A stretch of 64,000 bases of DNA from Hyphomicrobiales bacterium (GTDB lineage: Bacteria > Pseudomonadota > Alphaproteobacteria > Rhizobiales > Xanthobacteraceae): assembly GCA_003169835.1 (NCBI GenBank), contig PNAI01000053.1, forward strand, positions 1,147-65,146, in the 5' to 3' direction. Shown here piece after piece: positions 1 to 64,000 of this stretch. The position numbers were made by a program, and so were the translations under genes. Each line of letters begins with the position of its first letter. Positions within the stretch are counted from its first letter, which is position 1. The notes under the pieces were generated by a model. That model saw only the letters and a list, made by a program, of their open reading frames with translations, was not told where the DNA came from and searched no databases.

Positions 1-990
1 TACGCCGAGGATCCGGCCCGCGGCTTTCTCCCGGCGGGTGGGAGGGTGCGCGTGCTGAAGCTGCCGAGCGGGCCTGGAATACGCGTCGATGCCGGCATCG
101 CGGTCGGCGAGTCGGTCGGCACACAGTATGACCCGATGATCGCGAAGGTCATCGCGCACGCCGCGACCCGCGAGCAGGCACTGGCGCGCCTGAGGGCTGC
201 GCTGCGCGGAACCGCGGTGCTCGGAGTGCGCAGCAACGTCGCCTTCCTCTGTGACCTGCTCGATGACCAGCGCGTACGCGACGGCCGGATCGACACCGGG
301 CTGATCGAGCGCATTCCGGTGGCCGCCGCGCCGGCCGATGCGAGGCGTGCGGCGCTCGTCGCGCTGATCGCGCAGGGGTTCGCCGACCGCCGCGCCCACG
401 GCGGTGACGATGCCTTCGTGCGCCTCGCCGGCTGGCGGTTGGCCGGAGCCGCGGCGCCCGTGCGCCATCGCTGCACGGTCGACGGCGAGCTCGAGGTCCA
501 GCTCGCGCTCCCCGCGCTCGGCCGGCCGGGCGCCCCGGCGAGCGCGGCGCTCGTCGACGGCGAGACGGTCTCGGTGGCGCTCCTTGCGGAAGGACCGCTC
601 GAGGGCGGGCGCTCCCTGAGCCTCAGCTTTGACGGGGCGAGCCAGACGTGGATCGCTGCCGGTGATAGGGGGCGCTGGTGGGTCGGTTGCGAGGGACAGG
701 CGTGGCAGGTCGCTCCCAACCCCCGCGAGCGCGATGTCGACGCCGCGGGCGGCAGTGATGTGCGTGCGCCGATGCCCGGGTCCGTCATCTCCGTTCACAC
801 GAGCGAGGGTGCCGAGGTCGCTCACGGGGAGGTCCTCCTCGTGATGGAGTCGATGAAGATGGAGCTTCAGATCACCGCGCCCCGGGACGGAACCGTTGCC
901 ACGCTGCACGTCGCGGCCGGCGACCAGGTCGCGCTGGACGCGGTGCTCGCGTCGATGATGCCGATCGTCCGCGACGAGCTCGCCGCATGA
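1..990 (+). CDS. Biotin carboxylase/biotin carrier alpha subunit, C-terminal part (5' end outside window)
   Basis: The reading frame is open from base 1 and continues the biotin-carboxylase C-terminal domain ([11 protein letters not shown] at the very edge), so the gene starts upstream; 329 residues are visible. The last 75 residues are a biotinyl-carrier domain with the motif ESMKMEL; the lysine codon at 856-858 would carry biotin. The family carboxylates biotin with ATP and bicarbonate and passes the carboxyl group to a partner transferase. Its stop overlaps the start of the carboxyltransferase gene (ATGA, 987-990), so the two are translationally coupled and probably form an acyl-CoA carboxylase, best guess methylcrotonyl-CoA carboxylase of leucine breakdown. 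The common AMKM motif is SMKM here. Codon use (very rich in CTC, GTC, GCG) looks unlike most genes in the window, and a second complete alpha subunit lies at 11752-13707. Confidence 0.88.
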
Positions 991-2597
991 GCCGCGTGCT
1001 CGAGAGCGCGGCGCGGCGCTCGAGCGATGAGTTCGCGGCCAACACCGCGGACCACGAAGCGCTCGTCGCCGAGCTGCATCGACGCCTCGAGCGCGTCGCT
1101 GCGGGTGGCGGCGAGGACGCGCAGCAACGACTCCGAGACCGCGGGAAGCTCCCGGTGCGAGAACGTGTCGACCGGCTGTGTGACCCCCACACGGCGTTCC
1201 TCGAGCTGTCGCCGCTCGCTGCCGACGGCCTCTACGGTGATGAGCTGCCGGGCGCCGGGATCGTCACCGGCGTCGCCCGCGTCTGCGGGCGTCATGTCGT
1301 GATCGTCGCCAACGACGCGACCGTCAAGGGCGGCAGCTATGCGCCGATGACCGTGAAGAAGCACCTCCGCGCGCAGGAGATCGCGATCGCCAACCGCCTG
1401 CCGTGCATCTACCTCGTCGACTCGGGCGGTGCGTTCCTGCCGCTGCAGGACGAGGTCTTCGCCGACCGCGACCACTTCGGGCGCATCTTCTACAACCAGG
1501 CGCGTCTCTCGCAGGCGTCGGTCGCCCAGATCGCCGCCGTCATGGGCTCATGCACGGCGGGCGGCGCCTACGTCCCGGCGATGAGCGACGAGACGATCAT
1601 CGTGCAAGAGCAGGGGACGATCTTCCTGGCAGGACCGCCGCTGCTGAAGGCGGCAACCGGCGAGGTCGTGACTGCCGAGGAGCTGGGAGGCGGCGACGTG
1701 CATACGCGGCTTTCCGGGGTCGCCGACCACCTCGCCGTGGACGACGCCCATGCGATCGAGTTGGTGCGCGCGATCGTCGCCACGTTGCCGGCTTCCAGCC
1801 CGCCACCGTGGACGGTGCAGCCGACCGAGCCGCCGACGGTCGACCCGGGCGAGCTCTACGGCGTGGTTCCGACCGACGTCCGCTCGAGCTACGACGCGCG
1901 CGAGGTGATCGCGCGGATCGTCGACGGCAGCCGCTTTCACGAATTCAAGGAGCGCTACGGGGCGACGCTGGTCTGCGGCTTCGCTCACATCCACGGGCAC
2001 CCGGTGGGGATCCTCGCGAACAACGGCGTGCTGTTCTCGCAGAGCGCCCTGAAGGGCGCACACTTCATCGAGCTGTGCGATCGCCGAGTGGTGCCGCTCG
2101 TGTTCCTGCAGAACATCAGCGGCTTCATGGTGGGCCGCGACTACGAACACGGCGGAATCGCGAAGGACGGTGCGAAGCTCGTGACGGCGGTCAGCTGCGC
2201 TCGCGTGCCGAAGCTGACGGTGATCGTCGGCGGCTCGTTCGGCGCCGGCAACTACGGCATGTGCGGGCGCGCCTATGGCCCGCGTTTTCTGTTCACCTGG
2301 CCGAACGCGCGCATCTCGGTGATGGGCGGCGAGCAGGCGGCGTCGGTGCTCGCGACGGTCAAGCGCGAGAACATCGAGGCCGAAGGCGGCAAGTGGTCGA
2401 AAGCGGAGGAGGAGGCGTTCAAGGCGCCGATCCGCGCGCGATACGAGGAAGAGGGCAATCCCTATTACGCCACCGCGCGGATTTGGGACGACGGCATCAT
2501 CGCGCCCTCCGAGACGCGCCGTGTGCTGGCGCTGGCGTTAAGCGCGGCGCTGAACGCGCCGATCCCGGAGACGAGGTTTGGGGTGTTTAGGATGTGA
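987..2597 (+). CDS. mccB: Methylcrotonyl-CoA carboxylase beta subunit (carboxyltransferase)
   Basis: A 536-residue protein, the normal length for the acyl-CoA carboxyltransferase beta subunit. It has the two crotonase-like carboxyltransferase halves: the N half with [14 protein letters not shown] and [11 protein letters not shown], the C half with [20 protein letters not shown] and the AMG-like [10 protein letters not shown]. These loops are typical of the methylcrotonyl/geranyl subgroup rather than propionyl-CoA carboxylase. It accepts CO2 from the biotinylated alpha subunit and makes 3-methylglutaconyl-CoA in leucine catabolism. The start overlaps the preceding stop by ATGA. The last ~100 residues read like an alphaproteobacterial enzyme while the first two thirds look more like a distant donor; this impression needs phylogeny. 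Substrate choice (methylcrotonyl versus geranyl) is inferred. Confidence 0.85.
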
Positions 2598-2670
2598 AGG
2601 GGCAAGAGCACGTCGGACCCCGTCGCGTCACGATATATTTGAATGTGTGCCGCGCTTGGGAGGCCCATGC

Positions 2671-3087
2671 ATGTCTAAAACTCAGATCGCGGTCATTATG
2701 ACGTTTTGGATTCTCGCCATGGTTCCGCTCGGAGTTGCTCTGGCCGTCTTCGTCCTAACCAAAATCGGGATATTGGCAACACCATTACCGGATCACTATC
2801 GCGGATTATTTGCAAAGGTTGCTTCGCTGTTAGCTATGGGAGGATGGGTGGGCTTGCTCTCCATACTTCCTGGACTCGGCGAAGCGCTAGCGGTGGCGGG
2901 TGTGTGGATCGGTGTTCTCAAGATGGCGCACGCCAACATTGACCTTTCGGAAGTGGCAAGCATGTATTGGGATCACCTGCTATTGATAGCTCTGAGTGCT
3001 GCAGCCCTTGCGGTCATTGGTTGCGCCGGGATGATTTTCTACGTCGGTTGGGGCGTATGGGGCAATTCCAACCCGGAGAACAAATAG
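2671..3087 (+). CDS. Small hypothetical membrane protein
   Basis: A 138-residue protein that I do not recognise. The start at 2671 (MSKTQIAV) is chosen because GGGAGG at 2658-2663 sits at a good ribosome-binding distance; an in-frame start at 2578 overlaps mccB and has none. Three or four hydrophobic helices are visible: residues about 5-32, 49-80 and 104-130. The short polar tail ends NSNPENK. Base composition is clearly less GC-rich than mccB. It stands alone on the plus strand between the carboxylase pair and two toxin-antitoxin modules, so it may be part of an acquired patch. No function can be assigned. Confidence 0.6.
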   Translation: MSKTQIAVIMTFWILAMVPLGVALAVFVLTKIGILATPLPDHYRGLFAKVASLLAMGGWVGLLSILPGLGEALAVAGVWIGVLKMAHANIDLSEVASMYWDHLLLIALSAAALAVIGCAGMIFYVGWGVWGNSNPENK

Positions 3088-3177
3088 CACGTGGGCGGAT
3101 TAGCACAGCGTAATCCGCCGTTTCTCACTGGCTGGCGCGTTACGCCTTCGGCTAACCTGCCCTACGGTCGGCATCTC

Positions 3178-3498
3178 TCACGCCTTCTTCCTTTTCTCCA
3201 CCGGCAGCTTTGCGGATTTGCGCAGGGCCAAGTTTATCCGGCTTTGCCAGCCGCGGCCGCTGCGGCGGAAGTGGCGGATCACGTCGGCATCGAGTCGCAG
3301 GCTCACCGGCTTCTTCGGATTCTTGGATTTCGGACGCCCGCGCGGACCATAGGGAAGCGGTTTGCCGCCTTTATGCCACTTGGCTTTGCGGAACCACGCG
3401 TCGGTCAATTCTGGAATTTCGTCGTAGTCCACCTTGCTGAGGACATAAGCATCAACTTTCTTCAAATCGCTGCCCGTAGCGCGCTTTTTCTCGGTCAT
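3178..3498 (-). CDS. brnA: BrnA-family antitoxin
   Basis: A 106-residue basic protein. The C-terminal half carries the BrnA pattern: a linker GPRGRPKSKNPKKPVSLRLD followed by a ribbon-helix-helix (VSLRLDADVIRHFRRSG, then GRGWQSRINLALRK). BrnA binds and neutralises the BrnT ribonuclease toxin and represses its own promoter as part of the complex. The gene overlaps brnT by 47 bases, the usual toxin-first arrangement for this family, so both proteins come from one transcript. The sequence is intact and of normal length. Confidence 0.88.
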   Translation of the reverse strand: MTEKKRATGSDLKKVDAYVLSKVDYDEIPELTDAWFRKAKWHKGGKPLPYGPRGRPKSKNPKKPVSLRLDADVIRHFRRSGRGWQSRINLALRKSAKLPVEKRKKA

Positions 3499-3730
3499 TA
3501 GCTTTCCTCATCGAAAAGACGTAGCGTGCATCGCCGCGTGGCGTCCAGCACACAATTACCATTCGTCTGCGGAGGTACCCCGCCGTAATGATACGCAGTT
3601 CGCTATAGTCGTGCCGATCGTCTGGATCGTCCAACGTTGGTCCGGCAAAGACTTGCTCCGCATCGGCGAAATCGAGTCCGCGTTCACGCAGCGTCCATTC
3701 GCGCTTCGCGGGGTCGTATGTAACGGCCAT
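3452..3730 (-). CDS. brnT: BrnT-family ribonuclease toxin
   Basis: A 92-residue protein with BrnT hallmarks: an N-terminal YDPAKREWTLRERGLDF, the middle FAGPTLDDPDDRHDYSELR, the strand GYLRRRMVIVCWTPRG and the C-terminal ISMRKA-like element (VFSMRKANDREKARYG). BrnT folds like RelE and cuts RNA to stop growth under stress; it is held inactive by BrnA. It is first in the operon and overlaps brnA by 47 bases. It appears intact, so the module is probably functional. Confidence 0.88.
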   Translation of the reverse strand: MAVTYDPAKREWTLRERGLDFADAEQVFAGPTLDDPDDRHDYSELRIITAGYLRRRMVIVCWTPRGDARYVFSMRKANDREKARYGQRFEES

Positions 3731-3734
3731 GTTA

Positions 3735-3755
3735 GTTTAAATGTATATACGAAAA
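3735..3755 (-). promoter_or_regulatory. Probable brnTA promoter/operator
   Basis: Just upstream of brnT lies an AT-rich stretch with the 8-base palindrome GTATATAC at 3743-3750, flanked by a second CGTAT copy. On the minus strand it offers a -10-like TATATA close to the start codon. BrnA autoregulates its operon in known systems, so this is the likely control site; the exact operator is not defined by sequence alone. Confidence 0.35.
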
Positions 3756-3952
3756 ATACGGCCAATGCAAGGCTTGGCGCTTGTGAGTGGTAATTGAATT
3801 ATTATGCGGGGGCTTCGATAGCACGTCGGATGGGTCGAGAGCGAGACCCATCGTCTGCTTTGGTACCAAGCCTCGCAATGGGTTTCGCTTCCGCCTTCGC
3901 TGACGCTACGGCGGACAAGTCGCTCAACCCGTCCTACACGTTACTGCCTTGG

Positions 3953-4273
3953 CTACGCCGCCCGCGGCCTGATGGCCTTGAGCTTTTCACCGATCGCGCG
4001 CTTGCGTTCCATCAACTCGTAATCGGTCTGCAGGCCGAGGAAAAAACCCTCTGACATGCGAAAATAGCGCGCCAGCCGCAAATCGGTGTCGGCGGTGACC
4101 GCGCGCTTGCCGAGCACGATCTCGTTGATGCGGCGAGGTGGTACGCTAATAGCGTTTGCCAACGCTGTTTGCGAGAGTGCCATCGGCCGCAAAAATTCCT
4201 CCAATAAAATTTCCCCCGGGTGCGGATTGGGGAGGAGGTCAGTGGTAGTCGACGATTTCGACTTGGTGCGCAT
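3953..4273 (-). CDS. higA: HigA-family antitoxin (XRE-type HTH)
   Basis: A 106-residue antitoxin of the HigA/VapI type. Residues about 18-33 hold the typical entry NPHPGEILLEEFLRP, followed by the helix-turn-helix (LSQTALANAISVPPRRINEIV) and the family tail AVTADTDLRLARYF...FFLGLQ. The start at 4273 (MRTKSKSS) is preferred over longer in-frame starts because it overlaps the end of higB by 35 bases, the usual coupling. HigA binds HigB and, as a DNA-binding protein, represses the operon, most likely at the palindrome 4533-4554. Confidence 0.87.
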   Translation of the reverse strand: MRTKSKSSTTTDLLPNPHPGEILLEEFLRPMALSQTALANAISVPPRRINEIVLGKRAVTADTDLRLARYFRMSEGFFLGLQTDYELMERKRAIGEKLKAIRPRAA

Positions 4274-4520
4274 GGTTGTCCTTCCAAACGAAGCAAATCC
4301 GCCATTGATCGTTAATGCGGATCGCATGTTGTCCTTGCCGTTCATGTTTGAGCGCTTCCAGGCGGTTACCTGGCGGTACGCGGAGATCGTCAAGCCGTCT
4401 CGCATTGTTCAGCAGACGCAGTTTTCGCAGCGCCGCTGCTTGAATATCCGGCGGGAGCCGTCGGCTGCGCCGGCCAGCCCAAATCGTCGCGGTTTCCGTA
4501 TCGCGAAAGTTGACGATCAT
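4239..4520 (-). CDS. higB: HigB-family mRNA interferase toxin
   Basis: A 93-residue RelE/HigB-like toxin. It shows the family pattern MIVNFRD at the start, LPPDIQAAALRKLRLLNNA, the loop DLRVPPGNRLEALK, and the C-terminal catalytic strand YSIRINDQWRICF-like segment (HAIRINDQWRICFVW) ending VEIVDYH. HigB cuts translated mRNA on the ribosome. It precedes and overlaps higA, as usual for higBA. Together with brnTA 500 bases away it makes two toxin-antitoxin modules on the same strand. Confidence 0.87.
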   Translation of the reverse strand: MIVNFRDTETATIWAGRRSRRLPPDIQAAALRKLRLLNNARRLDDLRVPPGNRLEALKHERQGQHAIRINDQWRICFVWKDNHAHQVEIVDYH

Positions 4521-4532
4521 TCGAGCAATTTA

Positions 4533-4554
4533 TAACACATAACGTTATGCGTTA
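4533..4554. promoter_or_regulatory. Palindromic operator upstream of higB
   Basis: A 22-base inverted repeat with a single mismatched pair, centred on CATAACGTTATG (a perfect 12-base palindrome). It lies 13-34 bases upstream of the higB start codon and overlaps a -10-like TATAAAT on the minus strand. A dimeric HigA or HigBA complex would be the natural ligand; this assignment is by position and symmetry. Confidence 0.6.
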
Positions 4555-4788
4555 CAAGGATTGATTTTTCAGGTGAATACAAGAAGCAATGCATTGCGCC
4601 GAAGGGTTCGACTCAGGCGTGCCAGTTATTTCGCGGCCTTCCGCAATACGACATTGATGTGGCTCGACCCTACTTCCCCGTTAGAAATCCTCCAAGGTTT
4701 GCCGACCCCCTTGAATGTTGCGCGGGACAGGCTCAGTGATCCTGCTCGCGGGGCGCACAACTAAATTTTGTGAGAGGCGAGGCCGGAT

Positions 4789-5349
4789 ATGACCAGTTCA
4801 TCCAAAATGGGAGCGAAGCGGGCCGTGCGCGTGACGATCGCGACCGCTCTTGTCTTTACGTTCGCGCTCATGGTGGGCGCGGCGGTTCAATCGCTCGCGC
4901 AAACACAGCCGCCCGCGCCCCCCACCGCGCCGAGCAAGCAGGCCGTGCCCGACTTGCCCAAGGTCTACATGCCAGGGCTTGGGGAATTCATGCTGGTGAT
5001 CCAGACCCATCACGCCAAGCTTTGGCTTGCGGCGAAGGCGCGCAATTGGCCGCTGGCGACATATCAACTGAGCGAGATGAAGGAAGTTTTCTCCGACGTG
5101 GAGGATCTGGTTCCGATCTACAAGAGCGTTCCGGTTGGGCAGATGATTGAGGCAATCACGACAGGAGCTGTGGCCGAGCTCGAAAAAGCGGTGGACGAGA
5201 AAAATCTGGCTAAGTTCACGACCGCGTATAACAAGCTGACCGCGGCCTGCAACGATTGCCACAAGGCGGCGAGCCGCGGCTTCATTCAGATTCGCCGGCC
5301 GACGCATTCGACCTTCGCCAACGAGAATTTTGCGCCGGCGCGAAAGTAA
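4789..5349 (+). CDS. Exported c-type haem protein (cytochrome c-like)
   Basis: A 186-residue protein with a Sec signal peptide: a basic start, then a hydrophobic core at about residues 14-35 ending in SLAQ. One haem attachment motif, CNDCH, lies at residues 154-158, near the C terminus as in class II (cytochrome c'-like) proteins, and the preceding region is predicted helical. A Pro-rich stretch (QPPAPPTAP) follows the signal. It should act in the periplasm as an electron carrier or small-ligand sensor. There is no partner oxidoreductase next to it. The exact subfamily is uncertain. Confidence 0.75.
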   Translation: MTSSSKMGAKRAVRVTIATALVFTFALMVGAAVQSLAQTQPPAPPTAPSKQAVPDLPKVYMPGLGEFMLVIQTHHAKLWLAAKARNWPLATYQLSEMKEVFSDVEDLVPIYKSVPVGQMIEAITTGAVAELEKAVDEKNLAKFTTAYNKLTAACNDCHKAASRGFIQIRRPTHSTFANENFAPARK

Positions 5350-5374
5350 GCATCGCTCGTTTTTTGGCGCGCGG

Positions 5375-5530
5375 TCAGCGGGCCATGGTGCCCCACAGCG
5401 TTTCCCAGTTGACGAACGCCGGCGGTGCCTTGCCCTCGGCCGATCCGATTCCGATCATGCCGGTGTCATGCAGGTAGGCCGAGCCCACCATCAGCAATGC
5501 ACCGACGATCACGCCTTGAATGAAACGCAT
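5375..5530 (-). CDS. Small exported/membrane hypothetical protein
   Basis: A 51-residue protein. The start at 5530 (MRFIQGVIVG) is chosen because GGAGGG lies 6-7 bases upstream; the longer in-frame start has no such site. It has one hydrophobic helix (residues 3-19) and a short tail with PPAFVNWETLWG. Tiny proteins with this VNWE-type tail are, as I recall, found in Bradyrhizobium relatives, but I know no function. It is convergent with the haem protein gene and stands alone. Confidence 0.5.
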   Translation of the reverse strand: MRFIQGVIVGALLMVGSAYLHDTGMIGIGSAEGKAPPAFVNWETLWGTMAR

Positions 5531-5651
5531 ATTCGACCCTCCGTTGCGGCGCGAATTCGCGCGTGCCGTCATCTATAACTAAAGATATACGTCCGCGCGG
5601 CTTGAATTCTAACCTTGAACGCTCCGACGAAGCCGTGACGCGCGTGCGGCG

Positions 5652-6332
5652 CTAATCCAGCGTGTGATAGAGCCGCTCGTCGTAGAGCGCGCCGGTCATG
5701 GTGGCGAGTTTGGTGCGGAAATCTTTCGTTTGCGCGTGCATGAAATGGGCGTCATAGGCCGCGCGGTTGGCCCAGGTCTCGACCACGGTGAAGTGATTGG
5801 GACGATTGGTCTGCTGCCAGGCGTCGAAACGCAGATTGCCGTTCTGCTTGCGGCTGTCCTCGGAGAGTTGCTTGACTGCGGCGACGCCGTTGTCCTTCTG
5901 CGGCGGGATGACGTCGACGTGGGTGACTGCCGTGACGTTTGCGCCGCGCGCGGTCTTGATATCGCCGACGGCGAGCGCGTTATGCATGCGCGTGTCGGTG
6001 GGTGCCGCGAGCATCGGCGCAAGCTTCTCCTTGAGCGCCTTGGCGTGCGCGGTTTCGAGGTGGGCGTCGTAGACCTTCTGATCTTTCCAGACGCCGAGCA
6101 CGGTGAACTGATTGGGACGGTCGAGGCGCTGCGTCACGTCAAGGCGAATTGCGCCCTGATCCTTGCGTCCGGCATCGCGATAGGCCTTGAGCAGCGTTGC
6201 AATCTGCACGGCGGAGGGCGGCACCACTTCGACATAGGTGACGGTGTAGAACGTCGTGTCCTGCGCGAGCGCAGGAGATGCCGCGAGCGCGGTCATGATC
6301 GAGCCAAACAACAGAGCCAACGAGAAACGCAT
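5652..6332 (-). CDS. Exported protein with two ABM (antibiotic biosynthesis monooxygenase-like) domains
   Basis: A 226-residue protein with a signal peptide (MRFSLALLFGS... ending SPALAQ, about residue 23). Two similar ABM domains follow, about residues 27-125 and 133-226; each has the typical centre DRPNQFTVLGVWKDQ or TNRPNHFTVVETW and then YDAH. ABM domains form ferredoxin-like dimeric barrels that include quinol monooxygenases and haem-degrading enzymes; here the two halves could pair within one chain. An exported tandem is less common than the cytosolic single-domain type. It lies downstream of the quinone reductase-like gene on the same strand (32-base gap), so the two are probably co-transcribed and could both act on quinones; that link is inference. 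Confidence 0.75.
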   Translation of the reverse strand: MRFSLALLFGSIMTALAASPALAQDTTFYTVTYVEVVPPSAVQIATLLKAYRDAGRKDQGAIRLDVTQRLDRPNQFTVLGVWKDQKVYDAHLETAHAKALKEKLAPMLAAPTDTRMHNALAVGDIKTARGANVTAVTHVDVIPPQKDNGVAAVKQLSEDSRKQNGNLRFDAWQQTNRPNHFTVVETWANRAAYDAHFMHAQTKDFRTKLATMTGALYDERLYHTLD

Positions 6333-6363
6333 CGATAACCTCCCATGATTTTATTTCTGCATG

Positions 6364-7341
6364 CTAGACCGTTACGACCACGTTGCCCATCGCCTTGCTC
6401 TGTTCCACGGCCTCGTGTGCGGCAACGATATCCTTGAGCGGCAAGGTGAGCGCGATATTGTTGATAAGGCTCTTGTTCTCAAGCATGCGCGCGATCGTGC
6501 CGACGGCGGCTGTGCGTTCATCGGCGGTGAGTTCGTACACGAAAATCCATTGCATCTTGATCTGGCTGGTGAGGAGAAACTGCGCGGGAATCAGCGCCTC
6601 AAGGCTGCCGGTGCCGTAAACCACGACCGTGCTGCGCGCGTGCAGGATACCGGGATAGAGCTTGGCGTTGGCGGCAAGGTCCATCTCGATCACCGCATCG
6701 ACGCCGGCGCCGTCGGTGAGGTCCTTGATCTTTTCGCCGACATTCTCGCGCTTGTAGTCGATGACGTGGTCGGCGCCGGCCGCGCGCGCGAGCTCGGCCT
6801 TGGCGTCGGAACTGACGGTGGCGATCACCACCGCGCCGCGCGCCTTGGCAAACTGGATGGCGTAATGGCCGACGCCGCCGGCGCCGCCGGCAATCAGCAG
6901 CGTGCTCGCGGCATTCGTTCCCGCCACCGCAACCGCGTGGGCGGCGGTCATAGCGGGAATGCCGAGGCACGCTCCGGCCTCGAAGCTCACATGCGCGGGT
7001 AATTTCACAGCCATCGCGGCGGGGAGCACCACGTATTCGGCGCAGGTGCCGAATGGCCGCTTCCATTGTCCGTTCCAGATCCACACCCGCTCGCCCACGC
7101 GCGACGCCGGCACGCCGTTCCCCACCATGTCGATCTCGCCTGCGCCGTCGCTGTGCGGAATGACGCGCGGGAATGCGATCTTGCGGGTGCGGCCTTCGCG
7201 CGATTTGACGTCGGAAGGATTGACGCCCGAGGTTTTCAGCTTGACGCGCACCTCGCCGGGCCCAGGCTGAGGGGTTTCGACCTCGCCTAAGTGGAGCACG
7301 TCGCGGGCGGTGCCGTTCCGCTCATAGTAGGCTGTGCGCAT
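6364..7341 (-). CDS. NADPH:quinone reductase-like MDR oxidoreductase
   Basis: A 325-residue zinc-free medium-chain dehydrogenase/reductase. The start at 7341 (MRTAYYERNG) gives the normal length; the frame is open further upstream but that stretch overlaps the divergent SDR gene and has no family resemblance. The N-terminal domain has the GroES-like PGPGEVRVKLKTSGVNPSD. The Rossmann motif GGAGGVGHYAIQFAK lies at about residues 150-165, followed by GADHVIDYKRENV. Such enzymes reduce quinones or activated alkenes with NADPH. It is divergent to the SDR gene 87 bases away, and upstream of the ABM gene. Confidence 0.85.
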   Translation of the reverse strand: MRTAYYERNGTARDVLHLGEVETPQPGPGEVRVKLKTSGVNPSDVKSREGRTRKIAFPRVIPHSDGAGEIDMVGNGVPASRVGERVWIWNGQWKRPFGTCAEYVVLPAAMAVKLPAHVSFEAGACLGIPAMTAAHAVAVAGTNAASTLLIAGGAGGVGHYAIQFAKARGAVVIATVSSDAKAELARAAGADHVIDYKRENVGEKIKDLTDGAGVDAVIEMDLAANAKLYPGILHARSTVVVYGTGSLEALIPAQFLLTSQIKMQWIFVYELTADERTAAVGTIARMLENKSLINNIALTLPLKDIVAAHEAVEQSKAMGNVVVTV

Positions 7342-7428
7342 CTTGGCCTCACTGTTGTCTGACGCCGCCACAATATCGTGGCAGGATATGGGAGCAATGA
7401 CGATCTGAGCCTGCTGAAGGAAGCCATC

Positions 7429-8130
7429 ATGCCCTACGTCAAATTCAACACCGCCCTGATCGTGGGCGCAGGCTCCGGCTTGAGCGCGTCGCTTGCGCGT
7501 GTCCTCACGAGCGAGGGCATCAAGGTCGCGCTCGCGGCGCGCAGCACGGCCGATCTCGCCGATCTCGCGAAGGAGACCGGCGCCCACACGATCGCCTGCG
7601 ATGCGACCAAGGGCGCCGACGTGGAGAAGATGTTTTCCGAGCTCGATGCCGGTTTTGGCGCGCCGGAAATCGTGATCTACAACGCGAGCTATCGCACGCG
7701 CGGGCCGCTGATCGAACTCGACCCGGTGGAAGTGGAAAAGACACTTGCGGTCTGCGCCTTCGGCGGGTTCCTGGTCGCGCAGCAGGCGGTGCGGCGGATG
7801 CTGCCGAAGCGGCATGGTGCCATTTTGTTCACCGGCGCGTCCGCTAGCGTGAAGGGCTATGCGGAGTCCGCGCCCTTCGCCATGGGCAAGTTCGCGTTGC
7901 GGGGCCTTGCGCAAAGCATGGCGCGCGAACTGCATCCGCAGGGCATCCATGTAGCGCATATGGTCGTTGACGGCGGCATCAGGAGTGCGCGCCGGCCTGA
8001 GCCGCCGGGCAAGACCGCGAGCCTGCTCAACCCGAACTCGATCGCTGCAAGCTACCTGCACATGATCCATCAGCCGCACAGCGCCTGGTCTTGGGAATTG
8101 GAGCTGCGTCCGTGGGTTGAGAAGTTCTGA
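7429..8130 (+). CDS. SDR-family protein with Phe in place of the catalytic Tyr
   Basis: A 233-residue short-chain dehydrogenase/reductase-like protein. The start at 7429 (MPYVKFNT) has AAGGAA upstream; a GTG start at 7378 would add 17 residues. The nucleotide loop GAGSGLSASLA (residues 13-23) and the NAS motif (85-87) are present. The usual YxxxK is FAMGK: Phe150 with Lys154, so the proton-donating tyrosine is absent; Ser138/Ser140 precede it. Related alphaproteobacterial SDR proteins also have Phe here, so this looks like a subfamily trait rather than a mutation. It may be a poor oxidoreductase or have another role. Substrate unknown. Confidence 0.75.
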   Translation: MPYVKFNTALIVGAGSGLSASLARVLTSEGIKVALAARSTADLADLAKETGAHTIACDATKGADVEKMFSELDAGFGAPEIVIYNASYRTRGPLIELDPVEVEKTLAVCAFGGFLVAQQAVRRMLPKRHGAILFTGASASVKGYAESAPFAMGKFALRGLAQSMARELHPQGIHVAHMVVDGGIRSARRPEPPGKTASLLNPNSIAASYLHMIHQPHSAWSWELELRPWVEKF

Positions 8131-8207
8131 AGTATGGTCCTTTTTGTGGCCTCTTTTGGCCGAAGCCACGAGGTGCCATGGTGCTGCATCAATGGGGGAG
8201 ACGAACA

Positions 8208-9011
8208 ATGAAAATACTCAAATTGGCTGTGGCTTTGATCGCGGTGGCGTTTACCGCAGGTGCAGCGCTCGCGGCCGATGAGGCGGCGCGTAAGGAGTTG
8301 GCGCCCACCGGTAAGCTGCGGGTGGCGATTGCCGTGGGGCCTGCGCCGTCGGCGATTTATGCGATCGAAGAAGGCGGCAAGCGCCGCGGTGTGACCATCG
8401 ATCTCAGTACGGCGCTGGCAAAAAAGCTCGGTGTCCCGGTTGAGTATGTGCCCTATTTGGGCTCGAGCGAAATCCAGGCGGCTGCGGCAACCGGCGTATG
8501 GGACGTCACGTTCATGCCGGTCGACGAAGAGCGCAAGAAATTCGTGGATTTCGGAAATTCTTATCACGTGTTGCAGAGCACTTATCTTGTTGCTCCCGGG
8601 TCCCCGATAAAAAGCGTTGCGGAGGCGAATAAGGTGGGCGTGCGCATCGCGGGCGTCAAGGACACGGCCACTTTACGGGCATCGAACAAGGCTTCGCCGA
8701 ATGCGACCCACATCACGCTTGCCGGAGTGGATGCGGCAATCGCCTTAATGCGCGAGGGCAAGGCGGATGCAATTGCGCTTGGCCGAGAGTCGCTTGGGGG
8801 TGTTGCAACGAAGATCCCTGGCTCGCGGGTGCTCGACGGCGGTTTTCTCAACTCCACGACCGCGGTGGCGGTGCCCAAGGGCAAAGCGGCGGCGCTTGCC
8901 AATGTGAGTGAGTTCATCGAAGAGGCCAAGGCGTCGGGTTTGGTGCGGCGGCCTTTCGACGATATCGGCCTGAAGAACTCGGTGGTCGCGGCGCCGGGGG
9001 CGAAGCCGTGA
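8208..9011 (+). CDS. Polar amino acid-type ABC transporter substrate-binding protein
   Basis: A 267-residue periplasmic binding protein. The start at 8208 has GGGGGAG ten bases upstream, and the protein begins with a clear signal peptide (MKILKLAVALIAV... AALAADE). The SBP_bac_3 fold is visible: GKLRVAIAVGP at the start of the mature part, GVTIDLSTALAKKLG, the Asp-rich WDVTFMPVDEERKKFVDF and the hinge region GVRIAGVKDTATLR. These proteins capture amino acids or related small molecules. No permease or ATPase is next to it, so it is an orphan that must use components coded elsewhere. Confidence 0.82.
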   Translation: MKILKLAVALIAVAFTAGAALAADEAARKELAPTGKLRVAIAVGPAPSAIYAIEEGGKRRGVTIDLSTALAKKLGVPVEYVPYLGSSEIQAAAATGVWDVTFMPVDEERKKFVDFGNSYHVLQSTYLVAPGSPIKSVAEANKVGVRIAGVKDTATLRASNKASPNATHITLAGVDAAIALMREGKADAIALGRESLGGVATKIPGSRVLDGGFLNSTTAVAVPKGKAAALANVSEFIEEAKASGLVRRPFDDIGLKNSVVAAPGAKP

Positions 9012-9244
9012 GGCTACTTTGCACTTAAGCTATCGCGAATTTTACCGGCAGGTATTCAGTGGAAGGGATTTATATAAGCGTTTGATATTACTTGTATTTA
9101 TTCTTAATATGTAAGGCGAAGCAGTGCCGCTGCCCGCGAATTAATCTCCCCAGCCTGCAAGAGTTGATATATCATTAATGCGTTCAAGAACATGCGGCGG
9201 CGCCCATACATGGGGGCGAGAGTAATACCAGGGGAGAGTGGCGT

Positions 9245-9445
9245 TTGTTGAAAGCTCATAAATACTCGGTCGGACAGACCGTGCGTTACACGTCGGGGCC
9301 ATTTGGGCGATTTGGCGCAAGCGGTAGCTTCAAGGTCATCAAGCTACTGCCGCTGGAAGGTGACGAGCATCAGTACCGTATCAAAAGTGCGGGCGAAGCC
9401 TTCGAGCGCGTGGCCAAGGAGAGCCAACTCGACCGCGACCGGTAG
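9245..9445 (+). CDS. Conserved small hypothetical protein
   Basis: A 66-residue protein starting with TTG at 9245 (a second TTG follows directly); GGGGAGAG at 9232-9239 is the ribosome-binding site and favours this start. The sequence is a compact beta-rich domain with VGQTVRYTSGPFGRFGASG and the ending RVAKESQLDRDR. I recall similar short proteins in Rhodopseudomonas and Bradyrhizobium, all without a known function. The 233 bases before it (9012-9244) are AT-rich and hold no gene I can support; they probably contain its promoter. Confidence 0.6.
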   Translation: MLKAHKYSVGQTVRYTSGPFGRFGASGSFKVIKLLPLEGDEHQYRIKSAGEAFERVAKESQLDRDR

Positions 9446-9624
9446 GACAACGGTCCTGCAATTCCACGGACTTAACGCGGCGCGGAGCCTCCCGGCACTG
9501 CGGCGATCGGCGGGGTATATGCCGAATAGGCCTGCGTGTTATGGGGCAGGGGAATAAATTGCTCACGGCAGGCGTTCATCCGGACACTTTGCTCGTCGGC
9601 CGCACGGAAATACGGGAGGAATTA

Positions 9625-10611
9625 ATGCGATATTTGTCGCGTCATTTGTTGCGCCTTGCCGCGCTCGCGTTGTTTGTTCTGGCGCCGGTGCTCTCGTCGG
9701 CAGCCTTGGCGCAAGACTATCCGACCCGAGGGGTCAAGATCATTGTGCCATTCGGCGCAGGCGGTCCAGCCGACGTGTTCGCCCGTCAGGTCGCGCAATA
9801 CTTGTCGGAATCGCTCAAGCAGTCGTTCGTGGTCGAGAACCGGCCGGGGGCTGGCGCGATCATCGGTACTGACGCGGTCGCGAAATCAGCACCCGACGGC
9901 TACACGCTGCTGATGATGTCGAACACGCATACGACCAACGAGTCGCTGATCCCGAACAAGCCCTATCAGCTCATGCGCGACTTAGTGCCGGTGGCGACGG
10001 TCAATTATTCCGATCTGCTCATGGTGATCCATCCTTCCGTGCCGGCAAAGGATCTCAAGGAGTTCATTGCGCTGGCCAAAAAAGAGCCGGGCAAGCTGAA
10101 CTATGCGTCATCAGGTCCCGGTACGCCCTACCACATGGCCGGCGAGCTGTTTAAGGCCATGAGCGGCACCGACATCGTACACGTGCCGCACAAGGCCTCC
10201 GGCGATATGCGCAACAGCGTTATCGGCGGGCATGTGCAGATGATGTTTGATGCCATCACCGTCATGGCCGAGAATGCCAAAGCAGGTCAGGTGCGTGCGC
10301 TCGGCTCCACCGGCGCCAAACGCTCGGCCATCACGCCCGACATTCCAACGATCGCGGAAGCCGGAGTGCCCGGATACGAAGCGACGATCTGGCTCGGCAT
10401 CATGGCGCCGACCGGCACGCCGAAACCGATCGTCGACAAACTCAATGCCGAGATCAATAAAGTGATCAGCAAGCCCGAAGTCGCCCAGATATGGGCCAAG
10501 CAGGGTGCAGTGGTGATGGTGAAGACGCCGGCGGAATTCGACACCTATTTGCGCGCCGACATCGAGAAGTGGGCGAAGGTCGTTAAGGTTTCGGGCGCCA
10601 AAGTGGAATAA
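9625..10611 (+). CDS. Tripartite tricarboxylate transporter (TTT) substrate-binding protein, Bug/TctC family
   Basis: A 328-residue Bug-type binding protein. The start at 9625 has GGGAGGAAT just upstream and begins a signal peptide (MRYLSRHLLRLAALAL... SAALAQ). Family landmarks are YPTRGVKIIVPFGAGGPADV after the signal, VVENRPGAGAIIGTDAVAKS, PDGYTLLMM and the distal GVPGYEATIWLGIMAPTGTP. These proteins bind carboxylated organic compounds for the TctAB membrane part. No tctA or tctB is adjacent, which is normal for the many orphan Bug genes in this kind of genome. The ligand cannot be read from the sequence. Confidence 0.88.
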   Translation: MRYLSRHLLRLAALALFVLAPVLSSAALAQDYPTRGVKIIVPFGAGGPADVFARQVAQYLSESLKQSFVVENRPGAGAIIGTDAVAKSAPDGYTLLMMSNTHTTNESLIPNKPYQLMRDLVPVATVNYSDLLMVIHPSVPAKDLKEFIALAKKEPGKLNYASSGPGTPYHMAGELFKAMSGTDIVHVPHKASGDMRNSVIGGHVQMMFDAITVMAENAKAGQVRALGSTGAKRSAITPDIPTIAEAGVPGYEATIWLGIMAPTGTPKPIVDKLNAEINKVISKPEVAQIWAKQGAVVMVKTPAEFDTYLRADIEKWAKVVKVSGAKVE

Positions 10612-10719
10612 CGCACGCGCGGGCAACTTACCAACACTGGACTTCACTGCAGGATGGATATGGTCCGGTTGATGGGCCATAATATGCTTTGATATCGCAG
10701 TGATTAGGTCAAAGGCATA

Positions 10720-11709
10720 ATGTCGGGTTTTGAACTCTGGCTGTCAGGCCACGACTCCATGTCCGGGACGCTGATGGTGCTGCTGTGGGCGGCGGGCGTT
10801 GTCACGGCGCTTGTCATCGTTGTCGGTCTGCTGGCGTTTCGCGATTTCGCGATGCGGGACATGATCGATATTTTCCTGAGCACGGCGGTGGTTCTTGTTC
10901 TCGTGGTGTTGGGATGGACATGGCTCGAGCAATCCGCGCGGCGCGAGCATGCCGCCGAGCGTCGTGCGCTTGAGGTGCGGGAAAGTGAGCTTACCGCGCG
11001 CGCCGTTGCCCCAGGCTCCGCGCTTGCCTGCCTCAATCCGGTCGGTATTGAGACGGTGGACGCGGCGTGCGAACAAGCGGTGTTTGCAAGTCCGAATTCC
11101 GTTGCCGCTACAGTCGCGTATGTCGACGCGCAGCTATCTCTGGTGGCGGATGGTCTGGAATACGCGAACCGAGACCGCAGCTACGGCAGCGGATTGGAAC
11201 GATCCCGACGGGCGCTGGAAGCAGATCGCTTCGGGTTCGTCGCGCATGTCCTCGAGACCCGTGGTTGCACGGCCGAGGATTGCACTGCTTTCAAGCTCTT
11301 AAGATACACGACCCGCGTGAAGGCCAATCTGAAGGAGCACGCGTTCGTGGCGCACGTCACGCAGTATGCGGCCAACTGGCCGGCCGGCAGCGTGGCGACG
11401 ACTGCGGGCGCCGGCCAGGTGCCGTCAGCCATCACGCTTCCTCCCAGCGCTTCAGCGGCGCCGGCGGTGTCGCGATTTAATTTTCCTTCGTCAGCCTCGA
11501 TCCCGCCTGTGAGCATCATGAGCGCGGAGCCGACGGGATCCACATCGCCGAACAACGCATCCGGTGCGTCCACCGAGCCGTCGGCGTCCGAACCGAAGAA
11601 GCCGCCCGCGCGCCGCCAGTCGGCGAATAAGCCAGCCGCGGCACGGCTGCCGCCGCCACCCGTGCCACCGCCGGCATCAAACCCGGGAACACCACCGCGC
11701 ACGCAGTGA
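10720..11709 (+). CDS. Hypothetical membrane protein with Pro/Ser-rich tail
   Basis: A 329-residue protein with two transmembrane helices near the N terminus (about residues 17-42 and 50-68), a short helical segment rich in Arg and Glu (QSARREHAAERRALEVRE), then a soluble domain with several cysteines (residues about 104-215; CLNPVG, DAACEQAV, RGCTAEDCTAF). The last ~110 residues are low-complexity Pro, Ser and Ala, ending in a polyproline run. I do not recognise the family by name. It is followed 42 bases later by the biotin-carboxylase gene. It may sit in the inner membrane with the Cys domain outside. Confidence 0.65.
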   Translation: MSGFELWLSGHDSMSGTLMVLLWAAGVVTALVIVVGLLAFRDFAMRDMIDIFLSTAVVLVLVVLGWTWLEQSARREHAAERRALEVRESELTARAVAPGSALACLNPVGIETVDAACEQAVFASPNSVAATVAYVDAQLSLVADGLEYANRDRSYGSGLERSRRALEADRFGFVAHVLETRGCTAEDCTAFKLLRYTTRVKANLKEHAFVAHVTQYAANWPAGSVATTAGAGQVPSAITLPPSASAAPAVSRFNFPSSASIPPVSIMSAEPTGSTSPNNASGASTEPSASEPKKPPARRQSANKPAAARLPPPPVPPPASNPGTPPRTQ

Positions 11710-11751
11710 TCGGTTGGCGACAAGCCGCGTTCGCAATGCTAGAGCGGCGTC

Positions 11752-13707
11752 ATGTTCGCATCGGTCCTGATCGCAAATCGAGGCGAGATCGCCTGCCGTA
11801 TCGCGCGCACCGCGCGGCGCTTGAAGATGCGCATCATCGCAGTCTATTCGGACGCCGACAAAGACGCGTTGCACGTGCGGCTCGCCGACGAGGCGTATCC
11901 GATTGGTCCCGCACCTGCGCGCGAAAGCTATCTTGTCATCGATCGATTGGTCGAAGTGGCGCGCAAAGCGTCCGCGCAATGTGTCCATCCGGGTTATGGG
12001 TTCTTGTCCGAGAATGCGGATTTTGCGGAGGCCTGCGTGCGCGCCGGCATCGTCTTTGTCGGGCCGCCGCCGGAGGCGATCCGCGCCATGGGCCGCAAGG
12101 ACCGCGCCAAGGCGCTCATTGCCAAGGCCGGCGTGCCTGTGGTGCCGGGTTATCATGGCGAGCGGCAGGAGGCGGCATTCCTCAAAGCGCAGGCGGTCGA
12201 GACCGGCTATCCGGTGCTGATCAAGGCGGTGGCCGGGGGCGGCGGCAAGGGCATGCGGCGGGTGGAGAAGGCTGCCGAATTTGACGCAGCACTGGAGGGC
12301 GCGCAGCGCGAGGCCACATCTTCGTTCGGGGACGCGCGTGTGCTGATCGAAAAATATATCGAGACACCGCGCCATATCGAGATGCAGATTTTCGCCGACG
12401 CGCAGGGCAACACCATCCACCTCAACGAACGCGATTGTTCGTTGCAGCGGCGGCATCAAAAAGTCATCGAGGAGGGGCCTGCGCCCGGAATGACGGCGGC
12501 GTTGCGCGCCGAGATGGGTGCGGCCGCGGTGCGCGCGGCGAAGGCTGTGGGCTATGCGGGGGCCGGCACGGTGGAATTCATCGCCGATGGGGCCAGCGGG
12601 CTGCGCTCCGGCGCATATTGGTTCATGGAAATGAACACGCGGCTGCAGGTCGAGCATCCGGTGACGGAAGCAATCACAGGCCTCGATCTGGTCGAATGGC
12701 AATTCCGCATTGCCGCGGGCGAGAAGCTGCCGCTTGCGCAAAGCGAAGTGCCCCTCGATGGCCATGCGGTGGAAGCGCGCATCTATGCCGAGGATCCCGC
12801 GCGCGGATTTCTGCCATCGACCGGCAAACTCGTCGCGCTGGAATTCTCGACCGACCTGCGCATCGACACAGGTGTCGAAGTGGGGGGCGAGATTTCACCA
12901 TACTACGATCCGTTGATCGCAAAAATGATCGCGCATGCGCCGACGCGAGCGGAAGCTCTTGCCAAGCTCGCCGACGGGCTCGAGCGCACGATCATCGCCG
13001 GGCCGCGCACGAACGTGGCATTTCTCGCGGCGCTTTGCCGTGCGGAAGGCTTTCGTAAGGGGAAGTTCGATACGGGCTTTATCGATCGCAACATCGTTGT
13101 GCTGGCGCCAAAGGACATCGATCGCGCGGCGGCGGCGCGCGGGGCCGCGCATCTGGCGGCCCAGGACATGGCGCGCATCGCGACAAGCCTCGATCGCGCC
13201 GCGGATGAACCGGCCTCACCTTGGGATGCGGCAGATGCGTTCCAACTCGCGGGCGCGCGCACGTTAAAAGTTCCTATCCTGGTCGATGGAGAAAGCGCGA
13301 TCGCGGAGATCGGCTACGGCGCGGGCGGCCTTGCGGTGGTTGTGGATGGTGCAGCGCCAGCGCTTGATGCGCGGGTGGTTGAGGCGGCAGATGGAGTCCA
13401 TGTGGTGCGTCGAGGCCGGCAGACCGTCGTGCGGCGTGTTGATTTTGTCGCGCATGACTTCGGACATGCCGATGGCGATGGTCTCGTCACCGCGCCGATG
13501 CACGGCAAAGTCGTGGCAATTTTTGTGGCGAGCGGAGATAAAGTGGCGAAGGGCCAACGTGTCGCCATTATCGAGGCGATGAAGATGGAACATACGCTCA
13601 CCGCGCCGTGTGCAGGCAATGTCACCGAGATCGTGGTGGCGGCCGGCGCGCAAGTCGCGGAAGGGGCGAGGGTGATGACGATTGAACCTGCGGAAAAAGT
13701 CGACTGA
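11752..13707 (+). CDS. mccA: Biotin-dependent acyl-CoA carboxylase alpha subunit (methylcrotonyl-CoA carboxylase type)
   Basis: A complete 651-residue alpha subunit. Domains in order: biotin carboxylase (residues 1 to about 445) with LIANRGEIACRIARTARR, the ATP loop GGGGKGMR and EMNTRLQVEHPVTE; a linker domain; and a biotinyl carrier domain with EAMKMEHT, where Lys611 takes biotin. It carboxylates biotin with ATP and bicarbonate and feeds a carboxyltransferase beta subunit. The nearest beta gene is mccB 9 kb upstream, which already has its own alpha partner. A methylcrotonyl or propionyl role is inferred from overall similarity. Base use is typical of the window. The DUF1489 gene follows after two bases. 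Confidence 0.85.
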   Translation: MFASVLIANRGEIACRIARTARRLKMRIIAVYSDADKDALHVRLADEAYPIGPAPARESYLVIDRLVEVARKASAQCVHPGYGFLSENADFAEACVRAGIVFVGPPPEAIRAMGRKDRAKALIAKAGVPVVPGYHGERQEAAFLKAQAVETGYPVLIKAVAGGGGKGMRRVEKAAEFDAALEGAQREATSSFGDARVLIEKYIETPRHIEMQIFADAQGNTIHLNERDCSLQRRHQKVIEEGPAPGMTAALRAEMGAAAVRAAKAVGYAGAGTVEFIADGASGLRSGAYWFMEMNTRLQVEHPVTEAITGLDLVEWQFRIAAGEKLPLAQSEVPLDGHAVEARIYAEDPARGFLPSTGKLVALEFSTDLRIDTGVEVGGEISPYYDPLIAKMIAHAPTRAEALAKLADGLERTIIAGPRTNVAFLAALCRAEGFRKGKFDTGFIDRNIVVLAPKDIDRAAAARGAAHLAAQDMARIATSLDRAADEPASPWDAADAFQLAGARTLKVPILVDGESAIAEIGYGAGGLAVVVDGAAPALDARVVEAADGVHVVRRGRQTVVRRVDFVAHDFGHADGDGLVTAPMHGKVVAIFVASGDKVAKGQRVAIIEAMKMEHTLTAPCAGNVTEIVVAAGAQVAEGARVMTIEPAEKVD

Positions 13708-13709
13708 TC

Positions 13710-14150
13710 ATGACGCTCCATCTTATCAAGCTCAGCGTTGGCACGGATTCAATCGAAGATCTCGAGGATTGGATCAAGCTGAAGCTCAAGGAAAAGCGCA
13801 AGCGCGGCGAAAAAAAGCCCGAACGCATCCACACCACGCGCATGGTGCCAAAACGTGCGGACGAGTTGCTCGACGGCGGTTCGATCTACTGGGTGATCCG
13901 CGGAGAAATTATGTGCCGCGAGCGCATCCTGGCGGTCCGCCCGTTCGTCGACCGCGAGGGCGTCAGCCGCTGCCAGCTTGTGCTTGATCCCAAATGCGTG
14001 CCGGTGCAGCCGCGGCCTTTTCGCGCGTTTCAAGGATGGCGGTATTTGACGGTGAAGGACGCGCCGCCCGATCTCGATCGCGCGGCGCCGGGCGCGCGTA
14101 ATATGCCCGAGACTCTGCGGCGGGAATTGCGGGAGTTGGGGTTGCTGTAA
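13710..14150 (+). CDS. DUF1489 family protein
   Basis: A 146-residue protein recognised as DUF1489, a conserved alphaproteobacterial family of unknown function. Typical features are HLIKLSVGTDSIEDLEDW near the start, TRMVPKRADELLDGGSIYWVI in the middle and the closing RPFRAFQGWRYL. It is basic and lacks signal or membrane segments, so it is cytosolic, possibly nucleic acid-associated. It begins two bases after the carboxylase gene and is probably co-transcribed. Confidence 0.82.
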   Translation: MTLHLIKLSVGTDSIEDLEDWIKLKLKEKRKRGEKKPERIHTTRMVPKRADELLDGGSIYWVIRGEIMCRERILAVRPFVDREGVSRCQLVLDPKCVPVQPRPFRAFQGWRYLTVKDAPPDLDRAAPGARNMPETLRRELRELGLL

Positions 14151-14207
14151 TCGCGGTAGCGCTGCGCGCGATTTCGCGGCAGCGATCGTTTCATGAGCGG
14201 ACTTCAT

Positions 14208-14291
14208 CGGCGGCACGGCGAGGCCAAGCGTCTTGGCGGCCTTGAGGTTGATGACCAGCGCGAACTTGGTCGGCAACGGGACCCGAGTGAC
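14208..14291 (-). pseudogene. Relic of an ABC-type substrate-binding protein gene (C-terminal end)
   Basis: On the minus strand the translation reads LPTKFALVINLKAAKTLGL then AVPP, which is the conserved C-terminal signature of a large family of ABC-type binding proteins (QPTKFELVINLKTAKALGL). Upstream of it no further family sequence is left, and the frame runs on after it into unrelated bases. This is a decayed 3' end of a gene. The surrounding 14151-14482 holds nothing else I can support apart from the promoter region of the HU-like gene. Confidence 0.6.
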
Positions 14292-14482
14292 TTTGGACCC
14301 CCCTCGTTGAACGCGGCCGATGTCCCGGAATGGTCGTTTTTGACCGATCCAGGCCGCTGGCGAAGGAGCCGCTTTACCCTCGTTTTCCCCTAAATTACTG
14401 CAATATAGTAAAACCCCGAGTTCCCTTCACCGCAAACTTCGGGCTAACTCGGTCGGACACGATTCGGAAATATGGAGGAGAC

Positions 14483-14794
14483 ATGGCCAAGATGATGTCG
14501 AAGTCGGAACTCATTCAGAAAATCTCTGAGCAGCATTCGAAAAGCAATATGACGCGGAAGGACGTCAAAGGCGTTATCGAGTCGCTCGCCAAGATAGGCT
14601 ACTCGGAACTCAAGAAATCAGGAGCCTTCCTTGTGCCTGGATTTGCCAAATTCGTTGTTATCAAAAAGCCCGCCACAAAGGAGCGCAGCGGCATCAATCC
14701 GTTCACAAAGGAGCCAACAATATTTAAGGCAAAGCCGGCTCGAAAGATCGTCAGGGCTCGGCCGGTAAAGGCTGCCAAGGACGCCGTAGCGTAG
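14483..14794 (+). CDS. HU-like histone-like DNA-binding protein
   Basis: A 103-residue HU/IHF-family protein. The start at 14483 (MAKMMSKSELIQ) has GGAGGAG at 14474-14480. The helical dimerisation part (SELIQKISEQHSKSNMTRKDV) is followed by the beta-arm region, where the usual GRNPxTGE becomes SGINPFTKEPTIFKAKPARK. A basic Ala/Lys/Arg tail (VRARPVKAAKDAVA) extends beyond the standard HU length of ~90. It should bend and compact DNA. The arm variant and tail separate it from the main housekeeping HU, so it is probably an extra paralogue. Confidence 0.82.
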   Translation: MAKMMSKSELIQKISEQHSKSNMTRKDVKGVIESLAKIGYSELKKSGAFLVPGFAKFVVIKKPATKERSGINPFTKEPTIFKAKPARKIVRARPVKAAKDAVA

Positions 14795-14912
14795 CGTCGA
14801 AAACATCGGTAGTTCTCAGGCCGATTTTGTTGAAACGCCGCCCCATGACCGAGATGGGTCGATCTGACGGTTTGGCTATGTCCGAGTTTCGTCCGCGACA
14901 ATACAGCGCTGG

Positions 14913-14932
14913 ATTCCCGCCTTTGCGGGAAT
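14913..14932. repeat. REP-like intergenic palindrome
   Basis: An 8-base-pair perfect stem (ATTCCCGC/GCGGGAAT) with a CTTT loop, in the context CTGG-ATTCCCGC-CTTT-GCGGGAAT-GA. This motif resembles the dispersed palindromic units common between genes of Bradyrhizobium-like and other GC-rich proteobacteria. It lies between the convergent HU-like gene and panC; without a T run it is a weak terminator at best. Confidence 0.5.
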
Positions 14933-14966
14933 GAGCGGAGTAAGTGCTGCTCTGAGTTGTCGCGGA

Positions 14967-15845
14967 TTATACCGCGATATTGTCGATCAGCCGGGTTTTC
15001 CCGATTTTTGCCGCCACGAGCAGCCGCAATGGGCCGTCCTTCACGGACGCGACGAGTGCGAGGGTTTCGGCGTGACGCGCTTCGAGATAATCGATCTCGA
15101 AGCCTGCGCGTTCGATTGCAGCGCGGCTGGCGGTAAGGGTCGCTGCGATCGGTTTGCCCGCTTTGATCTGCGCGGCGCTCTCTTTGAGTATGCGGTGGAG
15201 CGTCGGTGCGGCCGCGCGCTCGGCGGCTGAGAGATAGGCGTTGCGCGAGGACATGGCGAGGCCGTCCTTTTCGCGCATGGTCGGCGCGCCGATGACTTTG
15301 ACCGGCATGTCGAGGTCGCGTGCCATCGCGGTGATGACTTTGAGCTGCTGGTAGTCCTTCTGGCCGAAGATCGCGATGTCGGGTGCGACCTGCGAAAAGA
15401 GCTTGGCGACGACGGTTGCGACCCCGCCGAAGAAATGCGGGCGAAAGGCATCCTCCAGGCCTGTCGATGCGGGGCCGCCAGCAATAACCTTGGTGGCAAA
15501 TCCTTCGGGATACATTTCCGCGGCGCTTGGCACCCAAACGAGATCCACTTTAAGTGCTGTGAGCGCCGCAAGGTCGGCCGCGAATGTGCGCGGGTAAGTG
15601 GAGAAATCCTCGTGCGGGGCAAATTGCGCCGGATTGACGAAGATCGATACCACCACGCGTTTGGCGCGCCGCTTGGCAAGCCGTACCAGCGCGAGGTGGC
15701 CCGCATGCAGTGCGCCCATGGTCGGGACAAGCGCTATGGTTTCGCGCCGGTTCCGGTAGCGGGCGAGAGAGCGGCGCAGTGCGCCGAGCTTGCGGACAAC
15801 GGGCAGCTTGGCCAAGACGTTACCTCCGAGGGTTTGAGCGATCAT
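14967..15845 (-). CDS. panC: Pantothenate synthetase
   Basis: A 292-residue PanC. It condenses D-pantoate and beta-alanine with ATP to make pantothenate for coenzyme A. The HIGH-type signature appears as [14 protein letters not shown], then [40 protein letters not shown] and the second nucleotide-binding motif MSSRNAYLS. The start at 15845 (MIAQTLGG) gives close to the standard length; an in-frame ATG further upstream adds a non-conserved stretch. panB is not next to it. It is transcribed away from the VWA-like gene. Confidence 0.95.
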
Positions 15846-15972
15846 GGTCGATTTGTGTGAATCGCTAAGCCCAATATAAGGGGTCGGCGCGACCATTGCG
15901 TCAGCGGCGCGAAGGCGCACTTATAGGCAAGGACGAAACGATCCGACAGGGTCCACTCCGATAGGGTCTACG

Positions 15973-16701
15973 ATGACGAAAGAGCGCACCCCCATCCCGA
16001 CCGAAGGCGGCAAGACGCCCGCCTCCTCCGCGCGCGCCGACATCGACGCGTTTCTCGCCCAGGTGCGAACGCTCGGCCCTTCGACCGCGGCCGGCGGGCG
16101 CGGACGGCTGATCTTCGCGCTGGATGCCACCATGAGCCGGCAGCCGATGTGGGACACCGCCTGCGAGCTGCAGGCCGACATGTTCCGCGAGACCGCCAAG
16201 ATCGGCGGACTCGATGTGCAACTGGTTTATTTCCGGGGGATCGGCGAATGCCGGGCCTCGCGCTGGGTTTCCGATGCGCGCGAGCTCGCGGGGCTGATGG
16301 GAAAAATCGATTGCCGCGGCGGCCATACCCAGATCGGGAAGGTTCTTGCGCACACACAGCACGAATCCGAAAAGAAGAAGGTCCAGGCGCTGGTGTTCGT
16401 CGGCGACGCGATGGAAGAGGCGATCGATGATCTTGCGGCGGCCGCGGGCGCGCTCGGATTGCTCGGCATTCCTGCGTTCGTGTTCCAGGAAGGTCACGAT
16501 CCGGTCGCCGAGCAGGCCTATCGCGAGATCGCCCGGCTGTCACGCGGGGCCTATGGCCGCTTCGATCCGGGCTCCGCGCATGAATTGGGCGAACTGCTCC
16601 GCGCCGCGGCGGCGTATGCGGCGGGAGGTATGCGGGCGCTCGCCGATCTTTCGGCGAAGCGCAATACCGGCGCGACGCGGCTGCTTGAGCAGATGAAATA
16701 A
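15973..16701 (+). CDS. VWA-like domain protein
   Basis: A 242-residue cytosolic protein with a von Willebrand A-like fold: the first strand RLIFALDATMSRQPMWD carries a variant metal site (DATMS instead of DxSxS), then LDVQLVYFRGIGECRASRWV, a threonine-bearing loop (GGHTQIGKVLAH) and the strand VQALVFVGDAMEE. The first 30 residues are a flexible lead. Similar proteins occur in alphaproteobacteria without a proven function. It is two bases upstream of a membrane DnaJ-domain gene, so the two probably work together; the role is unknown. Confidence 0.7.
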   Translation: MTKERTPIPTEGGKTPASSARADIDAFLAQVRTLGPSTAAGGRGRLIFALDATMSRQPMWDTACELQADMFRETAKIGGLDVQLVYFRGIGECRASRWVSDARELAGLMGKIDCRGGHTQIGKVLAHTQHESEKKKVQALVFVGDAMEEAIDDLAAAAGALGLLGIPAFVFQEGHDPVAEQAYREIARLSRGAYGRFDPGSAHELGELLRAAAAYAAGGMRALADLSAKRNTGATRLLEQMK

Positions 16702-16703
16702 TC

Positions 16704-17405
16704 ATGCCGCAGATTCTCTTCGGCGTCATCGTTCTGGTACTGGCGCTGTGGGCGCTCAACGCCTTCACCAAGGCTAACCCTCAGCACATTGCGCGCTTTG
16801 CGCGGCCGGTGGGCGGGGTCGCTGCCGTGGGGCTCGCAGCTTTCCTTGGCATTCGCGGCCGGATCGACATGGCGATCCCACTGGGGATTTTCGGCCTCGG
16901 CCTGCTTGGAATGATGCCGTTTGGGCCTGCGGGATTTTTCAAGCGTACGCAGAAGACCCCAGGCCAGGTTTCGCGCGTGCGTTCGGCGTTCGTGGAGATG
17001 GAGCTCGATCACGACACCGGCGACATGCGCGGGCGCATTCTTGCCGGGCGTTTTGAAGGTGTGTCGCTCGATACGCTCGATGCGGCGACGCTGATTGGTC
17101 TGCTCGCTGAAATCGATCAGGAAAGCCGCGCGCTACTGGCTGCTTATCTTGACCGCAAGGCGCCCGGTTGGCGTGAGAACGCGCAAGATAATGCGCGTGC
17201 GGGGGATGGGGCGGTGAGCAGCGGTAAAATGACGGAGGAGGAGGCCTATCAAATCCTTGGCGTGCAGCCGGGAGCGACTGTCCAGGATATCGGGCGTGCG
17301 CACCGTTCGCTGATGAAGAAACTCCATCCCGACCAGGGGGGCTCGACGTATCTCGCCGCCCGCGTCAATGAGGCTAAGGATGTGCTTGTTCGCCGGCATC
17401 GTTGA
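16704..17405 (+). CDS. Membrane-anchored DnaJ-domain protein
   Basis: A 233-residue protein with N-terminal membrane helices (about residues 4-20, 35-50 and 55-75) and a C-terminal J domain. The J domain (about residues 175-233) contains EEAYQILGVQPGATVQDIGRA and the essential HPD tripeptide in KKLHPDQGGST, so it can stimulate an Hsp70 ATPase. The order resembles the mitochondrial Tim14/Pam18 type (membrane anchor followed by a terminal J domain). It is directly downstream of the VWA-like gene. Client unknown. Confidence 0.82.
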   Translation: MPQILFGVIVLVLALWALNAFTKANPQHIARFARPVGGVAAVGLAAFLGIRGRIDMAIPLGIFGLGLLGMMPFGPAGFFKRTQKTPGQVSRVRSAFVEMELDHDTGDMRGRILAGRFEGVSLDTLDAATLIGLLAEIDQESRALLAAYLDRKAPGWRENAQDNARAGDGAVSSGKMTEEEAYQILGVQPGATVQDIGRAHRSLMKKLHPDQGGSTYLAARVNEAKDVLVRRHR

Positions 17406-17447
17406 ATTGTCCGTTCAAACTCGTTGCTACATCAATTTTTGGCCACA

Positions 17448-19010
17448 TCAATTTTTGAGCGCCATGCACGCCATGTAGCTGCGCTGGAGTTGCTTACAGA
17501 CCGCTTCAGCCTGGGCGCGATCGAAGCCGGCAAAGCGGGCGCGATATAAAGTCTTGTCGCCCTTGGTGGTGCGCTCGGTGTAAGGCTCGGCGGTTCCGAG
17601 CAGCTCGGCCGCCATGCTTCGCGCGTTGCTCAGACGCTGTTTGGCCTCGTCTTCCAACTCGAACGCGCCGACTTGCACCGTCCAGCCGCCGCTGGCGGCG
17701 GCCGGTTTAATCGGCCGGATTGCCGGTTCGCTCGCCGTGGGTTGCGGAGTGATATTGCCAGTGACGCCGGGCGCTGCGGCCGGCTCTTCGAGTTCTTCGC
17801 TTTGGGTTCCGGCGGGGCCGCGCAAGCGGCTCGATTCCAACGTCACGGATCCGAGTTCGGGCGACGGGGCATAGGCGTTGAGTTGCGAGAACAGGAAAGG
17901 GTTTGTCGCAGCTCTGATCGGGACAGTTTTGACGGTCGTCGGGTTGATCGGGTCGTCCGATCCCGTGACGGGCGGCGGAATGATTGCGGCCGCGGTCTGC
18001 GAGGGTGGCGGCAGAACCGGCACGATCACAATGCGCGGTATCGTGTGTTTTGTGACGCGCTGCTCCGTACTGGCTTCGGTGCGGGGCACGACGGTACTGG
18101 CGGTGCTGGCAACTTTAACTTCGGGTTTCACTTCAGGGCGCTTGAGAGAGGCTTCGAGGATGTGGCGTTCGATCAGAGCGCGCATCTGGGCATCGCGCTC
18201 GGCGCCGGAATTGCCGCCCAGCACCACCGCAACGATATGGCGACCGGCGCGGCGGATCGAAGTCACGAGGTTGAAGCCGGAGGCGTGCGTATAGCCGGTC
18301 TTGATGCCGTCGACGCCGGCAACGCGCCCGAGCAACTTGTTGTGGTTGCGCATCGTCTCGCCGCGATAGGTGAAATTCACGATCGAGAAATAGCGGTAGT
18401 AGCGCGGGAACCGTTCCTGAATTGCAATGGCGAGCCGCGTCTGGTCGCGCGCGGTCGTAACCTGTTCGTCGTCAGGCAGACCCGAGGCATTGCGATAGAC
18501 CGTGCGGCTCATGCCGAGCGCGCGCGCCTTGCGCGTCATCTGCGCGGCGAATTCGCCTTCACTGCCGGCCAGCGCCTCGGCGACCACGACGGCGGCGTCG
18601 TTGGCCGATCTGGTGATCAGAGCCTTGATGGCATCCTCGACCGCAATGAACTGGCCGGGTTTCAGGCCAAGCTTGGTTGGAGATTGCGATGCGGCTTCGG
18701 CGGAAACGGCGAGCGGAGTATTGAGTTTGAGCTTGCCGGACTCAATGTGCTCGAACAGCAGATAGAGCGTCATGATCTTGGTGAGCGATGCCGGATGACG
18801 CAGCGCATCGGCGTAAGTTTGGCGGAGCGTTGCACCTGAATTGACGTCCACGACGACGGCGGCGTAACGCGAATTGTCAGTTGACTCGTTGGGAACAGGT
18901 TTTTGTGAAGCGCGTGCAGTGACGGCCGCGCTCGTAAGCGTCAACGCCGTGACAAAACACAAAACGCCCCAACGAAGCCAATGCGAGGCCTCGACCGCCG
19001 CACGATACAT
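17448..19010 (-). CDS. D-alanyl-D-alanine carboxypeptidase with C-terminal SPOR domain
   Basis: A 520-residue penicillin-binding protein of the low-molecular-weight class (peptidase S11). A signal sequence lies at about residues 10-35. The three active-site motifs are complete: Ser75-x-x-Lys78 (SLTK), Ser135-Ala-Asn137 and Lys237-Thr-Gly. It trims the terminal D-Ala from peptidoglycan stem peptides in the periplasm. A ~170-residue Pro/Thr-rich linker follows, then a SPOR domain at about residues 445-520 (GGWTVQVGAFELEDEAKQRL), which binds denuded glycan at the division site. It therefore probably acts at the septum. Close to DacF/DacA-like proteins of rhizobia. Confidence 0.9.
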   Translation of the reverse strand: MYRAAVEASHWLRWGVLCFVTALTLTSAAVTARASQKPVPNESTDNSRYAAVVVDVNSGATLRQTYADALRHPASLTKIMTLYLLFEHIESGKLKLNTPLAVSAEAASQSPTKLGLKPGQFIAVEDAIKALITRSANDAAVVVAEALAGSEGEFAAQMTRKARALGMSRTVYRNASGLPDDEQVTTARDQTRLAIAIQERFPRYYRYFSIVNFTYRGETMRNHNKLLGRVAGVDGIKTGYTHASGFNLVTSIRRAGRHIVAVVLGGNSGAERDAQMRALIERHILEASLKRPEVKPEVKVASTASTVVPRTEASTEQRVTKHTIPRIVIVPVLPPPSQTAAAIIPPPVTGSDDPINPTTVKTVPIRAATNPFLFSQLNAYAPSPELGSVTLESSRLRGPAGTQSEELEEPAAAPGVTGNITPQPTASEPAIRPIKPAAASGGWTVQVGAFELEDEAKQRLSNARSMAAELLGTAEPYTERTTKGDKTLYRARFAGFDRAQAEAVCKQLQRSYMACMALKN

Positions 19011-19246
19011 AGTCTTCCCCGTCCCTCAGGGAGCATCGGCACATACAGTCCGAAGCTCTGCTGTCGTTGCCGTGCCGGTCAAAGCGTTGCCGACCGGCAT
19101 TCCCCATTTAGCGCCAGAGGCGCCTATGTTCCGCCCACGAATAGCGTGGCAGCGCGACCACAATCACCAAAAGTATGCTGACGTGGTTGCTAAAATCTTA
19201 ATCTAATCAATGAAAAAGAGTTATTTTGTTGCGTTGCAAAGGGGGC

Positions 19247-19274
19247 TTGACATAATTGTGCAGTGCAATATATT
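19247..19274 (+). promoter_or_regulatory. Promoter of the phasin gene
   Basis: A perfect -35 TTGACA (19247-19252) and a -10 TATATT (19269-19274) with a 16-base spacer, about 95 bases before the phasin start. Around it are TGC/GCA-rich words (GTTGCGTTGCAA, GTGCAGTGCAA) overlapping the promoter. In other alphaproteobacteria the repressor PhaR binds TGC-rich sites at phasin promoters, so these may be PhaR sites; that part is inference. The rest of the 19011-19367 gap shows no gene. Confidence 0.6.
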
Positions 19275-19367
19275 GCTCTTCATGCGGGCGGTTGAGCTGC
19301 GCAGAAACCAGGCAGAATTTAATCGACCCGTTGCCAAGTCGGCGGGGGACATCCAAGGAGGATACAA

Positions 19368-19706
19368 ATGGTTAAGAATTTGGAAGACATGCAAAAACTC
19401 GGGAAAGACAACATGGATGCGTCCATGAAATCGTTCGGCGCGCTTTCGAAGAGCGCCCAGGCGATCGCGACTGAGATGGCCGATTACTCGAAGAAGTCTT
19501 TCGAGGACAGCAGCAAGACGGTGGAGAAGCTGTTCGGCGCCAAGACGTTTGAGAAGGCGATCGAAATCCAGACCGAATTCGCGAAGACGGCGTACGAGGC
19601 GTTCATTGCCGAGGCGACCAAGATCGGCGAGCTTTATGCCGATTTCGCCAAGGAAGCCTTCAAGCCGTACGAGAGCTACATCGTCAAGGCTAGTCCGGCG
19701 AAGTAA
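19368..19706 (+). CDS. Phasin family protein
   Basis: A 112-residue amphipathic helical protein typical of the Phasin_2 family: MVKNLEDMQKLGKDNMDASM at the start, then KSAQAIATEMADYSKKSFED and the conserved KTFEKAIEIQTEFAKTAYE. Phasins coat polyhydroxyalkanoate granules and limit their size. AAGGAGG lies a few bases upstream of the start. It has its own strong promoter and its own intrinsic terminator, so it is a highly expressed single gene. Its presence suggests that the organism stores PHA. Confidence 0.9.
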   Translation: MVKNLEDMQKLGKDNMDASMKSFGALSKSAQAIATEMADYSKKSFEDSSKTVEKLFGAKTFEKAIEIQTEFAKTAYEAFIAEATKIGELYADFAKEAFKPYESYIVKASPAK

Positions 19707-19759
19707 CGCCGATCTGTTCGACGATGCGGCGTCGGTAATCAAGCGGCGTCAGAGTCAAC

Positions 19760-19792
19760 GAGCCCGGCCAGATGGCCGGGCTCTATTTTTTT
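19760..19792 (+). terminator. Intrinsic terminator after the phasin gene
   Basis: A perfect 10-base-pair stem (GAGCCCGGCC/GGCCGGGCTC) with an AGAT loop, followed by TATTTTTTT. It ends the phasin transcript and also shields the convergent TadG-like gene. Confidence 0.93.
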
Positions 19793-19820
19793 GTGGCCTT
19801 CTCGGTGAACGCTTGCCGGC

Positions 19821-21503
19821 TTATTTCGCCACGCGCAGGTTGGAGAGCTGGGTTCCAATCGTGCTGAAGGTGGAGACCATCTGACTGGCCGAGGTCAACA
19901 TCCAGAACTTGTTCGTGTCGCTGGCGCAGTTCTGCAAAAGTGTCGAGAGGGGGTCGCCGTCAGTGTTGACGTGAATCGTGTAGATTGTGATTCCGGCGGC
20001 CTTGGCGTTGGTGCACGTCAATTTTTGTCGGTCGTCCACTTGGCTCGACGGGCTGGAACCATCTCCATACCACCGATCCTGGGTATTGAGGCCGTCGCTC
20101 ATGAGAATAATGACCTGCTGATATTTGTACCTTGAGTCCATTGCCGGCACGGTGAACGGTCCGCCGCCTGTCAACGACATCCAGCCTAGCTGCAGGCCGA
20201 TGTTTTGGTTGGTACCGCCGGCAGGGGACATGTTGTTGATCAGCGTAGTCATCGACGACCAATTGTAGTTAAGCCCCATCACGGCTTGCGGGCAGGAGCT
20301 ATATTTTTCGGCTGTGTACATCGTTCCCACGTCCGTCGTGGTCGGCACTGTGACATTGGTGTCGTAGTTGCCGAGGCTCGGGCCGTTTGAGAGCCCGCGA
20401 TCCATGACGCAGCCATTCCAAGTGCTGTGACTGGTTGGAGTCCAGACTGCCGGGGTCCAAGTCGCAGCTGTCCAGGTTCCGGTCGTCCAGGTTGCCTTCG
20501 TCCAGGTCCCTGTAGCCCAGGTTCCGCTGTTATTTTGGCAAGTGCTTTTCGTTGTGTACTGTGATTTGGAGCAGGCTTTGATGCCCGTGCAGTTGCTCTG
20601 GGTTGTTTCGGCGGCATTCGAGCAAGTGCCCGCGTTGTTACAGTTGCTTTGTGTGTTGTTGCCCGAAACGCTGCAGACTCCCGCCGATGTACAGGTGCTC
20701 TGGGTGGTGTTGCCCGAAAGGCTGCAGGTTCCCGCCGTCGAGCAGGTGCTTTGAGTTGTGTTGCTCGAAATGCTACAGGTGCCTTGCGCTGTGCAGGTTG
20801 TTTGGGTCGTGTAACTGGACTTGCTGCAGCTGCCGTTGTTTTGGTCCCAATCGCTCCAGTCGACCCACGGTTGGTTGTAATTGCTCGCGCCGACATTGAC
20901 ATCCTTGACGAACGGAATGATCGAAACATAGACGTCGCCATCGTTGACGGCGGCGGATTTCAGCTGTGTCAGCAGATTATTGGTCGCCGTTTTAAGCGCG
21001 CCGATCTTGTTGTAGTCGGCCATCGATCCGGTGTTGTCGAGTACGAGCGCAACGCGAAGACGCGAATTGCCCCATTTGACCGTGGAGGAGGCGCCGATAT
21101 TGATGCTCGAGACGCCGATAAGCGACACGAAGCTCGCCTTCACGGTGCCGGACGCCTGGACGATAAGCTGGGTGTTGGTGTTATTGGTGTAGGTCGGTGT
21201 GACGGAAATGTTGGTCACCTCGGGGCGCGTATAGAGCGCGGTAAAATACGTCGTCGCCTTCGAGTTAATCTCTGCGGTTGTGAGCGTCGTGATTTGTTTC
21301 GACAACATGAGCGCGGTGGCGTCAACCGCGGACTGCATGGCGGTGCGCGCTGAATTGACGTGACTGTAGTCTACGGCGGCGCCGACGGCCCCGATGATCG
21401 GGATGGTGGCGAGCGCAAATACGACTGTCACGTTGCCGGCGTGCGCTACGCGGAATGCACGAATGCGTTCGCGAAATCGAACCAGGAGCTGTTTCATGAC
21501 CAT
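19821..21503 (-). CDS. TadG-like pilus-associated VWA protein with Cys/Trp repeats
   Basis: A 560-residue exported protein. The ATG at 21503 (MVMKQLLVRF) is chosen because GAGG lies 8 bases upstream; a TTG five codons earlier is possible. The N terminus is the Flp/TadE/G membrane helix (NVTVVFALATIPIIGAVGAA) followed by the TadG segment VDYSHVNSARTAMQSAVDAT. A von Willebrand A domain starts at LRVALVLDNTGSMADYN. Within it, about residues 226-357 are an insertion of six ~17-residue Cys-pair repeats followed by five-residue Trp repeats, ending before NGCVMDRG. The domain resumes and ends at the C terminus. TadG-like proteins are linked to Flp pili and adhesion. A paralogue with one Cys unit lies just upstream. 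Confidence 0.82.
   Translation of the reverse strand: MVMKQLLVRFRERIRAFRVAHAGNVTVVFALATIPIIGAVGAAVDYSHVNSARTAMQSAVDATALMLSKQITTLTTAEINSKATTYFTALYTRPEVTNISVTPTYTNNTNTQLIVQASGTVKASFVSLIGVSSINIGASSTVKWGNSRLRVALVLDNTGSMADYNKIGALKTATNNLLTQLKSAAVNDGDVYVSIIPFVKDVNVGASNYNQPWVDWSDWDQNNGSCSKSSYTTQTTCTAQGTCSISSNTTQSTCSTAGTCSLSGNTTQSTCTSAGVCSVSGNNTQSNCNNAGTCSNAAETTQSNCTGIKACSKSQYTTKSTCQNNSGTWATGTWTKATWTTGTWTAATWTPAVWTPTSHSTWNGCVMDRGLSNGPSLGNYDTNVTVPTTTDVGTMYTAEKYSSCPQAVMGLNYNWSSMTTLINNMSPAGGTNQNIGLQLGWMSLTGGGPFTVPAMDSRYKYQQVIILMSDGLNTQDRWYGDGSSPSSQVDDRQKLTCTNAKAAGITIYTIHVNTDGDPLSTLLQNCASDTNKFWMLTSASQMVSTFSTIGTQLSNLRVAK
20436..20828 (-). repeat. Coding tandem repeats: six 51-bp Cys units and a 15-bp Trp array
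   Basis: 20538-20828 codes for six consecutive units of about 17 residues with the consensus CSxSxxTTQSTCxxxGT (for example CSISSNTTQSTCSTAGT and CSLSGNTTQSTCTSAGT-like). Each unit has two cysteines 11 positions apart. 20436-20525 codes for repeats of the form xxxTW (GTW-ATGTW-TKATW-TTGTW-TAATW). The neighbouring paralogue has a single Cys unit at the same place, so the array here arose by local duplication. Confidence 0.9.
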
Positions 21504-21784
21504 GGCAACCTCGGCCAAAGATTGAACTGTTGATGCTCCAATTCGTAAACTTCAGGTGTGAAAACCACGTAAAGCTCAATGCGAAAACTCGGGTGTATCC
21601 TTCATCATCCGGATGCAGGCCGGATTGAGAAAGTCGTGTTTAATTTTCTTTCAAGCGTCGCAAAAAAATTCGATGGCGACTTGCAACGGCGCGTTAAGAA
21701 TAATTTTCGGTTACGACGACGAGCGCCAACGCTCCGAAGAGACCGCACGCGATTACAATCCGCAAAGCTCGATGCGTTTGCCCC

Positions 21785-23059
21785 TTAATGCGTAATGTGC
21801 AGACGCGCGAGACTCGTGCCGATTGCGTCGAATGTCGTGATGATCTGGTTCGCGTTTGTCAGCGCGAAGTACTTGCTTGCGTCGGTTGCGCAACTCTTCA
21901 ACACCGTGGAATCTCCCGACATCACCAGAACGGAATAGATCGTGATGCCGGCGGCCTTGGCGTTATTGCACGCAACCTGCTGGCGCGTGTCGATCGGGTT
22001 TGCACTGCTGTACCAGCGGTCCTGTGTGTTGAGGCCGTCGCTCAGCAGGATGATGACTTGCTGGTACTGGTAATTGGGGTCGAGCGGCGGCGCGTTGAGC
22101 GGTGCTGTTTGCGAGAGGGATTGCCAGCCCCACGCAAGACCGATGGCTTGGTTGGTGTTGCCGGCCGGCGACATCGCGTTGATTTTGTTGTTGAGCGCGG
22201 TCCAGTCGTAGCTAAGCGGCATGAGGGCGGTCGGACATGACGAATATTGCTCGGTGGGAAACAAAGTGCTGCCGCTGAGCGGGGCCGTGTTGAGGGTGTC
22301 GTAGTTCTGGTCGCGGTCGGTCACGCAACCGGTCCACGTGTTATGGTTTTTTGGCGTCCAGGTATGGCTGTTGCTGGTGCAGGTGCTTTTCGAGGTGTAT
22401 TTCGACTTGCTGCAGGTGCCATTGGCGATATCCCAATCGGTCCAGTCGATCCAGAAGGACGTGTAGTTTGCCGGTCCGACGTTGACGTCTTTTCCGAAGG
22501 GAACGATCGAGACATAGACGTCGCCGTCGACCTGCGCGGCGTTCTTGAGCTGCGTCAGAAGGTTTTTCGCCGCGGTTTGGAGTGCGGGCATTTTGCCGCT
22601 CTGCGCCATCGAGCCGGTGTTGTCGAGCACCAGCGCGACGCGAAGCCTGGTGTTGCTCCAATTGACGCTTGAGGTACTGGCGATGTTGAGCTGCGAGAAG
22701 CCAAGGCTTCCCAGGATTTTGGTCTGGATCTTAGCGGTTGCGCTTATCGTCACGGCCGCGCCGTTGGATTGGGTGGAGTAGGTGGCGGTGATCTGCGGGT
22801 TCAGCGCTTCGGGGCGGGTGAAATTGGCGAAGAAGAGGTTGTTTGCCGATGTTTGCAATTGCGTGGAGTTTAACGTCCCCGCGGACTTCGACAACATCAG
22901 CGCGGCGGAGTCGAGCGCGGACTGCATGGAGGTGCGTACGGAACTTGCATTGCTGTAATCGACGGCGACGCCGACGAAACCAAAAAGCGGAATGGCGGTG
23001 AGCGCCAGCAACGGGGCAACGCTGGCTTTACGGTCTTGAAGGAAGCGGGCAAGCGACAT
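21785..23059 (-). CDS. TadG-like pilus-associated VWA protein (paralogue)
   Basis: A 424-residue paralogue of the downstream gene. The start at 23059 (MSLARFLQDR) has AGGAG 9 bases upstream. It has the same plan: membrane helix (SVAPLLALTAIPLFGFVGVA), TadG segment DYSNASSVRTSMQSALDSA, and a VWA domain from LRVALVLDNTGSMAQSG. At the insertion site it carries one Cys unit (CSKSKYTSKSTCTSNSHTW) before WTGCVTDRD. The two genes are separated by 281 bases and look like a tandem duplication. Probably anchored in the membrane with the VWA domain outside; no other tad genes are nearby. Confidence 0.82.
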   Translation of the reverse strand: MSLARFLQDRKASVAPLLALTAIPLFGFVGVAVDYSNASSVRTSMQSALDSAALMLSKSAGTLNSTQLQTSANNLFFANFTRPEALNPQITATYSTQSNGAAVTISATAKIQTKILGSLGFSQLNIASTSSVNWSNTRLRVALVLDNTGSMAQSGKMPALQTAAKNLLTQLKNAAQVDGDVYVSIVPFGKDVNVGPANYTSFWIDWTDWDIANGTCSKSKYTSKSTCTSNSHTWTPKNHNTWTGCVTDRDQNYDTLNTAPLSGSTLFPTEQYSSCPTALMPLSYDWTALNNKINAMSPAGNTNQAIGLAWGWQSLSQTAPLNAPPLDPNYQYQQVIILLSDGLNTQDRWYSSANPIDTRQQVACNNAKAAGITIYSVLVMSGDSTVLKSCATDASKYFALTNANQIITTFDAIGTSLARLHITH

Positions 23060-23452
23060 CTGGCGGCTCCTGTTCGTTTCCCGGCTTTGGTCAAAGTCGC
23101 GTCTAAGTTGTTCATTGGTCACGCCTGGTCCTGCCAGCTGGGCAAAGCCCAGCAGCATGCCATGGTTCTTAACGGCCGGCGGATACTCGTCTGGAGCTTT
23201 TGAGATCGCGTGAAGCTAAACGCCCCACTTTTTGATGAATTTGCCGCGAATGGTCCGCTATTGCGCTATGATTAACTGCCTCTATCTGTGTGATTGGGGC
23301 CTTAACCCTTATCCAAAGGCTTCAAGGCGACCGGCGGCGGACGCGCCAAGATATCTAGAACGCCGGCCGCCTGGTCTTTATGATGAACGTTGTGTTGATT
23401 GGAATGCCGAGTTCGTCGCCATAAGCTTCCAACTGAAGTTCACAGCAATCGT
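23060..23452. other. Intergenic region between divergent tadG-like gene and clpS
   Basis: 393 bases without a gene I can support. It must hold the promoters of both neighbours. A 7-base-pair hairpin (GCTGGGC-AAA-GCCCAGC) lies at 23137-23153, in the leader of the TadG-like gene. A second GC-rich inverted pair flanks AAGATATCTAGAAC near 23350. Nothing else stands out. Confidence 0.4.
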
Positions 23453-23890
23453 ATGAAATTCGCCGCCGACCCTATGATCGCCAGTGCCGCAATGTTTCCT
23501 ACAGCCGAACGGCCGCGCCTGGGTGAGCGGCGGGGTCTGCATTTGGTCCCGCATATGGGCGACGACGAGCGCAAACGAAAGGGCGATCCCGGCGGGCCTG
23601 GCACCGCCGTCATCACCAAAACCAAGCCGCAGACCAAGCGGCCGAATCTCTATCGTGTGTTGTTGCTCAACGATGATTACACACCAATGGAATTCGTGAT
23701 CCACGTGCTTGAGCGTTTTTTCAATAAGGACCGCGAGGCTGCCACCCGAATCATGCTGCATGTCCATAATCACGGCATCGGGGAGTGCGGGATCTACACC
23801 TACGAGGTGGCCGAAACCAAGGTGACGCAGGTGATGGACTTTGCCCGCAAACACCAGCATCCTCTCCAGTGCGTCATGGAGAAGAAGTAG
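23453..23890 (+). CDS. clpS: ATP-dependent Clp protease adaptor ClpS
   Basis: ClpS binds proteins with N-degron residues and hands them to ClpA. The core domain occupies the last ~80 residues: [41 protein letters not shown] and the end [16 protein letters not shown], with the binding-pocket Asp-Asp pair and the HxxH-type histidines present. The start is not certain: ATGs at 23453, 23474, 23492 and 23555 are all in frame and none has a strong ribosome-binding site; 23555 would give the usual length. clpA follows 31 bases downstream. Confidence 0.93.
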
Positions 23891-23921
23891 CCGAGACCGG
23901 GGAATCAAGTAAGGACTCAAA

Positions 23922-26354
23922 ATGCCCACATTCTCGCGCAACCTTGAGCAATCGCTGCATCGCGGCTTGGCGCTCGCCAACGAGCGGCATCACGAGTACG
24001 CCACGCTTGAGCATCTCCTGCTCGCGTTGCTGGACGATACCGATGCGGCCGCGGTGATGCGCGCGTGCAGTGTCGATCTCGATAAACTGCGCCGCAGTCT
24101 TTCGACCTATCTGGAATCGGAACTGGAGAATCTGGTTACCGACGGCGGCGAGGATTCCAAGCCGACCGCCGGATTCCAGCGCGTGATCCAGCGCGCCGTC
24201 ATCCATGTGCAGTCCTCCGGCCGCGAGGAAGTGACCGGCGCCAATGTGCTGGTGGCGATCTTCGCAGAGCGCGAGAGCCATGCGGCCTATTTCCTGCAAG
24301 AGCAGGACATGACGCGCTACGACGCGGTCAACTACATCAGCCACGGCATCGCCAAACGGCCGGGCATGTCGGAAGCACGGCCCGTGCGCGGCAGCGAAGA
24401 GGAGGCCGACGCAAAAGTTGGCGACGAGCCGAAGAAAAAGGGCGATGCGCTCGATGCCTATTGTGTCAACCTCAACAAGAAGGCGCGTGAGGGCAAGATC
24501 GATCCGCTGATTGGGCGCGAAGCCGAGATCAACCGGACGATTCAGGTGCTCTGCCGGAGGCAAAAGAACAACCCGCTGTTCGTGGGCGAAGCAGGCGTCG
24601 GCAAGACCGCGATCGCCGAGGGACTGGCGCGCCGCATCGTGCACGGTGAAGTGCCGGATGTGCTTAAGAACTCGACTGTGTTCGCGCTCGATATGGGCAC
24701 GCTGCTTGCCGGCACGCGCTATCGCGGCGACTTCGAGGAGCGGCTCAAGCAGGTGATCAAGGAGATCGAGGCCTATCCCGGCGCGATCATGTTCATCGAC
24801 GAAATTCATACTGTGATTGGTGCGGGCGCCACGTCCGGCGGAGCGATGGACGCTTCGAACCTGCTTAAGCCAGCGCTTGCGTCAGGTACCGTGCGTTGTA
24901 TTGGCTCGACCACCTACAAGGAATACCGGCAGTATTTCGAGAAGGATCGCGCGCTGGTGCGCCGGTTCCAGAAGATCGACATCAACGAGCCGAGCATTCC
25001 GGATGCGATCGAGATCATGAAGGGGCTAAAACCCTATTTCGAGGAATATCACAAGCTCAAGTACACCAGCGAAGCGATCAAAGCGTCGGTCGAGCTTTCC
25101 GCGCGCTACATCCATGACCGCAAGTTGCCCGACAAGGCGATTGACGTGATCGATGAATCGGGCGCGGCGCAGATGTTGCTGCCGGAAAGCCGGCGGAAGA
25201 AGACGATCGGCATCAAGGAAATCGAGACCACCATCGCCACCATGGCGCGGATTCCGCCCAAGACAGTGTCGAAGGACGACGCCGCGGTGCTCCGGCATCT
25301 TGAGCAGACGCTCAAGACCACGGTCTACGGTCAGGACAAGCCGATCGATGCGCTTGCGTCCTCGATCAAGCTCGCGCGCGCGGGCCTGCGCGAGCCTGAG
25401 AAGCCGATCGGATGCTATCTGTTCTCCGGCCCGACCGGCGTCGGCAAGACCGAGGTGGCCAAGCAGCTCGCCAGTAGTCTCGGCGTGGAGCTCATCCGCT
25501 TCGACATGTCGGAGTATATGGAACGCCATACCGTCTCGCGGTTGATCGGCGCGCCGCCCGGCTATGTCGGCTTCGACCAGGGCGGTCTGCTCACCGATGG
25601 GGTGGACCAGCACCCGCATTGCGTGCTGCTGCTCGATGAAATCGAGAAGGCGCATCCCGATTTGTTCAACGTGCTCCTGCAAATCATGGATCACGGCAAG
25701 CTTACCGACCACAACGGCAAGCAGGTCGATTTCCGCAACGTGATCCTGATCATGACCACGAACGCGGGCGCGGCCGATCTTGCGAAGGCCGCCTTTGGCT
25801 TTACGCGCTCGAAGCGCGAGGGCGACGACATGGAGGCGATCAATCGCATGTTCGCGCCTGAGTTCCGCAACCGGCTCGATGCTACGATTACGTTCAATCA
25901 TCTTTCGCCCGAAATCATCGCCAAGGTGGTGGATAAATTCGTGTTGCAGCTCGAGGCGCAGCTCGCCGATCGCGATGTGACGATCGAGCTCACCGACGAC
26001 TCCAGCAAATGGCTGATCAGGCACGGCTACGACGAGCAGATGGGTGCGCGGCCGATGGCGCGCGTCATTCAAGAGCACATCAAGAAGCCGCTCGCCGACG
26101 AAGTGTTGTTCGGCAAGCTCAAGGATGGCGGCCATGTACGCGTGGTCGTGATCAAGGACGAAGCGGGCCTTGACGAGCTCGGTTTCGAATACGTCGAAGG
26201 CCCGGTCACGCCGAAGCCGGAAAAGCTGCCTGAGCGCGGCGCCAAGCCGAAACGCCGTGCCAGCAGCCGGCGCAGCAAGCCGTCAACGCCGAAAGACGGC
26301 GGCGACGATGGGCGACGCGGTTCGGTTCCCAAGGTACCGCTGGTCAAAGTTTGA
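23922..26354 (+). CDS. clpA: ATP-dependent Clp protease ATP-binding subunit ClpA
   Basis: An 810-residue AAA+ unfoldase. The N domain (residues 1 to ~145) begins [20 protein letters not shown]. The first AAA module has Walker [10 protein letters not shown] and Walker [15 protein letters not shown]; the second has [15 protein letters not shown] and [13 protein letters not shown]. ClpA unfolds substrates and threads them into ClpP. The IGL-type ClpP-contact loop is probably in the segment with [12 protein letters not shown] basic Lys/Arg/Ser tail of ~45 residues ([13 protein letters not shown]) extends past the usual C terminus. clpS lies just upstream, which is the standard pair for N-degron degradation. 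Confidence 0.95.
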
Positions 26355-26521
26355 TCACCGTCACGGTTTGACGGGCACAGCTGCAATAGCAACAATAAGC
26401 CGGTCGTTTGGAATGGCGGATCGTGGGGGCGCGCGATCTGCCTTCCGGTTGCGAACGCGCAACCGTTCGGGTGGCATTGCGTTCTCAATCAAGTGCATAG
26501 ACGTTAAAAAGGAGAATTGCT

Positions 26522-27055
26522 GTGGCAACATCAAAAGATGCGGCGAAACGGCGCAACGCGCCTCTTGCGACGCCAACCGACCTTGGCTCCAATGCAACGA
26601 AAGACATCACTGCGGGGCTTAATCTTCTGCTGGCGGATGTTTTCGCGCTCTATATGAAAACCAAGAATTTTCATTGGCATGTCAGCGGGCCGCATTTCCG
26701 TGACTATCATTTGCTGCTGGACGAGCAGGCCGACCAGATTTTTGCAATGACCGATCCGATCGCCGAGCGGGTGCGCAAGCTTGGCGGAATTACCTTGCGC
26801 TCGATTGGGCAGGTTTCGAAACTGCAACGCATCCTCGACAACGACGCGGAATACGTCGAGCCGCTCGATATGCTGAGCGAGTTGCGGGACGACAACAAAG
26901 CGCTGGTCGCGAGCATGCGCAGCTGCCACGACGTCTGCGAAGAGCATGGTGACGTCGCGACCACCAGTCTGATCGAAGTTTGGATCGACGAAACCGAACG
27001 GCGGCTGTGGTTCCTGTTCGAAACCAGCCGCCGGGGTGTCACCGGCGGCGTTTGA
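26522..27055 (+). CDS. Dps-family DNA protection/ferritin-like protein
   Basis: A 177-residue Dps-like protein with a GTG start at 26522 preceded by AAAAAGGAG. The ferroxidase-site signature is complete: NFHWHVSGPHFRDYHLLLDEQ (His, then Asp and Glu), with EVWIDETERRLWFLF in the last helix. Dps forms a 12-subunit shell that oxidises and stores iron and can protect DNA during starvation and peroxide stress. The basic N-terminal stretch (SKDAAKRRNAPL) may bind DNA. It stands alone. The 167 bases before it show no gene. Confidence 0.9.
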   Translation: MATSKDAAKRRNAPLATPTDLGSNATKDITAGLNLLLADVFALYMKTKNFHWHVSGPHFRDYHLLLDEQADQIFAMTDPIAERVRKLGGITLRSIGQVSKLQRILDNDAEYVEPLDMLSELRDDNKALVASMRSCHDVCEEHGDVATTSLIEVWIDETERRLWFLFETSRRGVTGGV

Positions 27056-27133
27056 GAGGGGTTCTATCGCGGAGCCTCCATCAGCTTGCGGGGGGAGGGA
27101 AAAGCAGGCGATGGCGCGCTAGGATGAGAATCG

Positions 27134-27871
27134 ATGTCCGCGCCCGCGCCTGAACGCCCGTTCGATTCTGCGACCGCCGCCTTCCTCTTTGGCGCGCGGA
27201 CGGCGGCGACCTCGGTGTTCATGTTCGTGATCACCGTCACCTACATCGGGTTCGGCGCGCTCTGCCACGACTACGGCCTGACAGTGTTCTGGGCCATGCT
27301 CTCGACCTTGCTGCTGTGGGCTGGACCTGCGCAGGTGATATTGGTGACGGCGCTCGGATCCGGCTCTGCGCTAATCGAGGGTGCACTGGCGGTCGGGCTA
27401 TCGAGTGTCAGATTGCTTCCGATGGTGGTGGCGCTGCTGCCGCTGGTGAAACGCGAAAGCACGCGCGCCTGGCAACTCCTAGTCCCGGTGCATTTCATGG
27501 CGGTAAGCGTGTGGGTCGAGGCGATGCGGCTTGCGCCCGGCATGACGCGCGAGCGCCGCATTCCATTCTGCAACGGCATCGGCACGATGCTGCTCACCAC
27601 CGGCGTGGTGATGACCGCTGTGGGTTATTATCTCTCGGCAGCGTTGCCGGCGCTGTTCGGCGCCGCCGCGATGTTCATCACGCCGCTGTCATTCCTAGTT
27701 TCGACTGCGCGCAACAGCCGCCTGCTGGTGGAGAAAGTGGCGTTCGGGCTAGGCCTCGTCATCGCGCCGTTGCTCGCCTACGAGAGGATTCAGCTCGATC
27801 TGTTGTGGACGGGTGTTGTCGGCGGTTCACTCGCCTATGGGATCAGCCGATTGCGGAAGGTGAAGACATGA
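27134..27871 (+). CDS. azlC: AzlC-family branched-chain amino acid exporter, large subunit
   Basis: A 245-residue membrane protein with about seven helices and the AzlC signatures FLFGARTAATSVFMFVITV, the amphipathic GLSSVRLLPMVVALLPL, and GAAAMFITPLSFL. AzlC with AzlD exports branched-chain or similar amino acids. The stop overlaps the azlD start (ATGA at 27868-27871), so the pair is translated together. The helix with SVRLLPM corresponds to the conserved re-entrant motif NxRxxLY-like in family members. Confidence 0.85.
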   Translation: MSAPAPERPFDSATAAFLFGARTAATSVFMFVITVTYIGFGALCHDYGLTVFWAMLSTLLLWAGPAQVILVTALGSGSALIEGALAVGLSSVRLLPMVVALLPLVKRESTRAWQLLVPVHFMAVSVWVEAMRLAPGMTRERRIPFCNGIGTMLLTTGVVMTAVGYYLSAALPALFGAAAMFITPLSFLVSTARNSRLLVEKVAFGLGLVIAPLLAYERIQLDLLWTGVVGGSLAYGISRLRKVKT

Positions 27872-28209
27872 GCAAGCTGCTGTTCGATCCCTATGTGGCG
27901 CTTGTGCTGGTTGGATTTCTGCCGAGCGAGGTCTGGCGGTGGCTCGGAATCGCGGTTGGGCGCGGGCTCGACGAGAAGTCCGAGTTCATTCAGTGGGTAC
28001 GTGCGGTGGCGATTGCGTTGGTGGCGGGCGTGGTGACGCGTATCGTGTTGTTTCCGCCGGGCGCGCTCGCAAGCGTGCCGCTGAGCGTGCGGCTTGCCGC
28101 GCTCACCTGCGGTTTTCTTGCGTTCTATTTCATCCACCGCTCGCCGCTTGCGGGTGTGCTCGTGGGTGAGGCGGTATTGGTCGCGGGCGCGCTCGCGTTG
28201 GGTGGATAA
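27868..28209 (+). CDS. azlD: AzlD-domain protein, small exporter subunit
   Basis: A 113-residue membrane protein with three or four hydrophobic segments (about residues 8-24, 43-62, 70-88 and 94-111). It has the AzlD core VALVLVGFLPSEVWRWLGI followed by WVRAVAIALVAGVVTRIVLFPPG. It starts inside the azlC stop codon and completes the AzlCD exporter. The convergent HIT gene ends four bases after its stop codon. Confidence 0.82.
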   Translation: MSKLLFDPYVALVLVGFLPSEVWRWLGIAVGRGLDEKSEFIQWVRAVAIALVAGVVTRIVLFPPGALASVPLSVRLAALTCGFLAFYFIHRSPLAGVLVGEAVLVAGALALGG

Positions 28210-28212
28210 GCG

Positions 28213-28641
28213 TCAGGTGTCCTTGAGCGCCGCCGCAAGCTTGAGCGCGTGGTCGGACAGCACGTCGGGCTTTTCCTTTTCACTGGCGGGCGGCTTCATC
28301 GGCACGCCATTCTTGCGCGGGATGACATGCAGATGCAGGTGGAACACCACCTGGCCGCCGGCGCCCTCGTTGAATTGCTGGACGGTCACCCCGTCGGCGT
28401 TGAACACCTTGACCACCGCCTTGGCGACTTTCTGCGCCGCCAGCGCCACTGCGACCAGATCGTCGGGGGCGATATCGAGGATGTTGCGGGCAGGGGCCTT
28501 GGGCAGCACCAAGGTATGGCCGGGCGCGCGCGGCATGATGTCGAGGAAAGCCATCACCTTGTCGTTCTCGTAGACCTTGTAGCTCGGCATTTCGCCGCGG
28601 ATGATTTTGGCGAAGATGTTGTTTGCGTCGTAAGCCGGCAT
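28213..28641 (-). CDS. HIT family hydrolase
   Basis: A 142-residue histidine triad protein. The start at 28641 (MPAYDANNIF) has GGGAGC 9 bases upstream; the frame runs open much further but that is shadow of the neighbour. Family marks are IFAKIIRGEMPSYKVYEND, AFLDIMPRAPGHTLVLPK and the triad HLHLHVIPR. HIT proteins hydrolyse nucleotide-phosphoramidates or dinucleoside polyphosphates. It follows the GNAT gene by 22 bases on the same strand and is probably co-transcribed with it. Confidence 0.92.
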   Translation of the reverse strand: MPAYDANNIFAKIIRGEMPSYKVYENDKVMAFLDIMPRAPGHTLVLPKAPARNILDIAPDDLVAVALAAQKVAKAVVKVFNADGVTVQQFNEGAGGQVVFHLHLHVIPRKNGVPMKPPASEKEKPDVLSDHALKLAAALKDT

Positions 28642-28663
28642 GTCGATTGCTCCCAAAAATCCG

Positions 28664-29932
28664 TCAATCCTGTTCGGCCAAATCCTTGCGGAATGGCGCT
28701 GCGGCCGCAAGCTCCTCGCCGAAGGCTTCCACATGGGCGCGCTCGCGCACGAGATAGTCGGCGACCGCGCGCCGCAGGCCCGGATGCGCGATGTAATGGG
28801 CGGAATAGGTGGTCGTCGGCAGATAGCCGCGTGCGAGCTTGTGCTCGCCCTGAGCGCCGGCTTCGACACGCGCGAGCTTGTGGGCGATGGCGAATTCGAT
28901 GGCCTGGTAGTAGCAAAGCTCGAAATGCAGGAACGGATGATGCTCGGTCGCGCCCCAGTGGCGGCCAAAGAGCGCTTCCGATCCGATGAAATTGATGGCG
29001 CCCGCGATCCAGCGGCCGGCGCGCTTGGCCATCATGAGTACGATGCGATCGTGCATGTGTTCGCCGACAATGGAATAGAACTCGCGCGTGAGATAGGGGA
29101 CGCCCCATTTGCGTGAGCCGGTCTCCATGTAGAATGTATAGAAAGCATCCCAAACCGATTCCGTGAGATCCGAGCCGGTCAGCCAATGGATGCTGATGTC
29201 GGCGCTAAGCGCCTCGCGCCGCTCGCGCTTGATGGTCTTGCGCTTGCGCGCGGCGAGCGCCGAAAGAAACCCCTCGAAGGACGCGTAGCCGGCATTATTC
29301 CAATGGAACTGTTGGTCGGTGCGCTGCAGGAAACCTTGTGCTGCCAGAAACTGCCAATCGGCCTCGGGCATGAAAGTTACGTGCGCCGAGGAGGCGTCGT
29401 GGCGGCGGCAGAGCTCGACCAGGCCTGCTGCGAGAGCTGTGCGAATGGCATCCTCATCGGCCTTGTACCGCACCAGCAGGCGAGGGCCTGCGGCGGGTGT
29501 GAAGGGTACTGACACTTGCAGTTTGGGATAGTAATCGCCGCCGGCATGCTCAAATGCCTCAGCCCAGCCGCGGTCGAACACGTATTCGCCTTGCGAATGG
29601 GATTTCAGGTAGCAGGGCATCACACCCAGCACATTGCCGTCCGGACTTTCCGCGAGCAGATGTTGCGGTTGCCAGCCGGTGCGCGAAGTGGCTGAGCCGG
29701 AGGCCTCCAGGCTGAAGAGAAAATCATGCGAGATGAAAGGATTATACGGTCTTGATTGAGAGACTTGTTGAGTGAGCTGGGAATCTGATTCTGGCGGATC
29801 ACAAATTGATTCAACTGCGCCGGCCAAGTTTGGATTCGCGCACGCATCCCAGACCTCGGCGGCAACGTCGGCGATGGCCGGGACGATGCGGATGCGAAGG
29901 CCTGACAGCGGGCGAGAACGCGGGGCGGGCAT
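28664..29932 (-). CDS. FemAB-like GNAT N-acyltransferase (COG3146 type)
   Basis: A 422-residue protein of the former DUF482 family of the GNAT superfamily, sometimes called peptidoglycan-recognition/FemAB-like. Landmarks are NPFISHDFLFSLEASGSA, the GWQPQHLLAE-type strand, DYYPKLQVSVPFTPAAGPRL, the basic helix ARKRKTIKRERREAL, and FHFELCYYQAIEFAIAHKL. It is long enough for two GNAT-like halves. The family is thought to transfer acyl or aminoacyl groups; the substrate is not established. It lies in a row with HIT downstream and GDPD-RidA upstream on the same strand (19-base gap). Confidence 0.85.
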   Translation of the reverse strand: MPAPRSRPLSGLRIRIVPAIADVAAEVWDACANPNLAGAVESICDPPESDSQLTQQVSQSRPYNPFISHDFLFSLEASGSATSRTGWQPQHLLAESPDGNVLGVMPCYLKSHSQGEYVFDRGWAEAFEHAGGDYYPKLQVSVPFTPAAGPRLLVRYKADEDAIRTALAAGLVELCRRHDASSAHVTFMPEADWQFLAAQGFLQRTDQQFHWNNAGYASFEGFLSALAARKRKTIKRERREALSADISIHWLTGSDLTESVWDAFYTFYMETGSRKWGVPYLTREFYSIVGEHMHDRIVLMMAKRAGRWIAGAINFIGSEALFGRHWGATEHHPFLHFELCYYQAIEFAIAHKLARVEAGAQGEHKLARGYLPTTTYSAHYIAHPGLRRAVADYLVRERAHVEAFGEELAAAAPFRKDLAEQD

Positions 29933-29951
29933 GGGAAAAGTCTGCCACCTT

Positions 29952-30698
29952 TTACGGGCGAAAACCTTCGAAGATGATCTGGTCGGCCCAGCGTGCCGCG
30001 CGCGCCTGGTCTGCGGGTGTGCGCACCGTCCAGGTCAGAAGCGGCAGGCGCAGCACGCTGTGGGCAAACAGTGGCACAGGTGAGGGCAGGTCCTTGACGC
30101 GGTAGGCGAGAAATTGCGGGCGGGCGGCAAGTGCGTATCGCGCGTAGTTGATTCCGTGGGCGCCAGCGGTGTCATGATCGGCGGACTGGTCGCGGCGCTG
30201 CGCTACGAGACCACGCGTGAGGGCCGGCGTGAGGACTTTGGTCAGCGCTATCGGCTGCGGGTCGAACGACATGACGGCGACCGGTCCTTTGTAACCGGAA
30301 AGCACCTTGGCTGTGCGGGTCGCAAGGCGAAGATCGCCGTCAAACCGGCTCTTGATCTCGATGAGCAGTGTGACTTGGCCGGCCACCAGCTCGCACAGTT
30401 CGCCAAGGGTCAACATACGATCTGCCGTCGCCTTGAACGGCACGCGTTTGAGGTCGGCAGACGACAGGTCGGCAAGCCGGGCGGCCCCTTCGGTCAATCG
30501 GCCGAGTGCATCGTCGTGATAGACCATCGCCTCGCCGTCGGCGGTGATCTGCACGTCGCACTCGATGGCATAATTGCCGGCGATGGCGGCGCGGAAGGCC
30601 GATGGAGTGTTTTCAAACACTCCCGCGGCAGCATCGTGCAAGCCACGGTGCGCCACTGGTCGTGCGGTCAGCCAATTGCGCATTGTCGTTGTGTTCAT
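29952..30698 (-). CDS. Glycerophosphodiester phosphodiesterase
   Basis: A 248-residue GDPD-family enzyme without a signal peptide. The catalytic set is visible: His17-Arg18 (AHRGLHD), then ENTPSAFRAAIA, Glu46 and Asp48 (IECDVQ) and His61 (VYHDD). It cleaves glycerophosphodiesters such as glycerophosphocholine to glycerol-3-phosphate and an alcohol, feeding phosphate and lipid recycling. Its start overlaps the stop of the RidA gene (ATGA at 30695-30698), so they form one translationally coupled unit. Confidence 0.92.
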   Translation of the reverse strand: MNTTTMRNWLTARPVAHRGLHDAAAGVFENTPSAFRAAIAGNYAIECDVQITADGEAMVYHDDALGRLTEGAARLADLSSADLKRVPFKATADRMLTLGELCELVAGQVTLLIEIKSRFDGDLRLATRTAKVLSGYKGPVAVMSFDPQPIALTKVLTPALTRGLVAQRRDQSADHDTAGAHGINYARYALAARPQFLAYRVKDLPSPVPLFAHSVLRLPLLTWTVRTPADQARAARWADQIIFEGFRP

Positions 30699-31162
30699 CC
30701 GATCTCGAACAGGCCCTCGACCTCGACCGCGGCATCAAGGGGCAGCACTGCGACGCCGACGGTGGTGCGTGCATGGCGGCCCTTGTCGCCGAAGACGGCA
30801 ACCATGAGATCGGACGCGCCGTTCATCACCTTCGGTCCGTCGACGAAGGAGGGCACCGAATTGATGAAGCCGCCGAGCCGCACGACGCGCGAGATTTTGT
30901 CGAGGTCGCCCAGCGCCACCTTGATCTGAGCAAACAGATTGATGGCGCACGTCCGCGCCGCCTTGTTTCCGTCCTCAATCGACACGCCGCCGCCGAGTTT
31001 ACCCTTGGCCACGAGCTTGCCCTCGGCGTCAAGGCAGAGCTGGCCTGAGACGACGAGCAAGTTGCCAGTGCGCACGAACCCCAAATAGTTGGCGATAGGG
31101 GCCGCCGGGGTCGGGAGCTTGATCCCAAGTTCGGTGAGTTTCTTTTCTGCTGTTCCGGCCAT
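30695..31162 (-). CDS. RidA family (YjgF/YER057c) protein
   Basis: A 155-residue protein of the RidA superfamily, of the longer type with an N-terminal KKLTELGIKLPTPAAPIANY. The central strand FVRTGNLLVVSGQL and the terminal ARTTVGVAVLPLDAAVEVEG are characteristic; the arginine in ARTTVG matches the residue that binds the imine carboxylate in active RidA. These proteins hydrolyse reactive enamine/imine intermediates. The start at 31162 (MAGTAEKK) is followed by the family sequence; a longer start is not supported. It is first in the RidA-GDPD unit. Confidence 0.88.
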   Translation of the reverse strand: MAGTAEKKLTELGIKLPTPAAPIANYLGFVRTGNLLVVSGQLCLDAEGKLVAKGKLGGGVSIEDGNKAARTCAINLFAQIKVALGDLDKISRVVRLGGFINSVPSFVDGPKVMNGASDLMVAVFGDKGRHARTTVGVAVLPLDAAVEVEGLFEIG

Positions 31163-31317
31163 GATGTCTCCATTTTGTGCTGCGCGGTCGTGAAAAAGCC
31201 GTCTTTTTCTTCGCTGATCGTGTGCCACCTTGCAAGCGGCGGGGGCGGAAGTCGGCCGTTGCACGGAAGCAATCCCAGTCCTATTTTGTTAATGGTGGCG
31301 AGGTAAGGCGGTTCGGA

Positions 31318-32175
31318 ATGTCCATGTTTGCTACCCCCATCCGGCTGGCGCTCGCGGCCACGGCAATTGCTGCGGCTGGATTGCTATGGCCCGACGCGGT
31401 TGTGGCCCAGGGCAGCGCCATCGCGCTGGTGCCGCATCGGGCGGTCTATGACCTCAAACTCGCCCAAACGCGCGGGCGGCGGCCGATGAATGCCGTGCGC
31501 GGCCGCATTCTGTACGACTTCTCCGGCAGCGCCTGCGAAGGCTATGCCTTGCGTTTCCGCCAGATGTCCGAACTCGACAGCGGCGAAGGCAAGCCGGTGA
31601 TGAGCGATATGCGGGCGACGACGTGGGAAGAGGGCAAAGCGAAAAGCCTGAAATTCAATTCGCAGAGCTATCTGAACGATCAATTGAGGGAAGCAGTTGA
31701 CGGCTTTGCCGAGCGCGGCAAAGAGAACCTTGGCGTGCGGCTGACCAAGCCAGACAGCAAGACCCTCGATCTTTCGGTCGGCCTGGTGTTTCCAACCGAG
31801 CATGTGCGCCGGATCATTGCTGCTGCGCGCGAAGGCAAGACGCTGCTCGAGGCTGCGGTCTATGACGGGTCGGAGAGCGGGGAGAAAGTTTACGACACAC
31901 TCGCGGTGATCGGCCGCCCCATCGCCCCCAACGCGAAGAAACCCGTCGACGCTGCCGCGAAGCAGCCCTCGCTCGCGAACCTCACGCGTTGGCCGGTGAC
32001 GGTGAGTTACTTCGACAAGGCTGAAAAAAATAACGACCAGACCCCGGTCTATGCCGTCAGCTTTGAACTTTATGAGAACGGCATATCGCGTGCGCTGCTG
32101 CTCGATTACAACGATTTCGTGCTGAGCGGCGAAATGACCTCACTTGAGATTCAGAACGCGAAACCCTGTCCATGA
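31318..32175 (+). CDS. eipB: Cell envelope integrity protein of the EipB family (DUF1849)
   Basis: A 285-residue periplasmic protein. The signal peptide runs from MSMFATPIRLALAATAIA to about VVAQG. Conserved features are VPHRAVYDLKLAQTRG, the YDFSGSACEGYALRFRQMSE with one cysteine, and the end LEIQNAKPCP with the second; in known EipB these two cysteines form a disulfide. EipB is a beta-spiral protein needed for envelope integrity in Brucella. It lies divergent from the RidA gene and convergent with dinB. Confidence 0.87.
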   Translation: MSMFATPIRLALAATAIAAAGLLWPDAVVAQGSAIALVPHRAVYDLKLAQTRGRRPMNAVRGRILYDFSGSACEGYALRFRQMSELDSGEGKPVMSDMRATTWEEGKAKSLKFNSQSYLNDQLREAVDGFAERGKENLGVRLTKPDSKTLDLSVGLVFPTEHVRRIIAAAREGKTLLEAAVYDGSESGEKVYDTLAVIGRPIAPNAKKPVDAAAKQPSLANLTRWPVTVSYFDKAEKNNDQTPVYAVSFELYENGISRALLLDYNDFVLSGEMTSLEIQNAKPCP

Positions 32176-32207
32176 GTTGCGTGCGGCTTGCCGGATGACA
32201 GCAATCG

Positions 32208-33479
32208 TCACCGATCGCCATCGCCATCGTCTTCGAGCGCGAGCCCCTTGTTCATTGATTTTTGGCCGAACTTCCCGCGCACGCGATCGACCGCGCGCTC
32301 GGCGGCGGCGCGCCGCTCGGCGCCATGATCGATAAGGTCGGCGGGATCGGCGGCGCTCGCTTCGTTGAGGGCACTCACACCGATGCCGATGAGGCGATAG
32401 CGCGTACCGTTGATTTCGCGCGCGAGCAGATCTCGGCCGGCGGCAAATATTTTGCCGGCCAACTGCGTCGGGTCCTCGAGCGAGCGCGCCCGGGTGAGAA
32501 TGCGGAAATCCGCGGTTTTAAGCTTGAGCGTGACGGTTGCGCCGGAAAGCCCGTCGTGCTTGAGCCGATCCGATACTTCTTCAGTGAGTGACCAAAGCTG
32601 GCGCTCCAGTGGGCGGAACGAGGATAAATCGCGCTCGAACGTCGTTTCCGCCGAAACGCTCTTGCGGTTGCGCTCGGGGTTTACTGCGCGGGTATCGATG
32701 CCGCGGCTTAGCCGTGCCAAGCGCAGCCCTTCCTCGCCATAGCGCCGCGCAAGCTCGCGCTCGTCGGCGTCTTGCAGGTCGGCGATCAAACGATAGCCGT
32801 CGCGGGCGAGCTTTCCTTGCGTCACCTTGCCGACACCGTAGATCAAGGTCACGGGCCTGGGCGCGAGGAAGGATTTGGCCTCCGTTGCACACAGCACAGC
32901 GAAGCCGCGCGGCTTGTCCAAATCGGAAGCGATCTTGGCGAGGAATTTGTTGCAGGAAAGTCCGATCGATACGGTGATGCCGACGGATTGCTCCACGCGC
33001 GCGGCAAAGCGGGCGAGCACTTTTGCAGGCGTCATGCCATGCAGGCGTTCGGTACCGGAAAGATCGATGAAGGCTTCGTCGATGGAGAGCGGCTCCATCT
33101 GTGGCGTAAGCTCCAGCATCAGTGCGCGGACCTGCCGGCTCGCGCGCATGTATTTGTCGAAATCTGGCCGCACGATCGTCGCATGTGGGCACAGGCGGCG
33201 CGCCTCGAACACGGGCATGGCGGAGCGCACGCCGAAGGTGCGCGCCAGGTAGCACGCGGTGGTGACGACGCCGCGCCGGCCGCCGCCGACGATCACGGGT
33301 TTGTCGGCGAGCGAAGGATCGTCGCGTTTCTCGATGGCCGCGTAGAACGCATCGCAATCGACATGCGCGAGCGTGAGTTTGTCGAGCTCGGGATGGCGCA
33401 CGAGCCGCGGTGAAAAGCAAGCCGGGCAGCGCGCTTCTTCGTGCGCATCGGCAAGGCAATCGCGGCAGAAGGCAGCCAT
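32208..33479 (-). CDS. dinB: DNA polymerase IV
   Basis: A 423-residue Y-family polymerase. The catalytic region has AHVDCDAFYAAIEKRDDPSL and the active-site SIDEAFIDLSGT; the little-finger domain follows. It copies across damaged template bases with low fidelity. The N-terminal 25 residues carry a Cys-x-x-Cys pair twice (CRDCLADAHEEARCPAC), a zinc-ribbon-like lead found in rhizobial DinB. It starts one base into the stop of the DUF3572 gene, so the two are co-translated. Confidence 0.93.
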   Translation of the reverse strand: MAAFCRDCLADAHEEARCPACFSPRLVRHPELDKLTLAHVDCDAFYAAIEKRDDPSLADKPVIVGGGRRGVVTTACYLARTFGVRSAMPVFEARRLCPHATIVRPDFDKYMRASRQVRALMLELTPQMEPLSIDEAFIDLSGTERLHGMTPAKVLARFAARVEQSVGITVSIGLSCNKFLAKIASDLDKPRGFAVLCATEAKSFLAPRPVTLIYGVGKVTQGKLARDGYRLIADLQDADERELARRYGEEGLRLARLSRGIDTRAVNPERNRKSVSAETTFERDLSSFRPLERQLWSLTEEVSDRLKHDGLSGATVTLKLKTADFRILTRARSLEDPTQLAGKIFAAGRDLLAREINGTRYRLIGIGVSALNEASAADPADLIDHGAERRAAAERAVDRVRGKFGQKSMNKGLALEDDGDGDR

Positions 33480-33784
33480 TAGTGCAAATCCCGATCGTTC
33501 GTTCGACCTCCCAGCGCCGCGCAGGCGCGCGCGAGATCGGCCGGATCAATGCCAATTTGCGTCGCGAATGCGACCAGTAGAGGCTCGTCGCCGGTGATGT
33601 ATTCAAGGACGCCGGCGAGAAATTGCGGCTCGCGCGCGGCGCTGCGAATCCCCTCCGGCCCGATGCCGGTGATCGCAAGGAACCGGCCAAGATGCTCGGG
33701 TTCTCCCGCGAGGAAGGCAAGGGCTTGAATTGCCAGCGTTTCCGCTGCTTCTGCGCTGATGGCGCTACGCTTAAAGGTCGGCAT
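33479..33784 (-). CDS. DUF3572 family protein
   Basis: A 101-residue helical protein (start MPTFKRSAISAE at 33784) recognised as DUF3572, a short alphaproteobacterial family. Features are AETLAIQALAFLAGEPEHLGRFLAITGIGPE and LLVAFATQIGIDPADL. Function unknown. Its gene shares one base with the start of dinB, and the same pairing with dinB, divergent from divK, is, as I recall, seen in other Rhizobiales; this hints at a DNA-related job. Confidence 0.78.
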   Translation of the reverse strand: MPTFKRSAISAEAAETLAIQALAFLAGEPEHLGRFLAITGIGPEGIRSAAREPQFLAGVLEYITGDEPLLVAFATQIGIDPADLARACAALGGRTNDRDLH

Positions 33785-33913
33785 CCGTTTGCTATTCCGT
33801 AATGAATCACCACTACCTTGCGGGACATCATGCCCGAGAGCGACCCTGGGTGGCGATGTGATTTTCGCGCAGGGTGCGGGTATGCGCGGGGAGTGGGGTC
33901 GCCGGAGCGAGCA

Positions 33914-34285
33914 ATGACCAAGACCGTTCTCATCGTGGAGGACAACGAGCTCAATATGAAGCTCTTCCACGATCTGTTGGAGGCGCAAGGTTATCGCACG
34001 GTAGGGACACGCAACGGCATCGACGCGATTGATCTTGCGCGCAAGCACCGCCCCGATCTGGTTCTCATGGATATCCAATTGCCCGAAGTCTCCGGTCTCG
34101 AAGTGACGAAGTGGCTCAAGGACGATCCGCAGCTTAAATCCATCCCGATCGTCGCGGTGACCGCCTTTGCCATGAAGGGCGACGAAGAACGCATTCGTGA
34201 GGGTGGTTGCGAAGCCTATCTGTCGAAGCCCATTTCGGTCGGCAAGTTCATCGAGACCATCCGAAGCTTTCTGGGGAACGCGTAG
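33914..34285 (+). CDS. divK: Single-domain response regulator DivK
   Basis: A 123-residue receiver domain. The acid pocket (EDNE), the phosphoacceptor Asp53 ([10 protein letters not shown]), the Thr/Ser switch (VTAFA) and Lys (YLSKPIS) are all there. DivK~P controls the cell-cycle kinases DivJ/PleC/DivL and thereby CtrA. The start at 33914 is directly followed by the receiver. It is followed 12 bases later by pleD, the conserved order in Caulobacter and rhizobia. Confidence 0.95.
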
Positions 34286-34297
34286 GGAGATGCGTCG

Positions 34298-35671
34298 ATG
34301 ACTGCCCGCGTCCTGGTCGTCGATGACCTTCCGGCCAACGTCAAGCTGCTGGAAGCGCGGCTCTCCGCCGAGTATTTCGACGTCACCACAACGATGAGCG
34401 GGGCGGAGGCCCTCGCCATTTGCGCGCGCGGCGAATGCGATATCGTGCTGCTCGATGTCATAATGCCGGACATGGACGGCTTCGAGGTTTGCCGGAAACT
34501 CAAGGGCGACCAGCTCACGCACCACATTCCGGTCGTCATGGTCACAGCTCTCGACCATGTGTCCGATCGCGTGCGCGGGCTCGAAGCGGGGGCCGATGAC
34601 TTTCTCACCAAGCCGGTCTCTGAAATCGCGCTGATTGCACGCGTGCGCTCGCTTGCGCGCCTCAAGATGATGACCGATGAATTGCGCATGCGCGCGGTGA
34701 CTTCCAAGGAGATCGGCATCCAGCTTACGGGGACCGAGGCCATCGCCGACGCCGGTCGCCAGGGCCGCATCCTAGTGGTCGACGATCGTCCGGCTTCGTA
34801 CGATCGCATCACCGGCATGCTTGCGAGCGAGCACACGATCGAAGTCGAGACCAATCCAAACCGGGCGCTTCTGCGCTGCAGCGATGCAAATTACGATCTT
34901 CTGATCGTATCGCTGGCCATCGAGAATTTCGACGCATTGCGGCTATGCAGCCAGGTTCGTTCGCTCGATCGCACGCGTAATGTGCCGGTCCTGGCGATTA
35001 CGGACAGCAAAGACAACGCGCGCATGGCGCGCGGGCTGGAGATCGGCATCAACGACTATCTGATGCGGCCGATAGATAAGAATGAGCTGCTCGCGCGCGT
35101 ACGCACCCAAATTCGCAAGAAACGTTACGCCGAGCGGTTGCGCGAGAATGTCCAGCAGTCGATCGAGATGGCGATCACGGACGGGCTCACTGGATTGTTC
35201 AATCGCTACTACATGGAGAGCCATCTTACCGCGCTGGTCGAGCAGGCGGCGGGGCGCGGCAAGTCGCTGACGCTGCTGATGCTCGATATCGACTACTTCA
35301 AGGCGATCAACGACAACTTCGGCCACGATGCCGGCGACGATGTTTTGCGTCAGCTCGCCAGCCGCATTCGCAAATCCATACGGGGCATCGATTTGGCGTG
35401 CCGCTACGGCGGGGAGGAGTTTGTCATCGTGATGCCGGAAACCGACATGGCGGTGGCGACCATCGTGGCGGAACGCCTGCGGCGCCGGATTGCCGCAGAG
35501 CCATTTACCATCCAGCAGGGGACCCGCCCCATCGAAACGACCATTTCCATTGGAATTGCCACGCTTGATACCGCAGGCGACAACGTCGCCAAGCTCATCA
35601 AAAGGGCCGACCAGGCCCTTTACCGGGCCAAACGCGATGGCCGGAACCGGGTCGTGGCCGACGCGGCCTGA
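34298..35671 (+). CDS. pleD: Diguanylate cyclase response regulator PleD
   Basis: A 457-residue PleD. The first receiver (residues 1-125) has DD at 9-10, Asp53 (VLLDVIMPD) and Lys near TKPVS. The second receiver (about 150-285) lacks the phosphoacceptor (LLIVSLAIENF) and serves as dimer adaptor, as in Caulobacter PleD. The GGDEF domain (about 290-457) has the active site GGEEF and, five residues upstream, an inhibition-site RxxD (RGID). It makes c-di-GMP at the cell pole when phosphorylated and drives the motile-to-sessile transition. divK precedes it by 12 bases. Confidence 0.96.
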   Translation: MTARVLVVDDLPANVKLLEARLSAEYFDVTTTMSGAEALAICARGECDIVLLDVIMPDMDGFEVCRKLKGDQLTHHIPVVMVTALDHVSDRVRGLEAGADDFLTKPVSEIALIARVRSLARLKMMTDELRMRAVTSKEIGIQLTGTEAIADAGRQGRILVVDDRPASYDRITGMLASEHTIEVETNPNRALLRCSDANYDLLIVSLAIENFDALRLCSQVRSLDRTRNVPVLAITDSKDNARMARGLEIGINDYLMRPIDKNELLARVRTQIRKKRYAERLRENVQQSIEMAITDGLTGLFNRYYMESHLTALVEQAAGRGKSLTLLMLDIDYFKAINDNFGHDAGDDVLRQLASRIRKSIRGIDLACRYGGEEFVIVMPETDMAVATIVAERLRRRIAAEPFTIQQGTRPIETTISIGIATLDTAGDNVAKLIKRADQALYRAKRDGRNRVVADAA

Positions 35672-35716
35672 GCGCGTTTTCGCGGAATCCTGTCCCTAAA
35701 TTTTACTGCAGCGGAT

Positions 35717-36128
35717 GAGTGGAATTTTACCTCCACTCGATTGTTTATAATTTTAGAGATGTCACGAGGCTGTTACCGGCATCAACCATAACCCTTTAGG
35801 TTGACGCCGGAATCCAGCTTCAAAGCAAGTGACTTAGATTGCTTTCCGGTACTGTTCCGGTAGCTTGAGGCGGTTGGGGCAATAACAAGAGAATTCAGTT
35901 AAAGGACTGCGGAGGCTAGTCTAAGAGCGGCTAACATCTATCTGATAACCCTACGGAATGCTCAGGTCCGCCGCATCTCCTGGGTCCGTGGGGTTCGGCC
36001 GGCCTGGAAGTGGTGTGAGTGGCCTCCTCATGACACCGCTTCCGGCCGGCCACCTATTTCCACCAAAACGATAGGGTTGCGGTTACGGCTGAGCAGACAT
36101 GCGCGGCCAGAATATCGGTTCAAATATC
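35717..36128 (+). ncRNA. Candidate structured RNA between pleD and its terminator
   Basis: This ~410-base stretch has no credible protein gene, yet holds a chain of stable hairpins on the strand that ends in a canonical terminator. They are GAGTGGA/TCCACTC (35717-35738), CCGGCATCAACC/GGTTGACGCCGG with one mismatch (35776-35810), AAAGCAA/TTGCTTT (35822-35845), a 17-pair hairpin at 35947-35995 (11 + 6 pairs with an ATG bulge), and a long imperfect hairpin with GGCCGGCC ends (35998-36051) whose loop contains CCTCCTC. A TATAAT at 35746-35751 could be a -10 box. It might be a separate small RNA or a long structured pleD 3' end. It does not match tmRNA, RNase P, 6S or SRP RNA by the motifs I know. 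Confidence 0.35.
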
Positions 36129-36157
36129 AAGGGCGCCCTGAGGCGCCCTTTTTCTTT
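36129..36157 (+). terminator. Intrinsic terminator downstream of pleD
   Basis: A perfect 9-base-pair stem (AAGGGCGCC/GGCGCCCTT) with a CTGA loop, followed by TTTCTTT on the plus strand. There is no T run on the minus side, so it serves plus-strand transcription (pleD or the structured RNA) and separates it from convergent rpmG. Confidence 0.92.
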
Positions 36158-36180
36158 GCCGCACCGCGGAAAACGACCAC

Positions 36181-36348
36181 TTATTTGATCTTGGATTCCC
36201 GGAATTCGACGTGCTTCTTGGCGATCGGGTCGTATTTCTTCTTGACCAGCTTCTCGGTCATGGTGCGCGAGTTTTTCTTGGTCACATAGTAGTAACCGGT
36301 GTCGGCGCTGGAGATCAGTTTGATCTTGGTGATGACGGCTTTGGCCAT
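36181..36348 (-). CDS. rpmG: 50S ribosomal protein L33
   Basis: A 55-residue L33. The protein reads [20 protein letters not shown], then VTKKNSRTM...[23 protein letters not shown]. It lacks the cysteine pair, so it is the zinc-free form usual in alphaproteobacteria. It lies downstream of the Nudix gene on the same strand (83-base gap). Short but unambiguous. Confidence 0.96.
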
Positions 36349-36431
36349 GGGAAACCTCGTGGATTGTTGATGGGCAACCTAATGGCCGGGGGCGGAATGT
36401 CAAGAAATGCCGCAGTTGTAAGGCCGCCGGG

Positions 36432-37166
36432 CTAGAGCACATCGCGCACGCGCTTGCCGTGCAGCATGCGATAGAACGGCACCGGTTGTTTATGGCTAAA
36501 GCCGGCGTCGATTTGCGCTTGCAGGTCGCGCAACACCAGTTGCGTGATGGCAATGAGATCGAGCTTGCTGGCCTCGGCAATCGGCATCCACACCAGCTCG
36601 ACCAATTCAGCCTTCGGTCCGATGACGCCATCGATGCGATGCGCGATCGCATTCGCGTCAGCAGTAAAAAAACGGGTGTCGTAGCGGCGCGGCCGGCGCG
36701 GCGGTGTGACCGCGCGTGCGATGAAGCGAATGGCCGAAAGATCCACCTCGACATTGGCTTTCGCAAATTCAGTCCAGGGACCCGCCGGTGCCTTGGGTGT
36801 CTTGGTGGTTTTGCGGCCGATGAGCAGGCCGGTTTCTTCAAAGGTTTCGCGGAGCGCGGTGAGGACGAATGTACGGGCCTTGGCGGCGCTCGGCTGACTC
36901 ATACGGCGCATCAGTTGCGCTTCCGTGCGCTTATCGAGGCCGCGCGCCACCGGCATCAGGCGATCGGCGGGATCGACGCGGCCGCCCGGGAACACGAATT
37001 TTCCGGGCAGGAAGACATGGCCTTCGTGACGCCGGCCCATCAGCACTTTCGGCACCGGCCCTGTGCGGTCGATCAATATGAGGCTCGCAGCATCCTTGGG
37101 TCGCCGGTTGGGAAAGGACTCGCGCATGTGCGGGTCCTGCTCGAAGCGATCCGCAAGGTCGTTCAT
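36432..37166 (-). CDS. Nudix hydrolase
   Basis: A 244-residue Nudix protein. The fold starts with DAASLILIDRTGPVPKVLMG and the Nudix box is split by a longer insert: FPGGRVDPADR comes first, followed further on by RTFVLTALRETFEETGLLIG, which supplies the REUXEEXGU part. It should hydrolyse a nucleoside diphosphate linked to another group; the substrate is unknown. The start overlaps the rnr stop by ATGA (37163-37166), so rnr and this gene are translationally coupled, the conserved rhizobial order rnr-nudix-rpmG. Confidence 0.88.
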   Translation of the reverse strand: MNDLADRFEQDPHMRESFPNRRPKDAASLILIDRTGPVPKVLMGRRHEGHVFLPGKFVFPGGRVDPADRLMPVARGLDKRTEAQLMRRMSQPSAAKARTFVLTALRETFEETGLLIGRKTTKTPKAPAGPWTEFAKANVEVDLSAIRFIARAVTPPRRPRRYDTRFFTADANAIAHRIDGVIGPKAELVELVWMPIAEASKLDLIAITQLVLRDLQAQIDAGFSHKQPVPFYRMLHGKRVRDVL

Positions 37167-39448
37167 CGGTGGCGCTTTCCGCGGTGGGTCTGCTCATGAC
37201 GCTCCCGGCGCGGGGGTTTGCGGCTGGTTCCCGCAGGGCGGGGGCGGCCGGCCATGCGCCCTTCCGACAAGAGTTCGAACCGCAAGGCGCCCGCGACGGG
37301 CGCCGCTTCGACGAGGCGGACGGTGACCTTGTCGCCGAGCCGGTGGGTTTCGCCCGAACGCGAGCCGACCATGGCGCGGGCATCCTCTTCATAACGGAAA
37401 TAGTCCGCGCCGAGTGTGCGTGCCGGGACAAAGCCGTCGGCGCCGGTGTCATCGAGCTTGACGAAAAGGCCAGCGCGGGTGACGCCGCTGATGTGGCCGG
37501 TAAATGTCGCGCCGACCCGGTCGGCGAGAAAATGCGCGATAAGGCGGTCGGCGGTCTCGCGTTCCGCTTTCATGGCCCGGCGTTCGGTGGCCGAAATCTG
37601 CGCTGCGATTTCGCCGAGCGCCGCCATGTCCATGTCCTCCGGCGCTCCGTCTTTACCGAGCTTGCCAGCGCGGATGAGCGCGCGATGCACGGTGAGATCG
37701 GCATAGCGGCGGATCGGGGAGGTGAAATGGGCGTAGCGGCGCAGGTTCAGGCCAAAGTGGCCGTAGTTCTCCGATGAATATTCGGCTTGCGCCTGGGAGC
37801 GCAGCACCACTTCGTTGACGAGTTGCTCGACGTCCTGGCCCTTCACGCGCGCGAGGATGCCGTTGAACTGGGCGGGGCGTATCGCGCCGCCCTTTGGCAA
37901 TGAGATATGCAGCGTTTCGAGAAATTTGCGCAGCGCCTCGAGCTTTTCCAGCGAGGGTTCGTCGTGCACACGATAGATCAGCGGGATTCGCGCACGCTCA
38001 AGCGTCTCGGCGGCCGCGACATTGGCGAGGATCATGAACTCTTCGATCAGCCGGTGCGCATCGAGCCGCGCAGGCGAGATCACGCGATCCACCGTGCCGT
38101 CGTCTTTGAGCACGATCTTGCGCTCCGGCAGATCGAGGTCGAGGGGCCCGCGCGCTTCGCGCTCGCGTTTCAACGCAGCATAAGCGTCGTAGAGCGGTTT
38201 GAGCACGGTGGTGACGAGCGGCCCAGTGTCCTCGTCCGTCCGGCCATCGATCGCGGCCTGCGCCTGCGCGTAATGCAGTTTTGCCGCCGAGCGCATCAGC
38301 ACGCGATGAAAGGTGTGCGAGCGCTTCCGCCCGTCGCGGCCGACGATCATTCGTACCGCGAGCGCCGCGCGGTCCTCGTTGGCTTTGAGCGAGCACAGAT
38401 CGTTGGAGATGCGCTCGGGCAGCATGGGCACGACGCGGTCGGGAAAATAGACCGAGTTGCCGCGAAGAAGCGCCTCGCGATCGAGCGCGGAACCGGGCGG
38501 TACGTAATGACCGACATCGGCAATGGCGACCGTAAGGATAAATCCCCCGGAGTTGTTGGGATCGGAATCGGGCGCGGCGTGCACCGCGTCGTCGTGATCT
38601 TTGGCGTCCACCGGATCGATGGTGATGAGCGGAAGCTTGCGCCAATCCTCGCGGCCGGACATGCCGACGGGTTTTGCCGCCTCGGCTTCGGCCAGAGTAT
38701 CGCTGCGGAAAAACTGCGGAATGCCGTGTGCATGAATGGCGATGAGGCTGATCGTGCGTTCGCTATTGAGCGAGCCGAGCTTTTCCTCGACGCGCGCTGC
38801 CGGCGGGCCATGGTGGCCCTGCCGGATGACATGGACGGCGATGAGGTCGCCGTCGCGCGCATCGTTGGTGGCGCTCGGCGCAATGGTGAGTTCCCTGCCG
38901 AGCTGCTTCTTGTCGATCGGGACAAGACGTCCGCCGCCGCCGGGAACGCTGCGGAAGACGCCGAGCACGCGCTCCGGCGCGCTGTCGATGACCTTGATGA
39001 CACGGCCGGTGAAACGAATGGCGTCATCTTCGTCGCCGGTTTCTTCGACGCGTAAGAGCGCGCGATCGCCGATGCCGGCAACTTCGGCCGGTCGGTCGCG
39101 GCGCGGGGCGGCAACGCGGATTTTTGGCGGTGGTCCGTGCGCGGCCTCGTCCCATTCGGTCGGCATGGCGATCAATTCGCCGTCGGTGTCGCGGCCGGTG
39201 ATGTCGGAAAGCGTGACGGAGGGGAGGGTGCCGGGGTGATGCAGTTTGCGGTGGCGGGATTCGACCCGGCCTTCATTGGCAAGTTCGCGCAACATTTGTT
39301 TGAGCGCGATGCGATTTGCGTTCTTCAGTCCAAAGGCGCGGGCGATTTCGCGTGCGCCGATTTTACCGGGCCGTGTGCCAATGAAAGCGAGGATTGCTTC
39401 CTTGGTTGGAAAGGCGGATGGCTTCTTACTTTGGGGATTTTTGTTCAA
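37163..39448 (-). CDS. rnr: Ribonuclease R
   Basis: A 761-residue 3'-5' exoribonuclease. Domains: an N-terminal winged helix (PTKEAILAFIGTRPGKIGAR), cold-shock domains, the RNB catalytic domain with LITIDPVDAKDHDDAV (the metal-binding aspartates) and HFTSPIRRYADLTVHR, and an S1 domain (GATFTGHISGVTRAGLFVKL). A basic tail (GTSRKPPRRERHEQTHRGKRHR minus ends) follows. It degrades structured RNA in quality control. It lies between topA (91 bases upstream) and the Nudix gene on the same strand. Confidence 0.96.
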   Translation of the reverse strand: MNKNPQSKKPSAFPTKEAILAFIGTRPGKIGAREIARAFGLKNANRIALKQMLRELANEGRVESRHRKLHHPGTLPSVTLSDITGRDTDGELIAMPTEWDEAAHGPPPKIRVAAPRRDRPAEVAGIGDRALLRVEETGDEDDAIRFTGRVIKVIDSAPERVLGVFRSVPGGGGRLVPIDKKQLGRELTIAPSATNDARDGDLIAVHVIRQGHHGPPAARVEEKLGSLNSERTISLIAIHAHGIPQFFRSDTLAEAEAAKPVGMSGREDWRKLPLITIDPVDAKDHDDAVHAAPDSDPNNSGGFILTVAIADVGHYVPPGSALDREALLRGNSVYFPDRVVPMLPERISNDLCSLKANEDRAALAVRMIVGRDGRKRSHTFHRVLMRSAAKLHYAQAQAAIDGRTDEDTGPLVTTVLKPLYDAYAALKREREARGPLDLDLPERKIVLKDDGTVDRVISPARLDAHRLIEEFMILANVAAAETLERARIPLIYRVHDEPSLEKLEALRKFLETLHISLPKGGAIRPAQFNGILARVKGQDVEQLVNEVVLRSQAQAEYSSENYGHFGLNLRRYAHFTSPIRRYADLTVHRALIRAGKLGKDGAPEDMDMAALGEIAAQISATERRAMKAERETADRLIAHFLADRVGATFTGHISGVTRAGLFVKLDDTGADGFVPARTLGADYFRYEEDARAMVGSRSGETHRLGDKVTVRLVEAAPVAGALRFELLSEGRMAGRPRPAGTSRKPPRRERHEQTHRGKRHR

Positions 39449-39538
39449 TGATAGGCCTTGGCGCGGAAAGCGCGCGATTAAGCAATATATCTAAATATGA
39501 GTTGGCGGTTTTACCAGCGCGACACGTCGAGAGGCGGA

Positions 39539-42253
39539 TTATTTCGCCCGCGATTTCGACCGGCGAACGGCCTTGGTTGCGGCCGGTGCAGGCGCGACTG
39601 CTGCAGCAGCGGCGCGTTTCTTCGATTTGGGTGCGGTCTTTTGCGCGGGGGTGGACGCGGGTTCCTTACGTGCCTTCTTCGCGGGTGCGCCACGGCGCCG
39701 TTGGGACGGCGCGCCACCCGTGCGCTCGGCGCGGGCGTCGAGCAAGCCGATCGCTTCGTCGAGCGTGACCGCTTCCGGCGTCTTATCGCTCGGCAATGTG
39801 GCGTTGATGCCGTTGTGACTGACGTAGGGCCCATAACGGCCATTCTTGACCACGATCGGGCCGCCTTTTTGCGGGTGGTCGCCGAGCGAGCGGCCGGGAT
39901 CGGCACCGAAACGGCGGCCGCGGCTGGGCTTTAGTTTTTTCTCGGCGATCAGCGTGACCGCGCGGTTGAGCCCGATGTTGAGCACCTCGTCGCCATCTTC
40001 GAGATTGGCGTATGTCTTGTCGTGCTTCACGTAGGGACCAAAACGGCCGACGCCGGCGATGATCGGCTGGCCGTCCTCGGGATGCATGCCGACTTCGCGG
40101 GGAAGGGACAGCAGCTTCACGGCACGGTCGAGATCGATGTCGTCTGGCGCCACGTCTTTGGGTAGGCTCGCGCGCTTAGGCTTCACGGCCTCTCCGTCTT
40201 CGTCTTTGGTAGCTTCCCCGAGTTGGAGATAGCTGCCGAAGCGTCCGCTGCGGACAGTGACCTCAAGGCCGGTGTCCGGATCTTCGCCGAGCTTGCGCAT
40301 GCCGCCGCCGTTACCGTCGGCGCCGACGGTGAGCTGGCGCGTAAACTTGCATTCCGGATAGTTTGAGCAACCGACAAATCCGCCGAAGCGTCCGAGCTTG
40401 AGTCCGATCTTACCGGTCGCGCAATTCGGGCACTTGCGCGGGTCGGTACCGTCGGCTCGTGGCGGGAAGAGGTGCGGTGCCAGCACGGCGTCGAGTGCGT
40501 CGATCACCTGCGTGATGCGCAAATCTTTGATCTCTCCGACCGCGGCGGTGAAGCCGGTCCAGAAATCGCGCAACACATCGCGCCACGCGATTTCGTTGTT
40601 GGAGATGAGATCGAGCTGCTCTTCGAGATTGGCGGTGAAGTCGTATTCGACATAGCGGGCGAAGAAATTCTCAAGGAACGCGGTGAGCACGCGCCCCTTG
40701 TCTTCGGGCATGAGCCGCTTCTTGTCGAGGCGAACGTAGCCGCGGTCCCGCAGCACTTGGAGGATCGAGGCATAGGTCGATGGACGGCCGATGCCGAGTT
40801 CTTCCATGCGCTTGACTAGCGAGGCTTCGGAATAGCGCGGGGGCGGCTCGGTGAAATGCTGGCTCGCTTCGATCGATTTCTTATCGAGCTTCTCACTCGC
40901 CGACATCGCGGGCAAGCGACGCGACTCATCGTCTTCGCCGGCCTCGTTTGGATCGTCGAGGTCTTCACGATAAAGCTTGAGAAAGCCGTCAAATTTGATT
41001 ACCTGGCCGGTCGCCCGCAATTCAATATTGTGCCCACCGGCCGGCGCGACGATGTCCACTGTGGTGCGTTCGAGTTCGGCGGATTGCATCTGGCTTGCGA
41101 CCGCGCGGTTCCAGATCAGCTCATAGAGCTTGGCTTGATCGGGCTCCACGGCGCGCGCGACATCGTGCGGTGAGCGCGTGGGGTCGGTCGGCCGCACGGC
41201 TTCGTGCGCTTCCTGTGCGTTCTTGGACTTGTTCTGGTAGCGGCGCGGTGCATCCGGAACGTATGACGCGCCGTAATCACCACCGATCATCTTGCGGATC
41301 TCGGTGATGGCTTCCTCCGCCATGTCGATGCCGTCGGTGCGCATATAAGTGATGAGACCGACGGTTTCGCCGTCGATATCGATGCCTTCATACAGCCGTT
41401 GCGCGAGCCGCATTGTCTGCGCGGGAGCTAAACCGAGCTTGCGGCTGGCTTCCTGCTGCATCGTGGAAGTGGTGAAGGGCGGGGGCGGGTTGCGCCGGGC
41501 CGGTTTTGCCTCGACGTTGGCAATCGTGAACGCAGAGTTCTCGAGCGCCTGCTTTAATTCTTCGGCACGGGCGCCGGTGCCAATGTCGAGCCGCTGGATT
41601 TTTTCGCCGTCGGCGCCGACCAGGCGGGCTTCGAATTCGTCGCCGCGCGGCGTCGCAAGCTTTGCGATCAGCGACCAGTATTCGCGCGCAACAAATTTTT
41701 CGATCTCGAGCTCGCGGTCGCAGACCAGACGCAGCGCCACCGATTGCACGCGGCCGGCGGAACGTGCGCCGGGCAACTTGCGCCAGAGCACCGGCGAGAG
41801 CGTGAAGCCTACGAGATAGTCGAGCGCGCGGCGGGCGAGATAGGCGTCGACCAGCGCGCCGTCGATTTCGCGCGGGTGCTGCATGGCCTCGACGACCGCC
41901 TGTTTGGTGATGGCGTTAAATACCACCCGCTGGACGGTGAGCTTCTTGAGGGCGTGCTTCTCTTTAAGCACCTCGAGCACATGCCAGGAGATGGCCTCGC
42001 CCTCGCGGTCGGGGTCGGTGGCCAGGATGAGCGTGTCGGCACCCACGATCGCATCGGAAATGTCGTTGAGGCGCTTCTGCGCCTTGGGGTCGACCTCCCA
42101 CTTCATGTGGAAGTCATCGTTCGGGTCGACCGACCCGTCCTTGGCCGGCAAGTCGCGGACATGGCCAAAAGAGGCCAGGACGGAGTAGCCCGGGCCCAGA
42201 TACTTGTTGATCGTCTTGGCCTTGGCGGGGGACTCGACAACGACGATTTTCAT
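39539..42253 (-). CDS. topA: DNA topoisomerase I
   Basis: A 904-residue type IA topoisomerase. The Toprim domain begins MKIVVVESPAKAKTINKYLG and has ATDPDREGEAISWHV; the catalytic tyrosine is about Tyr303 in GLITYMRTDGID. One four-cysteine zinc motif (CPNCATGKIGLKLGRFGGFV then GCSNYPEC) follows, then several zinc-less Toprim-C repeats (RFGSYLQLGE, RFGPYVKHDK, RYGPYVSHNG) and a Lys/Ala/Pro tail rich in basic residues. It relaxes negative supercoils. In relatives dprA lies just upstream; here a damaged region intervenes. Confidence 0.97.
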   Translation of the reverse strand: MKIVVVESPAKAKTINKYLGPGYSVLASFGHVRDLPAKDGSVDPNDDFHMKWEVDPKAQKRLNDISDAIVGADTLILATDPDREGEAISWHVLEVLKEKHALKKLTVQRVVFNAITKQAVVEAMQHPREIDGALVDAYLARRALDYLVGFTLSPVLWRKLPGARSAGRVQSVALRLVCDRELEIEKFVAREYWSLIAKLATPRGDEFEARLVGADGEKIQRLDIGTGARAEELKQALENSAFTIANVEAKPARRNPPPPFTTSTMQQEASRKLGLAPAQTMRLAQRLYEGIDIDGETVGLITYMRTDGIDMAEEAITEIRKMIGGDYGASYVPDAPRRYQNKSKNAQEAHEAVRPTDPTRSPHDVARAVEPDQAKLYELIWNRAVASQMQSAELERTTVDIVAPAGGHNIELRATGQVIKFDGFLKLYREDLDDPNEAGEDDESRRLPAMSASEKLDKKSIEASQHFTEPPPRYSEASLVKRMEELGIGRPSTYASILQVLRDRGYVRLDKKRLMPEDKGRVLTAFLENFFARYVEYDFTANLEEQLDLISNNEIAWRDVLRDFWTGFTAAVGEIKDLRITQVIDALDAVLAPHLFPPRADGTDPRKCPNCATGKIGLKLGRFGGFVGCSNYPECKFTRQLTVGADGNGGGMRKLGEDPDTGLEVTVRSGRFGSYLQLGEATKDEDGEAVKPKRASLPKDVAPDDIDLDRAVKLLSLPREVGMHPEDGQPIIAGVGRFGPYVKHDKTYANLEDGDEVLNIGLNRAVTLIAEKKLKPSRGRRFGADPGRSLGDHPQKGGPIVVKNGRYGPYVSHNGINATLPSDKTPEAVTLDEAIGLLDARAERTGGAPSQRRRGAPAKKARKEPASTPAQKTAPKSKKRAAAAAVAPAPAATKAVRRSKSRAK

Positions 42254-42508
42254 TTAACTCCAAGCGGTTAGATGCAGAAATGGAGGAAATTTTGCGACGA
42301 CAGGGTGCCTCCGATTCGTAGGAAACATGGGTAACTCATTGCTACCTGTCAAATTGCTAAGGACCACGAAGGTTTGATTGAGGGGCGAAATGGGGTCCGG
42401 ACAAGCACAACTGAACACAACTAAAACGGGAAGTATTTATATTTTTTCTCCTATTAGTATATGTTTGTCGGCCCAGTTGGGGAGTTCAGACCCTGGGCGG
42501 ATGGCGGG

Positions 42509-42707
42509 ATGGCAAATCTTACAGACACTGAGCTAGGACGCGACAGCGACCAAGTCGCGGTCTATGTGGCGGAGCTGACCGGCGAACTCGCGCTGGCATG
42601 GGCTCGACGCGCTTGCGTACCTGCTCGATATGGCACGGCTGGAAGCGGAAAGCGCCGCGCAGCGGCCGAAAAAGGCCGAAGCCAAACCCAAGATCGCTCA
42701 CGGTTAG
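42509..42707 (+). pseudogene. Frameshifted small conserved protein
   Basis: The first frame from 42509 reads MANLTDTELGRDSD, QVAVYVAELTGELAL and then loses sense. The continuation lies in another frame from CAT at 42597: HGLDALAYLLDMARLEAESA, then a Lys/Ala tail to TAG at 42707. Intact relatives that I remember from Bradyrhizobium-like genomes have AELTGELA-x-MARRHGLDALxYLLDMARLEAE, so about 11 bases (MARR codons) appear to be lost at ~42595. Small protein of unknown function. The 255 bases before it are AT-rich with no gene. Confidence 0.6.
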
Positions 42708-42713
42708 GTCATA

Positions 42714-43925
42714 TCAGGGGCGCTTGATTCCAAGCCGATCCAGCAGGGCTGAGGTTGGATGGCCGTCAGGCAGCATTCCGAATTTTACCTGTTCGGACCG
42801 GATTGAATCCCTCAAATCGAAGTCGATGTGAGCCGTAAAGTTGTTGACCTTGTAGCCCAGCTCGGCGAGCCGCTTTTGCAGGGCGATGCGGTCATCGCGC
42901 GAAAGCTGCGTGGCTTGTTCCGGCCACGCCGCGCGGATCGCCCCCATCCCGCGCATGCGATCAGCCAGATGTCCGATGGCGAGCGCGTAGACGTCCGAAT
43001 TGTTGTATTCCTTGATGACATCGAAATTCTTCGTCACCACGAACGCAGGGCCAGGCACGCCGGTCGGAAAGAACAGGATGGCGTCGCCGCTTGTGGGATA
43101 GGCTCCGCCGTCCGCGCGCTTGACGCCGAGTTTGGTCCATTCCGTAAACGAGGCGCGGCTGCGGCGATAATCGAAGCCGTCGGGTATCGTGACCTCGAAA
43201 CCCCACGGCAGACCGAATTGCCAACCTTCTTTGCGGAAATAATTTGCGGTCGAGGCGACCACGTCAGGAACGTTGTTCCAGATGTCGCGTTTGCCGTCGC
43301 CGGAAAAATCCACCGCGAAGTCGAAGAAATTCGAAGGCATGAACTGGGTCTGTCCCATCGCTCCGGCCCAGGAGCTCACGAATTTGTCGCGCGCGACATG
43401 ACCTTCCTGGAGAATTTTCAACGCAACCAGAAGCTCGTTGCGGAAATACGGATGTCGGTAGTTGGCTTGCGCCAGGGTGACAAGCGAGCGGATGACGTCC
43501 CACTTGTCCTTGTCGGCGCCATAGGACGTTTCCATTCCCCAGATGGCGAGGATGATCCAGCGTTCGACCTGATATTTCTTTTCGACCTCATCGAAGGTCA
43601 CGCGCCATTCGGTGGCTTTGCGTACGCCTTCCTTGGCGCGGCCGGGGGAGGCGATCGAGTTCACGTAAGCGCCGGCCGGTTTGCCGTATTCCGGTTGACG
43701 TCTGGTGATCGGCATCACGCGCGGATCGGGCGTAATGCCGTTGAATGCCAGATCGAAGGTCGTGCGCTTGATGCCTTGCTTTTGGGCGTCGCGCCAAAGC
43801 TGGTCGAGAAAAACTTTGTATTCGACGACCGGTGGAGGATTCGGATCGACCCATGGGGGGGCGGCAGCTGCAATGCTGCCGAAGGCAATCGTTAACGCGA
43901 AAAGGGAGACGAGGCGTTTGATCAT
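42714..43925 (-). CDS. Lytic murein transglycosylase (MltB-like)
   Basis: A 403-residue exported enzyme. The signal peptide is MIKRLVSLFALTIAFGSIAA. The catalytic glutamate is Glu132 in IWGMETSYG, followed by WAGAMGQTQFMPSNFFDFAV, the MltB family signature. A peptidoglycan-binding domain of ~60 residues closes the protein (LQKRLAELGYKVNNFTAHID). It cleaves glycan strands forming 1,6-anhydro-MurNAc ends. The SLT-family membrane lipobox is absent, so it is probably soluble in the periplasm. It follows the dprA remnant by nine bases. Confidence 0.92.
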   Translation of the reverse strand: MIKRLVSLFALTIAFGSIAAAAPPWVDPNPPPVVEYKVFLDQLWRDAQKQGIKRTTFDLAFNGITPDPRVMPITRRQPEYGKPAGAYVNSIASPGRAKEGVRKATEWRVTFDEVEKKYQVERWIILAIWGMETSYGADKDKWDVIRSLVTLAQANYRHPYFRNELLVALKILQEGHVARDKFVSSWAGAMGQTQFMPSNFFDFAVDFSGDGKRDIWNNVPDVVASTANYFRKEGWQFGLPWGFEVTIPDGFDYRRSRASFTEWTKLGVKRADGGAYPTSGDAILFFPTGVPGPAFVVTKNFDVIKEYNNSDVYALAIGHLADRMRGMGAIRAAWPEQATQLSRDDRIALQKRLAELGYKVNNFTAHIDFDLRDSIRSEQVKFGMLPDGHPTSALLDRLGIKRP

Positions 43926-43934
43926 TGCGCCATC

Positions 43935-44225
43935 TTATATCAGAGAAACTAAGGCGCCGCCGTGGCGTTCGATCCGGCCGGCAATCTCAAGCTCGAGCAA
44001 CACGGTGCGCACGATCGCGGGCGAAGAGCCGACAGGCGGACCAAGTCGTCAATTGCGACCGGCGCCGGGCCAAGCAGCGTAATCAGGCGGGCGCGTTCGT
44101 CGGCACCGGGCTCGGAGAGCGGCGGGGCGGTCGGTCCGGGTTCTTCGACCGGCAGCTCTGATAGGCTGACCAAGGATCGGACGCAGCACGCTGATCACAT
44201 CGGCCGCCTCGGTGACGAGGTTCAT
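43935..44225 (-). pseudogene. dprA: dprA remnant (C-terminal part, two frameshifts)
   Basis: Read on the minus strand, the 3' end of dprA is recognisable in three frames: NLVTEAADVISVLRPILGQP, then ELPVEEPGPT...[23 protein letters not shown], then [20 protein letters not shown] ending GGALVSLI and TAA at 43935-43937. These are the end of the Rossmann domain and the winged-helix domain of DprA, the RecA loader needed for natural transformation. At least two frameshifts and loss of the whole N-terminal part make it non-functional. It continues directly into an IS110 transposase fragment. Confidence 0.8.
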
Positions 44226-44306
44226 CACATTGCCTACCGCATCAATGCCATGAACTTGAAAAACAGACTTTGCGATGTCGAGACCGATTGTCGTGATCGT
44301 TCGCAT
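44226..44306 (-). mobile_element. IS110-family transposase fragment (N-terminal 27 codons)
   Basis: The minus strand reads MRTITTIGLDIAKSVFQVHG then IDAVGNV, the hallmark start of an IS110 (DEDD) transposase, including the first catalytic Asp in GLDIAK. It stops abruptly and is fused to the dprA remnant in frame. Only a fragment of the element is left; the rest of the transposase is missing. Confidence 0.82.
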
Positions 44307-44452
44307 GTTTGGCTCCTCCAAATCGAGGGGCCCTAGCAGCACCTACAGCTATGGCACTTACGTGCCGGTGGAGGAGCCGTCCACAGCATCAAAAGCTGCC
44401 GTGGCAGAAATGGAGCCACTTAGTATCTATTGTGGATTTAGAGGTGGTGACT

Positions 44453-46888
44453 TTATAGCCGCGGTCCGCGAGCGACACGCTCGATGAATTCTTCTAGTGC
44501 TGAGATACACGAATGGTCCCGATAAATCTTATGCTTACTTGAGGCGATTTTCGCCTTGATTGCCATACGCCGAGTATGATCCTGGGCTAAGGACGCGGCG
44601 ACGGAAATGTAGTCGTCAACTGACTCCACGATCGTTTCACTGATGCCCAACATCTGTAGAATGGCCGCGCTATGCCTGCCTCGCATGAGCGAGCCGGTTA
44701 GCGTCACGATTGGCAGATCGTGCTGTAAGCTCTCCAAAGTTGTATTACCACCTGACCAGCCGATACTATCCAGGAAAATGTCGCACAGGCCAAATACGGC
44801 GACGAATTTGTTCAGGCTTAGATGGGTTACGTAAACACAATGATCCGCCGCCTTGAGGCCCATTGCGGCAAAGGCCCGTTTCAGCCTGTCCTCGAACAAT
44901 TTATTGATCGGCTGTCCGCCAGAATATCGTATAAAAATGAACTGTGAATTGCGCACCTGTAGTGCGATCCGTGCAAACACATGATCGAATTGCGGAAGAT
45001 ATTTGTAGATCGACTGTCCGCACCAAAACACGCATGCATCCGGTCGAATTCCAAGTTCCTCTCGGCTCACAGTGACCGTGTCGATCCGCACCGGCTCGTA
45101 ATATATCGACAGGTTGGGAAGGCGTACTAGCTGTTCCGTGTAGTGATCCGCTGCGTCAGCAGGTTCCATGAGGTCGCTGCTGAGAAAATAGTCGAGGGTC
45201 GGCATACCACTCGTCTCGGGATGGCCCCATGAATTGCATTGCACAGGTGCAAGTCGCTGAGCCGCAAGTTGCGCCGTAATTGGATCCATCAATAGCCCCG
45301 GATAAATGAGTACGTGCGGCGCGTCGGCTAAAATTTCCTGTCTCCAACCTTCGACACTCAAGACACGATGAACAAATCGATCACACATTCCGATGGCATG
45401 CTCTGTTGCGTTATCGTGCTGGATGCCAGTGTGATAACCGAAAATCTTGAATCGCTTTCGGTCGAGCTGACTGATCCAGCCCTTGATCAGAATCTTCCAG
45501 TTGGTATGTTGAAAAAAGAAACTGCTGACGATCCCGACTCTCACGGGCTCGTTGGCCGGCGGGGGCGGCGGAAGCGGTGCAGGCGGGAATTTCTGCGCCA
45601 TCATGCGATGCATAATCGAGCCGTAAAGCTTCTGTAGATCGCGATCGCACAAGCCTTGATAACTCAGAAAGAATGGCTCTTTAATGCGGATTAAGTCCGT
45701 AAAATCACCAGAGATTGCCCTCGTTTCGCTTTCATCATAAAGCGCGCGCAGTTTTTGTTCGTATAACGCGCGTTGCCGAGTGATCTCATCCTCACTTGCG
45801 TATAGAATAGGCAATTCGGCCATGCAGATTCCGAACTTTGCATCGATGCAATCCGGCCGGATTGCAAGCACTTGCTCGTACGTGGCGATAGCCTCTCGAT
45901 AGCGATTGAGTTCAATAAGTGTATCCCCACGCCACTTGAGCACCACGACATGATCTGGACGTATGGCAAGTGCTCCGTCAAAGCTCGCCAGAGCATCTTC
46001 CAACCGTTTCATCAGAGCGAGAGTGACCCCGCGATTGTAGAGTGCCCCGACATAGTCCGGCTGCAAGCCAAGTGCGAGATCGTAGCTTGCTAGCGCCTCC
46101 GTGTATCGCCGCATGTCTTGTAGGGTGTTGCCATGATTACAAAGCGCATGGGCATAATTCGGCCGTAGGCTGAGCGCGCGATTGAGGCTGTCGAGCGATT
46201 CATCAAACCGTCCTAATTCTCTTAGCGTAGCGCCGCGATTGGACAGCACCTCTGGAAAGTGTGGCCAAGCCGCTAGCGCGCGATCGAAGCCCGCCAGCGC
46301 CTCCTCAAATCGTTTCAAGTCATGAAGGATAATGCCGCGATTGCAGTTCGCTTGCGGATCGTTGGGCGCAAGGCGCAGCGTACGGTCGTAACCCGCCAAC
46401 GCCTCGTCAAACCGCCGCATGGCTTGCAGCAAAACAGCTCGATTAAAGTGCGCGTCAATATAATTCGGTTGTAGTTTGAGAGCGCGGTCAAAGGTTTTGA
46501 GCGCCTCATCATATCTTTCCAAGCGCTGGAGCACCGCTCCGCGATTATTGAATACTTCGGCGTTACGTGGCTGCAGTGCGAGCGCGCGATCATGGCTCGA
46601 TAGTGCTTCTTGGAATCGTCCGAGTTCCTGAAACGCTATGCCCCGATTTGTTAGGATTTTAGCACTATTCGGGTCCAAAATAAGTGCGTGCTCAAAATTC
46701 TCCAGCGCCGGCTCAAATTGCTTCAACCCCATCTGAATGACGCCAAGAAGATGAAATGCATCCACAAACTTATTGTTTGCGGCAATTATTTGCCGGCAGA
46801 TTTGTTCCGCCTCCACAAATTTTCCTATATTGTATGCCGCATTGGCTCTGTCGAAAGCTGAAGGTATATTCAATTGGACAGGCGTCAT
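44453..46888 (-). CDS. TPR protein with SPINDLY/O-GlcNAc transferase-like C-terminal domain
   Basis: An 811-residue protein. Residues ~10-375 form ten to eleven tetratricopeptide repeats (for example NRGIAFQELGRFQEALSSHD and NRGAVLQRLERYDEALKTF). The C-terminal ~390 residues match bacterial O-GlcNAc transferase/SPINDLY-like catalytic domains: VRVGIVSSFFFQHTNW, LIYPGLLMDPITAQLAAQRL, APVQCNSWGHPETSGMPTLD and GWSGGNTTLESLQHDLPIVT. Such proteins transfer sugar to protein or lipid-linked targets. Its GC content is visibly lower than neighbours and it fills the place where dprA would be, between IS110 and IS3 fragments, so it was probably acquired. A GlcNAc donor is inferred only. Confidence 0.85.
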   Translation of the reverse strand: MTPVQLNIPSAFDRANAAYNIGKFVEAEQICRQIIAANNKFVDAFHLLGVIQMGLKQFEPALENFEHALILDPNSAKILTNRGIAFQELGRFQEALSSHDRALALQPRNAEVFNNRGAVLQRLERYDEALKTFDRALKLQPNYIDAHFNRAVLLQAMRRFDEALAGYDRTLRLAPNDPQANCNRGIILHDLKRFEEALAGFDRALAAWPHFPEVLSNRGATLRELGRFDESLDSLNRALSLRPNYAHALCNHGNTLQDMRRYTEALASYDLALGLQPDYVGALYNRGVTLALMKRLEDALASFDGALAIRPDHVVVLKWRGDTLIELNRYREAIATYEQVLAIRPDCIDAKFGICMAELPILYASEDEITRQRALYEQKLRALYDESETRAISGDFTDLIRIKEPFFLSYQGLCDRDLQKLYGSIMHRMMAQKFPPAPLPPPPPANEPVRVGIVSSFFFQHTNWKILIKGWISQLDRKRFKIFGYHTGIQHDNATEHAIGMCDRFVHRVLSVEGWRQEILADAPHVLIYPGLLMDPITAQLAAQRLAPVQCNSWGHPETSGMPTLDYFLSSDLMEPADAADHYTEQLVRLPNLSIYYEPVRIDTVTVSREELGIRPDACVFWCGQSIYKYLPQFDHVFARIALQVRNSQFIFIRYSGGQPINKLFEDRLKRAFAAMGLKAADHCVYVTHLSLNKFVAVFGLCDIFLDSIGWSGGNTTLESLQHDLPIVTLTGSLMRGRHSAAILQMLGISETIVESVDDYISVAASLAQDHTRRMAIKAKIASSKHKIYRDHSCISALEEFIERVARGPRL

Positions 46889-47138
46889 CTTATTCGCAAA
46901 TTGAGCAAGGCATTATCTTGCAAGAAGTCTATCTCTTAAAGCGAGCGTCTTCTATAAGAATCCGGCATTTCCTGCAAGAATGACATGCCTGCAAAGAAAA
47001 TTGCCCGGCGTATTCGCACTTAGCCAATGATAGTTTAACATTCCGCCATCAATAGTTCGGTTGGAAAGTTAGTTTAGAGCTGGCATTTGCGCCACAGGTT
47101 TTGTTAGCCAGACGAGCGCCCCTGGTGCCGGCGGTCGG

Positions 47139-47285
47139 TAGCTTCCGCGCGACGCGTGTAGCCAAGCTCTCTCGGCTGAACTCATCGATGATGCACAACA
47201 TCCGGGACGCCTTTCCATGGTGGGTGCGGTTCGCGACGAAGTCATGGGACCAAACATGGTTGGGGCGCTGCGGGCGGTCAAGCGC
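47139..47285 (-). mobile_element. IS3-family transposase fragment (integrase core)
   Basis: The minus strand reads RPQRPNHVWSHDFVANRTHH, then GKASRMLCIIDEFSRESLAT and RVARKL, the start of the rve core of an IS3-type OrfB (the DFV and IIDEFSRE Asp residues are retained). Sequence before (WPTRSCAIL in place of RLWLNDGSCIRL) and after is frameshifted or lost. It marks the other border of the TPR gene insert. The rest of 46889-47366 has no gene. Confidence 0.82.
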
Positions 47286-47366
47286 GGACAGTATTGCGCA
47301 GGAACGTGTTGGCCACAACCGTCAGAATGGCAAGAATTAGGATTGCCGATTGATCGCCGGGCGAAA

Positions 47367-47951
47367 TTAATGGCCGATTTTGGCTTCGGTCCCGGCGACG
47401 AGCCGTGCGATGTTGGCGCGATGCGTGATCCAGAGCGCCTGCGTCAGCACGATAAAGAGGATTGATACATCAGGTTCACCCTGCCACATGAGGAACCCAA
47501 GCGTCGCAAGGCTTGCGACCAGTCCCGAGGCCGATGAATAGCGTGTGATCGCCGCGACCACGAGCCAGACGACCGCAAAGACAAGAGCGCCTTTCCAACT
47601 GAGAGCAAGCAGCACACCGATGTAGGTCGCGACGCCTTTGCCGCCCTTGAAGCGCAGCCACAACGGAAACAGATGACCAACGAATGCACCGAGCCCAGCC
47701 ATGAGCGCTGGATTTCGCCCCCAAAGCGCGGAGGCAATGAGCACGGCGACAGCGCCTTTGAACATGTCGAAGATCAGCGTTGCTGCGGCCAGCCCCTTGC
47801 GGCCGGTGCGCAGCACGTTGGTCGCGCCAATATTGCCGGAGCCGATTTCACGAATGTCCTCGAGACCGGCGAACCGTGTCAGCAGCAGCCCGAATGGAAT
47901 CGAGCCTAGCAGATAGCCGAGGATCAATGCCGTGAGGATGGAGAGATTCAT
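47367..47951 (-). CDS. plsY: Glycerol-3-phosphate acyltransferase PlsY
   Basis: A 194-residue membrane protein with five helices. PlsY motifs are present: [19 protein letters not shown], the [17 protein letters not shown] phosphate loop, and [16 protein letters not shown]. It acylates the sn-1 position of glycerol-3-phosphate with acyl phosphate, the first step of phospholipid synthesis. It overlaps the pyrC stop by ATGA (47948-47951), forming pyrB-pyrC-plsY. In relatives dprA is next downstream; here an IS3 fragment follows. Confidence 0.94.
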
Positions 47952-49258
47952 ACGTATTCGTAGACGGTGCGACCCGCAACGATGGTGCGCAGGGTGCGGC
48001 CTTGCAGACGCGCTTCGTCAAACGGGGTGTTGCGGCATTTCGATTTGAGCTCATTTCGATCGAGCACCCAGGGCACATCCGGATCGATCACGACAACGTC
48101 GGCGGCCGCGCCGGACCGCAGCGTGCCGCCGGGCAGGCCGATCAGTTCTGCCGGGCGGGTCGACATCGCCTTGAGCAATGCGGTGAGTTTGAGTTCGCCG
48201 CTATGAACGAGGCGGAGTCCTGCGGTCAGCATGGTCTCGATCCCGATCGCACCGGAGGCCGCTTCCGCGAAGGGCAGACGCTTGACCTCGACGTCCTGCG
48301 GATTGTGGTCGGACATCACGACGTCAATCAATCCTTCGGCGAGTGCTGCCACCAGCGCCTTGCGGTCGTCTTCGGCGCGCAGCGGCGGCGCCATCTTGAA
48401 GAACGTGCGATAGGGGCCGATGTCGATCTCATTCAATGTGAGGTGATTGATCGACGCCGAAGCGCTCACCGCAAGCCCTGTCTCCTTGGCGCGGCGAAGC
48501 ACTTCGAGCGACTCCGCACACGTCAACGAGGCCGCGTGATAGCGCCCTTCGGTCGCCGCTACGAGCCGCAGGTCGCGCTCGAGCATGATGGTTTCCGCGG
48601 CATTTGGCACGCCGATCAGACCAAGGCGCGCCGCGAACTCGCCCTCGTTCATCACACCTTCACCCACCAGATCAGGGTCCTCGGTGTGATGTACGATCAG
48701 CGCCTCGAAATCGCGCGCGTAGACGAGCGCGCGGCGCATGACCTGGGCGTTGACGACGCTTCTTGCACCATCGGTGAAGGCGACCGCGCCGGCGGCCTTG
48801 AGCAGGCCGATCTCGGCCAGCTCCTCGCCTTTGAGGCCCTTGGTCAGCGCCGCCATCGGATGAATGTGAACGATTGCGGTGTCGCGTGCGCGCCGCTGCA
48901 CAAAATCGACCACCGCCGGATCGTCGATCGCGGGCGTGGTGTCGGGCTGGCTGATGATGGTGGTGACGCCGCCGGCGGCTGCCGCTTGGCTCGCCGAAGA
49001 CAGCGTCTCGCGGTGCTCGGCGCCTGGCTCGCCGACGAAGGCGCGCATGTCGACAAGGCCTGGCGCGACAATGTTGCCGCGGCAATCGACGATCTCGGTG
49101 CCTTCGGGGACGCCGGCTGCCCCGATGCCGCGCTTGGCATCGCGGATCACGCCGTCGGCGATGAGCAGATCGCCGGGAAAATCGAGATCGCGCGAAGGAT
49201 CGACGATCCGGGCATTGGCGAGCAGGATTGGGCGGCGGTCGGAGAGCATGTGCCTCAC
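47948..49258 (-). CDS. pyrC: Dihydroorotase-like protein lacking the HxH metal site (PyrC-prime type)
   Basis: A 436-residue amidohydrolase-fold protein. The segment that in active dihydroorotase reads DMHVHLREPG is [10 protein letters not shown] here: Arg72 and Phe74 replace the two zinc-binding histidines, so it should not bind the metal pair normally. Close homologues in other rhizobia share this. Such catalytically dead copies are known as non-catalytic partners of aspartate transcarbamoylase, needed for its assembly. It overlaps pyrB (ATGA, 49255-49258), so it fits that role. An active dihydroorotase must be coded elsewhere. Confidence 0.85.
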
Positions 49259-50208
49259 GCGTTCGGCAGATTTCGCGACAATGCCTCAAGCACCGCCATG
49301 CGCACGGCGACGCCCATTTCAACTTGTTCGCGGATGAGCGATTGTGCGCCATCGGCCACGATGGAGTCGATTTCCACGCCGCGGTTCATCGGCCCCGGAT
49401 GCATGACCAGCGCGTCGGGTTTGGCATAGGCGAGTTTCTTCGTGTCGAGGCCGTAGTAGGCGAAATATTCCTGCGTCGAGGGTACGAACGAGCCGTTCAT
49501 GCGCTCGCGCTGTAAGCGGAGCATCATGACGATGTCGGTGCCGGCAAGTCCTTCGCGCATGTCGCGGGTTACTTCGACACCCATGCGCTCGATGCCCGAT
49601 GGCAGGAGCGTGGAGGGCGCCACCACGCGCACGCGGGCGCCCAGTGTGTTGAGCAGGATGATGTTGGAGCGGGCGACGCGCGAATGCAGGATGTCGCCGC
49701 AGATCGCGACCGTGAGGCGCTCGATGTCGCCTTTGCGGCGGCGGATGGTGAGGGCGTCGAGCAGCGCCTGCGTTGGATGCTCGTGGCTGCCGTCGCCGGC
49801 GTTGATGACCGAGCAGTCGACCTTCTGCGCCAAGAGTTCCACTGCACCGGAGGCGTGATGGCGGACCACGATGATGTCCGGATGCATGGCGTTGAGGGTG
49901 ACGGCGGTGTCGACCAGCGTCTCGCCCTTGCGGATGGAGGAAGACGAGACCGACATATTCATCACGTCGGCGCCGAGCCGTTTGCCGGCAAGCTCGAACG
50001 ATGCCTGTGTGCGGGTAGATGCCTCGAAAAACAAATTAATGAGCGTACGGCCGCGTAATGAAGTGGTTTTCTTCTCGATCTGGCGGTTGAGTTCGACGAA
50101 TTCTTCCGACAGATCAAGCAGGCCGAGGATTTCGGCGCGCGAAAGTCCTTCGATCCCCAGCAAATGACGGTGGCCGAGGACGAACGAAGATTTCGTGACG
50201 ATGTTCAT
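49255..50208 (-). CDS. pyrB: Aspartate carbamoyltransferase catalytic subunit
   Basis: A 317-residue PyrB. It makes carbamoyl-aspartate, the second step of pyrimidine synthesis. Motifs: [20 protein letters not shown] (carbamoyl-phosphate site STRT), [26 protein letters not shown] and [12 protein letters not shown]. The start at 50208 ([10 protein letters not shown]) precedes the family sequence; a longer frame is shadow of the divergent gene. It is the first gene of pyrB-pyrC-plsY and lies divergent from an AidB-like gene 107 bases away. Confidence 0.96.
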
Positions 50209-50315
50209 TAAAGGGGGACCTATAGGCGCACTTTGCGTGTCCGGCAAGACCAAAGTCGGGCTTCCACAAGAACTGGTGAATGCTCCGTGATAGTGTTGTG
50301 GGCAATGGATTCGCC

Positions 50316-51953
50316 ATGGCTGGTCGTCTCGACACCCACGATGCTCTGAACCAATCGCCGCCCTATGTGGATGTCGATCTCTATGCCAGCGATCGGGCGC
50401 TTGTGGACGCGGTTGCGGCAAACGGCGCGAAAGGCGAAGCGAAGGCGCTCTCGGCGTTTGGCAGGCGCTGGGGCACGGCCGAGATGTTCGAGCAGTCGCG
50501 GCTCGCCAACGTCAATCCGCCGAAACTGAACAGCTTTGACGCCAAGGGCTTTCGTTGCGACGTGGTGGAATTCCATCCGGCGTACCACCGCTTCATGGCC
50601 GAAAGTATGAGGGAGGGCTTGCATGCCTCGACTTGGGCACCCGATGCGGCGCCCACAGGCGCGCCCGGGCAAGTTGCTCGCGCAGCACGCTTCTACATGG
50701 CGGCGCAGGTCGAGAACGGTCATCAGTGTCCGATTACCATGACACGCGCCGCGGTGGCGGCGCTTGCATCGGAACCAGCTCTGATCAAGCGGCTGATGCC
50801 GAAGATCGCCGCGCGCGAATACGATCCGAGCTTCCGTCCATGGGGTGAGAAATCCAGCATCACGCTCGGCATGGGCATGACCGAGAAGCAGGGCGGCACC
50901 GATGTGCGCGCCAACACCACAAAGGCTGAACCAATAAGCGATGGCTATCGCATCACCGGTCACAAATGGTTCATGTCGGCGCCAATGTGCGACGGCTTTC
51001 TGGTGCTGGCAAAAGCGAAGGCGGGGCTTACATGTTTCTTCATGCCGCGTTTTCGTCCCGACGGCAGCGTCAACGCGATCCAATTCCAGAAGCTCAAGGA
51101 CAAGCTCGGCAATCGCTCGAACGCTTCAACCGAAGTTAAGTTTGAGGATGCATTTGCCATGCGTGTCGGCGAGGAGGGCAAGGGCCTGCGCACCATCCTG
51201 CAAATGGTGCAGCTCACGCGGCTTGACTGCGCCACTTCCTCGGCCGGCATCATGCGCATGGCGTTGGCGCAGGCGCTGCACCATTGCCGCCATCGCAGCG
51301 TGTTCCAGAAACGTCTCGCCGACCAGCCAATGATGCGCGCGGTGCTGGCCGATATGGCGCTCATCGCGGAGGCCACGGTCTCTCTGGTGATGCGTTTGTG
51401 CCGCTCGTTTGACCTTGCCGTGAGCAATCCCATGGAAGCCGCGCGCGCGCGGCTGCTCACACCGGCGGTGAAATACTGGGTGTGCAAGACCACGCCTGCA
51501 TTCGTCTATGAAGCAATGGAGTGCCTTGGCGGCAACGGCTATGTCGAGGACAGCATTTTGCCGCGGCTCTATCGCGAGGCGCCGGTGAATGCGATCTGGG
51601 AAGGCAGCGGCAACGTCATGTGTCTCGATGTGCTGCGCGCCATGGGACGTGAGCAAGGTGGGCGCGAGGTCGTCGCGCAATTGGCGGGCCAGACGAAAGA
51701 TCTGCCCGGATCCGCCGAGGCCGCAGACGCTATCGTGAAATCGCTCGCAGGCGCCGACACCGAAGCGCATGCGCGTGTTGCGGTCGAGCGGCTCGCGCAA
51801 CTTGCTGCGGCGGCCGCGCTCACGGAGAGCTCGCCGTCGGCGGCCGAGGCTTTCGCGCGCACACGGCTCGCCGATGCACCGGGCGCAAGCTTTGGTACGA
51901 GCGCGCTTTATACTGCCGATATTGCGGTGTTGCTCGATCGCGCTTTGCCGTGA
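50316..51953 (+). CDS. AidB-like acyl-CoA dehydrogenase family protein
   Basis: A 545-residue FAD-dependent acyl-CoA dehydrogenase-fold protein of the AidB branch. It has the family lead [20 protein letters not shown], the flavin segment [20 protein letters not shown], the catalytic-glutamate region [20 protein letters not shown] and the AidB-type [20 protein letters not shown]. AidB responds to alkylation damage in E. coli, but this branch also has plain acyl-CoA dehydrogenases. The start at 50316 (MAGRLDTHD) is preferred over 50280. It lies divergent from pyrB. Function beyond a flavoprotein is unresolved. Confidence 0.82.
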
Positions 51954-52153
51954 TGTGTGCAGTAATGCCGCCGCTCCGATAGGTTCCGTCGGCTCGGCAA
52001 AATATTTTCACTGCAGTATCGCTCACACGCCCGTTATCAATGAAACCAATACCTATCCGGCGAATTGCCTCCTTGACTGATGGCGATCGTCCATCGGCAG
52101 CCTCACCGCGCGGCGGATTGAGGTGTGACGAGGCGCCCGAATGTGGGCAAAAA

Positions 52154-52185
52154 TTTACTGGAGGTCTCCTTTACTGGAGGTCTCC
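52154..52185 (+). repeat. Perfect 16-bp tandem duplication carrying two ribosome-binding sites
   Basis: TTTACTGGAGGTCTCC occurs twice without a gap, ending two bases before the ATG at 52187. Each copy holds a strong GGAGG, so the second one is the working site for the small exported gene and the first is a duplicate 16 bases upstream. The 233 bases between the AidB-like gene and this gene otherwise show no feature. Confidence 0.9.
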
Positions 52186-52186
52186 G

Positions 52187-52513
52187 ATGACAAGATTTAT
52201 CACAAAACCGGTGATCGTTCTCAGCTTAGCTGCGGCGCTGGTTGCAAGCGTTGCCACTCCGTCGTCCGCTCGTAATCGCTGAGTTGGTCCGGCAGCCGGA
52301 TTTGCGGCGGGCGTGGTGGTCGGCTCGGCCGTCGCGAATGCCAATGCCTATTACGGCAACCCGTATTACAGCGATCCGTACTACGCACAGGGTTCGTATG
52401 CGTACGAGCCTTATTACACATCCACGTATCCAGCGTACCCTGGCTACTATGGGTACAGACAAAATCAGCGATGTACGGGTGAAAGCGCCGGCAGCGCCAG
52501 TCAGGGCTGCTAA
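52187..52513 (+). pseudogene. Tyr-rich exported protein interrupted by an in-frame TGA
   Basis: From ATG 52187 the frame gives a signal peptide (MTRFITKPVIVLSLAAALVA, SVATPSSARNR) and then meets TGA at 52280-52282. The same frame continues VGPAAGFAAGVVVGSAVANA and a Tyr-rich tail (YYGNPYYSDPYYAQ, YYGYRQNQRC) to TAA at 52513. The neighbouring paralogue has RWRGRGGGWVAGGFVGG at the matching place, which suggests that TGG (Trp) became TGA. It is therefore a nonsense pseudogene, or much less likely a readthrough gene. Only a 31-residue exported stub is made otherwise. Confidence 0.75.
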
Positions 52514-52541
52514 CGGCTGATGCACAACGGACTTGTCGGTG

Positions 52542-52566
52542 AGGCGGGTCTTAAGTGACCCGCCTT
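52542..52566 (+). terminator. Intrinsic terminator
   Basis: An 8-9-base-pair stem (AGGCGGGTC/GACCCGCCT) with a TTAAGT loop and a short T run (TTTT), 28 bases after the Tyr-rich gene. Confidence 0.85.
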
Positions 52567-52691
52567 TTCGTTTGCCTTACCGCCGCCATGATCTATTCAA
52601 ACCCAGTTCATGTCTCCGGTCCAACAATGCCTATATATGGGACGTCGTTCATTCCAGAACGAAACAGCTTCGCAGTCATAGGGAGACCAAG

Positions 52692-53093
52692 ATGTTTTAT
52701 CCTAGTCTCAAATTCGGACTTATCGCCGGCGTGGCCGGCACCGTTGCACTCGGGCTGATTTCGCCGAGCGTCGCTGCGCCGGTATACAACGACGCCGCGG
52801 CGCTAAAATCCGCAGTCGCGAGCGATGTGGTCGATGTTCGCTGGCGCGGCCGCGGTGGCGGCTGGGTTGCAGGCGGATTTGTCGGCGGGCTTGCGCTTGG
52901 GGCGCTTGCTGCTCGGCCTTACTATGCCGATCCCTATTACTATGGTCCGGCTTACTACGGCCCGCCGGCGGCCTATGGACCGCCTCTGGGACAGGCCTAT
53001 GCCGAGCCATATGCGGATCCGAATGGCCCGAGCCGGCAATGCTGGGTTTCGACGGACAAGGATCGCGGTTTTGGCTATTACCGTCCGTGCTGA
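52692..53093 (+). CDS. Gly/Tyr-rich exported hypothetical protein
   Basis: A 133-residue protein. The start at 52692 (MFYPSLKFGLIAG) has GGGAGAC before it. It has a signal peptide up to about PSVAAP, then a glycine-rich hydrophobic patch (GGGWVAGGFVGGLALGALAA), a Tyr/Pro-rich region (ADPYYYGPAYYGPP) and a C-terminal motif with two cysteines (SRQCWVST...GFGYYRPC) that could form a disulfide. Similar proteins are common and uncharacterised in rhizobia. It is a distant paralogue of the broken gene just upstream. It has its own terminator. Confidence 0.72.
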   Translation: MFYPSLKFGLIAGVAGTVALGLISPSVAAPVYNDAAALKSAVASDVVDVRWRGRGGGWVAGGFVGGLALGALAARPYYADPYYYGPAYYGPPAAYGPPLGQAYAEPYADPNGPSRQCWVSTDKDRGFGYYRPC

Positions 53094-53125
53094 TGTGATG
53101 CTTTCGCACGATTGAAATTTGCGGG

Positions 53126-53150
53126 AGGCGGGCCAACTGGTCCGCCTTTC
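53126..53150 (+). terminator. Intrinsic terminator after the Gly/Tyr-rich gene
   Basis: Stem AGGCGGGCC/GGTCCGCCT (one G-U pair) with AACT loop, followed by TTCGTGTTTT. It also separates the gene from convergent ruvX. Confidence 0.82.
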
Positions 53151-53187
53151 GTGTTTTGCGCGGCCGCTTCGAAACGGGCAAACCGCG

Positions 53188-53658
53188 TTAGAGGCGTAAA
53201 AGGCGATCGAGTGCGCCCTGCAGGATATACGTGGCGGCGTGTTGATCGATGACGGCCGCACGTTTTTCGCGGCTCGCATCGGCTGCGATCAGTACGCGCT
53301 CGACGGCCGCCGTCGAGAGCCGCTCGTCCCACAGCGCGATCGGCAATTCGGTGAGTTTGGCAAGATTGCGGGCGAACGCCCGGGTCGACTGCGCGCTTGG
53401 CCCTTCGCTGCCGTCCATGTTGATTGGCAATCCGAGCACGAAGCCGACGGCGCGACGCTCGGCGGCGAGGGCGATCAGCCGCTTCGCATCGACGGTGAAC
53501 GTCGTGCGATGGATGGTCTCGACCGGCGCTGCGAGCCGCCGATCCGGGTCGGATGTGGCAACTCCAATGGTTTTGCTGCCGAGATCGAGCCCAATCAATG
53601 CTCCGCGTGGCGGCAAATGGCCGGAGGCTTCAACGAGCGGCAGGATGAAAGCGGGCAT
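53188..53658 (-). CDS. ruvX: Putative pre-16S rRNA nuclease/Holliday junction resolvase RuvX (YqgF)
   Basis: A 156-residue YqgF-family protein with the RNase H-like core: the first catalytic Asp in LIGLDLGSKTIGVATSD, GLPINMDGSEGPSAQSTRAF, the LWDERLSTAAVER motif and the last Asp in VIDQHAATYILQGAL. In E. coli it trims the 5' end of 16S rRNA; a Holliday-junction role is also discussed. It lies divergent from the GGEEF protein gene (140 bases). Confidence 0.93.
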   Translation of the reverse strand: MPAFILPLVEASGHLPPRGALIGLDLGSKTIGVATSDPDRRLAAPVETIHRTTFTVDAKRLIALAAERRAVGFVLGLPINMDGSEGPSAQSTRAFARNLAKLTELPIALWDERLSTAAVERVLIAADASREKRAAVIDQHAATYILQGALDRLLRL

Positions 53659-53798
53659 TGTCGTGGCCTAGCATGAGTATTGCCGTGAGACATCACGATT
53701 TTGCCTGTGCGAACAGGGGGAATTCGGCCTTAAGGCTCGCTTAATCCCCAACCGACTAAGCTTGCAGGTACTGGTCCTAATCACAGGCCGAAACATTC

Positions 53799-54737
53799 AT
53801 GCGCATTGTCTTGGTCGATCCGAGCCGCACTGCGGCGAAGTTCGTCAGCCGCTTGCTGGAAGCGCGCGACTACGACGTGCGTGTTTTTGCGGATGGGTGC
53901 GAGGCGCTCGCTTATATTAAATCCGATACTGACGTGGGCGCGCTGATTACCACAGCCGAGCCGCTGTCGATCTCGGGCCTGGAGTTGTGCTGGGAGACGC
54001 GGCTCATCGCCACTAGCCAGCGGCCAATCTATGTGATCATGATGTCTTCCAACAACGATGACGATCAGTTGAGCGCGGCGCTCGATCATGGCGCCGACGA
54101 TTTTCTGAGCAAACCGCCGGCGCCCAAGGAATTGTACGCGCGATTGCGCGCGGCCGAGCGGTTCGGAACCATGCAGCGCGAACTCATCCGGCTGGCCACG
54201 ACGGATTCGCTGACCGGCATGTTCAATCGCCGCGCGTTCTTTGAAAAAGCCAAGGCGCTGAGCGAGCGGGCGGAGGCCGGCGAGCTGCTCTGTGCGGTCA
54301 TGGTCGACATCGATCATTTCAAACTCATCAACGACGTGCATGGTCACGAGGTCGGCGACCATGCCATTTGCGCGGTAGCGCAGGCGCTGATGGTCGAGCG
54401 CGCGCTGGTGGGGCGGATTGGCGGCGAGGAGTTCGCGGTACTGCTCGACGGCCGAGGACTCGCAGATGCACTTGGGATTGCGGAACGGCGGCGTCTTAAA
54501 ATCGAAGAAATGCAGATCGATGCCGGCGGGAAGACCGTTTCGCTGACCTGTAGCTTCGGCGTCAGTGAATGGCGGCCGGACGATTCTATCGATCGCTTGC
54601 TCAAGCGTGCCGACATGGCGCTCTACGAAGCCAAGATCGGCGGCCGCAATCGCGTGGTCGCGGCGGATAATTCGCTGCTTGCGCCGATTAATAGCGGTAG
54701 CAGCAGCCGCATCCGCGTGGATCGCAAGAGCGCTTAG
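53799..54737 (+). CDS. GGEEF diguanylate cyclase with a degenerate receiver domain
   Basis: A 312-residue protein. Residues 1-120 fold like a receiver, but the position of the phosphoacceptor Asp is occupied by Thr/Ala (ALITTAEPLSISGLEL), so it should not be phosphorylated. Residues 130-300 are a GGDEF domain with an intact active site GGEEF (208-212). Five residues upstream the usual RxxD inhibition site is RALV, so product inhibition is probably lost. It is expected to make c-di-GMP under control of protein contacts rather than phosphate. It resembles PleD-related proteins and stands alone. Confidence 0.85.
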   Translation: MRIVLVDPSRTAAKFVSRLLEARDYDVRVFADGCEALAYIKSDTDVGALITTAEPLSISGLELCWETRLIATSQRPIYVIMMSSNNDDDQLSAALDHGADDFLSKPPAPKELYARLRAAERFGTMQRELIRLATTDSLTGMFNRRAFFEKAKALSERAEAGELLCAVMVDIDHFKLINDVHGHEVGDHAICAVAQALMVERALVGRIGGEEFAVLLDGRGLADALGIAERRRLKIEEMQIDAGGKTVSLTCSFGVSEWRPDDSIDRLLKRADMALYEAKIGGRNRVVAADNSLLAPINSGSSSRIRVDRKSA

Positions 54738-54785
54738 CCGCCGCTTCTAACAATCGCAAAGTGTGTGAACGGGAAGGGCTTCGCG

Positions 54786-55667
54786 TTAAGCCCGGTGGAA
54801 TCTCACGCGCGTGCCCCAAGGGTCGGCGGTGGTCAATCCGCCCGGGATTGCGCTGACGGAAGCACCGGCATTGCTGAGGCGCTTGCCGAAAGCGTCCAGC
54901 GTCGCATCGTCCGCAATTTCTATACCGACCCAGGCAAGGCCTGCGCGATTTTCATTGCGCGCAGTTGCACCATTGCTGTGCCAGACGTTGGTGCCGATAT
55001 GGTGGTGATAACCGCCCGATGACATGAACGATGCTCCGCCGCGCCGGCGCATCACATCGAGCCCCATCGCGTTGTGATAAAACTTCTCCGCCTCATCAAT
55101 GTTACCGACGCGTAGATGGACATGTCCGATGCGCAAGCCGTCGGGCGCGCTGGGATAGGCCGCAGTCGCTGGATCGATTTCGCGCATGATGGCGTCGACG
55201 TCGAGCTGCTCGGTCTGCATCACGATCATTTTGCCTTCGTAATGCCAGCGCTCGCGCGGCCGATCGTTGTAGACCTCGATGCCATTGCCTTCCGGATCGT
55301 CGAGGTAGAACGCCTCACTGACGCCGTGATCGGAAGCGCCGGTGATCGGCACGCGATTTTTTGCCACGTGCATGATCCAGCGTGCGTGGTCGGCGCGCGT
55401 CGGCATCAGAAACGCCGTGTGGTAGAGGCCGGCTTCGCGCGTGTCATCGGGCAGGGCGTCCGGCTTGTGGCTGAGTTCGAGCAGCGCAACGCCGCCGACG
55501 CCGAGACGCGCGGTATCCTTGCTACGCTCCATCACGGCCAAGCCGAGCATGTCGCGGTAATAGGCGGTGAGCCGATCGAGGTCGCGTGCGATCATTCCGA
55601 CCGTGCCGATGCGCAGCGGCGTGCGGCTCGCGAAGGTGGGAGTGGCAGAGGGGTTCGGTGCGTCCAT
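54786..55667 (-). CDS. VOC family (glyoxalase/extradiol dioxygenase-like) protein
   Basis: A 293-residue protein with two vicinal-oxygen-chelate modules: residues about 15-140 (LRIGTVGMIARDLDRLTAYY) and 165-290 (LRIGHVHLRVGNIDEAEKFY). The metal-ligand histidines and glutamates are in GLYHTAFLMP, GNGIEVYNDRP, GHVHLRV and YHHHIGTNVWHS. It resembles catechol-2,3-dioxygenase-like proteins. The start at 55667 (MDAPNPSA) is chosen by homology to the start of the first module. Divergent from the nitronate monooxygenase gene. Substrate unknown. Confidence 0.85.
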   Translation of the reverse strand: MDAPNPSATPTFASRTPLRIGTVGMIARDLDRLTAYYRDMLGLAVMERSKDTARLGVGGVALLELSHKPDALPDDTREAGLYHTAFLMPTRADHARWIMHVAKNRVPITGASDHGVSEAFYLDDPEGNGIEVYNDRPRERWHYEGKMIVMQTEQLDVDAIMREIDPATAAYPSAPDGLRIGHVHLRVGNIDEAEKFYHNAMGLDVMRRRGGASFMSSGGYHHHIGTNVWHSNGATARNENRAGLAWVGIEIADDATLDAFGKRLSNAGASVSAIPGGLTTADPWGTRVRFHRA

Positions 55668-55826
55668 GGTGTTTATATTGGCGCTTTGCGCCAATGTTGC
55701 AACTGCCTCCGTTCGCGAAAAAGCGCTCCTTCGCGGGAAGCGAATGCGTCGGCGCAGCCGCGGATGGCGCCGACGGTTCCGAGGGCCCATACTGCGACGA
55801 CCCTTACAATTTGAAAGGCATCGACG

Positions 55827-56903
55827 ATGTGGCCGGATCGCCGTCTCATGGATTTGTTCAAGATCGAGCACCCGATCATACAGGCACCGATGGCGGGTTC
55901 GATGGATTGGGAGCTCGCGGCTGAGGCCGCAGAAGCGGGTGCGCTCGGCTCGTTGCCCTGCGCGATGCTTTCTCCTGACCGGCTGCGCGAGGAGTTCGCC
56001 AAGATTCGCATGCGAACACGCAAGCCTATTGCGTTTGGTTTTTTCTGCCATACCCCGCCGGTGCCGAACAATGCACGCGAGAATACTTGGCGTGAGAGGC
56101 TAAAACCCTATTACCAGGAGCTTGCGATCGATCCGGCGGCGCCGGTGCCGTCCGTCAATCGTGCGCCGTTCGATGCGGAATTCTGCGGTGTGGTTGAGGA
56201 TCTAAAGCCAGAAGTCGTGAGTTTTCATTTCGGACTGCCGGAAGCTTCGTTGCTTCGACGCGTCAGGGCGGCGGGTTGCGTGGTGATCGGTTCTGCCACA
56301 ATGACCGCCGAGGCGCGCTGGCTTGAGGAGCGCGGCGTCGATGCGGTGATCGCACAAGGGTCTGAAGCCGGCGGGCATCGGGGCATGTTTCTCACCGAAA
56401 ACATTGCGGCTCAGGTCGGCAGCTTCGCGCTGGTGCCACAGGTGGTCGATGCGGTGAAGGTCCCAGTGATCGCGGCGGGTGCCATCGGAGACGCACGCGG
56501 AATCGTCGCGGCATTCGCGCTGGGCGCGGCCGGCGTCTGTATCGGCAGCGCCTATTTGCATTGTCCGGAGGCGAAAATCTCGGCTCCGCATCGCGCGGCC
56601 TTGAAAAACGCGCATGATGACGACACCGCGATCACCAATCTGATGACCGGTAGGCCTGCGCGCGGCTTCATCAACCGCGTGATGCGCGAGATTGGGCCGG
56701 TCAATGCGATGGCCCCTGAGTTTCCACTCGCTGCTGGTGCGCTCGCGCCGCTGCGCGCCAAGGCCGAGGCACAAGGGTGGGGCGATTTCTCGCCCATGTG
56801 GTCCGGCCAGGCGGCTTCGCTTGGCCGTGAAATGCCGGCGCGTGAATTGACGGCGAAGCTTGCGGCTGAGGCGCAGGCACGCATGCGGAGCCTGGGAGGA
56901 TAG
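55827..56903 (+). CDS. Nitronate monooxygenase family protein
   Basis: A 358-residue FMN-dependent TIM-barrel enzyme. Signatures: IEHPIIQAPMAGSMDWELAA near the start, VVSFHFGLPEASLLRRVRAA, the catalytic-His region GSEAGGHRGMF, and GAAGVCIGSAYLHCPEA. It oxidises nitronates such as propionate-3-nitronate and so detoxifies them. The first seven residues before a second ATG (55848) may not be part of the protein. Divergent from the VOC gene and followed by a DUF3592 gene. Confidence 0.87.
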   Translation: MWPDRRLMDLFKIEHPIIQAPMAGSMDWELAAEAAEAGALGSLPCAMLSPDRLREEFAKIRMRTRKPIAFGFFCHTPPVPNNARENTWRERLKPYYQELAIDPAAPVPSVNRAPFDAEFCGVVEDLKPEVVSFHFGLPEASLLRRVRAAGCVVIGSATMTAEARWLEERGVDAVIAQGSEAGGHRGMFLTENIAAQVGSFALVPQVVDAVKVPVIAAGAIGDARGIVAAFALGAAGVCIGSAYLHCPEAKISAPHRAALKNAHDDDTAITNLMTGRPARGFINRVMREIGPVNAMAPEFPLAAGALAPLRAKAEAQGWGDFSPMWSGQAASLGREMPARELTAKLAAEAQARMRSLGG

Positions 56904-56974
56904 TCAAAAAAGTCCTAATATGCCTGACCCTCGGACCAGTTGATTTATTCGCGAGTCATGCGAAATTTGAGATC

Positions 56975-57628
56975 ATGACCATCGTCTCCAAGCCGCCAAC
57001 TGTAGAACGGCCCGGCGTTTCCACTGAAAAGATGGGACGCGGTTTTTTGCATTTGAGCGGCACGCTCATCTTGATCGTGCCGATCGCAGTCTTGGTGGTA
57101 ATGCTCTTTCTCGATCACAAGTTCAGCGTCTTGGATGCGATCCCGCTCAAGTACAGTCCATCGTCGCCATTTATCGATTTTCTGCTCGTTGGGACATTGG
57201 CGTTTCCAATTGGGGCCGGAACTCTGCTCTATGGCTTGGACGATGTCGTGCATGCCCTGCGAAGTATCTATTGGCCTACGACAAAAGGAAAAGTACTGAC
57301 CAGCGAGGTCGAGGGCACCTTGGGCAAGGGTCCGCATTTTTCTGCGATCGTGCGCTTTGAATATCTGATTCAGGATCGACGCTACGAGAGTTCCACGATT
57401 CACTTCGCACAACGCAAATTTCGTCTCGCGACGTCTGCCGATGACGTTGTCCGCAGCTATCCGGTGGGCAGTGAGGTGACGGTGCACTACGATCCCTATG
57501 AACCGGCCACTGCGGTGCTCGAAACCTCGCCATCGGATGCCTATCGTGCGGTTCTATGGGGCATGGGATGGCTACTTTTTCCGTTTCTTGCGTATTTTCA
57601 ATTCTTCCGAGACTTCTTGCACGGTTGA
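56975..57628 (+). CDS. DUF3592-type membrane protein
   Basis: A 217-residue protein. It has membrane helices at about residues 25-47, 65-85 and 190-212, and between them a beta-rich domain typical of DUF3592: WPTTKGKVLTSEVEG, VRFEYLIQDRRYESS and YPVGSEVTVHYDPYEPATAVL. The function of this family is unknown. Base composition is somewhat lower in GC than neighbours. The gene is not obviously in an operon. Confidence 0.8.
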   Translation: MTIVSKPPTVERPGVSTEKMGRGFLHLSGTLILIVPIAVLVVMLFLDHKFSVLDAIPLKYSPSSPFIDFLLVGTLAFPIGAGTLLYGLDDVVHALRSIYWPTTKGKVLTSEVEGTLGKGPHFSAIVRFEYLIQDRRYESSTIHFAQRKFRLATSADDVVRSYPVGSEVTVHYDPYEPATAVLETSPSDAYRAVLWGMGWLLFPFLAYFQFFRDFLHG

Positions 57629-57743
57629 ATGGCATCTCTCGCCAGTTTCGGGTTGAATCGGCGGCCTGTCGCCGTTGCGAGTACAAACTATGGCATGCTA
57701 ATGCGGCATCGGATCGCCGTGCTCTTTTGTGATAGGGTTTCTC

Positions 57744-58031
57744 ATGTCCGTTGACGCCCACACCGTCCGCCAAATCGCGCATCTGGCGCGGATTGCGGTC
57801 GCCGATGACGAAGTCGAGCGCCTGCAGGGCGAGATCAACGCCGTGCTTGCGTTCGTGGAGCAGCTCCAAGAGGTCAACGTCGATGGTGTTGAGCCAATGA
57901 CTTCGGTGACGCCCATGAAATTGAAGCAGCGCGGCGATGTTGTCACCGATGGCGGCATCGCGGACGACATTGTGAAAAATGCGCCGGCGACGGAAGATAA
58001 CTTTTTTCTCGTGCCGAAGGTGGTGGAGTAA
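57744..58031 (+). CDS. gatC: Asp-tRNA(Asn)/Glu-tRNA(Gln) amidotransferase subunit C
   Basis: A 95-residue GatC. The start at 57744 ([19 protein letters not shown]) fits the family; the core [21 protein letters not shown] and the end [14 protein letters not shown] are standard. It bridges GatA and GatB in the amidotransferase that converts misacylated Asp-tRNA(Asn) or Glu-tRNA(Gln). Its stop overlaps the next start by one base. Confidence 0.95.
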
Positions 58032-58231
58032 TGTGCGACGCTTGCATGGAGATGGATCTCTATTTCGCCTACCTCAGCGAGGTCGAGGCGAAGAAGCAGC
58101 TCGCACAACAGGTGGCGCTGCCTTGGCAGTGCGAGGTGACGGTATTTCCGCAAGCCGCTGAGGCTACATCTGCGCCGGCTGCTGCGCCCGCCAAAGGCAA
58201 CGCGCGTTTCGTGTGCGACGAACCGGAATGA
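58031..58231 (+). CDS. Small hypothetical protein inside the gat operon
   Basis: A 66-residue protein whose start shares a base with the gatC stop and whose stop overlaps the gatA start (ATGA, 58228-58231), so it is translated as part of gatC-x-gatA. It starts [20 protein letters not shown], with a CxxC pair, followed by an Ala/Pro linker and a closing ARFVCDEPE with a third cysteine. I recall similar short frames in related genomes but no function. The overlap on both sides is strong evidence that it is real. Confidence 0.72.
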
Positions 58232-59703
58232 CCGCACTTACGTCACTCACGCTCGCTGAGGCGCGCGCGGGGTTTGCCAAAAAGCAATTCTCGGCCGCGG
58301 AACTCACTGAAGCGCATCTCGCCGCGATCGAAGGCGCACGTTCGCTCAATGCCTTTGTGCTGGAAACGCCGGAACGCGCGCTTGAGATGGCTAAGGCGTC
58401 CGACGCGCGCATTGCCACGGGTACCGCCGGTCCGCTCGAGGGCATTCCGCTCGCGATCAAGGACATGTTCTGTACCGCGGGTGTGCGCACCGCCGCCTGC
58501 TCTCGCATCCTCCATAATTTCGTGCCGACCTATGAATCCACCGTCACCGCAAATCTGTGGCGCGACGGTGCGGTGCTGCTCGGCAAGACCAACAATGACG
58601 AGTTCGCGATGGGCTCGTCGAACGAGACGTCGCATTGCGGGCCGGTCACTTCGCCGTGGCGGCGCAAAGGGTCCAACACACCCATTTCGCCGGGCGGCTC
58701 GTCAGGCGGCTCGGCCGCGGCGGTGGCCGCACAGTTGTGTCTCGGCGCCACCGGTACCGACACCGGCGGTTCGATACGGCAGCCGGCGGCATTCACCGGC
58801 ACCGTCGGAATCAAGCCGACATACGGGCGTTGTTCGCGCTGGGGGATTGTGGCGTTTGCGTCGTCGCTCGATCAGGCTGGACCGTTCGCGCGCAGCGTGC
58901 GCGATGCCGCGTTGCTGCTCGGCTCGATGGCGGGCCACGACCAAAAGGATACGACTTCGGTGGATCGCCCGGTGCCGGACTACGCAGCTGCGGCCGGAAG
59001 ATCCATCAAGGGCATGCGCATCGGTATCCCGAAAGAATATCGCATCGACGGCATGCCGGCAGAAATCGAGAAATTGTGGGAACAGGGCAGGGCGTGGCTG
59101 AAGGCGGCGGGCGCGGAAATGGTCGAGGTGTCGCTGCCGCACACCAAGTACGCCCTGCCGGCGTACTACATCGTGGCGCCGGCCGAGGCCTCATCCAATC
59201 TCGCGCGCTATGACGGCGTGCGTTACGGTCTGCGCGTTCCCGGCCGCGACATCAGCGCGCTGTACGAGAAGACGCGTGCGGAAGGATTTGGACCGGAGGT
59301 GCGCCGGCGCATCATGATCGGCACGTACGTTCTGTCGGCGGGTTATTTCGACGCCTATTACGTGCGCGCGCAAAAGGTGCGCACGCTGATCAAGAAAGAT
59401 TTCGAGGACGCGTTTGCTGGCGGCGTGCACGCCATGCTCACGCCGGCGACGCCGTCGGCGGCCTTCGGCATCGGTGAGAAGAGCGGCGGCGATCCAGTCG
59501 AGATGTATCTCAACGATGTTTTCACGGTGACGGTGAATATGGCGGGACTGCCGGGGATTTCCGTACCGGCCGGGCTCGACGCGCACGGATTGCCGCTTGG
59601 ATTGCAGCTTATCGGACGGCCATTCGATGAAGAGACGCTGTTTTCGCTTGGGCAAGTGATTGAGTATGCCGCCGGGCGATTTCAGCCGGAGAAGTGGTGG
59701 TAG
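58228..59703 (+). CDS. gatA: Asp-tRNA(Asn)/Glu-tRNA(Gln) amidotransferase subunit A
   Basis: A 491-residue amidase-signature enzyme. The Ser-cisSer-Lys set is in place: Lys in [12 protein letters not shown], the glycine-serine stretch [15 protein letters not shown] and [19 protein letters not shown]. GatA hydrolyses glutamine and channels ammonia to GatB. It starts inside the stop of the small gene. gatB is on the same strand 1.6 kb downstream, separated by two genes on the opposite strand. Confidence 0.97.
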
Positions 59704-59765
59704 TTGCGAGGAGGCGAGCGATGACGCCTGCCGCCTTCAAACGAACTTTGACGCATGCCGAGATT

Positions 59766-60446
59766 TTAAGGGCGATCGAGACCATGCTTCTTGAAAACGG
59801 GATCGGCTATCGGAGCGGTCAGGAAATTGACCAGGCCGCGCGCTGCGTCTGGATTTTTCGCCGCGGCATGGATGCCGCAGGAAAACACGGTGACGTGCTG
59901 GACTTCGGGCGGCAGTGGACCGACGAAATCGACGCCCGGCACGTGCACGAGTTCGCTCACCTGCTGGAACCCGATCTCGGCTTCCCCGCTTGCGATGATC
60001 GGGCCGACGGTGCCGCCGGACGGAACCTGCCGTGTCTTCGCCTTCACTTCTTCGGCGATGCCCATGTGTTGGAACATGCCCATGAGATAGACACCGCTCG
60101 GTCCGGTGGAATATCCGACGGTCATAGCGGCGAGCAGGGCATTCTTGACCGCGGCACCCGAACTGATGTCGGGCTTGTGTGCACCAGCACGGACGGCGAC
60201 ACCTATGCCGGTCTTGGCGAGATCGACGCGGCTGCCGGCAACTTTTCCTTGCTTGATCAACTCGTCGATCGTCGTACTGGAGACGATGACGGCATCGTAG
60301 ATTTCGCCCGCTGTGAGCCGCTTTTTGATGTCGGCGGTGCCAGCCCACGTGGTCGTGACCTTGTGGCCAGTCGTGCGCTCGAATTGCGGCACGAGTTCGA
60401 GATAAGCCTCGCGATGTGCCAGCGAGGACAGAACTTTGATTTCCAC
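59766..60446 (-). CDS. ModA-like substrate-binding protein without a signal peptide
   Basis: A 226-residue binding protein that starts with GTG at 60446 (MEIKVLSSLAHREAYLELVP) with AAGGAA upstream. It is a close paralogue of the gene directly upstream, which has AEIKVLSTQATEETYKELVP after its signal peptide. So this copy starts exactly at the mature protein and lacks an export signal. The fold of type-2 binding proteins is clear (GYSTGPSGVYLMGMFQ, SGEAEIGFQQVSELV). It would stay in the cytosol or be non-functional. No permease or ATPase nearby. Confidence 0.78.
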   Translation of the reverse strand: MEIKVLSSLAHREAYLELVPQFERTTGHKVTTTWAGTADIKKRLTAGEIYDAVIVSSTTIDELIKQGKVAGSRVDLAKTGIGVAVRAGAHKPDISSGAAVKNALLAAMTVGYSTGPSGVYLMGMFQHMGIAEEVKAKTRQVPSGGTVGPIIASGEAEIGFQQVSELVHVPGVDFVGPLPPEVQHVTVFSCGIHAAAKNPDAARGLVNFLTAPIADPVFKKHGLDRP

Positions 60447-60466
60447 TGGAATTCCTTCGCGTCTGA

Positions 60467-61213
60467 TCAGCCCGGCTCCATGCCGCGCTTCTTATAGGCG
60501 GATGCGGCCTTGGGGGACGAGATGAATTTCTGCAGCGCCTTGGCGGCGTCGGTTTGCTTCGTTCCCGCGATGATGCCGCTTGAGAACGTTGTGTAGCGCT
60601 GAACCTCGGCCGGCAGCGGGCCAACGTAATCGACGCCCTTGAACTGCGATAGCTCGCTCACCTGCTGGAAACCGATCTCGACTTCGCCGCTGGCGATGAT
60701 GCTGCCGACAAAAACGCCGGTCGGGGTCTGCTTGAGCTTGCCTTTGACCTGATCGGCGACGCCGAGCTTTTCAAACAGGCTGATGATGTAGACGCCGCTT
60801 GGACCGGTGGAATAGCCGATCGATTTTGCATCCAAGATCGTTTTCTTCAACGCCTTGACCGTTTTGATGTTGGGCTTCGATGCGCCGGCCTTCACCGCCA
60901 GGGCGACGCCGGATTTGGCGAGATCGACGCGGCTGCCGGGGGCGACCTTGCCGTCCTTGAGGTGTTCGTCGATCGAGGCGCTCGACATGATGAGAACGTC
61001 GTAGGACTCGCCGGCCGCGAGCCGCTTGTTGGCATCGAGTGTGCCGGTAAAAACAGTGGTTACTTTGTGTCCGCTGGCTTTTTCAAACTGCGGCACCAGT
61101 TCCTTGTAGGTTTCCTCGGTGGCCTGTGTGGAGAGGACCTTGATTTCGGCGGCGCTGGCCATGCCCGTCATGAGCATTGCGCTGGCTAAGCTTATGATGA
61201 TTTTGGATTTCAT
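60467..61213 (-). CDS. ModA-like periplasmic substrate-binding protein
   Basis: A 248-residue protein with signal peptide (MKSKIIISLASAMLMTGMAS, cut before AEIKVL). The start at 61213 is preferred to 61234 because it begins the signal. Type-2 binding fold: VLSTQATEETYKELVPQFEK, GYSTGPSGVYIISLF and SGEVEIGFQQVSELSQF. It resembles molybdate-like or organic-acid binding proteins. It is upstream of its leaderless copy by 20 bases on the same strand, so both are co-transcribed. They sit in reverse orientation between gatA and gatB. Confidence 0.85.
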   Translation of the reverse strand: MKSKIIISLASAMLMTGMASAAEIKVLSTQATEETYKELVPQFEKASGHKVTTVFTGTLDANKRLAAGESYDVLIMSSASIDEHLKDGKVAPGSRVDLAKSGVALAVKAGASKPNIKTVKALKKTILDAKSIGYSTGPSGVYIISLFEKLGVADQVKGKLKQTPTGVFVGSIIASGEVEIGFQQVSELSQFKGVDYVGPLPAEVQRYTTFSSGIIAGTKQTDAAKALQKFISSPKAASAYKKRGMEPG

Positions 61214-61291
61214 GAGATGCCTCCCTGACCGCACGTGTTGTCGTTGCGGGGCAGTCTAGCCACTGGCAAAAGGGCGCGATAGGTAACTGTC

Positions 61292-62761
61292 ATGGCTGCA
61301 CCGGATAAACCCTCGAAGCTTGTCAAAGGCGCCAGCGGCGACTGGGAGGTCGTGATCGGGATGGAAGTCCATGCCCAGGTCGCCTCTCATGCAAAGCTAT
61401 TTTCCGGCGCATCGACCGAATTCGGCGGTGCGCCCAACGCGCACGTTTCATTGGTCGATGCGGCGATGCCGGGGATGCTTCCCGTGATCAACGCGGAGTG
61501 CGTGCGGCAGGCGGTGCGCACGGGGCTCGGACTCAACGCAAAGATCAATTTCAAATCGGTGTTCGACCGGAAGAACTATTTCTATCCCGATCTGCCGCAG
61601 GGCTATCAGATCAGCCAGTACAAATCCCCGGTCGTGGGAGAAGGCGAGGTGGCCGTCGACATGCCGCATGGCGAGACCATCAAGATCGGCATTGAGCGGC
61701 TACACCTGGAACAAGACGCGGGCAAGCTGCTGCACGACCGGCACCCGTCGATGTCCTACGTCGATCTCAACCGCTCGGGCGTGGCGTTGATGGAAATCGT
61801 CTCCAAGCCCGACTTGCGCTCGTCCGATGAAGCCAAGGCTTATATGAGCAAGCTGCGGACCATCATGCGCTATCTCGGCACCTGCGATGGTGACATGGAG
61901 AAGGGAAGCCTGCGCGCCGACGTCAATGTGTCCGTGCGCAGGCCCGGCGCGCCGCTCGGCACGCGTTGTGAGATCAAGAACGTCAATTCAATCCGTTTCG
62001 TTGGACAGGCCGTGGATTACGAGGTGCGGCGGCAGATCAAAATCCTGGAAGACGGCGGCAAGATCGAACAAGAGACGCGGCTGTTCGATTCCGACAAAGG
62101 CGAAACGCGCGCGATGCGCAACAAGGAAGAGGCGCACGATTACCGCTACTTCCCCGACCCCGATCTCCTGCCGCTGGAATTTGATGCGGCCTATGTAGAG
62201 TACCTGAAATCCGGACTGCCGGAGCTGCCGGACGAGAAAAAGGTGCGCTTTACACGCGACTTCGGGCTCTCGGCCTACGATGCCGATGTGCTGGTGAGCG
62301 AACGGGCGCTGGCCGACTATTTCGAGGCGGTGGCAAAGGGCCGGGACGCGAAGGCGGCGGCTAACTGGGTGATCAATGAGCTCACGGGCCGGCTGAATAA
62401 GGAGGGCAAGGACTTCGCCGCTTCACCGGTCAGCACGGCGCAGCTCGGCGCGGTGCTCGATCTCATTGGGGAAGGGGTCATTTCGGGCAAGATCGCCAAG
62501 GATGTCTTCGAAATTGTCTGGAACGAAGGCGGCGATCCACGCGCCATTGTCGAGGCGCGCGGCCTAAAGCAGGTCACCGACGTGGGTGCGATCGAAAAAA
62601 TGGTCGACGACATCATCGCGAAGAACCCCGACAAGGTGGAACAGGCCAAGGCGAACGAAAAGCTGCTCGGCTGGTTCGTGGGACAGGTGATGAAGGCCTC
62701 CGGCGGCAAGGCCAACCCGCAGACTGTGAACGAGCTGCTCAAGAAAAAACTCAAAGCTTAA
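61292..62761 (+). CDS. gatB: Asp-tRNA(Asn)/Glu-tRNA(Gln) amidotransferase subunit B
   Basis: A 489-residue GatB. Family marks: [22 protein letters not shown] minus ends, [19 protein letters not shown]-like ([19 protein letters not shown]), [33 protein letters not shown] and the C-terminal YqeY-like tail (LKKKLKA end). GatB activates the mischarged tRNA with ATP and receives ammonia. It completes GatCAB. The divergent binding-protein gene starts 78 bases upstream. Confidence 0.97.
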
Positions 62762-63355
62762 ATTTGGCCGGTCGCCGTCGCGGACGGCGCCGATGATGAC
62801 GCGATGCGTCGAACAAGATGCGCGCGGGAACTCTTGCTACGGGAATCTAACTACGAAACTCACGCGACTTTAGTTGCGGATCAGTCGCGGATTGCCGGTG
62901 CACGCGAATCACTTTTCATCGATTCGTCCAATTTTGGCTGCAACAGTCGCCGCGCAAGACCAAAAAGGTGTGCGTTGGAAATAATTTTCCACGGACAAAA
63001 TTGCGCGCTTGCGACGCATACTGAGTGTTGTTGCGGAGGTGCGCGCAAACTTTCTTGCGTAAAATTATGAGCGCACGAAATATCTTTCTCAATTCGCAAA
63101 TAAGCCATATTTCATAAGGGTTTTTGCAATGTCGCAAAATTTTTCGACGCGGCGGTTTTGCAATGAATGCGCGCGATCTCTGTACTTGTATGCGCATTGT
63201 CGTTGGGCGCTTCGCGGCGCGCGCGCGCGGTCGCGGATGCGCCACATTGTGCAAAGTCGCTGTTTTTTTTGTTTGGCTGGTGTAATCGGAATGCAGTGCA
63301 TGTCGATTCGCGACTGCACTTTGCGACGTCGCCACTTTGATACCAGGAGGGCAGC
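62762..63355. other. Long non-coding stretch upstream of the basic peptide gene
   Basis: 594 bases without a gene I can support on either strand. It is unusual: many GCG/TGCG and TTTTGC/TTGCG words, AT-rich blocks (63000-63140), a near-palindrome TCGCAAAATTTTTCGA around 63133-63148, a GC alternating run near 63225 and a T8 tract near 63263. A hairpin with 10 base pairs (AGTGCA-T-GTCG-ATTCG-CGAC-TGCACT) at 63295-63320 lies just before the 19-residue peptide gene and is probably in its leader. Confidence 0.45.
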
Positions 63356-63415
63356 ATGGCTAAGAGACGTAAGAAGGCAGCAGCGAAGAAGACGAAGCGG
63401 AAGAAGAAGCGGTAG
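63356..63415 (+). CDS. Ultra-small highly basic protein (19 residues)
   Basis: ATG at 63356 opens MAKRRKKAAAKKTKRKKKR and stops at TAG 63413-63415. Thirteen of 19 residues are Lys or Arg and none is acidic. It has a near-ideal Shine-Dalgarno AGGAGGG at 63345-63351. Composition is like the tail of histone H1-like or ribosomal proteins, so it could bind nucleic acid, but I know no family. A hairpin leader precedes it and a structured region with a strong hairpin follows. The start site is what makes it credible. Confidence 0.55.
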   Translation: MAKRRKKAAAKKTKRKKKR

Positions 63416-63539
63416 GCTTCGGCCGCTTTGATGTCCTCGATGGCTTAGACGCCTCGGAGATTTCTTCGCAAGGACCGGGCCGCGCCGAGAGTGATACGCG
63501 ATTGCTATCAGTCGCGGCGCGCCGGTTCCGGAATACACA

Positions 63540-63578
63540 GAGGGCGTCGGAGAGACTTTAGGTCTCACCGACGCCCTC
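63540..63578. terminator. Strong hairpin, probable bidirectional transcript end
   Basis: An 11-base-pair perfect stem (GAGGGCGTCGG/CCGACGCCCTC) topped by a second stem GAGAC/GTCTC and a TTTAG loop. There is no T run directly after it, so it is atypical for an intrinsic terminator. It lies between the basic peptide gene and a convergent gene and may protect RNA 3' ends. A second, smaller hairpin (GCGCCG...CGGCGC) lies around 63483-63520. Confidence 0.5.
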
Positions 63579-63636
63579 GGTGCGTTTGGAGGTCAGAGTA
63601 TTAGAGGTTAGAGAATTTTTGGTTCGGCGAACACGC

Positions 63637-63867
63637 TCAAGCTTTCGAGAGGCGTTTCATGCAGTCGCCGTTGAACTTCGGCCAAGTCATGCCCTTCTCG
63701 ACTTTCTTGTCAGCCTTGGCCTTCTTCCATTCCTCGGAACATTGTTTGCGATGTTCCGCAGCCGTCTTCTGAGCTTCGGATTGTTCTTTCTTGGTTTCGG
63801 CATAGGCCGAAATCGGCGCGGTGAGCATTGCAAATGCCACCGCGGCCGCAGACACGTACTTGAGCAT
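63637..63867 (-). CDS. Small exported PsiF-like protein
   Basis: A 76-residue protein starting at 63867 (MLKYVSAAAVAFAMLTAPIS) with AGGAGGAG upstream and a signal peptide ending AYAE. The mature part is short and Lys/Glu-rich with two cysteines (RKQCSEEWKKAKADKKVEKG, then FNGDCMKRL), which recalls the PsiF repeat proteins and related small exported proteins of Bradyrhizobium. Periplasmic; function unknown. It is convergent with the basic peptide gene. Confidence 0.7.
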   Translation of the reverse strand: MLKYVSAAAVAFAMLTAPISAYAETKKEQSEAQKTAAEHRKQCSEEWKKAKADKKVEKGMTWPKFNGDCMKRLSKA

Positions 63868-63989
63868 GAATGAACTCCTCCTGTTGGGCACAAAACACCA
63901 CATCAACTTTAGCAGCGCAGCGTTCTACTAGTAGATGTGCCGTCCTAAACGCGGTAAAATTTTTGACATTCAAGAGCGAGAGGAAGGCC

Positions 63990-64000
63990 ATGGCCAAGAA
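63990..64000 (+). CDS. Possible start of a gene cut by the window end
   Basis: ATGGCCAAGAA at the window edge is preceded by GAGAGGAAGG at a good ribosome-binding distance, so a plus-strand protein starting MAK probably begins here. Nothing more can be said. Confidence 0.35.

Follow-up and report, generated by a model that had tools for sequence, protein, structure and literature searches.

EcpR1 (SmelC291, SmrC10, or Sra33; Atu_C6, Rfam RF02500) is described in S. meliloti as an independent transcription unit with pleD and rpmG as its neighbours (PMC4414408). There, the RNA is made from a sigma-70 promoter, is induced by ppGpp, stress, and stationary phase, and occurs in 171- and 142-nt forms beside a dominant RNA of 101 nt. 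It represses gcrA and dnaA via the loop of its first stem-loop (SL1), with RNase E being involved in the case of dnaA. The published mRNA-pairing loop is that of SL1 and not that of the second stem-loop (SL2), whose loop motif is less conserved than the SL1 loop. A putative EcpR1 of the same family, likewise a neighbour of rpmG, is described from Methylosinus sporium 5 (PMC12403871); its transcription has been mapped, whereas the member reported here is known from sequence alone.

EcpR1 between pleD and rpmG

The window that we analysed is the whole 64-kb stretch of DNA, in which the interval behind pleD (35717-36157, about 440 nt) had been put forward as a candidate for a novel structured RNA. 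Our search against Rfam revealed that this hairpin-rich stretch contains EcpR1, a known small RNA of Hyphomicrobiales, and is not a new RNA. In fact, RF02500 was matched at 99.9 bits, with a gathering cut-off of 60 bits, and because of this match the stretch is to be read as a known RNA; the original prediction of an RNA outside any known family is withdrawn with it. No other Rfam family was matched anywhere in the window, which rules out tmRNA, RNase P, 6S, and SRP RNA, as had been foreseen. The features of the locus are as follows.

34298-35671, + strand: pleD (two receiver domains and GGDEF), the upstream neighbour (ORF list; homologous loci in Hyphomicrobiales)
35716-35739, + strand: weak terminator-like hairpin, at which the divK-pleD transcript probably ends (terminator scan, 8 pairs with a T-rich tail; fold z = -2.3)
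35946-36056, + strand: EcpR1 core (RF02500; 99.9 bits, E 3e-13, model positions 1-113 of 113; covariation)
About 35947-35995, + strand: SL1, a 17-pair stem with an AAUG bulge (fold; across 29 relatives, 95-99% of cells retain the modelled pairs)
35967-35978, + strand: SL1 loop UCCGCCGCAUCU, the seed by which EcpR1 pairs with mRNAs in S. meliloti (identical to the motif in PMC4414408)
About 35997-36051, + strand: SL2, a long stem rich in GC (GGCCGGCC) whose loop, GGCCUCCUC, contains CCTCCTC (fold, alignment, covariation)
36129-36157, + strand: intrinsic terminator of the EcpR1 precursor (terminator scan; hairpin 36129-36150 and T tail)
36181-36348, - strand: rpmG (ribosomal protein L33), the convergent downstream neighbour (ORF list; conserved synteny)

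The order pleD-EcpR1-rpmG, with divK preceding pleD, is that of the published locus, and we regard the locus as a genuine but unremarkable representative of this known small-RNA family. It shares with the known system the full-model covariance match, the two stem-loops, an identical SL1 loop, both neighbours, a downstream intrinsic terminator, and, as predicted from sequence, a promoter with a TTGAT-like -35 box. It differs in a longer predicted precursor (about 280 nt versus 171 nt), in a -10 box that reads TAGCTT here and CAATGC there, and in a gcrA pairing site that is not recognisable in this genome. The gap itself spans 509 bases from the pleD stop (35671) to the rpmG C-terminus (36181, minus strand), and neither the ORF list nor the sequence offers a convincing ORF, in keeping with the predicted absence of a protein gene. 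Moreover, the upstream region has no second copy in the genome beyond 23-24-nt matches at chance level, which rules out a mobile or repeated hairpin.

EcpR1 was found in 29 of the 41 genomes searched, usually between pleD and rpmG, and in 108 of 199 genomes of the family, so that at this sensitivity about half lack it. No EcpR1 seed follows pleD in the Bradyrhizobium, Rhodopseudomonas, and Nitrobacter relatives (L034, L037-L052), and in several of these EcpR1-less genomes and their relatives the pleD-rpmG gap has shrunk to 65-240 bases. Such patchy occurrence has been noted before, with members lacking EcpR1 in several families, Bradyrhizobiaceae being named among them (Reinkensmeier et al., 2011; PMC3927594). 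In one genome (L027 1501-1957), EcpR1 and pleD are convergent rather than co-directional.

Fold and covariation of the two-stem-loop core

The five hairpins that had been predicted for 35717-36157 are real, as the stretch folds at -185.6 kcal/mol (z = -6.3) and none of 100 shuffles did equally well. This signal comes mainly from two parts, namely 35946-36056 (z = -6.1) and 35760-35845 (z = -5.6); between these two, 35846-35945 folds worse than its shuffles (z = +1.4). Lower contributions come from 35717-35770, at z = -2.3, and from 36057-36157, at z = -2.6. Of these hairpins, the 17-pair one with an ATG bulge corresponds to SL1 of EcpR1, the one closed by GGCCGGCC and carrying CCTCCTC in its loop is SL2, and the last, at 36129-36150 with its T tail, was confirmed as an intrinsic terminator. 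Downstream of the EcpR1 core, terminators were found for 45 of 102 relatives, as against 6 of 102 shuffled sequences, and the stem of the one found here could also serve the convergent rpmG.

Across the alignment of 29 relatives, the two-stem-loop core is backed by covariation. Changes on both sides were seen in 16 of the 29 pairs of SL1 and SL2, including 11 of the 14 pairs of SL2 helices 4 and 5, and this covariation exceeds that of every one of 500 shuffles. Likewise, standard pairs fill 94.6% of pair cells versus 88.1% in shuffles and 41-59% in slid versions. The covariation looked for in the original prediction is therefore present, though in a family that was already known. The SL1 loop is nearly invariant in these relatives. 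In the SL2 loop, the UCCUCG-like motif of the family takes the form GGCCUCCUCA here (36021-36030), and among the 29 relatives GGCCUC is invariant with a variable last base.

Outside the core, little is shared. When the whole gap was compared by blastn with the gaps of relatives, conservation was confined mainly to the region from about 35943 to 36060, the exceptions being a 22-nt match in one relative (L030) and short matches near the terminator.

Predicted promoter and upstream dyad

The sequence between pleD and the core holds further predicted elements.

35784-35802, + strand: conserved dyad AACCATAACCCTTTAGGTT, the proposed regulator-binding DNA site (unique in the 3.3-Mb genome when up to 2 mismatches are allowed; fixed spacing)
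35839-35844, + strand: predicted -35 box TTGCTT, with TTGATTTC as the consensus of the family (highest-ranking k-mer in front of EcpR1; promoter pattern at 54 of 102 loci)
35861-35866, + strand: predicted -10 box TAGCTT, with TAGCnT as the consensus of the family (aligned promoters; conserved columns)
35873-35945, + strand: predicted leader at the 5' end of the EcpR1 precursor, of unconserved sequence (no blastn conservation before 35943; fold of 35846-35945 below shuffles)

Together, the two boxes make up a predicted promoter, TTGCTT-N16-TAGCTT (35839-35866), that would place the transcription start near 35873. In the family, the corresponding pattern (TTG[A/C]TTTC ... TAGCnT) follows the dyad and precedes the core by about 100 nt, and was found at 54 of 102 loci versus 0.43 expected from shuffles, a count that is partly descriptive since the pattern was derived from the same loci. 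Many of these 102 loci are interrelated, and the spacing of the dyad is the more independent test. Of the 54 promoter-bearing loci, 31 have a dyad with at most 3 mismatches of 12 at a distance of 53-57 nt ahead of the -35 box, as compared with a mean of 0.08 and a maximum of 1 in 200 shuffles.

The dyad (AACCATAANNNTTTAGGTT) came to light by tracing the 22-nt match in L030 and lies about 160-215 nt upstream of the seed in several relatives; in this genome it extends to TCAACC...GGTTGA (35782-35804). Its TTTA is placed 43-45 nt before the -35 box at 26 of 52 family loci, and a related TTTA sequence has the same spacing, 43-44 bp, at all 14 loci from other families (Mesorhizobium and others). 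By hand comparison of coordinates, a dyad match with at most 2 mismatches lies within 300 bases upstream of EcpR1 in 28 of the 108 EcpR1 genomes, in one case on the opposite strand, and about 16 further matches lie elsewhere in such genomes. Only some of the family loci show a recognisable combination of dyad and promoter.

Although the dyad sits in the strong hairpin at 35766-35821, upstream of the predicted promoter, that hairpin is conserved only in its centre (AACCATAACCCTTTAGGTT). In relatives, the arms flanking it lack complementarity, and most of them have mispairs at two inner positions of the dyad, for which reasons, together with the fixed spacing of 53-57 nt, we read the dyad as DNA and not as an RNA helix, and propose that it is a regulator-binding site of the EcpR1 promoter. 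A CtrA site was dismissed on inspection, the dyad being a misfit to TTAA-N7-TTAA. It seems unlikely that the dyad instead forms part of a second, upstream promoter, with its right flank GGTTGAC as a -35 box and hence two EcpR1 starts. GGTTGAC does follow the dyad in many relatives, but a consensus scan gave no sigma-70-like pair there, the aligned sequences show no consistent -10 box after the dyad, and other families have TTTACCTTAATCC in place of GGTTGAC.

The same evidence bears on the extent of the RNA. Were the whole stretch one structured RNA of about 440 nt, formed by the 3' end of the pleD mRNA with EcpR1 as its 3' half, the upstream hairpins would be functional domains, and the z-scores of -6.3 for the whole and -5.6 for 35760-35845 alone fit with this. 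We nonetheless hold such an RNA to be very improbable, given that blastn found no conservation upstream of 35943 in L032 and L033, that the arms around the dyad do not pair in relatives, and that a conserved promoter-like pattern stands between the dyad and the core. Moreover, in two relatives (L030, at 4100-4640, and L031) extra sequence parts pleD from EcpR1, and the dyad stays with EcpR1. The first hairpin, at 35717, is then a probable pleD terminator and the second a DNA dyad within unconserved GC-rich arms, which leaves no single RNA from 35717 to 36157. What stands of the predicted regulatory 3' RNA for the cell cycle is a structured regulatory RNA from a cell-cycle-linked family; with its own conserved promoter-like pattern, and in view of its independence in S. 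meliloti, EcpR1 is probably not a 3' RNA of pleD.

Among the reporters tested in S. meliloti, the one carrying the most upstream sequence did not differ from the rest in stationary phase, so that a counterpart of the dyad, if any exists there, may be dispensable under those conditions. We found no description of the conserved dyad and its promoter spacing in a non-exhaustive search of the EcpR1 literature. The analysis strikes one mistaken entry from the candidates for new RNA classes. Its modest addition is this conserved and evenly spaced pair of promoter and upstream DNA site, which, if the site is real, offers a handle on what, besides ppGpp, switches EcpR1 on. Family members without EcpR1 (L174-L182, L185, L186) carry about one copy per genome of a similar palindrome (CTTAACCCTAATTTTTAAGGTTGAT), which lies upstream of an outer-membrane-protein-like gene and does not mark a hidden EcpR1.

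Predicted action and targets

Taking the locus as a whole, we are highly confident that it is an EcpR1 gene with a predicted promoter of its own, encoding a trans-acting sRNA of two stem-loops, and that the other upstream hairpins fall outside the RNA. The sigma-70-type promoter at 35839-35866, along with the dyad at 35784-35802 as a putative regulator site, would drive a precursor of about 280 nt from near 35873 to the terminator end at 36157, and trimming as in S. meliloti would leave the core of about 110 nt (35946-36056). Under stress or starvation, the exposed SL1 loop (UCCGCCGCAUCU) would most likely pair with GC-rich sites in mRNAs, and by analogy with gcrA and dnaA in S. meliloti such pairing may block translation or promote decay by RNase E, and so slow the cell cycle.

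In many relatives, the gcrA leader carries a block (ACATCTCGTGCGGCGGAC) complementary to SL1.

In this genome, that block is eroded (TACGATATCTCGTACGGGACAC), the longest exact complement to SL1 being 5 nt, and our complementarity test gave no pairing of gcrA above chance. Some genomes retain the block although they have no EcpR1, and exact complements of at least 9 nt occur in 8 of the 22 EcpR1-bearing genomes and in 1 of the 8 that lack EcpR1, a difference that is not significant. Pairing with gcrA is thus unsupported here, the block being eroded in this genome and present in EcpR1-negative ones; so is pairing with dnaA, for which the same test showed nothing above shuffles in this genome. 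It is about an even call whether EcpR1 works here via other mRNAs, such as pleC, a prospect that is compatible with an EcpR1 gene acting in trans. The unsupported gcrA and dnaA pairing favours it, as does the prediction of pleC by Robledo et al. when Xanthobacteraceae and neighbours were included; on the other hand, a loop nearly invariant across the order might be expected to have shared core targets. Outside Rhizobiaceae, the agreement of predicted targets is lower, with pleC still highly ranked (Robledo et al., PMC4414408), and the predictions for M. sporium 5 are similar in lacking a consistent cell-cycle set (PMC12403871). The conserved loop is present here although the gcrA pairing site is lost, which makes the question of core targets testable. 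Only tentatively, we suggest from these sequence patterns that EcpR1 transcription across Hyphomicrobiales might be under an undescribed regulator at the dyad/TTTA site (about 44 bp from TTTA to the -35 box), and that the present lineage may have moved from gcrA to other targets.

As a further observation, many Hyphomicrobiales have a conserved leader block, TACGACATCTCGTGCGGCGGAC, at about 110-140 nt ahead of gcrA; it is complementary to the EcpR1 loop, yet some EcpR1-negative genomes retain it and in the genome of the window it is eroded. It lies, for instance, about 135 nt before the start codon in L128, and is also seen in L118, L120, L129, L132, and L134.
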